A program made the translations under genes and the position numbers. The notes below the pieces were generated by a model. The model had not been told where the DNA came from and ran no database searches. It saw only the letters and a list, made by a program, of their open reading frames with translations. Positions 1 to 54,404 of a stretch of DNA of 54,404 bases are shown piece after piece. Origin of the DNA: Balneolaceae bacterium (GTDB taxonomy: Bacteria; Bacteroidota; Rhodothermia; Balneolales; Balneolaceae); NCBI GenBank assembly GCA_017643365.1, contig JAEPNO010000019.1, forward strand, positions 1 to 54,404, written 5' to 3'. The first letter of the stretch is position 1. Every line of letters starts with the position of its first letter.

Positions 1-77
1 AGCTCGGTTCGACGAGATTTAGTAGATTACTTCGAAGACAGATACTTAACCCCTGACACACTTAATTGAACACTCCC
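1..77 (+). mobile_element. End of an insertion sequence (right tip plus transposase C-terminus), left contig edge
   Basis: Bases 2-77 are repeated perfectly, in inverted orientation, at 54329-54404. Frame 1 is open from base 1 and ends with TGA at 67-69, encoding a plausible transposase tail (key residues RRDLVDYFEDRY near the end). Read outward-in, the tip begins GGGAGTGTTCAATTAAG and continues GTGTGTCAGGGG, which resembles the termini of IS256-type (mutator-like) elements. That family assignment is from memory and uncertain. The IS boundary is placed at 77/78, because the two copies diverge exactly there. Most of the element lies outside the window. Confidence 0.65.
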
Positions 78-322
78 CATGGTGATTTTTAACGGCTAAA
101 GCCTTCGTGTAGATTTCTCCCCAAATAATCCCCTTTTTTCTTACCCTGTTCTTTAGATTTCTCACTCCGTTAGAAATGACAAAGTTTTTACTCTTTTTGT
201 GCATTCGTGCTTTCGTGGCGAAAACTCTAAACGCAACTTTGTCACCATCGAAATTAATCCACCTCGTGGCATACTATTTGCTTGCATCGTAGCAGAAAAC
301 CAAAAGAATTTAACTGTTAGCG
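78..322. other. Intergenic leader of grpE with REP-like and octamer fragments
   Basis: This non-coding stretch between the IS tip and grpE holds two recognisable pieces. Bases 154-184 (AGATTTCTCACTCCG then TTAGAAATGACAAAG) look like half of a REP-type element common in Bacteroidota, and a related inverted form is at 29663-29725. Bases 196-219 are three octamers in a row: TTTGTGCA, TTCGTGCT, TTCGTGGC. No hrcA gene or CIRCE operator precedes grpE, and no promoter could be assigned with confidence. Confidence 0.5.
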
Positions 323-919
323 ATGAGTGCAGAAGACATAAAAAACGAAGATTTAGAGCAAAACGAAGAGGTTGAAACGGTAGCCGAAGAAACTGAAAAT
401 AAAGGCGCCGTAGACTCAAACGGTCAAGAATCGGAACAGCAAGAACAAGAAAAGGATACTGAGGAAAGCGCAATCGCTAAACTAGAAAAAGAACTCGCAT
501 CAACAAAAGATTCACTCTTAAGAAAAGCCGCTGAGCTGGAAAATGTTCGCAAACGTGTACAACGCGAACGCGTAGCTTTATATGAAGATGCCAAGATAGC
601 CGCACTTCAAGATTTCCTGCCGATATCAGAAGACATCGATCGCGTGTTGAATGCATCGGCAGAATATGAAGTAGATGAGAATTTTACAGCAGGAGTGAAA
701 CTCGTTGCCGGTAAGTTCGAAGAGCTGTTCAGTAAGTATGGTGTAGAAAGCATCAACGAAACAGGAATTCCATTTGATGTTAACCTTCATGATGCGTTGT
801 TAAGACAACCTGCACCGGACGACAAAACCAAAAGCGATACCGTGCTTCAAATTTTGGAAAGTGGATATAAAATCGGAAATAAGGTAATCAAGCACGCAAA
901 AGTAATTGTAAGTGAATAA
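323..919 (+). CDS. grpE: GrpE nucleotide exchange factor
   Basis: This 198-residue protein is the cytoplasmic nucleotide exchange factor that releases ADP from DnaK in the DnaK-DnaJ-GrpE chaperone cycle. Residues 1-50 are a very acidic, low-complexity tail. Residues 50-100 form the long dimerising helix (LEKELASTKDSLLRKAAELE, then NVRKRVQRER). The C-terminal beta-wing head carries the typical stretches FDVNLHDAL and GYKIGNKVIKHAKVIV. Length is normal for the family. dnaJ follows 9 bp downstream, so the two form an operon; dnaK is not in the window. hrcA, often first in such operons, is absent, and an IS lies 245 bp upstream. Confidence 0.96.
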   Translation: MSAEDIKNEDLEQNEEVETVAEETENKGAVDSNGQESEQQEQEKDTEESAIAKLEKELASTKDSLLRKAAELENVRKRVQRERVALYEDAKIAALQDFLPISEDIDRVLNASAEYEVDENFTAGVKLVAGKFEELFSKYGVESINETGIPFDVNLHDALLRQPAPDDKTKSDTVLQILESGYKIGNKVIKHAKVIVSE

Positions 920-928
920 GGATTGGCG

Positions 929-2101
929 ATGAGTAAACGAGATTATTACGACATACTGGGTGTAGGTAAAGACGCAAGTGAAGCGGAGCTGAAAAAGGCC
1001 TACCGTAAGCTGGCGATGAAGTATCACCCGGATAGAAACAAGGGAGACGCCGATGCCGAAAAGAAGTTTAAAGAAGCGGCCGAGGCATACGAAGTGCTTC
1101 GCGATCCCCAAAAGAAAGCCCGTTATGATCAATACGGCCACACCGGTGTAAACGGTCAAGGTGGCTTTGGCGGCGGTGGTGTTGAATTCGACATGGATGA
1201 TATTTTCAGTCGATTCGGCGATATCTTTGGCAGTAGCTTTTTCGGCGATGATATTTTTGGAGGCGGAGGTCGTGGACGATCACGCGGCGGACGCCGTTCA
1301 GCAGGTACGCCCGGTTCTGACATGAAAATCAGAATGCCGCTTACTCTCGAAGAAATTGCTTTTGGTACCGATAAAACCCTGAAGGTTAAAAAGCAGGTTG
1401 GCTGTACTACCTGTGATGGAACGGGCGCTGCCTCTAATTCTGATTTTGAAACCTGTGGCACTTGTAACGGTATGGGCGAAGTTCGCCAGGTTACCCGAAC
1501 GATGCTTGGGCAGATGGTGAATGTTCAGCCTTGCCCAACTTGCCAGGGCGAAGGACGAATCATCAAAAATAAATGTAAGTCTTGTAATGGCGAAGGCCGA
1601 GAGAAAGGCGAAGAAACCATCAAAGTGAATATCCCATCAGGAGTTTCGAACGGGAATTACATCACATTGCGCGGTCAAGGAAATGCGGGTCGCCGTGGCG
1701 GGCCTGCCGGCGATTTAATCGTGTTGATTGAAGAGAAAGAGCATGAGCATTTCATTCGCGAAGGCAACAATATCTATCACGATCTTACCTTAAGCATTCC
1801 GGATGCTATTCTAGGCTGCGAAAAACAAGTACCAACCTTGAAAGGAAAAGCTAAGCTACGTATTGAGCCGGGTACTCAACCAGGCAAATTACTGCGTATG
1901 CGTGGTAAAGGAATTGTTGGGCTGAATAACAGCGGTGAAGGCGATCAATATGTTCGAGTAAATGTGTACATGCCTCGAAACCTGAGCGATAAAGAGCGCA
2001 AAGCCGTTGAATCACTGCATGATGCTGAAAACTTTGATGCCTCTAATCAAACCAAAGAAGAGAAAGGTTTTTTCAGTAAGATGAAGGACGTGTTCGGTTA
2101 A
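929..2101 (+). CDS. dnaJ: Chaperone protein DnaJ (Hsp40, type I)
   Basis: DnaJ delivers unfolded clients to DnaK and stimulates its ATPase. The 390-residue protein has the full type I layout: a J domain (1-70) with the HPD tripeptide at 33-35, a Gly/Phe-rich linker (about 75-125), and four zinc-binding CxxCxGxG repeats ([32 protein letters not shown]). The C-terminal substrate-binding domains follow. The ATG at 929 is preferred over a TTG six bases upstream because AAGGA lies at 917-922 and DnaJ proteins normally begin MxKRDYY. It is co-transcribed with grpE. Confidence 0.97.
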
Positions 2102-2114
2102 GCATACGGCTTAA

Positions 2115-2240
2115 CCAAAATTCCAAATTTCAAGTATTCAAATTTCAAACAATCTCTAAACACCAAATTTCTAGTCCCAAAGGTGGATTAATTGATAAAT
2201 TGGATTTTTAAAATTGTTTGAAATTTGGGTTTTGGAATTT
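2115..2240. repeat. Long imperfect inverted repeat between dnaJ and the GNAT gene
   Basis: The core arms AAATTTCAAACAAT (2140-2153) and ATTGTTTGAAATTT (2213-2226) are perfectly complementary over 14 bp. The flanks extend the pairing imperfectly (CCAAAATTCCAAATTT on the left, AAATTTGGGTTTTGGAATTT on the right). It sits between two convergent genes, so it may act as a bidirectional transcription stop, but no clean T-tract follows. It could instead be a small repeat element. Confidence 0.55.
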
Positions 2241-2249
2241 GTCACTTTT

Positions 2250-2528
2250 TCAAGTGACATCCTGAATATCTTTGTTCCGACGGAAAACCGTTCGTGCAAA
2301 TGGGCAGAGCGGTAAAATCTTGAGGTTATTCTCACGGGCATATTCCACCGAATGATACACCAGCTTTTTACCTAATCCTTTGCCTTTTTGGGATTCTGCA
2401 ACTTCGGTGTGATCAATGATAATCCGATAATCACCATTTTTAGAATAGGTCATCTCAGCAACTCGTTCGCCATTTTCTTCAATAAAAAAAGCACCTTTGC
2501 TCTCTGTTTGTTCGTGTTGTATGTTCAT
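2250..2528 (-). CDS. Small GNAT-like N-acetyltransferase (YjdJ/GCN5-related type)
   Basis: This 92-residue protein matches the short GNAT-like acetyltransferase family, single-domain proteins that use acetyl-CoA and usually have unknown substrates. The acetyl-CoA pyrophosphate loop is visible as ESQKGKGLGKKLV in the middle, preceded by the beta-strand segment IIIDHTEV. The C-terminal part contains the ILPLCPFA stretch typical of this subfamily. The ATG at 2528 is preferred to the in-frame GTG one codon upstream. The stop lies inside a small hairpin (GTCACTT/AAGTGAC, 2241-2258). It is transcribed away from the secreted-protein gene at 2554. Confidence 0.8.
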   Translation of the reverse strand: MNIQHEQTESKGAFFIEENGERVAEMTYSKNGDYRIIIDHTEVAESQKGKGLGKKLVYHSVEYARENNLKILPLCPFARTVFRRNKDIQDVT

Positions 2529-2553
2529 CACAAATCCTGAATTTTAGTTCGAT

Positions 2554-3438
2554 ATGAAACTACCAAAAAGAATCGCTTTATCATTCCTTTTTTTGGGGAT
2601 GTCGTTTTGTACCTCTGCTCAAAACATTCCAAAGATTGAACTCGAAGCGTACAAGCGCATTGATGCACCCGCAAGAAATGAAGTTTCGGGCATCATCAAA
2701 AGCCAAAAACTGGAAGGCGTTTTTTGGGTGCACGGCGATTCCGGTACTCCGGATAAAATCTACGCTATCAATGTTGATGGGGAATTAATTGCGGGCGATG
2801 ACTATCGAGGAGCAGAAGTGAAAGGAGCCGGTAATTCCGATTGGGAAGACATGGCATACAGCGCTTCCGGAAATTTAATAATCGGCGAAATTGGGAATAA
2901 TTGTGAATGCCGCGATGATCTTAAAGTGATTGTGATTGAGGAACCATCACCCGAAGATGACGAAGTGGACGTGATCGCCGAGTACTATTTTTCCTATCCC
3001 AAAAGAAATGATTTGTTGGGGAAATTGATGAGATCAAACTACAACGCCGAGGCTATCTTCGAATTTGGTGGCGAGATTTATATCCTCACCAAGCAAAGCT
3101 CCAAAACGATGCTGTTTCATCTGGAGAATCCTCAAAATCAACAACAACATGAACTCACTCTTATCGAGTCGATGGAAACGGAGCATTACGTAACAGCCGC
3201 AGATATCTCACCTGATCAGAAATATCTGGCTGTACTTACCTATGATCAAATTATGGTGTTTGAACCAACTGGAGATCAGTTTTTTAGTTCCACGTACAAA
3301 ACAGCATTTTTGGAAAACACCAAACAAATCGAGTCGGTTACTTTTGATGGGGATGATCTGATTATCGCAGAAGAAGAGGGGCAATTGTATCGAGTTTCGA
3401 TGAGCGACTTAGTGGAAGTTCAGCGCTCGGATTTATGA
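2554..3438 (+). CDS. Secreted beta-propeller-like protein of unknown function
   Basis: The first about 22 residues form a signal peptide (hydrophobic ALSFLFLGMSF, cleavage near SAQ), so the 294-residue product is exported. The mature part has repeating blades with phrases such as VSGIIKS, GVFWVHGDSG, DWEDMAYSASGNLIIGEIGN and ITAADISPDQKYLAVLTYD-like segments, resembling extracellular propellers of the esterase-like/SdiA-regulated kind. No catalytic site is clear. It has no T9SS sorting domain and no lipobox. The function is not recognised. Confidence 0.6.
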   Translation: MKLPKRIALSFLFLGMSFCTSAQNIPKIELEAYKRIDAPARNEVSGIIKSQKLEGVFWVHGDSGTPDKIYAINVDGELIAGDDYRGAEVKGAGNSDWEDMAYSASGNLIIGEIGNNCECRDDLKVIVIEEPSPEDDEVDVIAEYYFSYPKRNDLLGKLMRSNYNAEAIFEFGGEIYILTKQSSKTMLFHLENPQNQQQHELTLIESMETEHYVTAADISPDQKYLAVLTYDQIMVFEPTGDQFFSSTYKTAFLENTKQIESVTFDGDDLIIAEEEGQLYRVSMSDLVEVQRSDL

Positions 3439-3446
3439 TCAATTAA

Positions 3447-3968
3447 TCAGTTCATTCTGTTTTTGAATAACTCCTGATGTACATCGCCAACTACGGTGCT
3501 TGAGGCGTTTAATTGAACTTGTTCACCGGAATCGAGCCGAAGCACTTTCGCCATTTCTGATTTTGAAGGCTTTAATAACCCCAAAAGAATGGCGATGAAT
3601 ATAGCAGTTACCAGAGGAATGGTATTCATTGAAAGCATGAACAAAACAACAGAAAGCATACCAACACCCTCAATCACAATTAATCGAAGAAAATAGGCAG
3701 TTTTAAATGAAGAGAGCTTTCTCGAAAGGGAGTGCTTTTCATCCACTCGGATAAGCAAACTTTGAAACATGAAGAATGCTGCAATTACGCCTGAAACTCC
3801 AGCTGCAATGGCAACAATATCAACATATTCGTTGGCCTGAGCTTTGGGCAAAATGGGGACCACTTCCATAAAAGCTAATACGAGTGTGACACCGATAGAT
3901 AGACAATAACCGGCCAGCAATATCAGCTGTAGAAAACGAAGGTTTTTAAAATAAGATTGAACCGTCAT
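3447..3968 (-). CDS. Four-helix integral membrane protein, last gene of the men operon
   Basis: A 173-residue protein with about four hydrophobic helices (residues 12-37, 48-70, 92-115 and 118-132) and a hydrophilic C-terminal tail. Its ATG at 3968 abuts the menB stop at 3969, so it is almost certainly transcribed with menF-menD-menH-menB. The family is not recognised. Its position suggests a membrane role linked to quinone metabolism, but that is only inference from operon structure; it could equally be an unrelated passenger gene. Confidence 0.7.
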   Translation of the reverse strand: MTVQSYFKNLRFLQLILLAGYCLSIGVTLVLAFMEVVPILPKAQANEYVDIVAIAAGVSGVIAAFFMFQSLLIRVDEKHSLSRKLSSFKTAYFLRLIVIEGVGMLSVVLFMLSMNTIPLVTAIFIAILLGLLKPSKSEMAKVLRLDSGEQVQLNASSTVVGDVHQELFKNRMN

Positions 3969-4808
3969 CTACGAAGGACTCCTCCCAAATTTACTCCAGT
4001 CCGGCTTTCTTTTTTCAAGGAAGGCATTCTTGCCTTCTTCGGCTTCGTCGGTCATGTAAGCGAGACGTGTTGCTTCTCCTGCAAAAACCTGTTGTCCAAC
4101 CAATCCGTCATCGATTAAGTTGAAGGCAAATTTGATCATTTTGATGGCAGTGGGGCTTTTTGCCAGTACTTCCTGCGCCCACTCAAAGGCCGTGTTTTCA
4201 AGTTCATCGTGCGGAACAACAGCATTTACCATCCCCATCTCAAAAGCTTCTTGAGCGTTGTAATTTCGACCAAGGAAAAAGATTTCACGAGCTCGTTTCT
4301 GTCCGGTTTGTCGTGCAAGTAAAGCCGATCCAAAACCTCCATCAAAACTGGCAACATCGGCATCGGTCTGCTTGAAGATAGCGTGTTCTTTGCTCGCTAA
4401 GGTCATATCGCAAGTTACGTGTAGCGAATGTCCGCCACCAACAGCCCAGCCCGGCACAACCGCAATCACAACCTTTGGCATGAATCGAATGAGACGTTGC
4501 ACTTCCAGAATATTGAGTCTCGGAATTCCATCATCTGCTTTATAACCCGTTTTAGATCGAACATTTTGATCCCCACCCGAACAAAAAGCCCAGCCACCGT
4601 CTTTAGACGAAGGACCTTCCCCCGAAATCAACACAACGCCGATTTCGTTGTCTTCTTTAGCATCGTGGAGAGCTTCGAATAATTCGAACACCGTTTTTGG
4701 GCGAAAAGCATTTCGAACTTCAGGCCGGTTAAAAGCGATGCGGGCAACACCATCGCACTTTTTGTAGGTAATGTCTTCGAATTCTTTAACAGTTTTCCAG
4801 TCGATCAT
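3969..4808 (-). CDS. menB: 1,4-dihydroxy-2-naphthoyl-CoA synthase MenB
   Basis: MenB is the crotonase-fold enzyme that closes the second ring of menaquinone, turning o-succinylbenzoyl-CoA into 1,4-dihydroxy-2-naphthoyl-CoA. The 279-residue protein shows the family oxyanion-hole regions: RNAFRPKTV near the N-terminus, the long insert SSKDGGWAFCSGGDQNVR, and VVPGWAVGGGHSLHVTCDMT. The C-terminal segment ends with the FLEKRKPDWSKF signature. Its start overlaps the menH stop as ATGA (4805-4808), indicating translational coupling. It uses TAG as its normal stop codon, which is relevant to the interrupted blh gene. Confidence 0.97.
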   Translation of the reverse strand: MIDWKTVKEFEDITYKKCDGVARIAFNRPEVRNAFRPKTVFELFEALHDAKEDNEIGVVLISGEGPSSKDGGWAFCSGGDQNVRSKTGYKADDGIPRLNILEVQRLIRFMPKVVIAVVPGWAVGGGHSLHVTCDMTLASKEHAIFKQTDADVASFDGGFGSALLARQTGQKRAREIFFLGRNYNAQEAFEMGMVNAVVPHDELENTAFEWAQEVLAKSPTAIKMIKFAFNLIDDGLVGQQVFAGEATRLAYMTDEAEEGKNAFLEKRKPDWSKFGRSPS

Positions 4809-5608
4809 AATTGATGGGTTTTGATAAACGGTTCTAAATGTTGGGCAATTTCCTTTGGCGATTCGATATGCACTCGATGACCTGTTTTGGGAATGATGCC
4901 TAGTTTTGCATCCGGAATTGCCTTACTCATGCTTTGGTTGATGCGAACAAATTTAGAATCATCGCCACCAGCTAAAAGCAGGGTAGGTGTGCTTAATTCT
5001 GATAAACGCTCCCGAACGCAAGGCATGGTTCCTGTGCCGAATGCAAGCAATGAGTTGGCAATCCAATATGGATTTTGAGCTTCTTGGATTTCCTTTTGTT
5101 GTTTCGATGAGCTGTTCGAAAACATCTCCATTTCTTGCCATTGCGTAAGAAAATCATCAAAATTGCCCATAATCTGATCAGCTCGGGAACCATCCAAAGC
5201 TTGGCGGGCTTGGCGTTCTGCTTCCACTTCAATCCCGAAAGTGCCGCTTTCTAAAATCAACCCGGAGAATAAATCGGGCCGTTGAAGCGACACTTGTAGA
5301 GCCAAGCGAGCACCCATGCTGTATCCATACAAAAATACTGGAGCAGACAATTGTTCCTGAACCAATTTTACGATGTCAGCAACTTGTTCTTTGGTCGAAA
5401 ACCGATAATGCAACTCGGCTCCTTCGGTTTGTCCGTGCCCGAGTAAATCGATGGTTACAGGATTACAAAAAGGGGAAAGGTGTTCAATCAGAGATTCAAA
5501 AAGATCTCCAGAACCCATAAAGCCATGAAGCAACACAAGTGTGGGGAGGTCATCGTTTTGTTGATGCTTTTCGAAAAAATATTCTATGCCTCTGACATTT
5601 AATTTCAT
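4805..5608 (-). CDS. menH: SHCHC synthase MenH (alpha/beta hydrolase)
   Basis: MenH removes pyruvate from SEPHCHC to give SHCHC, the step after MenD. The 267-residue alpha/beta hydrolase has the oxyanion HGFMGS motif, the nucleophile elbow GYSMGAR, and a late TGHRVH segment supplying the catalytic His. The start at 5608 is chosen because its ATG overlaps the menD TGA (ATGA, 5605-5608) and gives the usual length. A longer in-frame reading would run 23 codons back into menD without similarity. It is coupled on both sides within the men operon. Confidence 0.93.
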   Translation of the reverse strand: MKLNVRGIEYFFEKHQQNDDLPTLVLLHGFMGSGDLFESLIEHLSPFCNPVTIDLLGHGQTEGAELHYRFSTKEQVADIVKLVQEQLSAPVFLYGYSMGARLALQVSLQRPDLFSGLILESGTFGIEVEAERQARQALDGSRADQIMGNFDDFLTQWQEMEMFSNSSSKQQKEIQEAQNPYWIANSLLAFGTGTMPCVRERLSELSTPTLLLAGGDDSKFVRINQSMSKAIPDAKLGIIPKTGHRVHIESPKEIAQHLEPFIKTHQL

Positions 5609-7317
5609 TCCGAATCGGGACTGTAATTCCATAATTGGCGGCGAAGTTCCATTGAGTCTTCGGCATCGGTGATGCATTCGAAAATGTGAACTCCCGGGCG
5701 CTCGATGTAAGCTTCGAAACTTGGGATAAGTTGCTCTGGACGAGAAATCAAAGTGTGATCGATTTTATGCGCTCTACACATTGCGGCAATTGAAACCTGC
5801 TGTGGAGTTTCGAAATACTCACTATATCGTTTTTTATAATTACTGACAGGCAGCATTTTGAAAATGGTGCCACCACCATTGTTTAGCAATATAATAATCA
5901 ACGGAGTTTTAATCTGTTGAAGCAATAACAGTGCGTTTGAGTCGTGCAAAAATGCGATATCCCCAATAAAACAAACGCCTGCTTTGTTCAGCACTTTGCT
6001 TAAACCCACCGTAGTTGAAAGAATCCCATCAATTCCGGCAGTTCCACGATTTACGTACATTTCTTTGCCTTCGTAATTGCCAAAAAGCGACATATCCCGA
6101 ACAGGAAACGAATTTGAAAGCATGGTAAAATGCTTACTTTCAATTTGTTCGGAAATTGTATGGAAGATGTAGCCATCGGTGAGAGGCGAGGTGGGGAACA
6201 TCAGGCGCTCTTTAGAAGCGTAATATTCTTTTTGATACCGCCGCCAATTTCGAATCCAATCTTTGTTAGAATTGAGCTCCATTTCCGAAACTTCAAATCC
6301 ATATTTCACAAAATAATGCGAATCTGCACTAAGATTTTCGTCGGTGATTAAGTGGGTAGTATGAAAACGAGTTTGCTGTACATCGGCATAGTTTTTCAGA
6401 TAATTCTGCAAGGTTTTACTTACCGGATCTCTTCCAAAACGCAGAATAACATCCGGGTATAAACTCTCGCTGATTGCAGAGTTACGTAAGAAGCCATCAA
6501 ACCCGGTAATCGTGTATTTGGATGATGGAATATTACATCCGGGTTCGGCCAGAATCGGTGCATTTAGTTGTTTTGCTAATGCGAGGACGCTTTTTCGTAG
6601 AACTTTGGGGATATCAGGCCCAGCTACGATAATTGGTTGTTCAGCTTCCGAAATTTGTAACCAGAATTCTGGAGAAAGCTTGGTTTTTTGTTGGGATGAA
6701 AAAGTTCGTTGATACTTTTTCTTAGCCTGACGTTCGTTGTCAATTTCAGCGGTTTTTAAGAAATCATTATCAGGTTCGAAGGGCTTCGGAAACGGAAAAT
6801 TCAGATGGCTTACTCCCGGCGCTTCCATCGATTTGGTAACTGCTTGCAAGGCCGCAAGTTCCAGTCGATTCATAGAGTTATCATCATCTCGGGGTTCACC
6901 CACTTCATGAAAGAATACTGGATAATCGCCAAAAATCTTCAGCTGATCGATGGTTTGTGAGGCTCCGATTCCGCGAAGGTATGAAGGTCGGTCTGCCGAT
7001 AAGACAATTAAAGGAACACCCGTTTGTGCAGCTTCAATCACCGCAGGGTAATAATTAGCTACGGCAGTTCCCGAAGTACAAACAAGGCAAGTTGGGGATT
7101 TATCCGCCTTCGACATCCCCAGTGCTGTAAACGCTGCTGATCTTTCATCGATAGCAATGGTCTTATCGAAACCAGGATGAGCGGCAAAAGCTAATGTGAG
7201 AGAGGTAGAGCGGGAGCCCGGTGAAATTACTACTCGTTGTACACCACTTCTGTATAATGACCGAACAAAACGAGTACTCCAATAAAAATTCAGGTTTTGG
7301 TGATCACGATCCGGCAT
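5605..7317 (-). CDS. menD: SEPHCHC synthase MenD
   Basis: MenD is the thiamine-diphosphate enzyme that joins 2-oxoglutarate and isochorismate, committing isochorismate to menaquinone. The 570-residue protein has the N-terminal ThDP-binding Pyr domain (VVISPGSRSTSLTLAF, DERSAAFTALGMSK, CTSGTAVANYYPAV). The C-terminal PP domain carries GDIAFLHDSNALLLL followed by LNNGGGTIF, the ThDP/Mg-binding region. Length is typical. Its start overlaps the 3' end of menF by 14 bp. Confidence 0.97.
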   Translation of the reverse strand: MPDRDHQNLNFYWSTRFVRSLYRSGVQRVVISPGSRSTSLTLAFAAHPGFDKTIAIDERSAAFTALGMSKADKSPTCLVCTSGTAVANYYPAVIEAAQTGVPLIVLSADRPSYLRGIGASQTIDQLKIFGDYPVFFHEVGEPRDDDNSMNRLELAALQAVTKSMEAPGVSHLNFPFPKPFEPDNDFLKTAEIDNERQAKKKYQRTFSSQQKTKLSPEFWLQISEAEQPIIVAGPDIPKVLRKSVLALAKQLNAPILAEPGCNIPSSKYTITGFDGFLRNSAISESLYPDVILRFGRDPVSKTLQNYLKNYADVQQTRFHTTHLITDENLSADSHYFVKYGFEVSEMELNSNKDWIRNWRRYQKEYYASKERLMFPTSPLTDGYIFHTISEQIESKHFTMLSNSFPVRDMSLFGNYEGKEMYVNRGTAGIDGILSTTVGLSKVLNKAGVCFIGDIAFLHDSNALLLLQQIKTPLIIILLNNGGGTIFKMLPVSNYKKRYSEYFETPQQVSIAAMCRAHKIDHTLISRPEQLIPSFEAYIERPGVHIFECITDAEDSMELRRQLWNYSPDSE

Positions 7318-8755
7318 AATCGAGGGCGCTCAGCATGGGTATAAATTTCATATTCGTTTCTTCCCATTCTTTATGGGGATCAGAATCTTGAACGATTCCG
7401 CATCCTGCAAAAAATCGTACTTCCTTTTCTTTGATTAACCCACTGCGAATGGCAACCACAAACTCACCATTTCCATTGGCATTTATCCACCCAATAGGTG
7501 CGGCATACCAGCCACGATCGAAGTCTTCGTGTTGACGAATAAACTCTACCGCCTTTTCACGTGGATATCCACCAACGGCAGGGGTAGGATGCAGATTCTT
7601 CAACAGTTCGGTGCGGGATACGCCTTCTTTGATAGTTGCTGTAATCGGGGTAAATAAATGCTGAACATTCGAAAGCTTCTTTACACCCGGTTGTTTTGGA
7701 TGAGAAATTGTTTCAGAAAAAGGAGTCAATCGTTCTTCGATGGCATCCAATACAATTTCATGCTCGTGTAAATCTTTTGTGCTTTGCAATAAGTTGTGTT
7801 CTAGCACGGCATCTTCGGTGGCACTTTTTCCTCGCGATGTACTTCCTGCAAGTCCTTCGGTTAGTATAAATTTCGATTGAAAGGCAGCCAATCTTTCCGG
7901 TGTACTTCCGATAAAACAAGCAGTGCTATCTTGCCGAATCAAAAAAGAGTAGCAATCGGGATACTGCTTTCGAAGTTTGTGTAGAACCTGAGTTTCACTA
8001 ACAGGGTTAGTGATATCGAGCTTGAGTTCCCTAGCAAGTACTACTTTTTCGAACGTACCTTCTTCGATGCATTTCTTTGCCCTTTTAACCGATTCAATCC
8101 AGTGTATTTGTTGAATCTCGCTGTTTATACCCACCGAGTAAGGCACGGGATGGTTAATGCTTTTTTGATTGGTGTACTCACCAACATTACACACCGGTTC
8201 TAACTTAGCTAGAGTTTCAAACAGTTGGCTGCGCAATGAATCAATAGATTCAGATTCGCTGATAGCGATAGTACTAGTGAGTATAGTGCATTTTCCATCG
8301 CGGATGATCATCCACTCAGGAAGCGTAAAAGACGCAGCACCGAAATCTGCCCAGGTTGAAGAATTGTTTTCATCAAAAAAGGAAAAGCCACCGAATAAGT
8401 GCACAGATGCGTTTTGGTGTTCAATACCTTTTAAATGATAAACTTGGTTGAGGAGACTCTTTCCGGACGTTGATGAATTTCTAAAGCGAAGTTCACCTTT
8501 TTGAGTGATTCGAGTTAACTCACCGGCTGCTGCAATCGAAAAAAGATCAGCAGGTTTTTCCCAGTAGAATTGAAAAGTATTTTTATTCTGGTACTGTTCA
8601 ATGGCAGCAAGAGCATCTACCGTTTCAATCGAAAACGATACAGAAAAGAACTTTTTATTCTGCTTTAACGACTCTGATACAGCTTGTTTCAACTCAGATT
8701 CAGATATCTGACGTTGGAATGACTTTATAAGACTTAGCTGTGCCGTTGTTTGCAT
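7304..8755 (-). CDS. menF: Isochorismate synthase MenF
   Basis: MenF converts chorismate to isochorismate at the head of the menaquinone pathway. The 483-residue protein has a poorly conserved N-terminal half and a clear chorismate-binding domain from about residue 230: EKVVLARELKL, FIGSTPERL, a conserved segment around LHEHEIVLDAI, HPTPAVGGYPRE and DRGWYAAPIGW. It is the first gene of menF-menD-menH-menB. A 24-bp palindrome (8775-8798) shared with the folE-rhodopsin gap lies 20 bp before the start, and a small hairpin (ACCGA/TCGGT) lies directly at the start codon. Confidence 0.95.
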   Translation of the reverse strand: MQTTAQLSLIKSFQRQISESELKQAVSESLKQNKKFFSVSFSIETVDALAAIEQYQNKNTFQFYWEKPADLFSIAAAGELTRITQKGELRFRNSSTSGKSLLNQVYHLKGIEHQNASVHLFGGFSFFDENNSSTWADFGAASFTLPEWMIIRDGKCTILTSTIAISESESIDSLRSQLFETLAKLEPVCNVGEYTNQKSINHPVPYSVGINSEIQQIHWIESVKRAKKCIEEGTFEKVVLARELKLDITNPVSETQVLHKLRKQYPDCYSFLIRQDSTACFIGSTPERLAAFQSKFILTEGLAGSTSRGKSATEDAVLEHNLLQSTKDLHEHEIVLDAIEERLTPFSETISHPKQPGVKKLSNVQHLFTPITATIKEGVSRTELLKNLHPTPAVGGYPREKAVEFIRQHEDFDRGWYAAPIGWINANGNGEFVVAIRSGLIKEKEVRFFAGCGIVQDSDPHKEWEETNMKFIPMLSALDYAGS

Positions 8756-8774
8756 ACCGAATGTATCGGTTTTT

Positions 8775-8798
8775 AATTTTCAATCTAAATTGAAAATA
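8775..8798. promoter_or_regulatory. Palindromic candidate operator upstream of menF (copy 1 of 2)
   Basis: The arms AATTTTCAA (8775-8783) and TTGAAAATA (8790-8798) flank a six-base spacer, TCTAAA. The same 24-bp layout, identical at 21 of 24 positions including part of the spacer, occurs at 32306-32329 between folE and the rhodopsin gene. No other copy was found by eye. The symmetry and spacing suggest a site for a dimeric regulator. A coincidental AT-rich hairpin remains possible. Confidence 0.5.
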
Positions 8799-8841
8799 CA
8801 CACTTTTCTGCAAAACAACACCTTTTTTAAAGGATCTTTAC

Positions 8842-9117
8842 TTATCGGGCGTCGTCTTGTTCGCCGGTATTAAACGGATTGTGAATGCCAAGTGCTTCAA
8901 GGTCGAAGTCGGCAAGTTCGTAGAGGTAATCCCACGCAGCTTTGCTTGTGCCGTCTTGGTTAACCCAAGTTGGGTGGCTTTGTTTGATTAAACCAACCAC
9001 ACGTTTAGCGTAGGCATTTCTCTCTTCGCCCTCGGGTAATTTTGGGATGGCTGCAATCATTAAATCAAGATTATAGCCGCAGTCGTAGTCTTTTGGTTTC
9101 TTTTGCTCGATGAACAT
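8842..9117 (-). CDS. Short DUF4290-like protein
   Basis: This 91-residue protein resembles DUF4290, a Bacteroidota family of unknown function. The family pattern (short conserved N-terminus, EERN-x-AKR-x2-GLIKQ-like helix, then W-x-Y-L-Y-E-L-ADF-D) is visible as GEERNAYAKRVVGLIKQ and AWDYLYELADFDLEALG. It is shorter than most family members and lacks the long charged C-terminal extension. It is probably cytoplasmic. It lies upstream of menF in the same direction, with 86 bp between them that hold the palindrome. Confidence 0.7.
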   Translation of the reverse strand: MFIEQKKPKDYDCGYNLDLMIAAIPKLPEGEERNAYAKRVVGLIKQSHPTWVNQDGTSKAAWDYLYELADFDLEALGIHNPFNTGEQDDAR

Positions 9118-9259
9118 AGTTTAGATGAATTTCTTTGGCTCAATTTACGGTTATATTAAACTTTGACAAAATCAGCTTCGCAGGTAAATTTTTGCCAATT
9201 TATAGCTTATTATTGCAACGCTTTCAAAGCTGAATCAGGTAATTTTTATATCAACTACA

Positions 9260-10165
9260 TTGGATTTTAAACTTTTATTTAAAGCGCTGCCCATTTTCTT
9301 TATTGGAGTATTATTTAACACTGGATGCGAAAATAGAGCCATTGATCCTTTCGAAGACCGAACTGATGTTTTTTCGATTTATGGGGCATTGAATATGCAA
9401 GATTCTGTGAATACTGTTCGAGTGAAAAATACACAGACTTATTTACTGCAGGATAGTGCTGATATCAAGCCGATGACTTTGAGTTTTGAGAATATGGAAT
9501 CTGGAAATACTGATGTTTTAGATCCTATGATCATCAACTTTAATGGGAACTACACCTATAATTATCCAATCCGAGAAGATTTAAAGCCTGAGCAAAAGTA
9601 CAAAATTACTGTCACCGACCCAGACGGGAAACGATCTACAGCCGTTGCTACCATGCCTGGAATTACAATTCCGGCAGTAGACACACTCGGCATAAATAAC
9701 GATACCGGTTTTGGTGAGCCCGATACGGAGTGTTTTACGGAACACACCTTTTTATTTACCAATGTGAAAGAGGATGAGCAAATCTTTATGTTTTCCGGGA
9801 TCGAGTACAATGGTAGAAAAATCTGGGCACGAACAAGAACGGTTGACGCACCTACGCGAATTGCGAATACAGATACATTGTCTGCTTTACTCAGTGTAAA
9901 ACATCTAATTTTCGATCATTTTCCACTAAGCGATGAACGATATGTTCATGTAAATCCAAGATATTGGCCATCCACCGTACACTGCAGGGAGTTGGATAGC
10001 AATGAAATTACGATCCGATACTTTCATTTAAGTGCCGATTGGAAATTCCTTGATGGCGAAGACATATCTACCGACAACCTTTTTGATTCGGGCGTGGTTG
10101 ATAATGGCATTGGCTTTTTTGGTGGGATGAATTCCGGGGAATATTCTTATCACTTTAAACAATAG
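9260..10165 (+). CDS. DUF4249-like outer-membrane or periplasmic lipoprotein
   Basis: A 301-residue lipoprotein with a hydrophobic leader (residues 5-19) and a lipobox ending FNTGC, making Cys23 the likely lipidation site. The mature region looks like the DUF4249 family of Bacteroidota: an early strand pair, then KYKITVTDPDGKRSTAVATMP, an Ig-like segment, and later extracellular-type strands. The start codon is TTG, because no in-frame ATG would keep the signal peptide. DUF4249 proteins usually accompany SusCD- or TonB-type receptors, but none is next to it here. Substrate unknown. Confidence 0.65.
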   Translation: MDFKLLFKALPIFFIGVLFNTGCENRAIDPFEDRTDVFSIYGALNMQDSVNTVRVKNTQTYLLQDSADIKPMTLSFENMESGNTDVLDPMIINFNGNYTYNYPIREDLKPEQKYKITVTDPDGKRSTAVATMPGITIPAVDTLGINNDTGFGEPDTECFTEHTFLFTNVKEDEQIFMFSGIEYNGRKIWARTRTVDAPTRIANTDTLSALLSVKHLIFDHFPLSDERYVHVNPRYWPSTVHCRELDSNEITIRYFHLSADWKFLDGEDISTDNLFDSGVVDNGIGFFGGMNSGEYSYHFKQ

Positions 10166-10255
10166 CGTAGTAATAGAACTATTTGGCTGTCTGTTCGTGC
10201 ATTTATTTCTTAGTTTTGTTGGCCTAACATCATTTCAAAAATTATATCCTATTTC

Positions 10256-11239
10256 ATGTATCTGAATTCCATTACAGAAGCAATTGGCAATACCCCAATT
10301 GTAAAGCTCAACAAAGTGATGGGTGCCACAGATGGCACTGTTTTAACTAAAGTTGAATACTTCAATCCCGGAAATTCGATAAAAGATCGAATTGCTGTGA
10401 AAATGATTGAGGATGCAGAGGCAAAAGGATTATTAAAACCCGGCGGAACCATTGTTGAAGGCACATCAGGTAATACCGGAATGGGATTGGCTCTCGTCGC
10501 TATCGCCAAAGGGTACAAATGTATTTTCACTACAACCGATAAACAAAGCAAAAGCAAGGTCGACATCTTAAAAGCACTTGGAGCTGAGGTAATTGTTTGC
10601 CCAACCAACGTTGAGCCGGATGATCCAAAAAGCTATTACTCAGTTGCTGCGCGAATCGCTAAAGAAACTGAAAATTGCTACTACCCGAATCAGTACGATA
10701 ATAAGTCGAATCTGCAAGCACATTACGAAACCACCGGTCCTGAAATTTGGGAGCAGACGGAAGGCAAAATCACCCATTACGTTGCAGGAATGGGAACCGG
10801 CGGTACTATTTCGGGAGTAGGTAAGTTTCTGAAAGAGAAAAATCCGGACATTAAAGTAATTGGCATCGATTCGGTTGGATCGGTTTACAAAAAGTATTTC
10901 GAAACCGGCGAATTCGATAAAAATGAAATTAAGCCATACATGACCGAAGGTATCGGCGAGGATATTATCCCCGGAACCATCGAATTTGAATACATCGATG
11001 CAGTGCTTCAGGTTGGTGATAAGGAATCGGCGCTAGAAACCCGTGCTTTGGCTAAAGAGGAAGGCTTATTTATTGGCTGGAGTTGTGGATCTGCAGTTGC
11101 AGGCGCAAAAAAATATATCGAAGAACATCCTTTAAAAGAGGACGATGTTATGGTAATCATTTTACCGGATTCAGGTACGCGGTACATCGGTAAAGTTTAC
11201 AACGACGAATGGATGAAAGAACAAGGATTTTTAGACTAA
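10256..11239 (+). CDS. PLP-dependent cysteine synthase / cystathionine beta-synthase family enzyme
   Basis: The 327-residue enzyme belongs to the fold-type II PLP family that makes cysteine from O-acetylserine or cystathionine from serine and homocysteine. Lys43 in NSIKDR is the expected Schiff-base lysine, EGTSGNTG (68-75) binds the substrate carboxylate, and GMGTGGTISG binds the PLP phosphate. The phrases DPKSYYSVAARIAKE and YDNKSNLQAHY are closer to the cystathionine beta-synthase branch than to classical CysK. No C-terminal CBS domains are present. The DUF3467 gene follows 6 bp later, so the two are probably co-transcribed. Confidence 0.88.
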   Translation: MYLNSITEAIGNTPIVKLNKVMGATDGTVLTKVEYFNPGNSIKDRIAVKMIEDAEAKGLLKPGGTIVEGTSGNTGMGLALVAIAKGYKCIFTTTDKQSKSKVDILKALGAEVIVCPTNVEPDDPKSYYSVAARIAKETENCYYPNQYDNKSNLQAHYETTGPEIWEQTEGKITHYVAGMGTGGTISGVGKFLKEKNPDIKVIGIDSVGSVYKKYFETGEFDKNEIKPYMTEGIGEDIIPGTIEFEYIDAVLQVGDKESALETRALAKEEGLFIGWSCGSAVAGAKKYIEEHPLKEDDVMVIILPDSGTRYIGKVYNDEWMKEQGFLD

Positions 11240-11245
11240 AATATT

Positions 11246-11566
11246 ATGGCACAGAATAACCAGACAGGCACACCAGGCAAGAATTTAGAAATTGAATTAC
11301 CAAACGAGGAGGCTTCAGGCACGTATTCGAATTTGGTGATGATCACTCATTCTCCATCCGAGTTTATCCTTGATTTCATAGCAGTTATGCCGGGCGTACC
11401 GAAGGCAAAAGTTGCAAAACGCATGATACTTACTCCGGATCACGCAAAGCGACTTGCACATGCGTTAAACGACAATGTTCAACGATTTGAAGAGGAGCAC
11501 GGGCCAATTAATACCCGAGAGAAAGTTGAGATTCCGATGTATCGTGGGCCACAGCCTGAGGCGTAA
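11246..11566 (+). CDS. DUF3467 family protein
   Basis: A 106-residue soluble protein of the DUF3467 family, small proteins of unknown function widespread in bacteria. The hallmarks are a YSNLVMITHSPSEFILDF strand-helix, the MPGVPKAKVAKRMILTPDHAKRL block, and an ALNDNVQRFEEEHG helix. The first 15 residues are a hydrophilic disordered tail. It starts 6 bp after the PLP enzyme and probably shares its transcript. It ends 14 bp before the convergent permease gene. Confidence 0.88.
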   Translation: MAQNNQTGTPGKNLEIELPNEEASGTYSNLVMITHSPSEFILDFIAVMPGVPKAKVAKRMILTPDHAKRLAHALNDNVQRFEEEHGPINTREKVEIPMYRGPQPEA

Positions 11567-11580
11567 ATCTCGCTAAGATT

Positions 11581-12663
11581 CTACTTTTTGGTTCGAATAA
11601 GTAGAATCACTCCAATTATAAAAAAAGTGATATGGGGCAGGCTGGCAGCCATTGCCGGCGAGATGGCCCCGTAATATCCGAAGGGCTCTGCTATCTTCAT
11701 AAATGCGAGATAGAGAAAGCTAATGGTTAGCCCAATAGCTAAATAGATTCCTTTTCCACCTCTGCGACGGACCGATGCCACCGCAAATCCAATTAAAATT
11801 ACCACGATAATTGAAAGGGGATAGGCCAATCGGCCGTAGTACTGCACGGTTGGAATATTCACGCCACCTGCACCGCTTCGTTTAATCGATGCGATGTAAT
11901 CAACCGCCTCGCGATACGAAAGTTGATAAATATCGGAAGTGGAGCGAGCTAAATCTTGTGGAAGAATGCTTAATGTAGTGTCTTTCCCCGAAAATTTTGT
12001 CTGCACATAACCCGAATCGGAATACACCCGCTCGGTTACAGAGGTTAGCACCCAGTGTTCTTTCTCGCGATTCCAACTCATACTGGTTGCAAGCAATGTT
12101 TTTTTGATTTCAAGACTATCATAATCCACAAATCGTACGCGATATGCTGTGAGCTGATTTTCATCAAAATAATTCACTTCCATCATGCTGTTTGGTGATA
12201 ACTCGCGATAAATATCGCTGCGATCAATGCGCTCGTTTTTCTGTTTCAAATATTGATTTTCGAAGGTAATGCGCGTTTTATTCGACTTTGGGATGATGTA
12301 AGAATCGAGGTAACTGATTGTGCCGGCAGCAACGATAGCAAATGCAAAGTAGGGCAAAACCAATCGATATAAACTAATGCCGGCAGCTTTAAAGGCAGTA
12401 ATTTCTAGCCGCTCAGAAAGTTGTCCGGTTAAGAAAAGCACAGCTGAGAAAATGGCAACAGGAATCACCAAACGGATCATTTCGGGGATGTAGGGAATGT
12501 AGTACTGTGTCCAAATTTCTTTAAAGGTGGCTCCCCGATCGGTAAAGTCATCGCTATTTTCAGAGAAATCAATCATTATGAAAATGAAGATGAAAATCAG
12601 CAACACAAAAAGAGTGATGGTGAGTAATCTGAAGAATATATATCGATCGAAATGCTTAAGCAC
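11581..12663 (-). CDS. lptG: LptF/LptG-family LPS export permease (LptG-like)
   Basis: One of a pair of LptF/LptG permease subunits that, with the LptB ATPase, extract lipopolysaccharide from the inner membrane and pass it to the periplasmic bridge. The 360-residue protein has N-terminal helices (8-30, 55-80, 98-122), a periplasmic beta-jellyroll (about 125-265), and C-terminal helices ending in an IIGVILLIR segment. The cytoplasmic coupling region includes GQLSERLEITAFKAAGIS. Its start overlaps the upstream permease gene by 8 bp. The F versus G assignment is by convention only. Confidence 0.88.
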   Translation of the reverse strand: MLKHFDRYIFFRLLTITLFVLLIFIFIFIMIDFSENSDDFTDRGATFKEIWTQYYIPYIPEMIRLVIPVAIFSAVLFLTGQLSERLEITAFKAAGISLYRLVLPYFAFAIVAAGTISYLDSYIIPKSNKTRITFENQYLKQKNERIDRSDIYRELSPNSMMEVNYFDENQLTAYRVRFVDYDSLEIKKTLLATSMSWNREKEHWVLTSVTERVYSDSGYVQTKFSGKDTTLSILPQDLARSTSDIYQLSYREAVDYIASIKRSGAGGVNIPTVQYYGRLAYPLSIIVVILIGFAVASVRRRGGKGIYLAIGLTISFLYLAFMKIAEPFGYYGAISPAMAASLPHITFFIIGVILLIRTKK

Positions 12664-14098
12664 TGCGCCTGAATAGTTTAGTTATTCTGATTTCGGTAGA
12701 AAGATGAAGAATCATGCCTATTCCAACGATCGAAAACACAATATTGAATGCCCACATCCCTAAAAACGGACTTATCAGCAAGCGATCGGCGAGTTTTTCG
12801 CCTTGAATAATCGAAATGAAATATACAGTAAGTATAACAGCACTTATGATGGCAGCATATCCAAAATTACCTTTTCGAGTCATCATGCCAATTGGTGCGC
12901 CAAGTAGCACAAACACCACACAAGCCATTGGGATGGATACCTTTTTGTGAATTTCAACCAGATACTTATTTATTCGTTTTAAGCGCCACAGCAAATTTGA
13001 ACTGACGCTTTCGAAATACGAATTGTCTTGCTGCACATTCGTTCGTGCCAAATCAACAACGCGTTTTTGGTGAGCATTTTTGGGAATAAATTGAAGAGTA
13101 AAGAAGTCAGCCTCTTCCGGTAGCGTAACAACAGTGTCTACCGTATCCGGTCGGAAATTTAACTCTCTCGATGGAATAAAAGGGTTGTAAACCTGCTCGC
13201 CATATAAATAATCGAAACTCCCGTTATCTGATGAATTAAGTGTATAGTCCTTTATTTCCTCACGTAGCGTATCAACAACTACAGCCATTGCTTGAGCACT
13301 CATCGTTCGGTCGCTGTCGCTACGTCCGTTTGGATCGGATCGGTTAAACGCCAACTCAGACAGATCAAATGTTAGGCGATACTTACCAAACTTAGTTTTT
13401 TCGAGATTCTCGTCGCCGGTTGTTCTATTTCGCTCCATATACCGGAGAATCTCACCTTCTTCAAGAAAAAGGGTAAGTCCCTCAGAACCTTCACTTTTTA
13501 AGAAACCACGGTTAGCTCTTATATAGGCACGTTTTCGAAGATTCCCGGGCTCCTGAAACAAGGTGATGTTATACAGGCTATCGGTTTCATTATCGATTTC
13601 GCGCACTAAAAAAGTATAGCCTTCGATGCCGTTGTAAAACACATTAGGTTTTAAATCAAAGCCGGGTTTTTTAACCCTGATGTCCATGAAAAGCGATCTT
13701 GCTTTACTGTTGGCTTCGGGCAACACATTATTCGAAAACCAAATTAATCCGAGGCTTAAGATAAATGCAGTAATTAAAACCGGAAGTAATATTCGGGTGG
13801 GATTAATGCCTGAGGCTCGCAATGCGGTGAGTTCATTCAGTTCAGAAAACTTACCAAATGCCATTAAGGTTGCAACAAGCACGGCCATTGGAGCTGCCAA
13901 CACCACCATATACGCTAAATTGGTAGCAATCAATTCGATGATGACGTTAAGTGGGATGTCTTTTCCGATCAACTTATCTACATGCAAAATCAGGAATTGC
14001 ATCAGAAGCAAAAACATCATCGTAAAAAAGCAGAATAGAAATGGGCCTACATGCCTGCGTAGTAAGTCGAGCTGTATTTTATTTTTCCAGAAATTCAA
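12656..14098 (-). CDS. lptF: LptF/LptG-family LPS export permease (LptF-like)
   Basis: The first permease of the lptF-lptG pair, 480 residues. It has the same layout as its partner: hydrophobic helices near residues 18-40, 60-80 and 105-125, the coupling motif GKFSELNELTALRASGI, a large periplasmic domain (about 135-350) with a charged insert, and three C-terminal helices. The start is TTG at 14098. The frame stays open for about 24 codons upstream but contains no ATG or GTG. Transcription diverges from sprA across a 271-bp gap. lptB and lptC are not in the window. Confidence 0.9.
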   Translation of the reverse strand: MNFWKNKIQLDLLRRHVGPFLFCFFTMMFLLLMQFLILHVDKLIGKDIPLNVIIELIATNLAYMVVLAAPMAVLVATLMAFGKFSELNELTALRASGINPTRILLPVLITAFILSLGLIWFSNNVLPEANSKARSLFMDIRVKKPGFDLKPNVFYNGIEGYTFLVREIDNETDSLYNITLFQEPGNLRKRAYIRANRGFLKSEGSEGLTLFLEEGEILRYMERNRTTGDENLEKTKFGKYRLTFDLSELAFNRSDPNGRSDSDRTMSAQAMAVVVDTLREEIKDYTLNSSDNGSFDYLYGEQVYNPFIPSRELNFRPDTVDTVVTLPEEADFFTLQFIPKNAHQKRVVDLARTNVQQDNSYFESVSSNLLWRLKRINKYLVEIHKKVSIPMACVVFVLLGAPIGMMTRKGNFGYAAIISAVILTVYFISIIQGEKLADRLLISPFLGMWAFNIVFSIVGIGMILHLSTEIRITKLFRRSA

Positions 14099-14369
14099 TG
14101 CCGATTGTGATGATTTCGAATACTTTTCGTTGACCTGATGCGTAGTTGATGAAGCGAGTTCGGGTTGCTGATTTTACTGCTCTTTTAGTCTCGAATCACT
14201 TTCAACATACTCAAATATATGGTATTATCTGCGTCTATTTTAATAAAGTATCATCTAAAGCTCAGCCTATAGAACACAGCTACAATACGTTCACAACCTT
14301 GTAGAGATTATTTCGGCAAAACACTTTTTTAGGTTTACCGGTTGGTTCACAGTTATCCTATCGATTTCT

Positions 14370-17300
14370 GTGCTATTTGAAGTACGTGTGGGACATGCCC
14401 AAGAAAGAGATGTAGAAGTAGAAGCAGACTCTACACTTACTTCATCCACACCCGATACATTGGCGGCCGGTATCAGGATTTTTAAAGCTAACCGTATTGG
14501 TTTCGTAAGCACCTTACCTCAGCTTACTTCAGGAAAATTATATTCAGTTTCCGGCGGGAATGTAACCACCGCAGTTAGCTGGGATTCTGTTGATACATAC
14601 ACGATTCAAACGTCTGTTTTAGGCTATAAAAACAGAGTGCCAACCATTACCAATTTTGAGGGCTTCACACAATTAAAGAAGCAACAAGCAAATGAACGAA
14701 TAAGAGCGAAGTTGGTGCAGGAATCAAAAAATCAACAGCAGGAGAGTCGTGGGTTGCTGGATTTCAGTATCAATGTTCCGGGAGGTGAGAACTCAGCATT
14801 TTCTACCATATTTGGGAGTAACGAAGTGAACCTTCGCGTTAACGGTTCCGCCAATATGAATGTAGGTGCTTCGGTTCAAAAGTTGGATGACGGTACGCTT
14901 CCGCCGGATTTAAGAACTCGCGTTGATCCTACCTTCAATCAGAATCTGCAGTTAAATATTCAGGGAACCATTGGGGATAAACTCACCATTGCAACCGATT
15001 GGGATACCGAACGACAATTTGATTTCGAAAACCGATTGAGTATCCGATATGAAGGATATGAGGATGAAATTATCAAAAGCATTGAGATGGGGAACGTTTC
15101 GATGGCTACCGGAAACTCGTTGGTAAAAGGGGGGAGTTCACTTTTTGGGATTAAAGCCGTATCGGAACTTGGTCCGCTAAAGGTTACCACTGTAGTTTCG
15201 CAACAACGTGGTGAAAGCAATACACAAAGTATTTCGGGCGGTTCGCAGGAAAACAGCATCGATTTACGACCCGCTGATTATGAAGACGGGCGCCATTTTT
15301 TCCTCGATTTCTATAACCGACAAGAATTTGAAACGGCCTTAGCTAATCCTCAACAAATACTTCAACCGTATCAAATTACCGAAATTCAGGTGTACGTTCG
15401 CAAAGCCGAGCAAGTGCCGGGCATCAACACGGTAAGCGCTATTGCTTTGCTTGATCTTGGGGTGAATGACGAAGGAAATGATAGTTATGGATTCCCGGGC
15501 AACGATTTTGATCGCTTTCCGCAATCTACTTTAGAAGAACTTCGTCCTACCGACAGTAACGCCACCAACGAGGATTTTGGGGTAACTTCGCAAGAATATG
15601 TAGATGCCATCTTTGAGCAGTTGGTAGAAGGAGTGGATTACACCGTGAATTACTCACTGGGCTACATCAGCATGAAAAGTTTTATCAATTCGGGGGATGC
15701 CATTGCGGTTGCCTACACTTATAGTAATCCTCAGAATCCGGCCGAAGTAATTCAGGTTGGGGAATTGGATACCCAGAATTCGAGCAGAACGTATTTAAAG
15801 CTGCTTCGTCCGGGCGGGATGACAACCCAAGATCGTGCATGGCCACTAACCATGCGTAATATTTACTCGTTGGGTGTATCGGGAATTACACAAGATGGTT
15901 TTGAACTTGAAATAGCGGACACTAGAAACAATATCCCGGAAACGAATCTACCCGGAAGGGCAGAAACACTGCTTGCTGATTTGGGGCTTGATCGCCAGCA
16001 AACCGATGGTTCTATTGGCTCGGATAACCAGATCGATTTTTCGGGAGTTACGCTAGATGCGGGAACCGGCCGAATTATGTTTCCGTATCTGGAACCCTTT
16101 GGCGATCGAATTGCGGAAGTGCTACAAAACTCGACCAATGTGGCCGATTCGGTTGTGGAAGCACTTTCGTTTAAAGAGCTGTACGATCTAAAGCCTATCG
16201 ATGCGAAGCGTTCATCAAAAAATACATTTTATGCAATTTCAGGGAGCTCAAAAGGCGGAGTATCAGGTAGTTTTGTGCTACAGTTTGGATTGGTTGAGGG
16301 TTCCGTTACCGTTACAGCTAATGGAGTAACATTGGTGGAAGGCACGGATTATGAAGTAGATTATTCCTTTGGATCGCTAACCATTTTAAACGAACGATAT
16401 CTTGCACCGGGACAGGAAATCGAAATAGAATACGAAAACAATCAGTTTGCAGTAATTGGGCAAAAGAACTTTACAGGTGTACGTGCAGAATATACAGTTA
16501 GTGATGATATCAGCATCGGTAGCACCTTTTTTAAGCTGAAAGAACAACCGCTATCGGATAAAATCAGAATTGGGAATGAGCCTATTAACAACACCATTCT
16601 CGGTCTAGATGCCAAAGCAAATTTCGATACCCCATGGATCACTCGATTTATTGATAAAATTCCTTTGCTGCAAACCAGAGCAGAATCTAACATCAATTTT
16701 AGCGGTGAGTTTGCTCAATTACGTCCCGGTGTAGCACAAACAAACGCCGTTCAGGAAGCCATCGATCGCGGTGATTTATACAGTGATGAAGAGAATGGTC
16801 TGGTATTTATCGATGATTTTGAAGGAGCCGAATACACAATCAATTTTTCGAATCCAACCCGTTGGAATTTGGCGTCGGCACCGGCCGCTGTTCCGGGACT
16901 AGACGAAGACGCTGATTTCTTTAATGGAAACGCTCAAACTAGTATTCAAACACCGCAATTCAGAAAAGATCGGGCGGATTTAAGATCTCAGTTCTCGTGG
17001 TATGCCATCCCCAGAAATATTTCTGCAAGTCAGGCGCAAATTACTCCCGAAGTTGAAACTATTCGCATCAACGATATTTTTCAGGGTAGAGTGGTTAATC
17101 AACAAGAAACCGATCGAATCACCTCTTTGGATATATTCTACAATCCGAACGCTCGTGGCCAGTACAATTACAATTTCAATCTAAAAGATTTACTGGAAAT
17201 GCAACCGGAGCGAACCTGGGGAGGGATGACGGCAGTAATCCCAACTGGACAGGAAGATTTGGTGCAGAATAATATCGAGTTTCTGGAATTTTGGGTGCAG

Positions 17301-20300
17301 GCAATTTTACCTGAAGGACAGGAGCCAACTGGACAGGAAATTGATTACGAAGGAAAAATTTATATCGATTTGGGCACCATATCCGAAGATATTGTACCAA
17401 ATGCTCGACTCAATACCGAAGATGGTTTATCAACTACCATCAACAATTTAACGGAGGATGACCCCAGCGGGCAGCCTCGTTCGTACATTCCGCCAACGCC
17501 ACCGGTGCCACTTGGGCAATTTTCTACCGATCAGCGTGCACTTGAAGATGTTGGGTTAGATGGAGCTCCAAATCCGGGCACGTTTGGCGCAGAAGACAGA
17601 AATGAAGGAGTTTTATTCCAAGAATTTGTTGATCGTATGCGTGAACAATATGGTGCTTCTTCGCCGGAATACGAAGCCATTGCTACCGATCCATCGAACG
17701 ATGATTACGTTTATTATGGCGAAACTAAGGTGCAAGATTTACCACTAAAAGATCGATTCTATCGCCTGTTGGGCTATCACGATGGAAATACTCCCGAAAG
17801 CGGTGGCAGTGATAATAAAACGGCTATTACCTTAAAGCCCGATTCGGAAGGCTTAATCAGCTCTTCAAGTATTCTGCAAACCAATTCATATTATCAGTAC
17901 GAACTTGATTTCAATCCCGCTGATGTAAATGGGCTCGATGTTGGTACACCGGGCACGTATATCGTTGATAAAATTGAACGCGATCCTTATTACAAAACGT
18001 GGTATTTGGTACGAGTTCCATTGAAGGATTTCACGCGAAAATATGGCGAGATCGATAGTTTCCAGAACATTTCACACATGCGGGTGTGGATGAGTGGCTA
18101 CAAAAAACCTTTCACTCTTCGCTTTGCAACATTTGAGTTTGTGGGTAGCCAATGGAATAAAGTAGATAATTTAACCGAATCGCCGGCTACACTCGATGGC
18201 TTCGAAGTGTCGACCATCAACATCGAAGAAAATGCAAACAGAGTTCCTTTTCCATATCGCCAGCCTGATGGCTCAATTCGCGCGATAAATCGTGGTGCTC
18301 AAATTCAGACCGTACAAAACGAGCAATCGTTAGTACTTAGTGTTGATGCACTTGGTCCGGGTGAAATTCACATGGTGAAGAAAGTGTATACCGGAAATCT
18401 GAATCTCTTGAATTACTCAAACATGCGGATGTTTGTGCATGGTGAGGGTTTTGATGATCGGGGCGATGCAGAGCTTGTAATTCGAATGGGTAATGATCTT
18501 GAGAATAACTTCTATGAATATCGCCAACCGGTAACACCTTCCGTAGAACGTGATTTTAAATACGATATAAATGATCAAGGCGGATTAGCCGCTGACGCCG
18601 AAGATATCTGGCTATACGATGAAAACAGCATGAATATCATCATTTCGGCACTCAACGTGTTGAAGCAGAACCGAAATTCTGTAAACTTTGATCCTTCGCA
18701 GTTGTTCGAACAAAAAGGACTGTTAGGCGAAGAGGGAGTTGAAGGCGCCGTTCTGGCGATCAAAGGAAATCCATCGCTGGATAAAGTTTCTGAAATCGGT
18801 TTGGGGATTCGTAACCCGTACGATCCATCGGATGTGAACACGCCAGGCGTGGCCAGCTTAAATGCTCAGTTCTGGTTAAACGAGCTTCGTGTATCCGGCT
18901 TTGATAACGAAAAAGGTTGGGCAGCAAACGCCAAATCGAGCGTGAAATTAGCTGATTTTGCAACTCTAAACGCCAATATGACTCGACGTACGAATGGTTT
19001 TGGCGGATTGGAATCGCAATTCGAAAGCAGAAGTGTTTCAGAACAATTCGGGTATAATCTAAGCTCAACCATCAACCTGCATAAACTAGTGCCCGATCGT
19101 TTTGGTTGGAATTTCCCGGTTACCATTTCTACCGCGCGTGATACCCAAACACCTAAATTTTTGCCGGACCAAGGGGATATTCGTCTCACGGATTTTAAAG
19201 ACGCGATAAACTCGAACGAAAATCTATCCTCCGAACAAAAGCAGGATAGTATCAGCACCAGAATCGAGGATATTCAAACCGTTAACGAGCGATTTTCCAT
19301 CAACTTTTCTGATATCTCAAAGAGGAATTCTAAAAGCGAACTGGCAAAGTACACCATCGATAACATGCGGTTGAGTTATGTGTACAACACCGGAAGTGCA
19401 CAAAATCCTCAGTTGCAGTTTCAAAACAAATGGGATTATCAGGCTTCGGTATCGTACAATTTGTCGCTGCGTCGGGTTAAACTATTTACGCCCTTTGGCT
19501 TTACCCGAAATATACCTTTGGTTAAAGTGTTATCCGGTTTTAGGATGGGATATCTGCCAAGTTCTCTCACTTTTTCGTCGGGATTAACCCGTAATTACAG
19601 CGAATCTCGACGACGAAGTTTATCCGATCCAACGGCCATTCAGCCACTTCAGCAGTCGCACAATTTTACGCAACGTAATAACTTCGGCTTGAATTATAAT
19701 CTGACTCCGTCGATACCGATTTCATTCCGAACATCAACGAATTTTGATTTGGCAAATGCGGGCATCGAAAACCGAAATGCAACCGGCGCCGATAGCCTAG
19801 CTTTCGACGTAAAACCTACTTTTGATGTACTTCAAGGCATCGTTTCTGATACGCTTACGGCTCGAAGATCAACCTATCAGGAAACCTACTCGGCCAGTTG
19901 GCGCCCAAACCTGAATCAAATTAAAGCAATTAATTGGCTTACTTATTCCTTGAGTTACGGCGGTGGATTTCAATGGAATAATAGTCCACGAGGTTCAAAT
20001 TTAGGAGCTTCAGTGTCCAATAATTTCCAAATTGATAATTCTATAAAGATAGATGTTGAAGACATACTAGATCGGATTGGATTTATCAGCAAGATGAAGG
20101 AATCGGACGGAGAAGAAACGAAAGAAAGAAAGGCTAATAAAGACGCCCGAAGTAGAGAAGCTGAGCAAGATTTAGCAGACAGTTTACGAACACCGCGTCC
20201 GGCTCCGGATTTAGTAAGAGATTTTAAATATATAGGCCGAAAGGTGTTTTTGGCGGCATTTAGTATGAAAGATCTCTCAGGAAGTTATAAACGAACGAAG

Positions 20301-21605
20301 TCCGGAAGTCAGCCCGGTTATCAAGGTCAATCGCAGATTTTTTACGCATTTAATACTCCAGGCAGCAATAACTACTCACCACCGTTTGCATATCGAACGG
20401 GCTTTAAAGACCGTATTTCGCAAGAACAGCTGATCGATAATTTGGATGGAAATACCAATGTTCAACTTCCTGCAAATAACAGCATTAACGATACCTTTAC
20501 TGCAAAAACGCGGATCAATCTGTTTCCAAACTTTACCATCGATTTGGATTGGAGCGCTGCAATCAACAACCGAAGCACTACTACAATTACCGTTACGCCG
20601 GAGGGTGAATATTCGTCGGTAGTGAGTGAGTCGGGCGGGTATAATTCTTCAGTTTGGGCCTTCGGTGATGGATATGAAAAGTTATTCAGAAATCAGCTTG
20701 AAACCGCCTACGCCGATATTAATGCAGGCAGTGATGTGATCGCAGATTCCCTCGGTAACAACGATGGTCGGTTTGTTCTAAACCGAAATACCTTGGAAGA
20801 GGATTTCCGGGATGCATATTTAGGCACCAATGTGAATGGATTGGGCAGTAAAGGATTATTTGTATTCCCTCGACCGGGTTGGCGAATAAACTGGAACAGA
20901 TTTCAAGAATATCTACCGTTTATTGGTCAGTTTTTATCCAATGCTACACTTTCACATTCCTATCGAGGGACGTACAAAGTTGATTGGACGTTAAATACCT
21001 TAACGGGCGAGCAATCGGCGCAATCGTTGGGCAGCACCTTTGATATTATTGATAACAGGCGTCGATTTGAACCAACCACTCTGCGAGCTGAACGAAGATT
21101 TTCTCCTTTGGTGAAACTGAGCATGACGTGGGAATCGAATTTGAGAACTGAGTTTGGCTACGATCGAAGTACTATTTCAACCTTTGCCATATCAAGTAAG
21201 CGGGCGACCGAAACTTTATCGCAGGGGATCGATTTCTCGATGAATTACACGTTCAGAAATGTGAAAATGAAGATGTTTCCGAAGATAAAGAACAACATCG
21301 ACTTGAGTTTGCGTGGCAGCTACAAAAACGACACCGAGTTGAGTTACAAGTTGGACAGCGATATTGGGAATGCTTTGATTCCGAATGCACCAACGGTACT
21401 ACCGGTTGAAGATGCCGAAATACTTAGTAGTAGAGAGACCGGTCAAAAAAGAATTAACGGTACGTTTTCGGTGGGATATAAAATATCGGCTTCGATTTCA
21501 TCCAATTTCGAATACACGTACAGCCGCATCCAATCCAATAATATTCCAACCCGTACCAATCACGATATACGCTTTAATGTGCGTATCGCTATTTCATCAA
21601 GGTAG
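14370..21605 (+). CDS. sprA: SprA/Sov, giant outer-membrane translocon of the type IX secretion system
   Basis: SprA forms the very large outer-membrane barrel through which T9SS cargo leaves the cell. At about 2,411 residues the length matches known SprA proteins (about 2,400). Repeated segments such as LNLRVNGSANMNVGASVQ, GTIGDKLTIATDWDTERQFDFENR and FEGAEYTINFSNPTRWNL are characteristic. The C-terminus ends in amphipathic strands. The GTG at 14370 is the only standard start that keeps the frame, but codons upstream to 14259 remain open and encode a hydrophobic signal-like stretch (FTVILSISVLF) before GHAQ, so the true start probably lies upstream at a non-standard codon. The 3' end overlaps convergent lnt by 17 bp. 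Confidence 0.95.
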   Translation: MLFEVRVGHAQERDVEVEADSTLTSSTPDTLAAGIRIFKANRIGFVSTLPQLTSGKLYSVSGGNVTTAVSWDSVDTYTIQTSVLGYKNRVPTITNFEGFTQLKKQQANERIRAKLVQESKNQQQESRGLLDFSINVPGGENSAFSTIFGSNEVNLRVNGSANMNVGASVQKLDDGTLPPDLRTRVDPTFNQNLQLNIQGTIGDKLTIATDWDTERQFDFENRLSIRYEGYEDEIIKSIEMGNVSMATGNSLVKGGSSLFGIKAVSELGPLKVTTVVSQQRGESNTQSISGGSQENSIDLRPADYEDGRHFFLDFYNRQEFETALANPQQILQPYQITEIQVYVRKAEQVPGINTVSAIALLDLGVNDEGNDSYGFPGNDFDRFPQSTLEELRPTDSNATNEDFGVTSQEYVDAIFEQLVEGVDYTVNYSLGYISMKSFINSGDAIAVAYTYSNPQNPAEVIQVGELDTQNSSRTYLKLLRPGGMTTQDRAWPLTMRNIYSLGVSGITQDGFELEIADTRNNIPETNLPGRAETLLADLGLDRQQTDGSIGSDNQIDFSGVTLDAGTGRIMFPYLEPFGDRIAEVLQNSTNVADSVVEALSFKELYDLKPIDAKRSSKNTFYAISGSSKGGVSGSFVLQFGLVEGSVTVTANGVTLVEGTDYEVDYSFGSLTILNERYLAPGQEIEIEYENNQFAVIGQKNFTGVRAEYTVSDDISIGSTFFKLKEQPLSDKIRIGNEPINNTILGLDAKANFDTPWITRFIDKIPLLQTRAESNINFSGEFAQLRPGVAQTNAVQEAIDRGDLYSDEENGLVFIDDFEGAEYTINFSNPTRWNLASAPAAVPGLDEDADFFNGNAQTSIQTPQFRKDRADLRSQFSWYAIPRNISASQAQITPEVETIRINDIFQGRVVNQQETDRITSLDIFYNPNARGQYNYNFNLKDLLEMQPERTWGGMTAVIPTGQEDLVQNNIEFLEFWVQAILPEGQEPTGQEIDYEGKIYIDLGTISEDIVPNARLNTEDGLSTTINNLTEDDPSGQPRSYIPPTPPVPLGQFSTDQRALEDVGLDGAPNPGTFGAEDRNEGVLFQEFVDRMREQYGASSPEYEAIATDPSNDDYVYYGETKVQDLPLKDRFYRLLGYHDGNTPESGGSDNKTAITLKPDSEGLISSSSILQTNSYYQYELDFNPADVNGLDVGTPGTYIVDKIERDPYYKTWYLVRVPLKDFTRKYGEIDSFQNISHMRVWMSGYKKPFTLRFATFEFVGSQWNKVDNLTESPATLDGFEVSTINIEENANRVPFPYRQPDGSIRAINRGAQIQTVQNEQSLVLSVDALGPGEIHMVKKVYTGNLNLLNYSNMRMFVHGEGFDDRGDAELVIRMGNDLENNFYEYRQPVTPSVERDFKYDINDQGGLAADAEDIWLYDENSMNIIISALNVLKQNRNSVNFDPSQLFEQKGLLGEEGVEGAVLAIKGNPSLDKVSEIGLGIRNPYDPSDVNTPGVASLNAQFWLNELRVSGFDNEKGWAANAKSSVKLADFATLNANMTRRTNGFGGLESQFESRSVSEQFGYNLSSTINLHKLVPDRFGWNFPVTISTARDTQTPKFLPDQGDIRLTDFKDAINSNENLSSEQKQDSISTRIEDIQTVNERFSINFSDISKRNSKSELAKYTIDNMRLSYVYNTGSAQNPQLQFQNKWDYQASVSYNLSLRRVKLFTPFGFTRNIPLVKVLSGFRMGYLPSSLTFSSGLTRNYSESRRRSLSDPTAIQPLQQSHNFTQRNNFGLNYNLTPSIPISFRTSTNFDLANAGIENRNATGADSLAFDVKPTFDVLQGIVSDTLTARRSTYQETYSASWRPNLNQIKAINWLTYSLSYGGGFQWNNSPRGSNLGASVSNNFQIDNSIKIDVEDILDRIGFISKMKESDGEETKERKANKDARSREAEQDLADSLRTPRPAPDLVRDFKYIGRKVFLAAFSMKDLSGSYKRTKSGSQPGYQGQSQIFYAFNTPGSNNYSPPFAYRTGFKDRISQEQLIDNLDGNTNVQLPANNSINDTFTAKTRINLFPNFTIDLDWSAAINNRSTTTITVTPEGEYSSVVSESGGYNSSVWAFGDGYEKLFRNQLETAYADINAGSDVIADSLGNNDGRFVLNRNTLEEDFRDAYLGTNVNGLGSKGLFVFPRPGWRINWNRFQEYLPFIGQFLSNATLSHSYRGTYKVDWTLNTLTGEQSAQSLGSTFDIIDNRRRFEPTTLRAERRFSPLVKLSMTWESNLRTEFGYDRSTISTFAISSKRATETLSQGIDFSMNYTFRNVKMKMFPKIKNNIDLSLRGSYKNDTELSYKLDSDIGNALIPNAPTVLPVEDAEILSSRETGQKRINGTFSVGYKISASISSNFEYTYSRIQSNNIPTRTNHDIRFNVRIAISSR

Positions 21606-23148
21606 TAATTTCTTTAGGGTCGAAGTACGCGATCAACCAAAATACAATGGAAATCCCCAAAGCCTGATATGGTAGCCAATCGCCATATTTGGCATAAAAA
21701 GTCTTTTCGGTGATGACAGGAATGATTGAATTAAATCCGGTACGAACCCAATAATCGGTTTTTTGTTCTACAGTCCCATCCGGACGGATAATCCCCGACG
21801 TGCCGTTATTTGCACTTCTAACCACCCATCGGTTAAACTCAATAGCACGAAGCTTGGCATATTCAAAATGTTGGCGATGTCCGCTGGAATCGCCCCACCA
21901 GCCATCATTGGTGATAATCGTCAAAAATCCGGCACCATCATTAACAAAGTTGCGTATCCAACTTGGGTACACCGAATCGTAGCAAATTAATCCGGGAGTT
22001 ACGAATTCAGAAGTATGTAACTGAACGGCTTCTGTTCCTTTGCCAAAGCCGGCGATTCCGCCCCAATCCACCCAGTTGAACACATCTATGGTAGTGAGAA
22101 GTGGTAAAAAAGGGATTCGCTCAACAATGGGAACCAAATTGTGTTTGTCGTACCGAGCAGTAGCTCCGGATGCATCCGCAAAAAAAGTACCATTGAAAAT
22201 ATTATAAGGAGTGCTGCCATATAATCCTCGGGTTAGTTCAGGCACTTCATCGGGATATAACGTGTATAAACCTGTACCAACGATAAAATTTGTGTTCCAA
22301 ACTTTCGCCGAATCTGCGATGCGCTTGAGGTGACGAGAGTTCATCAATACCGCATTTTCGATGGCATTTTCGGGCCAAACGATGAGCTTCGTTTCAGGAG
22401 TTTTGGTCCTAACGGTAATCGAAAATAAACTGTCAATCACTTCATCATTACCACTCATACCGCCATACTCGAGATAAGAATCGTGATTGGGTTGAATAAC
22501 CGTAACCGGAATTAATGTAGCTTCAGATTCGACCGGTTTATCCATCGCAAAAAAGAGGAGAGAAGCTAGTGGCAATGCAAGTAGTATAGCAGTAGCACCT
22601 ACTGCGAAATTTTTGTTGCCGGTTTTTATGGCTTGATAAGCAAGCGCAGCGGTTATCGTAACCCAAAAGGTAATGCCCAGATGTCCGGTAATTGAAATGT
22701 ATTGAATGAGACTAATTTGCTTAGCCCATGCATTTCCGATGGCAAGCCATGGCCAAGCTAAATCCCAATTGTGATGTAAAAACTCGTAGGTAGTCCAAGC
22801 ACTGGCTTGCAGCACAACCAAAAGAATAAATCCGGAGTATTTTTGCTGAAAATAACGCATCAACATGAGTGGAAGCGTCATTACAGCTGCATTGGCAAGA
22901 ATGGCAGCAATTCCCGCCGGTACGCTTGCCATAGTTAGCCAGTAAGTGGTGATCACATTCCAAAGCACTAACCCCGGATAGGCCACATAAGCAAACTGCC
23001 GATTACTGTCGCACAGGCTCGCCAAGTGGAAGATCAATATGAAAGCCGGAATGGTTAAAAACGAAAGGTTTACAGGCGGGAAACTCAATCCCAATAATAT
23101 GCCTGCAGTAAGCGAAACCACCCATTTATTCTGAAAATAGCGATTCAT
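21589..23148 (-). CDS. lnt: Apolipoprotein N-acyltransferase Lnt
   Basis: Lnt adds the third acyl chain to the N-terminal cysteine of lipoproteins in the inner membrane. The 519-residue protein has five to six N-terminal helices (residues about 10-210), then a periplasmic carbon-nitrogen hydrolase domain. WPENAIEN carries the catalytic Glu, the DKHNLVPIVERIPF region the Lys, and CYDSVYPSWIR the Cys nucleophile; TNDGWWGDSSGHRQH follows. A final C-terminal helix anchors the protein. Its start overlaps the rsmI stop (ATGA, 23145-23148). Lipoproteins at 9260, 42436 and 46490 are likely substrates. Confidence 0.95.
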   Translation of the reverse strand: MNRYFQNKWVVSLTAGILLGLSFPPVNLSFLTIPAFILIFHLASLCDSNRQFAYVAYPGLVLWNVITTYWLTMASVPAGIAAILANAAVMTLPLMLMRYFQQKYSGFILLVVLQASAWTTYEFLHHNWDLAWPWLAIGNAWAKQISLIQYISITGHLGITFWVTITAALAYQAIKTGNKNFAVGATAILLALPLASLLFFAMDKPVESEATLIPVTVIQPNHDSYLEYGGMSGNDEVIDSLFSITVRTKTPETKLIVWPENAIENAVLMNSRHLKRIADSAKVWNTNFIVGTGLYTLYPDEVPELTRGLYGSTPYNIFNGTFFADASGATARYDKHNLVPIVERIPFLPLLTTIDVFNWVDWGGIAGFGKGTEAVQLHTSEFVTPGLICYDSVYPSWIRNFVNDGAGFLTIITNDGWWGDSSGHRQHFEYAKLRAIEFNRWVVRSANNGTSGIIRPDGTVEQKTDYWVRTGFNSIIPVITEKTFYAKYGDWLPYQALGISIVFWLIAYFDPKEITTLMK

Positions 23149-23828
23149 TCTGTGTATTTATTTCCTGCGATTACCACTACAATTTCGCCTTTGATTGAAG
23201 GTCGCTCTGCGAATTCATTTTTTAGTTCAGCAACCGGCGCACGCACAATTTCTTCAAATGTTTTTGTGAGTTCACGCGCTACGGCGGCTAATCGTTTGCT
23301 GCCAAAATATTCTTCCACTTCGCCCAGCAGTTTCACCAAACGATTCGGGCTTTCGTAAAGTATGATGGTGCGTTCTTCTTCGGCCAATTCTTTTAAACGT
23401 TTTTGTCGCCCTTTTTTGTGGGGAAGGAATCCCTCGAAACAATACCGATCGCAGGGGAGTCCACTTCCGACAAGCGCTGTTGTTGCGGCATCCGGTCCAG
23501 GGATTACAATTACCTGATGCCCGTTCTGATTGGCAGATCGAATGGCCAGAAATCCTGGATCAGAAATTCCCGGCATGCCCGCATCGCTGATTAGCGCAAC
23601 ATCTTGATTCGAATCCAAAATTTGAAGCAGATAGTCTACTTTCTTATGCTCGTTATGCTGATGGAAGGAGAACGAGGGCGTATTTATGCCAAAATGCTTA
23701 AATAGCTTGCCGGACGTTCGGGTGTCTTCACAGGCGATGTAGGCCACCTCTTTCAATGTTTCTACCGCTCTGGGCGAAAAATCACTCAAATTTCCTATAG
23801 GTGTAGCTACGATGTATAGTTTTGACAA
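23145..23828 (-). CDS. rsmI: 16S rRNA (cytidine-1402 2'-O)-methyltransferase RsmI
   Basis: RsmI 2'-O-methylates C1402 in the ribosomal P site, using SAM. The 227-residue protein shows the family landmarks: LYIVATPIGNLSDFSPRA at the N-terminus, the CEDTRTSGKLFKHFGI segment, SDAGMPGISDPG, the IPGPDAATTALVGSGLP loop, and ILYESPNRLVKLL near the C-terminus. It is translationally coupled to lnt through an ATGA overlap, and the pair forms a minus-strand operon. The divergent VOC gene starts 117 bp away. Confidence 0.96.
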   Translation of the reverse strand: MSKLYIVATPIGNLSDFSPRAVETLKEVAYIACEDTRTSGKLFKHFGINTPSFSFHQHNEHKKVDYLLQILDSNQDVALISDAGMPGISDPGFLAIRSANQNGHQVIVIPGPDAATTALVGSGLPCDRYCFEGFLPHKKGRQKRLKELAEEERTIILYESPNRLVKLLGEVEEYFGSKRLAAVARELTKTFEEIVRAPVAELKNEFAERPSIKGEIVVVIAGNKYTE

Positions 23829-23945
23829 AATCTTAAATTTATTGGAGCGGAAGTTGATGTTTTTTAGTTGTAAAACAAACTTATTGAAATAAGATAAAAG
23901 AGCTTATTATCAGTTGTTAACTTTTGACCTAATATTTCTGCAGCA

Positions 23946-24335
23946 ATGGCTATGAATTTCAAACCATCGGGACTAAATCACATCACCATTCGGGTAAATC
24001 GCATCGACGCTTCGAAAGAGTTTTACGGAGACGTTCTGGGCTTCGAACTTGTTAAAACGATGGGGCAAAGCATGGCAGTGTACGATGTTGGCAATGGCGA
24101 CACGCTTGTGATTGTTGAAGCCGAAACAAGTTACGATCCTACTTCTCGTGACTTTAGAGTTGATCACTTCGGTTTTTATATGGATTCGGCCAAGCAAGTA
24201 GACGAAGTTGCCGAGTATTTCAGAAAGCATGAAATAACCATCATAAGCGGACCGGCAAACCGTAAAAAAGGACGTTTTCTATTTGTTGCCGATCCGGATG
24301 GTAATATGCTCGAATTTTTCTACGAAGAGAAATAA
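23946..24335 (+). CDS. VOC (glyoxalase/bleomycin-resistance) superfamily protein
   Basis: A 129-residue single VOC module with two beta-alpha-beta-beta-beta units. The metal-ligand positions typical of the fold are visible as His in LNHITIRV near residue 12, His in RVDHFGF near residue 77, and Glu in GNMLEFFY close to the C-terminus. This is the usual His-His-Glu pattern for an enzyme binding a divalent metal. The phrase FVADPDGNMLEF is characteristic. The substrate cannot be read from sequence. Its stop abuts the convergent carbonic anhydrase gene with no gap. Confidence 0.82.
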   Translation: MAMNFKPSGLNHITIRVNRIDASKEFYGDVLGFELVKTMGQSMAVYDVGNGDTLVIVEAETSYDPTSRDFRVDHFGFYMDSAKQVDEVAEYFRKHEITIISGPANRKKGRFLFVADPDGNMLEFFYEEK

Positions 24336-25019
24336 TCAGAACTCGTAAAACTCCTGGTGGTGCACTTGAAAGTAATCATCATCTTGCCAATCGGTATTGA
24401 TGATGATGCCACCGATCAAATAGAGTCGGATTCCCGATAAATCTTTGCGAACTGCATCAACAATTTGGTGCATGGTAGTATTGATGCTTTCGTAAGCAAC
24501 TTCGGTAGCCTTTTTTAGTTGATCATCTGCCGCCAGAATATCTTCCTTGTGACTATTCAGCATGTTAAACACCTGCGACTGCTGATAATCTAATGAGTTT
24601 TCATCCGGCGTAGCATCCGCTTTCAATGCTCCTAAAGCCGCGTGAAGCGAGCCACAACTAGCTGATTTTGCGCTTTGATTCTGACGATTCATGAATCCCA
24701 CTTCTTCATCTGATGAATATCCGATATGTGGACCGTAAATGATCATCGCTGCGCCATTATCCGGCATGTGGCTCAAAAAGGCTTTTAATCCGGTAATTCC
24801 TGTAAAAGGTAAACCTGATATTCCACCCATGGTAAAAGGACCCGGGCCGGCAAATAGATGACTGAACTCAGGAAAAAGATTATTCACTTCATCGCTGCAA
24901 ATAGAGGTTGCCCAAATACTATCCGATAAATCGATATTCTTATCGGCGTAGGCTCTGATGATGTCAGTCTTTAACTCTTTAATAGAAATGGCATTCGGAA
25001 AAACAGTATTCACACTCAT
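24336..25019 (-). CDS. LCIB/C-type (theta-class) carbonic anhydrase homologue
   Basis: The 227-residue protein matches the LCIB_C_CA domain, first known from the algal CO2-concentrating proteins LCIB and LCIC and from diatom theta carbonic anhydrases, which interconvert CO2 and bicarbonate. The order of key segments is conserved: Cys41 in TSICSDEVN, GGISGLPFTGITGL, HMPDNGAAMIIYGPHIG with His98, and Cys122 in SASCGSLHAAL. Cys41, His98 and Cys122 fit the Cys-His-Cys zinc site of the active family members. There is no signal peptide, so it is cytoplasmic. The neighbours give no pathway clue. Activity is inferred, since several homologues of this fold are inactive. Confidence 0.8.
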   Translation of the reverse strand: MSVNTVFPNAISIKELKTDIIRAYADKNIDLSDSIWATSICSDEVNNLFPEFSHLFAGPGPFTMGGISGLPFTGITGLKAFLSHMPDNGAAMIIYGPHIGYSSDEEVGFMNRQNQSAKSASCGSLHAALGALKADATPDENSLDYQQSQVFNMLNSHKEDILAADDQLKKATEVAYESINTTMHQIVDAVRKDLSGIRLYLIGGIIINTDWQDDDYFQVHHQEFYEF

Positions 25020-25463
25020 AATTTTAGAAGGTTTCTTATAAAATTTGCTTTAGTCTTAGCTAGATTTGAATTCAAATGAATAGTAAAATCTAAGAACTAT
25101 AGACGCTTCTTGCTCTCAAATCGATCCAAAATCTTCAAATTTTACCTTTTTTGGAAACGCTTTGCTAACCCGATTGAAACGCTTCCATGAAAATAATCGC
25201 GTTAACTTAATGTTAATAAATAGCCTGTAAATAGAAATTGGTATCGCTTTTCTGCCTTATTTCGGGCATTTCGTATTGTTTCGATGTTCTTGATAGAAAT
25301 CCTCAATCAACAAAAATAGTGAAAGTCTGCTTGAAAGGTCGATAACTTGGGAGCAGAGAAAAAAAGAGACTTAAAAAGACGGCTTCTGATAACTAAAAGA
25401 AAGAATCAGAAAGCAATCAGCAAAAGCTGATAATTAATTCATCACTAAAAAAGGAGAGCATTT
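25020..25463. other. Long intergenic region upstream of a candidate small gene
   Basis: This gap precedes the small ORF at 25464 and belongs to a 659-bp gene-poor interval. It contains a palindrome, GATTTGAATTCAAAT, close to 25068, an inverted TTAAC/GTTAA pair near 25201, and a hairpin ATCAGC-AAAA-GCTGAT at 25416-25431 just before the ribosome-binding site of the small ORF. No longer reading frame or tRNA was seen. It probably holds the promoter and leader of the downstream genes. Confidence 0.4.
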
Positions 25464-25634
25464 TTGCATAACAGATATAATTATTCATCCCACTACCTAC
25501 CATTTGCACCAACGTACGGTTGGGCGAAGCAAACAAAGAGATCAAGCATTAGACTGAGAAAGTTTTTCTCAAAACTTTTATCACAAGCTAAGCCAATTGT
25601 TCGGGTTGATTCACTCATCAGCGCAAACAACTAA
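25464..25634 (+). CDS. Candidate 56-residue basic small protein
   Basis: A TTG start at 25464 is preceded by a strong ribosome-binding site, AAGGAGAG (25451-25458), at good spacing. The frame runs 56 codons to TAA at 25632-25634. The product begins MHNRYNYSSHYLPFAPTYGW, is rich in Lys and Arg (a KQTKRSSIRLRKFFSKLL core), and ends VDSLISANN. It has no signal peptide or known domain. The GIN-like exported protein starts 44 bp downstream on the same strand, so they may be co-transcribed. The strong RBS is the main evidence; the function is unknown and it could be a leader peptide. Confidence 0.42.
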   Translation: MHNRYNYSSHYLPFAPTYGWAKQTKRSSIRLRKFFSKLLSQAKPIVRVDSLISANN

Positions 25635-25678
25635 TTCTCTTAATTACTAAAAACACTCATCTACTCACTCATCACATT

Positions 25679-26206
25679 ATGAAAACATCCATTTCAAAAA
25701 TGGCTGTAGCAATTGCTATCGCTTTTGCTGCAACCGTTCAAACCTTTGCCCAAACAACACATATTCGCAATGTTGAGCTCAGTGCTTACAACAAAATTCA
25801 GGTTAGCATCGACACCGAGGTGATTCTGCTCAAAAGTAAACGTAATCATGTTACTTTAGTTGGCGATTCGGCTTACATAGCTGCAATTCCTGTAATTTCG
25901 GAAGAAAGCATTTTAAGTATGAATTATCAGTTCGAACCGGATGCAAAACTGAAGAAAGTGGTAATCGAATACACTGCACTTGACCACGCAACAACCGGTG
26001 GAAATGGAACCTATTATTTCCATAATCTACAAGAAGATGATTTGGTGGTATTTAATCCTTATGCCAATGTAGTTATGACAGGAAAAACCGATAACATCCG
26101 AATTGTTTCACAAGAAGGTGTTACCGATTTAACGGCACTCAATACACAAAAAAGAGTGTTACATATCGGTGAGTCTGCAATGTTGGTTACGAATAAGGCA
26201 CAGTAA
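25679..26206 (+). CDS. Exported GIN/DUF2807-like adhesin-head domain protein
   Basis: The 175-residue protein starts with a signal peptide (AVAIAIAFAATVQTFAQ, cleavage after AQ). It continues with a strand-rich domain resembling the first half of the DUF2807 GIN domain, which forms a right-handed beta-helix in Bacteroidota surface proteins: VELSAYNKIQVSIDTEV, VTLVGDSAYIAAIPVI, then KKVVIEYTALDHATTGGNGT. It is shorter than typical members (about 220-250 residues), so the helix may have fewer turns. It lacks a T9SS sorting domain and a lipobox. The role is not known; periplasmic or cell-surface location is expected. Confidence 0.6.
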   Translation: MKTSISKMAVAIAIAFAATVQTFAQTTHIRNVELSAYNKIQVSIDTEVILLKSKRNHVTLVGDSAYIAAIPVISEESILSMNYQFEPDAKLKKVVIEYTALDHATTGGNGTYYFHNLQEDDLVVFNPYANVVMTGKTDNIRIVSQEGVTDLTALNTQKRVLHIGESAMLVTNKAQ

Positions 26207-26370
26207 GCAGTTAATACCTAGCGATTAAGCGCTTTATATTAATTTTTATTTACCTGGGAGAGTCTTCGGTAAGTTTCCGTATCTTAAGTGCGTGAGTTCG
26301 TGACGAGACTGAAACGAATCCAAAACGGATACCAAAGACCTTTCAGGTTTATAATTTATTGCTGGCTTTT

Positions 26371-26435
26371 ATGAATCAAGCAGTCGCGCTTGAAGCTTGT
26401 CCAATGCTCACCTAACAATAAATATCGGACAGGCT
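26371..26435 (+). promoter_or_regulatory. Possible leader ORF and hairpin in the 5' region of the DEAD-box helicase gene
   Basis: The 268-bp gap before the helicase holds a 14-codon ORF (ATG 26371, stop 26413-26415; product MNQAVALEACPMLT) without a clear ribosome-binding site. It also holds a stem pairing CTTGTCCAAT (from about 26397) with ATCGGACAGG (ending about 26435), with one mismatch. Long structured leaders are common for cold-inducible DEAD-box helicases. This reading is inference, and no known riboswitch was recognised. Confidence 0.3.
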
Positions 26436-26474
26436 AAAGTACAGCATTTTACGCCCCTCTGTTAATACATATAA

Positions 26475-28175
26475 ATGACTACATTCAGTGAATTAGGCCT
26501 TCAACAGCAGTTGTTGGACGCTATCGCCCTGTTGGGTTTCGAAAATCCAACCAAAGTTCAGGAACAGGCTATTCCTCAAATTCTAAATTCGAACGACGAT
26601 CTGGTAGCCTTGGCGCAAACCGGAACCGGAAAAACGGGAGCTTTTGGCCTTCCTGCTCTTCAAAAAATCAATCCTGACCTTCCTAAAGTTCAATTATTGA
26701 TTTTATCGCCAACGAGAGAACTTGCAATTCAGATTGCAAAAGACCTTAAGTCGTACGCTAAATTTCAAAAGAATATTAAATCCGTAGCTGTTTACGGTGG
26801 TTCTGAAATCAGAACTCAAATAAAAGCCATTCAAAATGGTGCGCAAGTTGTTATCGGTACGCCCGGTAGAACCCTTGATTTGATTCGTCGCCGCAAACTA
26901 GATGTAACCAACATCCAGACCGTAGTGCTTGATGAAGCCGACGAAATGCTAAACATGGGTTTTCAGGAAGATCTGGATCAAATTCTAGCCGATACCCCGG
27001 CCGAAAAGCAAACGCTGCTTTTTTCTGCAACCATGCCAAAGGCGATTTCTAAAATTGCCAAGAAGTACATGACAAACCCCGTTAATATTGAAGTAGGGGA
27101 GCGAAATTCAGGTGCTAAGAACGTAGAGCATCATTATTACACCGTACAGGCTCGAGATCGTTTTGAAGCGCTTAAACGCTTAGTTGATATGTTGCCGGAG
27201 ATTTACGGGATCATTTTCTGTAGAACTCGTCAGGAAACTGCCGACATTGCCCACAAACTGAAAAAGCAGGGCTATGAGGTTGATCTCTTGAACGGAGATT
27301 TATCCCAAAACCAACGCGATGACGTGATGAAGCGTTTTCGTACTAAAGAACTTCAACTGCTTGTTGCTACCGATGTAGCTGCACGTGGTTTAGATGTTGA
27401 TAACCTTACGCACGTGATCAACTACAATCTTCCGGATGATTTGGAAGTGTACATTCACCGTAGCGGTAGAACCGGACGTGCCGGTAACTCAGGTATTTCC
27501 ATCACCATCGTTCATACGCGCGAAACTCGTAGAATCCAAAACCTCGAGCGTATGTCGGGCAAAGATTTTATCGAGAAGAAAATCCCGAGTGGGGAAGAGA
27601 TTTGCGGAATTCGTATGCTGGATTTGATCGACACCGTAACATCTACGGATGTTGATGAAGATCGAATTGGTAAGTTTTTACCTGCAGCAATGGAGAAGTT
27701 AGAAGGTTTAGATCGCGAAGAGTTGATCAAGCATTTCCTTTCGGTTGAGTTCAATCGTTTCTTAGAGTATTACAAAAATGCTCCTGATTTGAATGCCAAA
27801 GGTAAATCGGGTAGAAATGATCGAAGTGAACGCGGTGAGCGTGGAAATCGTGGCGATCGAGGTTCAAGATCTCGAAGCGACGATAACAACTACGAGCGCT
27901 TTTTTATCAATATTGGTAAGCGCGATGGATTAAATCCGGTTCGTTTGATGGGCGTGATAAACGAAGTTCTTAAAGGTGATAAGCCTGACTTCGGTAAAAT
28001 CGACGTTGATCTGAATTTCTCCTTTTTCGAAGTGGAACCCGGTTACGGAAACGAAATGATTAAAAGCGTGAAAGGTATTAAATTCGAAGGCCGTCCCGTT
28101 GCGATTGAAGAATCGAAAGGTGGAAGCCGAAATAATAAGCGTGGCGGTAATCGTTCGAAACGAAAACGCAGATAA
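26475..28175 (+). CDS. DEAD-box ATP-dependent RNA helicase with DbpA-type RNA-binding domain
   Basis: A 566-residue DeaD/CsdA/DbpA-like helicase that remodels RNA, probably in ribosome assembly or cold adaptation. Motifs in order: Q motif (FSELGLQQQLL, then PTKVQEQAIP), I AQTGTGKTGAF, Ia PTRELAIQI, Ib GTPGRTLDLI, II DEADEML, III SAT, and VI HRSGRTGRAG. A charged Arg/Gly/Asp linker (about 450-475) precedes a C-terminal DbpA-type domain (FFINIGKRDGLNPVRLMGVI through GIKFEGRPVAIEE) and a basic tail. A long leader suggests post-transcriptional control. The exact orthologue (deaD or dbpA) cannot be decided from sequence alone. Confidence 0.94.
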   Translation: MTTFSELGLQQQLLDAIALLGFENPTKVQEQAIPQILNSNDDLVALAQTGTGKTGAFGLPALQKINPDLPKVQLLILSPTRELAIQIAKDLKSYAKFQKNIKSVAVYGGSEIRTQIKAIQNGAQVVIGTPGRTLDLIRRRKLDVTNIQTVVLDEADEMLNMGFQEDLDQILADTPAEKQTLLFSATMPKAISKIAKKYMTNPVNIEVGERNSGAKNVEHHYYTVQARDRFEALKRLVDMLPEIYGIIFCRTRQETADIAHKLKKQGYEVDLLNGDLSQNQRDDVMKRFRTKELQLLVATDVAARGLDVDNLTHVINYNLPDDLEVYIHRSGRTGRAGNSGISITIVHTRETRRIQNLERMSGKDFIEKKIPSGEEICGIRMLDLIDTVTSTDVDEDRIGKFLPAAMEKLEGLDREELIKHFLSVEFNRFLEYYKNAPDLNAKGKSGRNDRSERGERGNRGDRGSRSRSDDNNYERFFINIGKRDGLNPVRLMGVINEVLKGDKPDFGKIDVDLNFSFFEVEPGYGNEMIKSVKGIKFEGRPVAIEESKGGSRNNKRGGNRSKRKRR

Positions 28176-28187
28176 ACCGCTGATCCA

Positions 28188-29105
28188 TTGAAACCCGTTG
28201 ATGTAGCCATTTTAACAGAATCGAGGTATTTGAATCCCAAAGAAGATTCGCAGTATGTGATGAATGTACTTTGGGAGGATAATCTGCTGAAATCAGCCCT
28301 CGAAAAACTGGATTTGAATGTGGTTCGCATCGACTGGGCGGATCCGGATTTCGACTGGAATTCGACCCGTTGTGCCGTTTTTAGAACAACTTGGGATTAT
28401 TTCGACCGATTCCCCGAGTTCGACGCTTGGCTTTCCCGCGTTAAAGATCAAACCATGTTTATTAATCCAATTCCGCAAATACGTTGGAATATGGATAAGA
28501 AATATTTGCGAGATCTGGCCGAAAAAGGAATTCGAACGGTAACCACAAAATTTATCGAGCGGGGCACTACTACTTCGCTGCATGAGCTTTTCCTTGAAAT
28601 GGGCAGTGAAGACGTGGTGCTAAAGCCAACCATTGCGGGAGCGGCACGACATACCTATAAACTTTCTATTGAGAATGTTGACGAGCATGAATCGATCTTC
28701 CGAAAGCTGATTGCCAAAGAAGATATGATGCTGCAACCCTATCAATACAGCATTACAACCAAAGGCGAAATTTCGTTAATGGTGATAGGCGGCGAGTTTA
28801 CACACGCAATTCTAAAGAAAGCTAAATCCGGCGATTTTAGAGTACAAGATGACTTCGGAGGAACGGTTCATCCCTACGATCCGGGCTATTTGGAAATGGA
28901 ATTTGCCGAAAAAGTAGTAAAAGCCTGCGATCCAATACCGGCGTATGCCCGGGTGGATATCATGTGGGATAATTCAGGCGATTTTGTGTTAAGCGAACTT
29001 GAATTAATCGAACCGGAACTATGGTTCCGAGAAGAAATGAGTGCAGCAAAAAAACTTGCGCGTATTATCAATCGACAGATCGACGAAAGCTCAGATTTTT
29101 ATTGA
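28188..29105 (+). CDS. ATP-grasp domain protein (RimK/DcsG-like ligase)
   Basis: The 305-residue protein looks like the ATP-grasp group that includes the cycloserine-synthesis ligase DcsG and RimK-like enzymes, which couple ATP hydrolysis to amide or peptide bond formation. The N-terminal Rossmann-like part (VDVAILTES, VFRTTWDYFDR) is followed by nucleotide-binding segments DVVLKPTIAGAARHTYKL and MLQPYQYSI, the catalytic ARVDIMWDNSGDFVLSELELIEPELWF with acidic metal ligands, and a C-terminal helix. The start is TTG, 12 bp after the helicase stop, so it may share that transcript. A strong terminator follows. The substrate is unknown. Confidence 0.75.
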   Translation: MKPVDVAILTESRYLNPKEDSQYVMNVLWEDNLLKSALEKLDLNVVRIDWADPDFDWNSTRCAVFRTTWDYFDRFPEFDAWLSRVKDQTMFINPIPQIRWNMDKKYLRDLAEKGIRTVTTKFIERGTTTSLHELFLEMGSEDVVLKPTIAGAARHTYKLSIENVDEHESIFRKLIAKEDMMLQPYQYSITTKGEISLMVIGGEFTHAILKKAKSGDFRVQDDFGGTVHPYDPGYLEMEFAEKVVKACDPIPAYARVDIMWDNSGDFVLSELELIEPELWFREEMSAAKKLARIINRQIDESSDFY

Positions 29106-29118
29106 TCCAATAAATTAT

Positions 29119-29158
29119 TTGTAGCAGTAATTCACGAATTACTGCTACAATATTTTTT
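29119..29158 (+). terminator. Rho-independent terminator after the ATP-grasp gene
   Basis: A perfect 14-bp stem, TTGTAGCAGTAATT (29119-29132) and AATTACTGCTACAA (29137-29150), has a CACG loop and is followed by TATTTTTT. It ends transcription of the helicase-ATP-grasp unit and lies between convergent genes, so it may also stop hisI transcripts. Confidence 0.93.
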
Positions 29159-29166
29159 AATGATGC

Positions 29167-29649
29167 TTACAGCTTGGTAGGATTTGGTGCATCACCATAA
29201 ACAAGTTCCGGATCGAATACTTTTTCAGATTCCTCGAATTTCAATTCGCCATCTTTTTCAAAGAACTCATCACCGGTAGGTACACTGCGGTAGAAACAAG
29301 AGCGGTATCCAACGTGGCAGCTGGCACCATTGCCTTGTACTTCAACACGTAACCACACACAATCCTGGTCGTCGTCGATGCGCATTTCCTTCACGATTTG
29401 AGTAAGACCGGAAGTGGCGCCTTTATGCCAAAGTACCTCACGGCTACGGCTGTAATACACGGCCTCGCCCAGCTCAATAGTTTTCTTGAAAGCTTCCACA
29501 TTCATGTAACCATGCATCAGCAATTCTCCGGAAGTAAAATCGGTGGTTACAACGGGAATTAAGCCATTCTCGTCGAATTTAGGAGCCAGATCTTTTTCTT
29601 CTTCAACCTGGTACACAGTTTTTCGTTCTTTAAAAGTAATGTCACTCAT
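29167..29649 (-). CDS. hisI: Phosphoribosyl-AMP cyclohydrolase HisI (monofunctional)
   Basis: HisI opens the adenine ring of phosphoribosyl-AMP in histidine synthesis. The 160-residue protein has the conserved core: [22 protein letters not shown], the [15 protein letters not shown] zinc/Mg region, and the paired ligands in [11 protein letters not shown] and [16 protein letters not shown]. There is no C-terminal HisE pyrophosphohydrolase domain, so it is the monofunctional form. The C-terminal tail from about residue 130 is acidic and variable. It stands alone; no other his gene is nearby, which is common in this phylum. Confidence 0.94.
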
Positions 29650-29662
29650 GATTTCTAATTTG

Positions 29663-29725
29663 TCGTTCTGAATGGAATCGAAGAATCTGCACAGTTAGTA
29701 GACTTCGGTTCGCCTCACAAGACGA
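29663..29725. repeat. REP-like imperfect inverted repeat
   Basis: The left arm (29663-29688, TCGTTCTGAATGGAATC then GAAGAATCT) and right arm (29700-29725, AGACTTCGG then TTCGCCTCACAAGACGA) are imperfectly complementary. They resemble the widely dispersed Bacteroidota repeat built on TCATTCTGA...GAAGAATCT. A related half occurs at 154-184. It lies upstream of hisI and downstream of yidD. Confidence 0.6.
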
Positions 29726-29736
29726 TGTTTGTTGTA

Positions 29737-29991
29737 TTATTTCAATTTCTTTTTGGGATTTTCTGGTACGGGATCATATCCGTGGCTTCCCCAGGGATGA
29801 CATCTTCCGATGCGTTTCAATCCCATCCAAAATCCTTTCAATGCTCCCCATTCGTTCACAGCTTCAATCATATATTGCGAACAGGTGGGGGAATACCTAC
29901 ACGATTTACCCAGCCAAGGCGAAATGGCCAGCTGGTAAAATCGAACAATGCCCACGATCAACCAACGAAATATGTTGTTGATGAGCTTCAT
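29737..29991 (-). CDS. yidD: Membrane protein insertion efficiency factor YidD
   Basis: YidD is a small membrane-associated protein that helps YidC insert proteins into the inner membrane. The 84-residue product has the complete signature: an N-terminal amphipathic helix ([20 protein letters not shown]), then [14 protein letters not shown] with paired cysteines, [19 protein letters not shown], and GYDPVP. Its ATG shares one base with the cysS stop (TAATG), so it is coupled to cysS. yidC is not in the window. Confidence 0.96.
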
Positions 29992-31442
29992 TAATCCAAG
30001 TCATAGGTAGTACCGTCTTTTCCATCTTTCAACTGTACACCCAAAGCTTTCAAATCATCTCTGATTTTATCAGAAAGCGCAAAATCTTTATTCGATCGGG
30101 CATCCTTTCTGATTTCGATCAATAACTCAACTAAACCGCCGGTCAAATTAGAATCGCCGCCCGAGTTTGTTGGCCAGATCCCAAGTACCTCATCAACAAC
30201 CTTTTTGAAGGCGCTTTTAACTTCTTCGATATTGGCCGGAACTGATCCTTTTGTGATTTGCTTTCGAATTTCTTTTCCGTGCTCGAACACCACTGCAATG
30301 CCTTGGGCCGAGTTGAAATCGTCGTTCATCACCGCTTCAAAATCATTGATGAAGTTATCGATAGGGTAGGCTTCGCCTTTTCCTGCCGTACTTTTTTCGA
30401 TGGCGCTAACGATTGAATGCAAATTCTTTAAACCGGTTTCAGCGGCTTCCAGCGCATCCTCAGAAAAATCGGTGGTACTGCGGTAATGACTTTGCAACAA
30501 GAAAAAACGAATAACTTCCGGGCTCCAGGCGCGGGTTAATAATTTGTGATCCCCCGTAAAAAACTCGTGAAGATTAATGGCGTTCCCCAACGATTTACCC
30601 ATTTTTTGGCCTTCGAGGGTAACCATGTTGTTGTGCATCCAATATTTCACAAACTGGGCGTCGTGGGCGCATTCTGATTGTGCAATTTCACATTCGTGAT
30701 GCGGAAACTGATTCTCTAATCCACCGCCGTGAATATCAAAACTTTGGCCAAGATATTTGGTGCTCATTGCCGAGCATTCGATGTGCCAGCCCGGGTAACC
30801 AACGCCCCAAGGCGAATCCCACTTCATCAAGTGCTCGTCATCCGCTTTTTTCCAGAGGGCGAAATCTGCAGCATTTTTCTTATCACTTGCCACATCCACT
30901 CGAGTACCGGATTCGGCTTCTTCTAAATTTCGTCCGCTTAATTTGCCGTAGTTTGGATCAGAGGCTACATCAAAATACACATTGCCATCGGCGTTGTAGG
31001 CATGACCCCGTTCGATTAACGTCTTTATCATCGCGATTTGCTCAGGAATATGTCCGGTTGCACGAGGAGCGATGTCGGGGCGAAGCACATTCAGTGCATC
31101 CATATCGCGGAAATAAGTAAAGGTATATTGCTCGGCTACCTGCATCGGATCAATTTGTTCGATGCGGGCTTTTTTAGCCATTTTATCCTCGCCTTCGTCG
31201 CCATCGCCCACTAGATGACCTACATCAGTGATATTTTGAACATACTTCACTTTGTACTCGAGGTAGCGCAAATAACGAAGCACCACATCAAACGAAACAT
31301 AGCTTTTGGCATGGCCAAGATGCGCATCGCCATATACGGTTGGGCCACATACATACATCCCCACAAAAGGCGGATTTAGCGGCTCGAAGCGTTCTTTTTT
31401 GCGAGTAAGCGTGTTGTAAATGTGAAGTTCTTTTTCAGCCAA
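29991..31442 (-). CDS. cysS: Cysteinyl-tRNA synthetase
   Basis: CysRS charges tRNA-Cys and is essential. The start is placed at the TTG at 31442, 7 bp after the folE stop, giving 483 residues that begin (M)[11 protein letters not shown]. The longer in-frame reading to 31646 overlaps folE and has no similarity. Class I landmarks are present: [15 protein letters not shown] (HIGH equivalent with the first zinc cysteine), the [20 protein letters not shown] and [10 protein letters not shown] zinc and active-site regions, and KMGKSLGN (KMSKS equivalent). The DALR-like C-terminal anticodon domain is complete. It lies in the folE-cysS-yidD operon. Confidence 0.95.
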
Positions 31443-31449
31443 AACGATG

Positions 31450-32136
31450 TTATAGCTCAGTATTGGTTTTAATGAAATCGATGAATTTCTGCTGTACGTC
31501 TTTTTGTTTGAACGCACCACGGAACTCAGAGGTGATCGTACTACTGCTCTGATCTTTAATTCCGCGAGTTGAAACACAAAGGTGTTTACTGTCGATGAAT
31601 ACGGCAACATCGTCGGTTTCCATGGCTTCGGCCAAAGCATCAGCAATTTGAAGCGTCAGGCGTTCTTGAACTTGTGGTCGGCGTGAGAAATAATCAACCA
31701 ATCGGTTAATTTTAGACAAGCCAATCACTTTGCCTTTCGAAATATAGGCAACGTGAGCTTTTCCGATAAAAGGAAGAAAGTGATGCTCGCAAAACGAAGT
31801 AACCTGAATGTTCTTTTCGATCACCATATCGCTGTAATCGTAGCCATTGCTGAAAGTACGCGCTTCCGGACGATTAACGGGATTCAAACCGTTGAAAATT
31901 TCTTTAACATACATTTTCGCAACGCGTTGAGGGGTTCCTCTCAAGCTGTCGTCGGTTAAATCAAGGCCAAGTGTTTCCATGATTTTTGTAAAATGCTCTC
32001 TGATAATGTCGATTTTTTCATTATCACTTAGGTCGAAGGCGTCGTCTCTTAACGGTGTAAGTTCAGAAGTTCCGATGTGTGCATCGCCAAGATCTTCGAT
32101 GATCTCTAATTGTTCTACGTCTGATTTGTTATTCAA
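31450..32136 (-). CDS. folE: GTP cyclohydrolase I FolE
   Basis: FolE converts GTP to dihydroneopterin triphosphate, the first step of folate and pterin synthesis. The 228-residue protein has an acidic N-terminal extension (1-38), then LRGTPQRVAKMY, the zinc-binding FCEHHFLPFIGKAHVAYI, SKINRLVDYFSRRPQVQERLT, and HLCVSTRGIKDQSS with the second cysteine. cysS and yidD follow closely. The 349-bp gap to the divergent rhodopsin gene contains the shared palindrome. Pterins serve as light-harvesting cofactors of photolyases and cryptochromes, so a light link to the rhodopsin is conceivable but unproven. Confidence 0.96.
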   Translation of the reverse strand: MNNKSDVEQLEIIEDLGDAHIGTSELTPLRDDAFDLSDNEKIDIIREHFTKIMETLGLDLTDDSLRGTPQRVAKMYVKEIFNGLNPVNRPEARTFSNGYDYSDMVIEKNIQVTSFCEHHFLPFIGKAHVAYISKGKVIGLSKINRLVDYFSRRPQVQERLTLQIADALAEAMETDDVAVFIDSKHLCVSTRGIKDQSSSTITSEFRGAFKQKDVQQKFIDFIKTNTEL

Positions 32137-32485
32137 TGTGCTTGAAGGATTTAAATGATTGCTTACCTCTTACGGAGCATTTAAAACAGAACCCTAAAAA
32201 TAAGAGTTCCTGAATTGAATTGCATGGAATTCATTTGGCTTCTTTATCAAGAATAAGGCTCTTTTTTTTACAATTTTAGTTTATGGAACTCCGATTTTAG
32301 GTTTGAATTTTCAAAATAAATTGAAAATTGAATCGGATTTAGTTTGCTGTCTCCCAATATCTTATCTGATTATTTGTTGGTACAAGTATCAATAAATTAA
32401 CGATTTAATTAAAATTTGGGAACTAGAAGATGTAAGTAAATAGTTAGGTACTCGACTAAAACATTCAATCAAATGAGACCTACTT
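32137..32485. promoter_or_regulatory. Divergent promoter region between folE and the rhodopsin gene
   Basis: This 349-bp AT-rich region must hold the promoters of folE (minus) and the rhodopsin (plus). Its clearest structure is the palindrome at 32306-32329, flanked by an outer CCGATT/AATCGG pair. No standard Bacteroidota -33/-7 pair (TTTG, TAnnTTTG) could be assigned convincingly. No coding frame of note was seen. Confidence 0.55.
32306..32329. promoter_or_regulatory. Palindromic candidate operator between folE and rhodopsin (copy 2 of 2)
   Basis: AATTTTCAA (32306-32314), spacer AATAAA and TTGAAAATT (32321-32329) form a perfect 9-bp inverted repeat. The copy at 8775-8798 upstream of menF differs at only three of 24 positions. 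An outer pair, CCGATT (about 32291-32296) and AATCGG (32331-32336), extends the symmetry here. It is 157 bp before the rhodopsin start and 170 bp before the folE start, so it could serve either gene. Confidence 0.5.
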
Positions 32486-33196
32486 ATGAATTTACAATTG
32501 CTATTCGCTTCACAAATTGAAGCTGGAGATGTAGTTGGGTTTACCTTCTTCATCGGCACCATGGCTATGCTGGCAGCGACCGTATTCTTTTTTGCGGAGC
32601 GTCAAAATGTACCGGAAAAGTGGAGATTATCACTTACTGTTTCCGGCCTTATAACTGGTATTGCTGCATTGCATTATTACTATATGCGCGATTACTACTT
32701 AACACTGGGTTCTAGCCCAACTGAATTTCGATACATTGACTGGGTATTAACCGTACCATTAATGTGTGTGGAGTTTTATTTGTTAACTCGTCCATATGGC
32801 GCAAAAGGAAAAACACTCTTCGCTTTAATAGTGGCATCGGTAGGGATGCTGGTTACCGGTTATATTGGTGAAGCGATTCAACCAGAATCGACCATACTAT
32901 GGGGAACCATTTCTACAGTATTCTACCTTTATATCGTGTATGAAGTATTTGCAGGAAGTATTGCTAAACTTGCGAAAGGATCGAATAATCCTGCACTAAA
33001 TCAGGCGATGTTTCTACTAAAAATCTTTATCACTTTAGGCTGGTCGGTATATCCAATTGGGTATATGACGATGGAAGGTAATTTGCTTGCCGGACTCGGT
33101 AACATAGATGTGATATATAATATAGCAGATGCGATCAACAAGATCGGTTTTGGATTAGTTATCTACTATGTTGCAACGTCTGAGAGTTCAAAATAG
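32486..33196 (+). CDS. Light-driven proton-pumping rhodopsin (proteorhodopsin/xanthorhodopsin type)
   Basis: A seven-helix retinal protein of 236 residues that pumps protons outward in light. Lys219 in helix G (NIADAINKIGFG) is the retinal Schiff-base lysine. Helix C reads RYIDWVLTVPLMCVEF, giving the DTE triad (Asp85 acceptor, Thr89, Glu96 donor) of proton pumps, not the NDQ of sodium pumps. Met93 at the spectral-tuning site suggests green absorption. His63 in helix B matches the conserved counter-ion partner. Gly140 (in ILWGTIST) occupies the place of bacteriorhodopsin Trp138, the opening used by carotenoid-antenna rhodopsins. A terminator follows. The convergent blh would supply retinal but is interrupted. 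Confidence 0.96.
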   Translation: MNLQLLFASQIEAGDVVGFTFFIGTMAMLAATVFFFAERQNVPEKWRLSLTVSGLITGIAALHYYYMRDYYLTLGSSPTEFRYIDWVLTVPLMCVEFYLLTRPYGAKGKTLFALIVASVGMLVTGYIGEAIQPESTILWGTISTVFYLYIVYEVFAGSIAKLAKGSNNPALNQAMFLLKIFITLGWSVYPIGYMTMEGNLLAGLGNIDVIYNIADAINKIGFGLVIYYVATSESSK

Positions 33197-33221
33197 ACGA
33201 AAAGAAAGCTAAACAATATAG

Positions 33222-33254
33222 AAGGCAATGGGTTAACACCTGTTGCCTTTTTTT
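33222..33254 (+). terminator. Rho-independent terminator of the rhodopsin gene
   Basis: AAGGCAA (33222-33228) pairs with TTGCCTT (33243-33249), with an inner GGT/ACC pair in the loop and a seven-T run at 33248-33254. It ends the monocistronic rhodopsin transcript before the convergent blh. Confidence 0.88.
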
Positions 33255-33281
33255 ATGGTTTTAGTTCGGATTACCAAAAAA

Positions 33282-34208
33282 TTACTTTTTATCCCACCAT
33301 GAATAAAGCTTCTCCACAACTAACATATGTGGCAAAGTGAGTACCGCAATAACTACAAATAATAGAGAAACAAGTAGTTCCTCATTCCCATAGGCATTAA
33401 GTAGATTGTAAACGAATAGAAGTCCTAGATAAGAAAGTAAGCTAAACACAAAGGATTCTTTAAAAAACCATCCAAAACTAACGGCATGTTCTTTTGATCG
33501 AAGATACCGCAACATCACTAAGGCGTGATTAAAAGAATGCCATAAACCAAAATAAATGGCAAAAGCCCAAACTAGATTACTATAAACAAAAAGCAGTGGT
33601 ACGATGAGTGCATCCACAAAAAATGTGAGTTTCTAGGTGATTTTTGAAGGATTTGTAATCAAAACGATGAGATAAACGGCGGGATAGATTCCTGCAATAA
33701 TCCACTTTAAAACGGTGGGATCGTACGATTGAGATATGATATCATAAATTGAAATATCGGTTATAGCCGCAATTACTGCCGAAGAGTAGGCTAAATCTCC
33801 AAAAACAATGAGCCCGACAACAGTAATTCCTCTACTAATATGAATCGCCCATTTGGACCAACCACTTATTGAAAATCGCTCTGCATCAGCTTGCCCAAAG
33901 TGATACAAAGTGATGAGTAGAAAAAACATGAAACTGAAAAATGGGAAGAAGATCCAAAGCAATGCATACAACGCAATTGCTGATAAATACCATCCGTAAA
34001 ACCATTTGTTTAACGAATATGGATTCCAGCCTTCCAGGTTTCCATCAATATGATGATCCAGAGCGCCGTGCGGCATCCCGATGAATAAAATTACAAGTGC
34101 CAGAATTATATAGCGCGAACTTTCGGCAAATTGTGGGGCTAATTGATTAAGCAAAATAACAGCTACTGCTACAGCTGTTTGTATCCAAATACGCTTTGGT
34201 ATGCTCAT
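33282..34208 (-). pseudogene. blh: Brp/Blh-family beta-carotene 15,15'-dioxygenase interrupted by one in-frame TAG
   Basis: Blh cleaves beta-carotene into two retinals, the chromophore of the neighbouring rhodopsin. Read through, the gene encodes 308 positions with the whole family pattern: GMPHGALDHH (His47), TLYHFGQAD (His103), LWHSFNHALVMLRYLR (His224, His228) and LPHMLVVEKLY at the end, all in a multi-helix membrane protein. A single TAG at 33633-33635 (codon 192) splits it into 191 residues and a 111-residue tail that could restart at GTG 33617. The reading frame is unchanged, so this is a nonsense codon, not a frameshift. The four histidines match the iron ligands known in marine Blh, and two lie after the stop. 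A dead gene, readthrough, split subunits or a sequencing error are all possible. Confidence 0.88.
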
Positions 34209-34546
34209 TTTAATTTATTGATGAATAATTATCAACAGAACCATCCAATCTTCAAAATCATTTATTCAGCAGTATTTTATTTAAGTAACATCCTCTTTTT
34301 GGTTTCGATTACCGATCCGCCACTTCGCAATTGATAGAAATAACCCCCACTTGATAAACCGGTAGCATCAAATGTTGCAGAATACAATCCTGCGGTATGT
34401 TTTTGGATTTATCGTCGAATATCAGATTGTTTTTATTTGCGTTTACGTTTTAAACTTCATTTCAACATTAATAACTTCTAAAATTGAGGTTTCAGTTGGG
34501 GTTCGTACTGTCATAAAGTATCTTTAGCGAGGTAAAAAATTGAGTT
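34209..34546. other. Intergenic region upstream of blh holding a decayed T9SS domain
   Basis: Between the divergent blh and hydrolase genes there is no intact gene. On the minus strand, 34277-34408 encodes a recognisable T9SS sorting-domain remnant (separate entry). The rest is AT-rich and shows nothing else recognisable. Upstream of the remnant, in-frame stops show that the parent gene has been lost. Confidence 0.6.
34277..34408 (-). pseudogene. Remnant of a type A T9SS C-terminal sorting domain
   Basis: The 43 codons before TAA at 34277 read TAGLYSATFDATGLSSG, then GYFYQLRSGG and ETKKRMLLK. This is a near-textbook T9SS type A sorting signal, whose consensus is G.Y...FDA..L.SGVYFY.L......TKKM.L.K. 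The frame closes with a stop (34409-34411) just upstream and has no usable start, so only the tail of a former secreted protein survives. The upstream part that would normally carry the cargo is absent or frame-shifted. Confidence 0.75.
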
Positions 34547-35350
34547 ATGAAAAAAGGAATTTTATCAACGGTTGTTTTGATTGGTGTGCTGTATATGGGG
34601 ATTTGCACGTACTTTTACTTCATTCAGAATGCTATTTTGTTTAACCCTTCTACGTTAGACGAAAACCACGAATTTAATTATGCGTTCAAATTCGAAGAGC
34701 GCTGGTTTGAAATTGGTGATGAGGCCCGGATCCATGCGATTCATGCTAAAGCGGATTCAAGCAAAGGACTTGTGGTATTCTTTCATGGAAATGGAGGCAA
34801 TGCCCAAACGAGTCCGGCAAAGTTTGAGCTCTTTTTAAATAACGGCTACGACGTGCTTTATCCGGATTACAGAAGTTATGGTCTAACGGAAGGCGAGCTT
34901 TGGAATGAAGACGATTTGGTAGGCGATATGAAAGTAGTGTATCGCGAAATTTCGAAAGAATATGCCGAAGATGACATTGTTATTCTTGGTTACTCGCTAG
35001 GTTCAGGCGTTGCCGCGCAAGTGGCAGCAGAGAATAATCCCAGAGAACTTATACTCTGGACACCTTATTATAGCGTGGTTGATATGAAAGATGCTCAATA
35101 TTGGTTTTTACCGGATTTTCTGGTCCGATATCCACTGCGTACAGATTTGGCTTTGCCAAGGATTGAAGAGCCTATCACCATTTTTTATGCAGCAGAAGAT
35201 GAGCTACTTCCGGTAGAGCGAGCCATTAAATTAAATAAGTTTTTAGATGGCAATGATGAATTCATCATGCTCGAGGGGCAGGGGCATAATTGGGTGTTTG
35301 ATAATGAACAATTAAAGGCCAAAATGGCTGAAATTTTAGCGGAGGAATAG
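34547..35350 (+). CDS. Membrane-anchored alpha/beta hydrolase (BEM46-like)
   Basis: A 267-residue alpha/beta hydrolase with an N-terminal membrane anchor or signal helix (ILSTVVLIGVLYMGICTYFYF) and a catalytic domain facing the periplasm. Landmarks are VVFFHGNGGNAQT (oxyanion loop), YPDYRSYGLTEG, the nucleophile elbow GYSLGSG, the Asp segment AAEDELLP, and GQGHNW carrying the catalytic His. The order is as in BEM46/Abhd13-like serine hydrolases of unknown substrate. rmuC starts 2 bp after its stop, so the two are co-transcribed. Confidence 0.82.
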   Translation: MKKGILSTVVLIGVLYMGICTYFYFIQNAILFNPSTLDENHEFNYAFKFEERWFEIGDEARIHAIHAKADSSKGLVVFFHGNGGNAQTSPAKFELFLNNGYDVLYPDYRSYGLTEGELWNEDDLVGDMKVVYREISKEYAEDDIVILGYSLGSGVAAQVAAENNPRELILWTPYYSVVDMKDAQYWFLPDFLVRYPLRTDLALPRIEEPITIFYAAEDELLPVERAIKLNKFLDGNDEFIMLEGQGHNWVFDNEQLKAKMAEILAEE

Positions 35351-35352
35351 CA

Positions 35353-36720
35353 TTGGAAATTGCGATTAGTGCAGGAGCATTACTTTTAGGGATAATTATT
35401 GGATATGCGATCGCTCATTTTAAATCGAAGTCGGATTCAGGGAGGCTGGAAGAACGAATTGCCAATTTAGAGCAACAAAAGCAGGAAATTTCCGATCGGT
35501 TGGAAAGTGAAGTGAAAGAAGCTCGGGAGCATTCGGAAAAGCTTCATCAACAAAAAGAAGAAGAACTTAAAGCAGAGCGGGATAAAAGTGCGCACCTCGA
35601 TCGGGAACTGGCTGGACTTAAAGCCGAATATGATGCGCTGCAGATAAAGCTGAACGAGCAAAAAGGCGAGCTCGAACACATGCAAGAGCAATTGAAGGTG
35701 CAGTTCGAGAATCTGGCGAATAAAATTTTGGATGAAAAAGCGGAGAAATTCACCAAGCAAAACCGCGAAAATCTGGATCAGTTGTTGAATCCACTGGGGA
35801 TAAAATTGGAAGAATTTCGGAAGAAAGTGGAAGAGACCTACAACGACGAAAATCGCCAGCGAGCCACGTTAAAGGAACAAATTCGTCAAATGGCGGAGTT
35901 GAATCATCAGATGAGTGAAGACACCAAAAACCTGACCAAAGCGCTGAAAGGAGATTCGAAAGCCCAAGGGAATTGGGGCGAAGTAGTGCTGGCCAGTATT
36001 TTGGAAAAATCAGGACTTCGAAAAGATGAGGAGTATTTCACACAGCAAAGTGAAACCACGGCAGATGGCCGAAGATTGCAGCCTGATGTGGTTGTAAAAT
36101 TGCCCGACGAAAAGTTCCTGATTGTGGATTCGAAAGTATCGTTAACTGCCTACGAGCGATATGTAAGTGCTGATGAGAAAGACGAAAGGGAAAAATATTT
36201 GAAGCAACACGTATTGTCGATTCGAGCGCATGTGAAAGGATTGAGCGAGAAGAACTACACGCAATTGTTTCAGGATAAGACGCCTGATTTTGTGTTGTTG
36301 TTTATTCCCGTTGAGCCGGCTTTTGCGGCAGCACTGCAAGCCGAACCGGAGTTGTATAATGAGTCGTTTGAGAAGAATATTGTGATTGTAAGCCCATCAA
36401 CGTTATTGGCAACCTTATTTACCATTAACACAATTTGGAAGCGGGATCGCCAGAATAAATACGCCTTGGAAATTGCTGAACGGGGCGGAGCGATGTACGA
36501 CAAGTTTGTGGGCTTTGTAGAAAGTATGGATGACATTGGAAATCGAATTCGCCAAACACAAGACAGTTATGAAGTAGCAATGAAGCGATTAAAATCGGGA
36601 TCGGGGAATTTGGTTCGCCAAGCCGAAATGCTGAAAGAACTGGGAGCCAAAGCCACAAAGGCATTGCCGGAATCTGCTACAAACGATACTGACGACGAAG
36701 CTAAATCGCTGTTTGATTAA
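35353..36720 (+). CDS. rmuC: RmuC-family DNA recombination limiting protein
   Basis: RmuC proteins limit inversions between short inverted repeats; they have a nuclease-like fold but no proven biochemical activity. The 455-residue protein has an N-terminal helix (AGALLLGIIIGYAIAHF), a long coiled coil (residues 28-140), and the RmuC domain with KGDSKAQGNWGEVVLASILE, EKFLIVDSKVSLTAYERY and FVLLFIPVEPAFAAAL. The C-terminus is acidic. The TTG start is supported by GGAGGA at 35341-35346 inside the preceding gene's end. Such a function is of interest in a window rich in inverted repeats, but that link is speculative. Confidence 0.92.
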   Translation: MEIAISAGALLLGIIIGYAIAHFKSKSDSGRLEERIANLEQQKQEISDRLESEVKEAREHSEKLHQQKEEELKAERDKSAHLDRELAGLKAEYDALQIKLNEQKGELEHMQEQLKVQFENLANKILDEKAEKFTKQNRENLDQLLNPLGIKLEEFRKKVEETYNDENRQRATLKEQIRQMAELNHQMSEDTKNLTKALKGDSKAQGNWGEVVLASILEKSGLRKDEEYFTQQSETTADGRRLQPDVVVKLPDEKFLIVDSKVSLTAYERYVSADEKDEREKYLKQHVLSIRAHVKGLSEKNYTQLFQDKTPDFVLLFIPVEPAFAAALQAEPELYNESFEKNIVIVSPSTLLATLFTINTIWKRDRQNKYALEIAERGGAMYDKFVGFVESMDDIGNRIRQTQDSYEVAMKRLKSGSGNLVRQAEMLKELGAKATKALPESATNDTDDEAKSLFD

Positions 36721-36798
36721 GGCTAAGTTATTCTCACCTAATTTAGAATTCTATAATTATAAAACTGGGGCTTAACGTTTAGTTTATAATAGTCGATA

Positions 36799-38337
36799 AT
36801 GACGGTAATGAATACTCAGATTATGCCCGAAAATTCAAGTGTAGCAGAAGTCCAATCTGAACAGCATAGATTGCTTGAGTTATATAGGCATGAAATTTTG
36901 GATTCGGGCGAAGAAACAGAATTTGATAACCTGGTTTCTTTAGCAGCTCAAATTTGTGAAGTGCCTGTAGCCCAAATAAACTTTATCGATGAAACCCGCC
37001 AGTGGACAAAAGTCAAAATAGGCGTAGATTTTATTGAGCTCCCGCGGGAAGTTGGATTTTGCCATCATACCATTCAACAAGATGAATTCATGATTGTTGA
37101 AAACACACTTGATGATGAGCGCTTTTGTGAAATGCCTTTTGTTAAAGATGCTCCCGGTGTACGTTTTTATGCCGGTTTTAATTTGAAATCAAATTCATAC
37201 AATCTCGGAACTATTTGTGTGATAGGTACCGAAGCAAAACAACTCAAAGATCATCAAAAAAAGGCACTTGAAACACTTGCCCGAGAAGTTGAAGCCCGAA
37301 TGGAATTACGCCGGAAGAATATAGAATTAGATACGATTTCTCGATTCCTGGAGTCGTCGGTTGATATCATGATAGTTGCCGATGCTCAAAGCTTTAAAGT
37401 TGAAAAATACACGGATCAAGTTTCAAAAGTGTTAAGCGCTTCAAAGCCTGAAACTGAGAACTACAGCCTGTATAGACTGCTAAATGATGTTGATGTTCTG
37501 GCAAAATTACGCGAATGGAACGACATGAAGCCGGGAAAAATCATGAATGTGGAGACGGTGATAAACGATGAAAATAGTAAACTCCGCCATGTTGCATTAA
37601 GCATTCACAAACATCGGGGCAAATTTTATATATCAGGGAAAGATATTACCCAAAAGAAACAGTATCAGGTTAGTTTAGAGCAGTCGCTGGAAGAAAAGAC
37701 TGTGTTACTTTCTGAGATTCATCACCGGGTAAAAAACAACCTTGCAGTAATCTCAAGTTTCTTGCAACTCGAGGAATTCAAATCTGATAATCCTGCGGTA
37801 CAAAAGAGCTTATTTACGAACTATATGCGCGTTAACACTATGGCATTGATTCACGAGCAATTGTATCAAGAGTCGGATTTTACCGCTGTGGTTTTTGATC
37901 AATACATTCACAATTTGGTTAAATCTACGCGCGAAAAACGATCTCGAGAAAGCGGACATATTTCGATCAATTATTCGGCTGATTATGTGTTATTGAACAT
38001 CAATCAGGCATTGCCTTGTGCACTGATATTAAACGAGTTAATATCGAATGCCTATGAATACGCATTTCAAAATCGTGATTCCGGATCAATTAAAATCACC
38101 TTAACTCAAAAGGATGAGCATATTTGTTTGATCGTAGAAGACGATGGGGTAGGTTTGCCAACAGATTTTGTTTTCGAAGAATCTCCTACGCTGGGGGCAA
38201 CACTCATGTATTCTTATTCTGATCAACTAAAAGCAGACGTTAACATTAATACTGAAAACGGCACGCGATTCGAGCTGAGTTTTAGATCGCTGCGAGATGC
38301 AAAAGGATCGGCATCGTCTGTTGCGCTGGCAGTATAA
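36799..38337 (+). CDS. Sensor histidine kinase with GAF domain (HisKA_2 type)
   Basis: A 512-residue soluble histidine kinase. Residues 40-170 form a GAF domain (FDNLVSLAAQICEVPVAQINFID through LGTICVIGTEAK), 180-290 look like a PAS-type segment, and 295-370 hold the HisKA_2 dimerisation domain with the phospho-acceptor His near 308 in LLSEIHHRVKNNLAVI. An HATPase domain follows with the N box LNELISNAYEYAF and EDDGVGLP. HisKA_2/HWE kinases often serve blue-light, red-light or stress pathways. There is no transmembrane segment and no response regulator nearby, so the stimulus is unknown. A second ATG lies three codons in. Confidence 0.9.
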   Translation: MTVMNTQIMPENSSVAEVQSEQHRLLELYRHEILDSGEETEFDNLVSLAAQICEVPVAQINFIDETRQWTKVKIGVDFIELPREVGFCHHTIQQDEFMIVENTLDDERFCEMPFVKDAPGVRFYAGFNLKSNSYNLGTICVIGTEAKQLKDHQKKALETLAREVEARMELRRKNIELDTISRFLESSVDIMIVADAQSFKVEKYTDQVSKVLSASKPETENYSLYRLLNDVDVLAKLREWNDMKPGKIMNVETVINDENSKLRHVALSIHKHRGKFYISGKDITQKKQYQVSLEQSLEEKTVLLSEIHHRVKNNLAVISSFLQLEEFKSDNPAVQKSLFTNYMRVNTMALIHEQLYQESDFTAVVFDQYIHNLVKSTREKRSRESGHISINYSADYVLLNINQALPCALILNELISNAYEYAFQNRDSGSIKITLTQKDEHICLIVEDDGVGLPTDFVFEESPTLGATLMYSYSDQLKADVNINTENGTRFELSFRSLRDAKGSASSVALAV

Positions 38338-38338
38338 T

Positions 38339-39214
38339 TTATGCTTTAATGCCGTAAAGCTGAACGTAAAAGCCTTTCATAACAGGTAATTTAGAGCTAC
38401 TTTTTTCTACGAACTCTTTCTTCATTTGCTGGTGATCAATCTGAACTTCCAGTTCAAGTCCAAGCTCTTCTAGCAATTCCACAAACTCGTCGCGAGTAAT
38501 TTTGAATTTCAACGTTTCGCCAACCATTGCTATGCCGCCTCTAAAAACAGCGCGGTATAAATAATTCAATTCATCAATCGAGAAGAAGGTGGTTACCAGT
38601 TTATTTTTGGCATTCATCGACAGGATGTCTTCCACTACTCTTTCGGAAGGCAACAGGTCGAGATAATCGAATAAACCTTCGGCTATAAACACCGTTTTTT
38701 TCTTAGGATCGAACTCCGGGTGGGCTCGTAATGCCTCGCCCGATCGCTCAAATTCAAGGTCACAGGCAACAAAATGAAGATTGGCATTGAGATATTCGTG
38801 CTGGTTAAGAAATCCGTTCTTTTCCCCAATCATTGATTGGCGATCCAGTTCGAAGACAGGTATCCCTTTTTGCGAATAGTACGCCCCTAAATGGTCAAAT
38901 CCGGCGCCTAAATTAACTATTTGCTCAAAACCAGAATCAATCAATTCTCGAACTTCTTTCCCCACAAAATACTTACGGCAAAGGATGTGCATCAAATCGC
39001 CGGGCAAGAAAAGTTCTTCAGAAAGGATAAACAAGCTACGAATAAACGACGATTTCAACGCAGTGCCGTACCATCGAAGATAGGAAGGCAGCGACTGCAC
39101 AATGTTTTGGTAGAAGTTTAGAATAAAGGGATCGAATTTCGCAGCAAAAGCCGGTTTTCGTGTAAGTCCGTACAGTTTAACAGCAATAAAAGCCGCTGTA
39201 TGCGAAATCTTCAT
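38339..39214 (-). CDS. SAM-dependent methyltransferase of the leucine carboxyl methyltransferase (LCM/PPM) family
   Basis: A 291-residue class I methyltransferase of the LCM-like group (often annotated TIGR00027). The SAM-binding motif I is VNLGAGFDHLGAYYS, followed by PVFELDRQSM (acidic motif II), FVACDLE, and TVFIAEGLFDYL (motif post II/IV). Members of this family methylate carboxyl groups or small secondary metabolites, but the substrate is not predictable. Its ATG shares a base with the stop of the upstream pseudouridine synthase gene (TGATG), so the two are translationally coupled. Confidence 0.82.
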   Translation of the reverse strand: MKISHTAAFIAVKLYGLTRKPAFAAKFDPFILNFYQNIVQSLPSYLRWYGTALKSSFIRSLFILSEELFLPGDLMHILCRKYFVGKEVRELIDSGFEQIVNLGAGFDHLGAYYSQKGIPVFELDRQSMIGEKNGFLNQHEYLNANLHFVACDLEFERSGEALRAHPEFDPKKKTVFIAEGLFDYLDLLPSERVVEDILSMNAKNKLVTTFFSIDELNYLYRAVFRGGIAMVGETLKFKITRDEFVELLEELGLELEVQIDHQQMKKEFVEKSSSKLPVMKGFYVQLYGIKA

Positions 39215-39906
39215 CAGTATTCGAAATTATCCCAAGGTTGCGTTCTTGGTTTAGGCGCTTTGAAAACCATTTTCTTTTTTAGGGTAGGATGTTCAATTTC
39301 TAAATGAACAGCGCGTAACGCAAGTTCTTTTCCCGGACCGGTATCTTCTTCGGCGTATTTGTAATCGCCCCAAATCGGATGCCCAATTTTTTGCATTTGA
39401 ACTCGAATTTGGTGTGGGCGACCGGTTTTTAAATCTACTTTTACTACACTGTAATGGGCACTTTGCTTGATGGTTTCAAAGCTTAGCTCTGCTTTTTTTG
39501 CTCTTCCACGTTTCGAATTATAAGCTTTAACGGTATTGGTTTTAGGGTCTTTTTCGATGTAATGAACCAGCGTTCCGGATTCGGGTGTCATCCCGTAAAC
39601 CAACGCCCAGTATATTTTTTCCAGGCTGTGATTTCGAATCTGCTCCGACAGTCGAGAAGCCGCTTTTGACGTTTTTGCCAACACCATCACGCCACTAACC
39701 GGGCGATCAAGCCGATGAACCAAGCCTAACCAAACGTTACCCGGTTTTTTGTATTTCTTTTTGATGTATTTCTTACAAAGAGTAAGAACATCCGGATCGT
39801 TGGTATGATCTTCTTGAGACAAAACTCCAGCGGGTTTATCAATTACCAGCAAGTGGTTGTCTTCGAAAATAATGGGAATATCGGGGTGTGTACGAGTGCT
39901 TTTCAT
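39214..39906 (-). CDS. RluA-family RNA pseudouridine synthase
   Basis: Isomerises uridine to pseudouridine in rRNA or tRNA. The 230-residue protein has the catalytic motif HRLDRPVSGVMVLAKT (Asp of the RLD signature), VIDKPAGVLSQ near the N-terminus, and the C-terminal KTGRPHQIRVQMQKIGHPIWGD. There is no N-terminal S4 domain, as in the RluA subgroup acting on small substrates. The exact target (RluA, RluC, RluD or TruC type) cannot be told from sequence. It is the first gene of a two-gene unit with the LCM methyltransferase. Confidence 0.92.
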   Translation of the reverse strand: MKSTRTHPDIPIIFEDNHLLVIDKPAGVLSQEDHTNDPDVLTLCKKYIKKKYKKPGNVWLGLVHRLDRPVSGVMVLAKTSKAASRLSEQIRNHSLEKIYWALVYGMTPESGTLVHYIEKDPKTNTVKAYNSKRGRAKKAELSFETIKQSAHYSVVKVDLKTGRPHQIRVQMQKIGHPIWGDYKYAEEDTGPGKELALRAVHLEIEHPTLKKKMVFKAPKPRTQPWDNFEY

Positions 39907-40043
39907 GTAGCGTTAAAGCTACGGGTTTTTCTGTTCAGTTGATGTAATTTCTTATTTGAAAAGTGAAAACCTAAGTTGTATTCGTTGTTGAAAGTTATAC
40001 CTTTTGCAAAGCACTAAATACGACAAAAGATGAACCTTCCACC

Positions 40044-40871
40044 ATGAGTATGTACGATAAAAAGGGACGCTTAAACAAAGATATTTACGAAGATGAGTTA
40101 GAAAAACTGCATCGAGAGTTAATTAAGCTGCAATATTGGATCAAAGAAAAAGGATTGCGCGTAGCTGTTATTTTTGAAGGAAGAGATGCAGCGGGAAAAG
40201 GTGGTGTGATAAAACGAATTACGGAGGTAGTTAATCCGAGAATCGTACGTGTGGTTGCTTTGCAAAAGCCTACCGAAACAGAACGTTCGCAATGGTATTT
40301 TCAGCGCTATATCAAGCATTTACCGGCAGCGGGAGAGATGGTGTTGTTCGATCGAAGCTGGTATAACCGAGCCGGTGTTGAAAAGGTGATGGGCTTTTGC
40401 ACCGATGATGAATACAACAAGTTTATGCGAACCTGCCCCGAGTTCGAAAACATGTTGATTCGAGATGGGATTATCTTGCTTAAGTATTGGTTTTCGATTT
40501 CAGATCGTGAACAAGATCTAAGATTCAAGGCTCGCAACGAAGATCCACTGAAACGCTGGAAATTGAGCCCGATGGATTTGGCTTCGCGCAGCCGATGGGT
40601 AGAATACTCGAAAGCCAAAGATGAAATGTTTAAGCATACAGATACGGAAACTTCGCCTTGGTTTGTGGTAAATGCCGATATCAAACGCCATGCTCGCCTT
40701 AATTGCATCACCCATTTATTAGGTAAAATTCCTTACAAGGATTTAACTCCCGAACCGGTAGAATTGCCACCTTCTGTAAAAGACCCGGACTACAAACGAC
40801 CGCCGATAGAGAATATGAATTGGGTACCGGCAATTTTCGGTGAAAACCCGGTTGATGTGGAAAGGAGTTAA
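40044..40871 (+). CDS. ppk2: Polyphosphate kinase 2 (PPK2)
   Basis: PPK2 transfers phosphate between polyphosphate and nucleoside diphosphates, mainly driving NTP or NDP synthesis. The 275-residue protein carries the Walker A loop FEGRDAAGKGG near residue 45, the Walker B and lid regions LFDRSWYNRAGVE, and KYWFSISDREQDLRF with the lid-region arginines. The C-terminal half has RSRWVEYSKAKDEMF, typical of the class I PPK2 core. A single domain is present. It lies alone on the plus strand, convergent with the orphan kinase at 40886. Confidence 0.94.
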   Translation: MSMYDKKGRLNKDIYEDELEKLHRELIKLQYWIKEKGLRVAVIFEGRDAAGKGGVIKRITEVVNPRIVRVVALQKPTETERSQWYFQRYIKHLPAAGEMVLFDRSWYNRAGVEKVMGFCTDDEYNKFMRTCPEFENMLIRDGIILLKYWFSISDREQDLRFKARNEDPLKRWKLSPMDLASRSRWVEYSKAKDEMFKHTDTETSPWFVVNADIKRHARLNCITHLLGKIPYKDLTPEPVELPPSVKDPDYKRPPIENMNWVPAIFGENPVDVERS

Positions 40872-40885
40872 TTTTCCGGGGTAGT

Positions 40886-41647
40886 TTAAGCTAATTCAGT
40901 AGCTAATATTGGCCAGGTAAACCAGAATTCTGAACCTTCACCATATTCTGATTTCAATCCAATTTGTCCACCATTAAAATCAACAATTTTTTTAGCAATA
41001 GTTAGCCCAACACCGGATCCATCTTTAGGCTGCTCTTCGTTTGCTACTTTAAAAACTCCAAATATCAGATCGTGATATTGAGGTGTAATTCCGGGACCAT
41101 TATCTGAAACCGAAATAGTTAAAAAATCACCTTCCTCTCGAATAGATAAATCGATGATTCCAGATGTTTTATCATGAAATTTGATGGCGTTATCAAGCAG
41201 GTAATATAGTACTTGTTTCAACTGCTCATAGCGTCCGGTTATTACGGGAAAGTGTTTGGGGGTTTCCAGAGTCAACGCATTTGGGAACGATAAAGAATTA
41301 ACTAGGTCAGCGATCAAGTCTTCTAATGAAAAAGTTACAATGGTGTTCCCTTCGTTGCCTGCTTTCGAATAATCATAAATACTGTTGATCATCTCAGCCA
41401 GGTTATGGGTACGATCTAAGATCATGGTTATCCACTCATTGGCTTGATCGTCTAACTGCTCGGTATATTCTAATCGGAACAGCTCTGCCATTGCCACAAT
41501 GCCCGATAGTGGAGTCTTTAAATCGTGAGCTACTATTTGTGCAAATTGATCTAATTCTTGAGTTTTAGCTTTGAAAAGCTCTTCCAGTTTTTCCTCTCTA
41601 GTTTTCGCAGTATCGGTTGTTAACCTATATTTTTTAACTACTTCCAT
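40886..41647 (-). CDS. Orphan soluble histidine kinase (HisKA-HATPase only)
   Basis: A 253-residue kinase made of a short coiled coil (15-35), a HisKA domain with phospho-acceptor His41 in FAQIVAHDLKTPLSG, and an HATPase domain with LLDNAIKF (N box), SDNGPGI (G1) and GSGVGLTIAKKIVD (G2). It lacks any sensor domain, transmembrane segment or linked response regulator, so a partner must provide the input. The domain order and the FWFTWP end recall the kinase half of bacteriophytochromes, but no chromophore module is present. A palindrome lies 25 bp upstream of its start. Confidence 0.88.
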   Translation of the reverse strand: MEVVKKYRLTTDTAKTREEKLEELFKAKTQELDQFAQIVAHDLKTPLSGIVAMAELFRLEYTEQLDDQANEWITMILDRTHNLAEMINSIYDYSKAGNEGNTIVTFSLEDLIADLVNSLSFPNALTLETPKHFPVITGRYEQLKQVLYYLLDNAIKFHDKTSGIIDLSIREEGDFLTISVSDNGPGITPQYHDLIFGVFKVANEEQPKDGSGVGLTIAKKIVDFNGGQIGLKSEYGEGSEFWFTWPILATELA

Positions 41648-41671
41648 TCGTAAATTTTAGGTGTGCTTTGG

Positions 41672-41693
41672 TTTGATTATTCAATTAATCAAA
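41672..41693. promoter_or_regulatory. Palindrome upstream of the orphan histidine kinase gene
   Basis: TTTGATTA (41672-41679), spacer TTCAAT and TAATCAAA (41686-41693) form a perfect 8-bp inverted repeat with a six-base spacer, 25 bp before the minus-strand kinase start. The shape resembles the two AATTTTCAA/TTGAAAAT sites (same spacer length), but the arm sequence differs. It could be an operator or a small transcript hairpin. Confidence 0.35.
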
Positions 41694-41848
41694 GGAGCAC
41701 GAGCACTGATTATTTTAAAACTTGCAAACCACTATTTAGATAGGTGTGCACAGGCATTATCGACCAAAAGCGCATTCTTGATAAGAAAGTATCACATTGC
41801 GGCAAAGGGATTGAAGAATTAAACCATTAAACAATATGTCCGGTCGAC

Positions 41849-42391
41849 TCACTGATCAGCGTACAATTCTTTGTAATCTAGAATACTTTGCTGAACAATT
41901 TCGCGGGCAACCGAAGCATTCTGGAAATCTTCGACAATCACTTCTTTATGCTCTAGTTTTTTATAGTCTTCGAAAAAGCTTCGAAGTTCGCGAATGAAGT
42001 GATTTGGCAATTCCGAAATGTCGTCGATGTGTTCAACACTCATATCGTTTTCGGCGATGGCTATGATCTTATCATCCATTTCGCCGTGATCAACCATGCG
42101 CATCACCCCGATAACTCGAGCCGAGACAATACACATAGGCACTACGGTAACCTGCGAAAGAATCAAAATATCGAGGGGATCTTTGTCATCGCAGTAAGTT
42201 TGAGGGATGAAGCCGTAATTCGCGGGATAATACACCGAAGAATACAACACTCGATCCATTTTTAGCATGCCGGAATCTTTATCCAGCTCATACTTAGCGC
42301 GAGATGCTTTAGGGATTTCGATGATGCCGTTTACAACTTCGGGAGCATTTTTTCCGGTTGATACTGAGTGCCAGGGATTAAAAGTGCGCAT
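41849..42391 (-). CDS. ppa: Inorganic pyrophosphatase (family I)
   Basis: Hydrolyses pyrophosphate to drive biosynthetic reactions. The 180-residue soluble enzyme has the family I signature [12 protein letters not shown] with its metal-binding aspartates, the [16 protein letters not shown] substrate-binding strand, and [20 protein letters not shown]. Length fits the single-domain bacterial form. It lies 44 bp downstream of the ADP-ribosylglycohydrolase lipoprotein on the same strand and may be read through from it. Confidence 0.95.
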
Positions 42392-42435
42392 AACATTGAG
42401 TTAGAGTGAGTCTTTCTAATGTGAGTATTATAAAA

Positions 42436-43764
42436 TTACTTTTTCAACGGGATGATCCAAACGTTTTCATTGGCATCAATTCGTCCGCCCATTTCTTCAA
42501 CTACTATTCGATCGATAACTGCTATGCCTTTTCTCGCCATATTATCAAAAGTATCAATTCCATTGTTTGGGAAATTTTGCCGAGTTCGGTGGATATTAAA
42601 GCGATTCGAAAAGGTTCGGCCGAATAGTTTTACGATTCTTTCTTTACCGATGATAAATCCAAGTAAACCTCCCCAGGTTGCAGTGGGATTATCCGAATCC
42701 CAGCCGGCTAAGGTTCCAATTTTCACCGTTTCGATGTAATCGCCTTCGCCGTAAAATAAACTGATCAAACTTGCCGCATAATTGATGCCCGCGGCAAAAC
42801 ATCCGTTGCAGTATAAGTTTTGCGAGGTGATGTCATATCCATCCGCTTGTTCAACCAGATATCGTTGATATACAGAATCTCGAGTTATTTCCCAATCAAC
42901 TCCCGATTGATACATCTGCCACACGAAGTCGTACATGTTAGCAGGATAAGATTCATCAGGAAGTTCGTTTCTAGCTTCCATTGCAAGCCAATGCACATTT
43001 TCTTTCATGGATTTCGATGTGTCTAAGCGGGATGCTAAAGCATGCATGGTTACATAAAACTGAGCAATGTGCTCAGCCTCATGCCGCGCAGTTGTTTGAA
43101 TGGGAAGTTCCGCGATGTTTCTTGCTATATCGGGTCTGGCGGGCGCAAATAATCCAAAAATCTCGGTAGTAAGTTGAGCATCAATCATCGCAAAGTGCTC
43201 GTTATTTTTAGGATCACCGGTTGCAGGAGGGAGTATACCTTGTTGCATCAAATCGAAAGCACGTTGATTAGAAACCCAAAGATAATTTTCCTCCTCGACT
43301 TTTATATGCTTCAACCAACCGTTACGAATTTGTTCAGGAGTAAGTCGAGTAGTTTGGTTAGTAAACATCAAATGCTGATACATGTATTCGATGTCGGTGT
43401 CGTCATCAGCGCCCCAGATTTCGTCCTCATCCCGTAATACAAAGTCGATGGTTGGTGATAAGTCACTGGGGACGCCTTCGCCCCAAATACTTGGCTGATC
43501 GGGTTTTCCCCAATCTTCACGGGTGTAAAAATCCCCGGTTTTGATTTCACCGATATTCCCGATTTTATCCATTTCTGTAACCAATCCGGTCCAGTTAGCG
43601 ATGGATTGCCCGAGCCAAAAGCCTTGGAGTTGATCCGCATAATCTTCACGAGAAATAGTCAAAAACTCTTGCTCAGTTGATGCTTGTTTTCGATTGTTTG
43701 ATTCGGAGCAAGCAAGAAAGGTGATCAAAAAATAAAGCAGAAAGAAAGGGCGTACAATATTCAT
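42436..43764 (-). CDS. Lipoprotein with ADP-ribosylglycohydrolase domain
   Basis: The 442-residue protein has a lipoprotein signal (lipobox FLAC, lipid on Cys19) followed by an ADP-ribosylglycohydrolase (DraG/ARH) fold. The two metal-binding stretches are present: DEDEIWGADDDTDIEY near the first third, and GTLAGWDSDNPTATWGGLLGFI close to the C-terminus, where the paired Asp residues bind Mg or Mn. Such enzymes normally act on cytoplasmic ADP-ribosyl proteins or ADP-ribosylated small molecules. Export as a lipoprotein suggests a different, perhaps scavenging or anti-toxin, role, but the substrate is unknown. Confidence 0.85.
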   Translation of the reverse strand: MNIVRPFFLLYFLITFLACSESNNRKQASTEQEFLTISREDYADQLQGFWLGQSIANWTGLVTEMDKIGNIGEIKTGDFYTREDWGKPDQPSIWGEGVPSDLSPTIDFVLRDEDEIWGADDDTDIEYMYQHLMFTNQTTRLTPEQIRNGWLKHIKVEEENYLWVSNQRAFDLMQQGILPPATGDPKNNEHFAMIDAQLTTEIFGLFAPARPDIARNIAELPIQTTARHEAEHIAQFYVTMHALASRLDTSKSMKENVHWLAMEARNELPDESYPANMYDFVWQMYQSGVDWEITRDSVYQRYLVEQADGYDITSQNLYCNGCFAAGINYAASLISLFYGEGDYIETVKIGTLAGWDSDNPTATWGGLLGFIIGKERIVKLFGRTFSNRFNIHRTRQNFPNNGIDTFDNMARKGIAVIDRIVVEEMGGRIDANENVWIIPLKK

Positions 43765-43892
43765 GGCGTTTAAAGTACTAAATCAGTGGTAATTTAATAG
43801 ATTATATAAAACTTGGGCTTTCAGATTTTGTACCTTAATGTTGATTGGGAATTACGTTTCACTCCAATTATCTTCATTCGAAAAATTAGTAC

Positions 43893-45110
43893 ATGTCGCA
43901 TACTTCCAACGCTGTTCATTTGCGCACCAAAGGGGTGCTACCGGTTCAGAAATTAAAGATTCTGAGGGATTTGGGAATCCTAAACTCTCACCCTGATTAT
44001 CCGATCAAAGACAATCAATTTCAGCCCAATTCGCTTGATCTTAGACTTGGTGAAACTGCATATCGGGTGCGATGTAGTTTTCTTCCCGAAAATGAGACCG
44101 TGGAAGAGAAAATCGAGAAGCTGGAGCAGTATTCGTTTTCGCTTCGCAACGGAGCTGTATTGGAAGAAAATTGTGTGTACATCATTCCTTTGTTGGAAAG
44201 TCTGAAGTTGCCGAAATCGCATTATTCCATTCAGCATCAAGGCTTGTCGAACGGGCAGGCTAATGGTGAGGATGTTCAACTTCACGCGATGGAAAATCTG
44301 AGCGCCAAGGCCAATCCGAAAAGTTCAACCGGGCGACTTGATGTGTTCACGCGTGTGATCACCGATTATTCGCATCGATTCGAGGAAATTAGCCCCGGAT
44401 ATCAAGGCAAGTTGTATCTGGAAGTAGTTCCGAAATCATTTTCGATTAAAGTGCGAACCGGTCAGCGATTGAATCAGCTTCGAATTCGCCATGGCTTCGA
44501 AGTAGTGTCTGATCAGGATTTATTACGCATCCACGACACCGATCCGTTATTGTTCAACGAGAACATCGAGCCGGTTAACATGGAGCAGATTAAGGTGAAT
44601 CAAGGGCTGTTCATGAGCGTTCAGCTTAAAGGTGAGGTCGGCGAAATCATCGGTTACAAAGCTAAAAAGCACAGTAATTTCATTGATCTTGAAAACATTG
44701 GGCATTATCCGGTGGATGAATTTTGGGAGCCGATTTACGCCAATAAAGATGCTCGTATTATTCTAGAACCCGAAGCATTTTATATTTTCGCCTCGAAAGA
44801 GAGAATCCGAGTTCCGGCGAATCTTGCATGTGAGATGATGGCTTACGATACCGGATCTGGAGAACTGAGAACGCATTACGCCGGTTTTTTCGATTCCGGT
44901 TTTGGCGGATCCGTTTCGGATAAAGGGGCACGAGCTGTTTTGGAAGTACGATCCCACGACGTTCCTTTTATGATTGAAGACGGTCAGACTTTGTTTAGCA
45001 TGCAGTTTGAACCTAATACAGAAGTACCCTCCTTCATTTACGGCACCGACATTGAAAGTAATTACCAAGGGCAGGGATTAAAGCTTGGAAAGCATTTTAA
45101 GCAGTCATGA
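43893..45110 (+). CDS. 2'-deoxycytidine 5'-triphosphate deaminase (long DCD family)
   Basis: The 405-residue protein matches the long dCTP deaminase family (two DCD-like halves), which makes dUTP for thymidylate synthesis. The N-terminal half carries FQPNSLDLRLGETAYRVR and later SAKANPKSSTGRLDVFTRVITD, and the second half holds EVVPKSFSIKVRTGQRLNQLRIRHG and the C-terminal FDSGFGGS segment. It is far longer than the classical Dcd (about 190 residues). Its last codons overlap the start of the BFD-like gene (45107-45110), so the two are coupled. It diverges from the ADP-ribosylglycohydrolase gene. Confidence 0.85.
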   Translation: MSHTSNAVHLRTKGVLPVQKLKILRDLGILNSHPDYPIKDNQFQPNSLDLRLGETAYRVRCSFLPENETVEEKIEKLEQYSFSLRNGAVLEENCVYIIPLLESLKLPKSHYSIQHQGLSNGQANGEDVQLHAMENLSAKANPKSSTGRLDVFTRVITDYSHRFEEISPGYQGKLYLEVVPKSFSIKVRTGQRLNQLRIRHGFEVVSDQDLLRIHDTDPLLFNENIEPVNMEQIKVNQGLFMSVQLKGEVGEIIGYKAKKHSNFIDLENIGHYPVDEFWEPIYANKDARIILEPEAFYIFASKERIRVPANLACEMMAYDTGSGELRTHYAGFFDSGFGGSVSDKGARAVLEVRSHDVPFMIEDGQTLFSMQFEPNTEVPSFIYGTDIESNYQGQGLKLGKHFKQS

Positions 45111-45331
45111 GTGGCTTTAAAGTAAACAGGTGCATTTGTCAAAGATTAAGCTTTGAAGAAATAAAAAAATATGCCAGGGAACATGAGCTAACGAGTGTTA
45201 AGCAATTGCAAGCCAATGAAATATGCAGCACTAAGTGCCACATGTGCGTTCCTTATATAGAAATGGTGTTAGAAACCGGCGAAACTGAATTTGAACCCGG
45301 GGCTTATATCGGTCGCAAAAAATCAATCTGA
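45107..45331 (+). CDS. BFD-like [2Fe-2S]-binding small protein
   Basis: The 74-residue protein has the four cysteines of a bacterioferritin-associated ferredoxin-like (BFD) domain: Cys9 and Cys11 in RCICQRLS, then Cys44 and Cys47 in STKCHMCVPY, with an extra Cys40. BFD domains bind a [2Fe-2S] cluster and pass electrons or sense iron. This one stands alone, not fused to a reductase. It is coupled to the dCTP deaminase by an ATGA overlap, and rsmE follows 1 bp after its stop, making a three-gene unit. The function in that operon is unclear. Confidence 0.82.
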   Translation: MSGFKVNRCICQRLSFEEIKKYAREHELTSVKQLQANEICSTKCHMCVPYIEMVLETGETEFEPGAYIGRKKSI

Positions 45332-45332
45332 T

Positions 45333-46031
45333 ATGGATACGCTCTTCTATTATCCCGATCCGGATTTATGTAATTCCTCTCAGGTTCAGTTGCAGGGACA
45401 GGAAGCCAAACACGCAGCCCGAGTACTTCGAAAAAAAGTGGGCGATACCGTTTTTCTGGCCAATGGATTGGGGTGCAAAGCTACGGGTGAAATCACCAGT
45501 GTTAGCAAGCAATTTGTTTCAATTTCCATCACCGATGTAGAAGAAAAAACATCCCCAAAAATAAAGAAAGTACTCGGCTTAGGAGTCATCAAAAAGAGAG
45601 ATCGCTTCGAGTTTGCGATCGAAAAAGCGGTTGAACTAGGCGCTACAACCATTTGTTTGTTTGATGCCGATCACAGCGAACGAACACGCATCAACAAAGA
45701 AAGGGTGGATGCTATTGTGCAAAGTGCCTTCAAGCAAAGTGGTAGATGGTTTTTGCCCGAAGTAATTACTAAAGAGTCCATCAACGATGTGTTGCTCCAT
45801 TTTGCCGATCACGTAGTAGTAATGGCGCACGAAAAAAAAGAGTTAAGTGCTAACGACTTCCGCATTTCTAACAACGCATTATTACTGGTTGGTCCGGAAG
45901 GCGGCTTTTCTGATTCGGAAGTTGAAACCGTTTCCAATGCCGGAGGACGAGTAGTTTCTTTAGGGCCACACCGTTTACGTGCCGAAACGGCGGTTACGGC
46001 AATCCTTTCTCAGTTTTTATTTACCGCCTGA
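45333..46031 (+). CDS. rsmE: 16S rRNA (uracil-1498 N3)-methyltransferase RsmE
   Basis: RsmE methylates U1498 of 16S rRNA. The 232-residue protein has an N-terminal PUA-like part (MDTLFYYPDPDL through VGDTVFLANGLGCKATGEI), and a SPOUT catalytic domain with ERTRINKERVDAIV..AFKQSGRWFLPEV, LLVGPEGGFSDSEVE and LGPHRLRAETAVTA, where SAM is held in the knot. The ATG at 45333 fits the typical MDxFYxP start and lies 1 bp after the BFD gene stop; an upstream in-frame start would overlap that gene. A hairpin terminator follows at 46131. Confidence 0.95.
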   Translation: MDTLFYYPDPDLCNSSQVQLQGQEAKHAARVLRKKVGDTVFLANGLGCKATGEITSVSKQFVSISITDVEEKTSPKIKKVLGLGVIKKRDRFEFAIEKAVELGATTICLFDADHSERTRINKERVDAIVQSAFKQSGRWFLPEVITKESINDVLLHFADHVVVMAHEKKELSANDFRISNNALLLVGPEGGFSDSEVETVSNAGGRVVSLGPHRLRAETAVTAILSQFLFTA

Positions 46032-46116
46032 TTTTTTTGTAGTCATCTTTGTAGAAGTTAGATAATTCGATGACAAGAATTAGATTGAAAGCTTGCGTTC
46101 AGCCGCGCCTTTGATT

Positions 46117-46167
46117 GACCTCACCCTTGTTCCCTCTCCTACAATAGGAGAGGGAGACTTTTTTAAT
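46117..46167 (+). repeat. Hairpin repeat, copy 1 (also acts as terminator of rsmE)
   Basis: A motif GACCTCACCCTT leads into TCCCTCTCCT (46131-46140), loop ACAAT, AGGAGAGGGA (46146-46155), then GAC and a six-T run (46159-46164). The 10-bp stem plus T-run makes it a good rho-independent terminator after rsmE. A second copy, identical over almost 50 bp, is at 49486-49536, where no plus-strand gene precedes it, so it is a dispersed repeat as well. Confidence 0.85.
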
Positions 46168-46268
46168 GTGTTTCGAGCTGGATCGAAAGAATATTGGTTA
46201 ATCTGATCTTCCAGCTCGCAGAGAAGGATCAGCCTAGTGATTTCAATGGCTGAAAATGATCTTATTTA

Positions 46269-46348
46269 AACTCTCGCATTCCTATGTAACTCTATATCTC
46301 TGTCCCTTTGTAACTCTGTGCCTTTGTCACTTTGTAACTCTGTAACTC
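46269..46348. repeat. Octamer tandem array 1 (TGTnnCTy units) with its leader
   Basis: A leader AACTCTCGCATTCCTA (46269-46284) is followed by eight 8-bp units: TGTAACTC, TATATCTC, TGTCCCTT, TGTAACTC, TGTGCCTT, TGTCACTT, TGTAACTC, TGTAACTC. Every unit but the second fits TGTnnCTy. The same leader and a second eight-unit array are at 47577-47656. Period 8 is not codon-periodic, so this is non-coding. Confidence 0.82.
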
Positions 46349-46433
46349 TGATTGCTTCCCCATTGCATTAAAAACCATTGTAATTGGTTTGATTACGGGT
46401 TAATCAATGAACAAATAATTATTGAATTTTAAG

Positions 46434-46468
46434 ATATAAAAAAAGCCCTGCACAACATGCAGAGCTTA
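46434..46468 (-). terminator. Rho-independent terminator of the PEGA lipoprotein gene
   Basis: On the minus strand AGCTCTGCA pairs with TGCAGGGCT (plus coordinates 46459-46467 and 46445-46453; one G-T wobble), followed by a run of seven T. It begins about 22 bp after the lipoprotein stop codon. Confidence 0.85.
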
Positions 46469-46489
46469 AAAATTGTGGGCTAAGTACAA

Positions 46490-46978
46490 TTACTTTTCAG
46501 CTTGAATAGCTTCCCACTGTTCGGTGGTAATCATGATCACCATAACTTCGCCTTCTTTTTGCTCAAAATTTGGATCGATTAAGCCGGCTTTAGCCATGCT
46601 ATCAAAATTAGCTTGTACATCGGCCGGAGTTAATGAATATGCGGCACCGGTAGCAATATCTACCACTAAGCCTAAAATTCCCCAAGAGAATAGATTGCCA
46701 ACAACGGTGGTGGCAACATCAAACTGTTTATCTATGGCTAACGTAACGTCTTCGTAACCCGATTTTTTGAAAGTAAGAATGTGGCTTTCATTCCTCGACA
46801 ATGATAATGTTTGAGGCGTTGTTCCCTTGTTAATGCTGTTGATCATAACCGTTGCTCCACTCGGATTAGAATTTACCCGAATATCAGCGCTGCTTCCCTT
46901 AAATATGGATGCGCAATTTGTAGTTAAAAACCCGGCTATTATTAGTAAAGCAATGCTTCTGAATAATGTGTTCTTCAT
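46490..46978 (-). CDS. PEGA-domain lipoprotein
   Basis: A 162-residue protein with a lipoprotein signal (LLIIAGFLTTNC, lipid on Cys22). Residues 35-80 form a PEGA domain (ADIRVNSNPSGATVMINSIN, then KGTTPQTLSLSRNESHILTFKK), a surface-layer-like beta fold named after its PEGA motif. A short hydrophobic segment (VVGNLFSWGILGLVVDIATGAAY) may insert in a membrane. The C-terminus is acidic with no recognised domain. A terminator follows. It sits in a repeat-rich region, isolated from neighbours. The role is unknown; outer-membrane or periplasmic anchoring is expected. Confidence 0.75.
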   Translation of the reverse strand: MKNTLFRSIALLIIAGFLTTNCASIFKGSSADIRVNSNPSGATVMINSINKGTTPQTLSLSRNESHILTFKKSGYEDVTLAIDKQFDVATTVVGNLFSWGILGLVVDIATGAAYSLTPADVQANFDSMAKAGLIDPNFEQKEGEVMVIMITTEQWEAIQAEK

Positions 46979-47184
46979 TGATTTATGAATTAATTATTTG
47001 TTGAACCTATCCCCCGAAAGGATGGAATTAATGGCTGAATGTACATCGTATCTTTATTAATAGAAACAGTATTATCAACGAGTAAGGATTTCGTGAAATA
47101 GTCTTTATACCTGATTGCGGAGTTCCGCTTTGTTTTTTGACCTCACGCTTGTTCTAAATGTCCATGTTGGGAATACTGACCTGA

Positions 47185-47500
47185 AGTTCTTGCTTCCATT
47201 CGAATAGGTCTCATATTGACCTACGAAGGTTTGTCTAAGTTCTTTTGCCATGATGCAAAAGTACCAAAAGATCTAGGCTACGAATTCTTGGCGGGTTCGT
47301 GATCCTCTTGCTGAATAATTCCAATGGTCTTCGTTCTATCGAAAAGGTTATTAAGTATTGGCCTGTGTGGAAATATTCTCCGCTAGCGGACGCTTCGAGT
47401 ATCTACTCTCTGTTTCCGCCAACAATTCTAAGGCCCTTTTTTTGAAGTTGGTGTTCTGAATAGGAGTGATGCATGATGAGGAATGAGACTTTTTTATGTG
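47185..47500 (+). repeat. Diverged ~300-bp dispersed element, copy A
   Basis: Shared landmarks with copy B occur in the same order and spacing: GCTTCCATTCGAATA (47192), AAAAGTACCAAAAG (47257, 65 bp on), a GACG-rich GCGGACGCT stretch in the middle, and GATGAGGAATGAGACTTTTTT (47475, 283 bp from the first). The middle has drifted a lot. It contains an inverted pair, CTTTTGC/GCAAAAG, just before AAAAGTACC. There is no ORF or transposase, so it may be a MITE or a structured RNA. Confidence 0.7.
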
Positions 47501-47576
47501 TTTATGCATTGAATTAAAGTCAGTCATCATTAGTGAAAGCGAAGGATCTGCAGGGTGCTAGAATTGTATACAATTG

Positions 47577-47656
47577 AACTCTCGCATTCCTATGTAACTC
47601 TGTGCCTTTGTCACTCTGTAACTCTGTCACTCAGTAACTTTGTCCCTTTGCCACTG
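47577..47656. repeat. Octamer tandem array 2 (TGTnnCTy units) with its leader
   Basis: The leader AACTCTCGCATTCCTA (47577-47592) is identical to that of array 1. It is followed by TGTAACTC, TGTGCCTT, TGTCACTC, TGTAACTC, TGTCACTC, AGTAACTT, TGTCCCTT and TGCCACTG. The array ends 12 bp before the ABC exporter stop codon. Confidence 0.82.
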
Positions 47657-47668
47657 CCCCTAAGAATT

Positions 47669-49408
47669 CTAAATCCTACTCTGATAGGTATACAGCTCAA
47701 AGTAGCGACCTTCTTTAGCGATCAGTTCATTATGGGTTCCACGCTCAACAATCCTGCCGTCTTCAATAACTAATATCTGATCGGCTTTTTTGATGGTGCT
47801 GAGTCGGTGAGCTATTACGAAGGTGGTTCGGTCTTTCATCAAATCGTCCAAACTTTTCTGAATGTACGTCTCACTTTCAGTGTCCAGATTGGAAGTAGCC
47901 TCATCCAGGATGATCACTTTGGGATCAGCTAGTAAAGCACGAGCAATCGAAATACGCTGTTTTTGTCCACCCGAAAGTTTTACACCGCGTTCGCCAATCA
48001 CGGTTTCAAGTCCCTCTTCAAAACGATCGGTAAATTCATCCACATACGCACCTTTTACAGCGGCTTGTAAATCTGCTTCGGTAGCGTTTGGTCGGGGGAA
48101 GAGAATGTTTTCACGGATGGTGCCTTCGAAGAGAAAATCATCCTGCAAAACCACTCCCAGATGTTTTCTATAACTTGCGAGATTCACTTTTGAAATATCA
48201 TGCCCATCAATGGTGATTAATCCTTTTTTCGCGGTTAAGAAAGTAGCAGCCAAACTTGCAGTGGTGGATTTCCCTGAACCGGAACTCCCAACTAAGGCGG
48301 TAACGGAACCGGGAGGAGCTTTAAACGAAATCTCTTTTAGTACTTCAACATCCTCCTCATAGGCAAAGGAGACATTATCGAATTCAATATCTCCATTTAC
48401 TTTTTCAAGGATGATGGGACGTTGATCGATAAGATCTTCGGGATCCATTTTCATGATTTCTTCTGTTCTGTCCAAGCCTGCAAATGCTTCCGTTAGTTGA
48501 CTTCCGATATTACTCATCTGAACGATAGGGGCGATCATAAATGCAAGCAGCGAGATAAAGGAAATCAAATCACCGGCAGTTAGATTATCTTCGATCATGT
48601 AATATCCACCCATTGCCAAGATGCCGGCGCTGGCTAATCCAATCAAAAAAGTACCGGTGCTTGTTACAAAAGCCGTTGCTGTTAAGCTGGATTTCACATT
48701 TTCATATAAACGTCGTGCACCTTCTTCAAAGGTTCTGTTTTCAGAAACCTCTGCGTTAAATCCTTTGATGACTCGCACCCCATTTAAGGTTTCGGTCAAA
48801 CGCCCGGTTACTTCCGCATTCAGTTTGCCACGTTCTCTAAAAATGGGTCTGATTTTACCAAAAGCTTTGAGCGCGATAAAAGCGAATAAACCGACCGGAA
48901 CCAAGGTGAATAATGTCATAGATGGACTAATTCGAATCAATAAAATAAGCGCTAACACCGAAGTTAGACTTCCACCTATTAATTGAACCAGACCTGTTCC
49001 AACAAGATTACGAACGCCTTCCACGTCGCTCATGATTCGAGAGACCAGTGCACCTGATTTATTGTTATCAAAAAAGTTGATAGGCAGCGAGAGTATTTTT
49101 TTCTGCACTTTTACTCTCAATTCTGAAATGAGAAACTGAGCTTCCACACTTAAAATCTTAGTGAGTAAAAATGAGGATATGGCTTGCACAATCAGTGAAA
49201 TCACTATCACTATGACAATGAGTTGAAGTAGCTCGAAGTCTTTGTTGGGCACCGCATCATCCAATAAATACTTGGTGGCAGCAGGAAGGACTAATCCTGC
49301 AGGTCGGCTAATTAGGATAAGTAACAGACCAATTAAGATGGTTTTTTTGCGTGGCCAGATGATGTTTTTAACCGCCCAACCGAAGGTGACATTTTTATTT
49401 TTACTCAT
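47669..49408 (-). CDS. ABC exporter, MsbA/LmrA-type (fused permease and ATPase)
   Basis: A 579-residue half-transporter that would work as a homodimer. Residues 1-310 hold six transmembrane helices (for example ILIGLLLILISRPAGLVLPA and LIVIVIVISLIVQAISSFLL). The ATPase follows with Walker A ALVGSSGSGKST near residue 368, Q loop LGVVLQDDF, signature LSGGQKQRISIARAL, Walker B VIILDEATSNLD and H-loop AHRLSTIKKAD. It resembles lipid-A or multidrug exporters; the substrate is not readable from sequence. It is bracketed by two copies of a diverged repeat, which suggests mobility or rearrangement around it. Length is normal. Confidence 0.93.
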   Translation of the reverse strand: MSKNKNVTFGWAVKNIIWPRKKTILIGLLLILISRPAGLVLPAATKYLLDDAVPNKDFELLQLIVIVIVISLIVQAISSFLLTKILSVEAQFLISELRVKVQKKILSLPINFFDNNKSGALVSRIMSDVEGVRNLVGTGLVQLIGGSLTSVLALILLIRISPSMTLFTLVPVGLFAFIALKAFGKIRPIFRERGKLNAEVTGRLTETLNGVRVIKGFNAEVSENRTFEEGARRLYENVKSSLTATAFVTSTGTFLIGLASAGILAMGGYYMIEDNLTAGDLISFISLLAFMIAPIVQMSNIGSQLTEAFAGLDRTEEIMKMDPEDLIDQRPIILEKVNGDIEFDNVSFAYEEDVEVLKEISFKAPPGSVTALVGSSGSGKSTTASLAATFLTAKKGLITIDGHDISKVNLASYRKHLGVVLQDDFLFEGTIRENILFPRPNATEADLQAAVKGAYVDEFTDRFEEGLETVIGERGVKLSGGQKQRISIARALLADPKVIILDEATSNLDTESETYIQKSLDDLMKDRTTFVIAHRLSTIKKADQILVIEDGRIVERGTHNELIAKEGRYFELYTYQSRI

Positions 49409-49485
49409 GAGCGCTATAATACGATTATTGTTCCCATATTTGATTCTCAGTCAAATAGACAGTGCATAATTTTTTAACTGAGTTC

Positions 49486-49536
49486 GACCTCACCCTTTTT
49501 CCCTCTCCTACAATAGGAGAGGGAGACTTTTTTAAA
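49486..49536 (+). repeat. Hairpin repeat, copy 2
   Basis: GACCTCACCCTT, then CCCTCTCCT (49501-49509), loop ACAAT, AGGAGAGGG (49515-49523) and a T-run. It is nearly identical to copy 1 at 46117-46167. Since it is upstream of the divergent ABC gene with no plus-strand gene before it, it is not needed as a terminator here. Confidence 0.85.
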
Positions 49537-49596
49537 GGGTTTCAGGATTGTATTAAAGTGAGCCATATTGAGTGAAAGCTGGTTGCACACGTTCCA

Positions 49597-49910
49597 AACT
49601 CTAGCTTCCATTCGAATAGATCTCTTTTAGGTCTATACTGGCTTTTTCACGTACTTTTCTCTTGAAAGAAAAGTACCAAAAGTTCAAGCTAAGAATTATT
49701 GATGCGTCTCGATGTCAGTCGCTAAATAAATTCGATGGTCCATGTTCTTTCTTAGCATTTTACATACGAATGACCGGTGCGAATTTATTTTCCGCAATCC
49801 GGCGGACGCTCATTCCATCTAGCCTTTCTTCATCAATAATTCTAATGCTTTATTAAAGTCGAAGTCCAGAAGAGGGTGGATGCAAGATGAGGAAAGAGAC
49901 TTTTTAAAAG
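49597..49910 (+). repeat. Diverged ~300-bp dispersed element, copy B
   Basis: Same landmarks as copy A: GCTTCCATTCGAATA (49604), AAAAGTACCAAAAG (49669, 65 bp on) and GATGAGGAAAGAGACTTTTT (49886, 282 bp from the first). The conserved spacing over diverged sequence indicates shared ancestry. An inverted ACTTTTCT/AGAAAAGT pair (49653-49673) is inside. Confidence 0.7.
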
Positions 49911-50058
49911 GGTATCCGGCTGAGTAATTAATAGGATAAAAGTTCAATAGATCGATCGCAGCTAAAGTTTGACAACAATTTGAAAACATTTGTAACCTAA
50001 GTGAAAGTGTTTGATAAATTTACGATGTTCATCCTTGAATCAATTCGGGTATTTATAA

Positions 50059-53000
50059 ATGAGTACAAATTTTTTTACCAATCAAGGTGGGAACAGTCTC
50101 CTTAAAAAGTTCAAAGGGGTGTTTGAGAAGTTCACTAATCTGTACGCATTTCATGCAGTTGTAGGGTACTTTAGAGCATCCGGATACTTTGCTATTCGAA
50201 AGCATTTGATGGAGTTGGATGACGTTAAAATTTTAGTAGGTATTAACGTTGATCACATGATCGCTGATGCTAAACGAAGAGGTCTACTATTTAGAGGAAA
50301 TCCAAAAAAAACAAGAGAAGAGTTTATTAAATGGATGCAAGAAGACATCCAGCAGGCTAAATACTCGAGAGAAGTTGAAGAAGGTATTCTGCAGTTCATG
50401 CAGGATGTGATGGATGGTAAAATTGAAATCAGAGCCCACCAGAGTAAAAACCTTCATGCAAAAATCTACATTTTCCTTCCTGAGAATTTTGACGAAGACA
50501 CCGATGGTCGTGTAATCACAGGTTCCTCAAATCTAACTTCTGCTGGTTTAGGAGGCGATGATGATGAAGGTAATTATGAATTCAATGTCCAGTTGAAACG
50601 ATATGATGACGTATCCTTTGCCGAAAGTGAATTCCAAAAATTATGGGCTGAAGGAGAGGAGATATTACCGGAAGATCTACAGGGAGCAACTAAGAAAACT
50701 CACCTTGAAAAGGATTTCACTCCTTTTGAACTCTATATCAAGTTTTTGATTGAATACTTTGGCCGTAACATAGATTACGATCCTGAGACCGTTGGTGATG
50801 TACCCAAGCAATTCAAAAAATTATCGTATCAGGTTGATGCGGTAAATCAGGGATTTGAAATGCTAATGGATTACAATGGTTTTTTCCTGGCTGATGTAGT
50901 GGGTACGGGTAAAACGGTGGTTACAACCATGTTAGCCAAACGATTCATCATTGCAAATGGAAGTGGAAATACTAAGATATTAGTGATTTATCCGCCAGCT
51001 TTGGAAAAAAACTGGAAACATACATTCAGGCAATTTGGCATCGACAAATACGCCAAGTTTATCACCAATGGCAGCTTGCACAAGATTTTAGAAGATGATC
51101 TTGATTATTGGGCAAAAGAAGAATATGACTTAGTTATTGTTGATGAAGCACACAAATTCAGAAACCGAACAGCTACTTCATTTGATCAACTTCAGATTAT
51201 ATGTAAATCTGGGCGCTTAAATAATGGATTGATAGACAGTGATGAAAAGAAAGTAATTCTTGTTTCAGCTACTCCGTTAAACAACCGGCCGGGTGATATC
51301 TATAATATGCTCCAACTTTTCCAGGATGCAAGGAACTCAAAATTGCCGGTAAAAAATCTTACAACTTTTTTTCATCCATATATCAAGAGATATAAAGAAT
51401 TGATGAGGCTTCCAGAGCCAGATTTGGAGGAAATCAGAGCCATGTATAGGGAGATTAGAGAGCAGGTCCTAAAACCTATCACAATTCGCAGGACAAGAAA
51501 GGATTTGGAAAATGTTAATCAATACAAAGAAGATCTTGCAAACCAAGGGATAGTTTTTCCCGAAATTGAACCACCAATTAAAAGAGAGTATGAGATGAGT
51601 GAAAAGCTAAGAGGACTCTTCTTTGAAACATTGGATTCAATTCTTGATGAGAAAAAAATTGATTATTTCAGGTATCGAGCTATTAGCTATTTAAAAGATG
51701 AAATTAAGGCAGAACACTATGAAATTGCTGACCTGACTTCTTCTCAACTTGCTAAGATGATGAGAACACTGCTTGTGAAGAGATTGGAAAGTAGTTTTAA
51801 AGCATTTAAAGATTCTTTATTCAAGTTGAGGGATTCAACTGAGAATATGATCCGTACTTTTGAAGATGGAAAAGTGTTCATTGCCCCGGACCTTAATGTT
51901 AATCAGTTAATGGAAGATGGATTTTCGGATGACGAAATTGAAATGAAAATCCTCAAAATTTCTGATGATAAACCTGGAAATAAGACTTTTAATAGTGAAG
52001 ACTTTAAACCAGGATTTTTAGATGGTTTAAAGAAAGATTTAGAAGCTCTAAACTACTTGACGCGTCATTGGGGAGCGGTGAAAGAAGATCCAAAGTTGGA
52101 TAAATTTCTAGAAATGCTCGAAAATGAATTGTTTGACCGAAGCATTAACCCAAGTGGGAAGTTGGTAATCTTTTCAGAGGCAACTTCAACCACTAATTAT
52201 TTATTTGAAGCACTAAAAAAACAAGGTTATAAAAAACTATTGAATATTAGTGCAAGTAACAGAAATAAGAAATTTGAGACTATTCTAGCCAACTTTGATG
52301 CCAATTACGATAAAGAACAAAAGGATGATTACGATATTATTATAACGACTGAAGTACTTGCTGAAGGTGTGAATCTCCATCGGGCTAATGTGATCGTTAA
52401 TTATGATACACCTTGGAATGCCACCAAATTGATGCAGCGAATTGGTAGGGTAAATAGAATTGGAACGAAAGCAGATCGTATTTATAACTTTAATTTCTAC
52501 CCATCTCAGGAAGGTGATGCTATTATTTCATTAAAGAAAAAAGCATTAATAAAACTTCAGAGCTTTCATTCTGCTTATGGTGAAGACTCACAGATTTATT
52601 CTTTAGATGAAATTATAGAACAGTTTGAGCTATATGAACATGGAGTAAAAGAAGATGAAGATATTCGTCTAAAATACCTTGAATTCATTCGGAATTTTAA
52701 GGACAATAACCCGGAAGATTTCAGGCGCATCAGAAGGTTACCTTTAAAGGCTCGAGCTGGACGAGAAGGGAAAGGTGGATTTAAAAAAGGTTCTGTTTGT
52801 TTCCTTCGTACTGATGATCGCAAAGAGTTATATCAAATCAATGAAGATGGTTCGATTAAAGGGCTGAATTTTGATGACGCTGTTGCTCATTTTGAAGCCA
52901 AAGAATCTGAAGAAGCGGTTGAATTACCGGATTGGCATTATGATCAGGTTCGTTCTGCTACCGAGAAATATTCTAAAGATGTGGTAGCTGACCAACCCGA

Positions 53001-53331
53001 AGGTAGTTTGACTGATCGAAAAGATGTTCGTTTAAATCAGGCCATTAAATTTCTGGATGATTTGAAGCGTATTTTAGATTCCGACCCAATGGATGATGCC
53101 CATGAACGCCTTACAAAATTAATGCTAACCGGCGCTTACGCCAATTTGCTAACTGAAGTAATGAGAATTATAAAAAAGAAAAAGAAGCTAAAGCCGAATG
53201 ATCTTGAAAAACAGTTCATAAAACTAGCCAACAAGTACACCAGCCGTATTTCGAAAGAAGATAAACAGGAGAATGTAGAAGAGTTCCTGAACATCGACCC
53301 TGAAATTATAATCTCTGAGAGTTTTGTATAA
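50059..53331 (+). CDS. PLD-nuclease-like plus SNF2-type helicase fusion (candidate phage-defence protein)
   Basis: A 1,090-residue protein. Residues 20-200 form a phospholipase D-like domain with His133-x-Lys135 in NLHAKIYIF and GSSNLTSAGL at 155-164, the half-site of HKD nucleases. Residues 255-840 form a two-lobed SNF2-type helicase: LADVVGTGKT (279-286), VIVDEAHKFRN (DEAH at 362-365), SATPLNNRPGDIYN, and LMQRIGRVNRIGTK at the end of lobe 2. A charged C-terminal region follows. Such PLD-helicases often accompany Eco57I-type methylases in restriction-like defence modules. The next gene, 1 bp away, is the N-terminus of such a methylase. The region looks AT-richer than its neighbours. Confidence 0.88.
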   Translation: MSTNFFTNQGGNSLLKKFKGVFEKFTNLYAFHAVVGYFRASGYFAIRKHLMELDDVKILVGINVDHMIADAKRRGLLFRGNPKKTREEFIKWMQEDIQQAKYSREVEEGILQFMQDVMDGKIEIRAHQSKNLHAKIYIFLPENFDEDTDGRVITGSSNLTSAGLGGDDDEGNYEFNVQLKRYDDVSFAESEFQKLWAEGEEILPEDLQGATKKTHLEKDFTPFELYIKFLIEYFGRNIDYDPETVGDVPKQFKKLSYQVDAVNQGFEMLMDYNGFFLADVVGTGKTVVTTMLAKRFIIANGSGNTKILVIYPPALEKNWKHTFRQFGIDKYAKFITNGSLHKILEDDLDYWAKEEYDLVIVDEAHKFRNRTATSFDQLQIICKSGRLNNGLIDSDEKKVILVSATPLNNRPGDIYNMLQLFQDARNSKLPVKNLTTFFHPYIKRYKELMRLPEPDLEEIRAMYREIREQVLKPITIRRTRKDLENVNQYKEDLANQGIVFPEIEPPIKREYEMSEKLRGLFFETLDSILDEKKIDYFRYRAISYLKDEIKAEHYEIADLTSSQLAKMMRTLLVKRLESSFKAFKDSLFKLRDSTENMIRTFEDGKVFIAPDLNVNQLMEDGFSDDEIEMKILKISDDKPGNKTFNSEDFKPGFLDGLKKDLEALNYLTRHWGAVKEDPKLDKFLEMLENELFDRSINPSGKLVIFSEATSTTNYLFEALKKQGYKKLLNISASNRNKKFETILANFDANYDKEQKDDYDIIITTEVLAEGVNLHRANVIVNYDTPWNATKLMQRIGRVNRIGTKADRIYNFNFYPSQEGDAIISLKKKALIKLQSFHSAYGEDSQIYSLDEIIEQFELYEHGVKEDEDIRLKYLEFIRNFKDNNPEDFRRIRRLPLKARAGREGKGGFKKGSVCFLRTDDRKELYQINEDGSIKGLNFDDAVAHFEAKESEEAVELPDWHYDQVRSATEKYSKDVVADQPEGSLTDRKDVRLNQAIKFLDDLKRILDSDPMDDAHERLTKLMLTGAYANLLTEVMRIIKKKKKLKPNDLEKQFIKLANKYTSRISKEDKQENVEEFLNIDPEIIISESFV

Positions 53332-53332
53332 C

Positions 53333-54274
53333 ATGGAGAAAACTACTTTAGAATCATATTTATCATCTGCTTACGATCGGGATAACTGGATAGAGATATT
53401 GGAAAAGGTATTTAAAACCGGAAAAGTATTTAGGAACCCTCAGGAAGTAGCTTTACCACAGGCCGAGAAATGGAAATCAGCTTATCAGCTAGGTACATTC
53501 AAAACTGCGAATGAATTTAGTGTATCTGTATTTGAGATTGAGGTAGCCGATAATATTCTGCTTGACCGGAATCGAGTGAGTTTACGGAATCTGCTTAACA
53601 GCTACTATTCTCAGGTAGATGGCGTTTTTGCGGTATTCAAACAAAACAATCGCTGGCGTTTCTCTTTCATTTCTAAGAGGGAAAGTTATGATGATATTGA
53701 AGATAGCTGGACTAACATTGAGACTGATACTAAACGATATACCTATGTTTTAGGAGTTGATGAGGTTGTAAAAACTCCTTTAAATCGCTTTTTGAAACTT
53801 ATTGATAATGATCGTGTTGAGTTTTCGGATATTGAGGAAGCTTTTTCAGTTGAAGCCCTGAATAAAGAGTTTTTCAAGAGGTATAAAGAACATTATCATC
53901 GGTTCTGGAAGTATTTGGCAGATGAAGAGAATGGCTACAGAGAGAAACTGATAGATCATTCAAAAAGCAGCGAAGCTGATAAAACAAAGCCTATAAGAGA
54001 TTTTGTTAAAAAACTACTGGGACGAATTGTATTCCTACATTTCTTACAGAAGAAAGGATGGATGGGATGTTCTGGAGATACTAATGAGTGGAAGGATGGT
54101 GAAAAGAAGTTCATGCAGCTTCTATTTGAGAATTTTGAACCAAAAGAAAAGTTTTATAGCCAATGTTTAGTCCAGCTCTTTTTTGGAACATTAAATACAA
54201 AACGAGCTGGGGATTATTTTAAAGTTAATGGGTTAAAAGGAGATTTAAATGGTTCAAGAACAATAGCGTCCTAA
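53333..54274 (+). pseudogene. Truncated Eco57I-type restriction-modification methylase (N-terminal part only)
   Basis: The 313-residue reading has the conserved N-terminal domain of large type IIG/Eco57I-like methylases (AYDRDNWIEILEKVF, later RDFVKKLLGRIVFLHFLQKKGWMG). Full proteins are usually over 1,000 residues and carry an NPPY methyltransferase motif, absent here. The frame ends abruptly after LFFGTLNTKRAGDYFKVNG, GDLNGSR and TIAS at 54274, right where a VPYLNGGLFE-like stretch would follow in homologues. The remaining 54 bp up to the IS are non-coding. The ATG at 53333 is preferred to a TTG three codons upstream that overlaps the helicase. The protein is probably non-functional as a methylase. 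Confidence 0.8.
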
Positions 54275-54309
54275 ACGTTATAAAAAAAGAGAGAAAGAAC
54301 TTTGTGTAT

Positions 54310-54327
54310 CTCAAATGTATATTTGAG
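54310..54327. repeat. Palindrome abutting the right IS tip
   Basis: CTCAAAT (54310-54316), loop GTAT and ATTTGAG (54321-54327) lie one base before the IS boundary. It may be the target site or a leftover hairpin; no target-site duplication can be judged, because the far end of the IS is outside the window. Confidence 0.6.
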
Positions 54328-54328
54328 T

Positions 54329-54404
54329 GGGAGTGTTCAATTAAGTGTGTCAGGGGTTAAGTATCTGTCTTCGAAGTAATCTACTAAATCTCGTCGAACC
54401 GAGC
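54329..54404 (-). mobile_element. End of an insertion sequence, right contig edge (inverted copy)
   Basis: Perfect reverse complement of 2-77. The minus-strand reading gives the same transposase tail ending at the TGA that corresponds to 54337-54339. The IS lies mostly outside the window and points inward, just after the truncated methylase gene. Confidence 0.65.

Follow-up and report, generated by a model that had tools for sequence, protein, structure and literature searches.

The single blh gene of the Balneolaceae bacterium studied here is interrupted by one in-frame TAG, and we consider it likely, with a probability of roughly four in five, that this is either a very recent nonsense mutation in an ordinary proteorhodopsin/blh pair or a wrong base in the published sequence. 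A preliminary description of the same DNA had offered three readings of the lesion, namely a recent event, readthrough or an error. This view holds, and the data favour 'recent or error', because the part of the gene behind the stop is undecayed, the congeners carry intact copies, the break is not shared by any relative compared and TAG is used as an ordinary stop codon. All coordinates refer to the window, i.e., the whole stretch of 54,404 nucleotides that was analysed.

The blh frame resides on the minus strand (33282-34208) and comprises 308 positions when the TAG at 33633-33635, codon 192, is read through; it is open otherwise. As published, blh is not a single uninterrupted coding frame owing to this triplet. 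The 5' part (33633-34208, minus strand, 191 codons plus TAG) contains the motifs G.PHG..DH and YHFGQAD and the histidines H47 and H103, and matches PF15461 at profile positions 2-150 (E 7.5e-24). The 3' part (33282-33632, minus strand) contains the WHSFNH motif, H224, H228 and the C-terminal LTLPHM, ends in TAA and matches PF15461 at positions 164-267 (E 6.2e-20). Its first in-frame start codon is a GTG at 33617, 15 nucleotides past the TAG, which opens a reading frame of 111 amino acids (33282-33617, minus strand) in the same frame as the upstream one of 191. Each half thus matches the family profile on its own, which bears out the earlier statement that both keep family similarity. In the profile search, one PF15461 match spanned positions 2-267 with a single TAG inside, which is more than chance would provide, and it was the only match to this family in the whole genome (3.77 Mb, 51 contigs). 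With TIGR03753, the read-through product scored 161 bits and so passed the cut-off of 95, which neither half alone attains. H47, H103, H224 and H228 are all present and are invariant in 32 relatives from the family, two of them on each side of the TAG; the preliminary description names these four, after the literature, as the iron ligands, and our own analysis addressed their invariance. Its central claim, that reading across the TAG restores a Brp/Blh protein of 308 positions with unchanged frame and all four histidines in place, is fully confirmed by the reading frames and the invariant columns. On the strength of the full-length profile match, the read-through product is assigned as a Brp/Blh beta-carotene 15,15'-dioxygenase with predicted retinal-forming activity. 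A search of solved structures by sequence with Blh gave no match, and a model calculated with AlphaFold2 from a two-sequence alignment was set aside (mean pLDDT of 42). A literature search for interrupted or pseudogene blh returned nothing relevant.

The gene is intact in the two congeners, whose proteins are 77.5% and 62.5% identical to the read-through product and whose codons at the position of the stop are CAT (His) and AAC (Asn). Beyond these, blh was found in 45 of 92 genomes of the family, 99 of 245 genomes of the class and 62 of 392 genomes of a phylum sample. When the 99 blh-bearing class genomes and 21 others above the cut-off from the phylum sample were compared (about 120 in total), the copy described here was the only one above the cut-off with an internal stop. 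Neither the same break nor an ancient split of the gene occurred in any relative from the family, the class or the phylum sample, and viral contigs yielded neither a relative nor a copy of the TAG site. Above the cut-off, the internal stop is limited to this copy, and the break is therefore neither ancient nor shared; separate ancient halves in relatives did not turn up. Another copy among the relatives, that of G064, is truncated where its contig ends. A blh-like fragment in a distant member of the Bacteroidota (G418:C2:252249-252587; 24.9 bits, below the threshold) contains a TGA and a TAG and is possibly a decayed copy.

The part of blh behind the stop bears no trace of decay. The 30 columns that do not vary among the 32 family relatives are all unchanged here, before as well as after the TAG, and the number of lineage-unique residues after the stop is the same here as in the sister species (6 versus 6). 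With a codon model of three species, the log-likelihood falls by 1.5, 3.0 and 7.4 units when 1%, 2% and 5% of the lineage, respectively, are modelled as neutral for the post-stop part; synonymous sites are near saturation, which makes this bound and all absolute values rough, but the bound agrees with the residue counts. Free-branch codon models ran into their bounds because of the saturated synonymous sites, and we relied on the neutral-drift profile and on plain residue counts instead. The data speak against neutral drift of the post-stop part for longer than 1-2% of the lineage. The lesion is absent from close relatives and selection is not yet relaxed, as expected of a recent nonsense pseudogene. 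Nevertheless, conservation behind the stop fits a recent mutation, an error and a 3' half that is still translated alike and does not choose among them.

To a base error in sequencing or assembly, in which case the living strain would possess an intact blh, we tentatively allot a minor share of the probability stated above. The complete lack of decay past the stop, the intact gene in relatives, the strong co-occurrence of rhodopsin and blh and the fact that no other interrupted genes were seen in the window are all in line with it. On the other hand, single-base substitution errors are rare in well-covered assemblies, and the present assembly is 99.81% complete with 0.02% contamination. Same-frame neighbouring pairs of open reading frames in the window were also considered as further interruptions; those with family matches proved to be distinct genes (GrpE/DnaJ, menB/next gene, PALP/DUF3467 and helicase/RimK-like).

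Could the TAG be decoded as an amino acid? It terminates nine of the 39 long non-overlapping open reading frames in the window, the blh fragment being one of the nine. Among the others is menB (3969-4922, minus strand), where the ATG of the next gene follows directly after the TAG. The gene for an SprA-type secretion/motility protein of 2448 amino acids (14259-21605) ends in TAG as well. The gene for release factor RF1, prfA, is intact (521 bits), such that TAG is neither avoided as a stop nor deprived of its release factor. No tRNA with a CUA anticodon was present among the 32 tRNA genes found, in a set for which 150 of 254 candidates were scored and which is short of three expected members (Ile-GAU, Ala-UGC and Pro-UGG). 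With TAG as a normal stop, RF1 intact and no CUA tRNA among the 32 found, recoding is without support: general recoding of amber codons, for which we found no supporting point and to which we assign a vanishingly small probability, is rejected, and a dedicated suppressor tRNA is unlikely. The earlier argument from the normal TAG ends of menB and the rhodopsin gene agrees with these data.

Readthrough of the amber codon by near-cognate tRNAs such as tRNA-Gln (UUG) or tRNA-Tyr (GUA) is a different matter, as it could yield a low level of full-length Blh sufficient for a catalytic supply of retinal. Bacterial genes with a conserved in-frame stop and low dN/dS have been described, and readthrough was proposed for them (PMC7918605); in the present case the stop is placed in a loop that tolerates different residues and is followed by a conserved downstream half. 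However, a recent lesion equally predicts conservation of the 3' half, the TAG is common to no relative, no suppressor tRNA was among the 32 tRNAs found, RF1 is intact and TAG is used normally. The base following the stop is an A, and no recoding element was identified at the site. We consider such readthrough unlikely.

Codon 192 is among the most variable positions of Blh, ranking 11th of 308 by single-column entropy and 14th to 19th after smoothing; the chance that a random position is equally variable is about 1/20. The hydropathy minimum is at position 193, between hydrophobic stretches at 170-181 and 199-216. The break thus falls into a hydrophilic minimum between hydrophobic segments and cuts no membrane segment. 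This location, together with the conservation of both fragments, would suit a scheme in which translation restarts at GTG 33617 and membrane fragments of 191 and 111 residues assemble into an active dioxygenase. Such a two-piece enzyme is very improbable, given that the relatives are unsplit, that the GTG is not preceded by a Shine-Dalgarno-like sequence (although neither is the blh ATG) and that the break probably arose too recently for a two-gene arrangement to have evolved from it. A two-piece enzyme and amber suppression had both been put forward in the preliminary description; neither gained support. Apart from the variable-loop position, nothing hints at tolerated readthrough or a two-piece Blh, and we do not weigh this position heavily. 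We likewise hold it to be quite unlikely that the TAG has become fixed in the species, with Blh arising through leaky readthrough of the amber codon or in two membrane fragments via a restart at GTG 33617, giving a low and possibly regulated supply of retinal.

The rhodopsin gene (32486-33196, plus strand, 236 amino acids, ending in TAG) is convergent with blh, matches PF01036 with 151 bits and is the sole rhodopsin gene in the genome. According to the alignment, the D..T..E triad (DWVLTVPLMCVE) and the Schiff-base lysine (DAINK) are present. A hairpin resembling an intrinsic terminator, with a 14-pair stem and a T run, is situated 3' of the rhodopsin gene between the two genes (33220-33251, plus strand); with convergent genes and a terminator between them, the stop in blh should not lower rhodopsin expression by polarity. 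The genes for phytoene synthase (crtB) and lycopene cyclase (crtY) are intact, and no RPE65-type oxygenase was found in the genome as another route to retinal. Within the family, 44 genomes encode rhodopsin together with blh, three rhodopsin alone and one blh alone. Rhodopsin is 96.2% identical to the protein of the sister species compared with 77.5% for Blh, and most of its few changes fall on the present lineage. All three members of the genus retain the convergent pair (32486-34208 in the window, 4001-6152 in L034 and 452-2157 in L002), but the flanking genes differ: in the window these are folE/cysS and an alpha/beta hydrolase, in L034 a large frame of 985 amino acids and an inserted one of 122 amino acids, and in L002 an ABC-transporter-like gene. 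The pair may therefore move as a unit.

If the nonsense mutation is real, ribosomes would be expected to stop at codon 192 and to release a fragment of 191 residues lacking half of the conserved histidines. The sequenced strain would then make little or no retinal via Blh, and its rhodopsin would stay largely an apoprotein unless retinal is obtained externally or traces result from leaky readthrough. Three observations count against a loss of blh: rhodopsin and blh almost always occur together in the family, such that losing the latter while keeping the former is unusual; the TAG is at one of the most variable, loop-like sites, where the protein would best tolerate being split or taking up a wrong residue; and no other gene in the window was seen to be interrupted. 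Yet tens of pseudogenes are common in reference genomes of other bacteria (PMC9239080), and one nonsense allele is thus expected background. A real base would mean a proton-pump gene whose dedicated pigment enzyme is switched off, and would make this strain a natural knockout with which a possible uptake of retinal by rhodopsin bacteria from their neighbours could be studied. Automatic annotation would report two fragments or a pseudogene at blh, and until the base has been checked, this genome is best not quoted as that of a working light-driven proton-pumping strain.

Compared with known systems, the gene resembles the Brp/Blh dioxygenases (PF15461/TIGR03753) in its full-length match upon read-through and in keeping all invariant residues, and differs by the TAG at codon 192. 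Rhodoluna lacicola and Aurantimicrobium minutum both possess rhodopsin but no blh; the former pumps only if retinal is supplied, while the latter produces it through an unknown pathway (PMC7734400). The organism studied here is similar to both in that rhodopsin is intact and no intact known gene for retinal formation was found, but differs from them because its blh is present, nearly intact, just interrupted and whole in relatives. The gene also resembles recent nonsense-mutation pseudogenes of bacteria: a single stop, an otherwise open frame, no decay and absence from relatives, with no difference in the features that could be measured.
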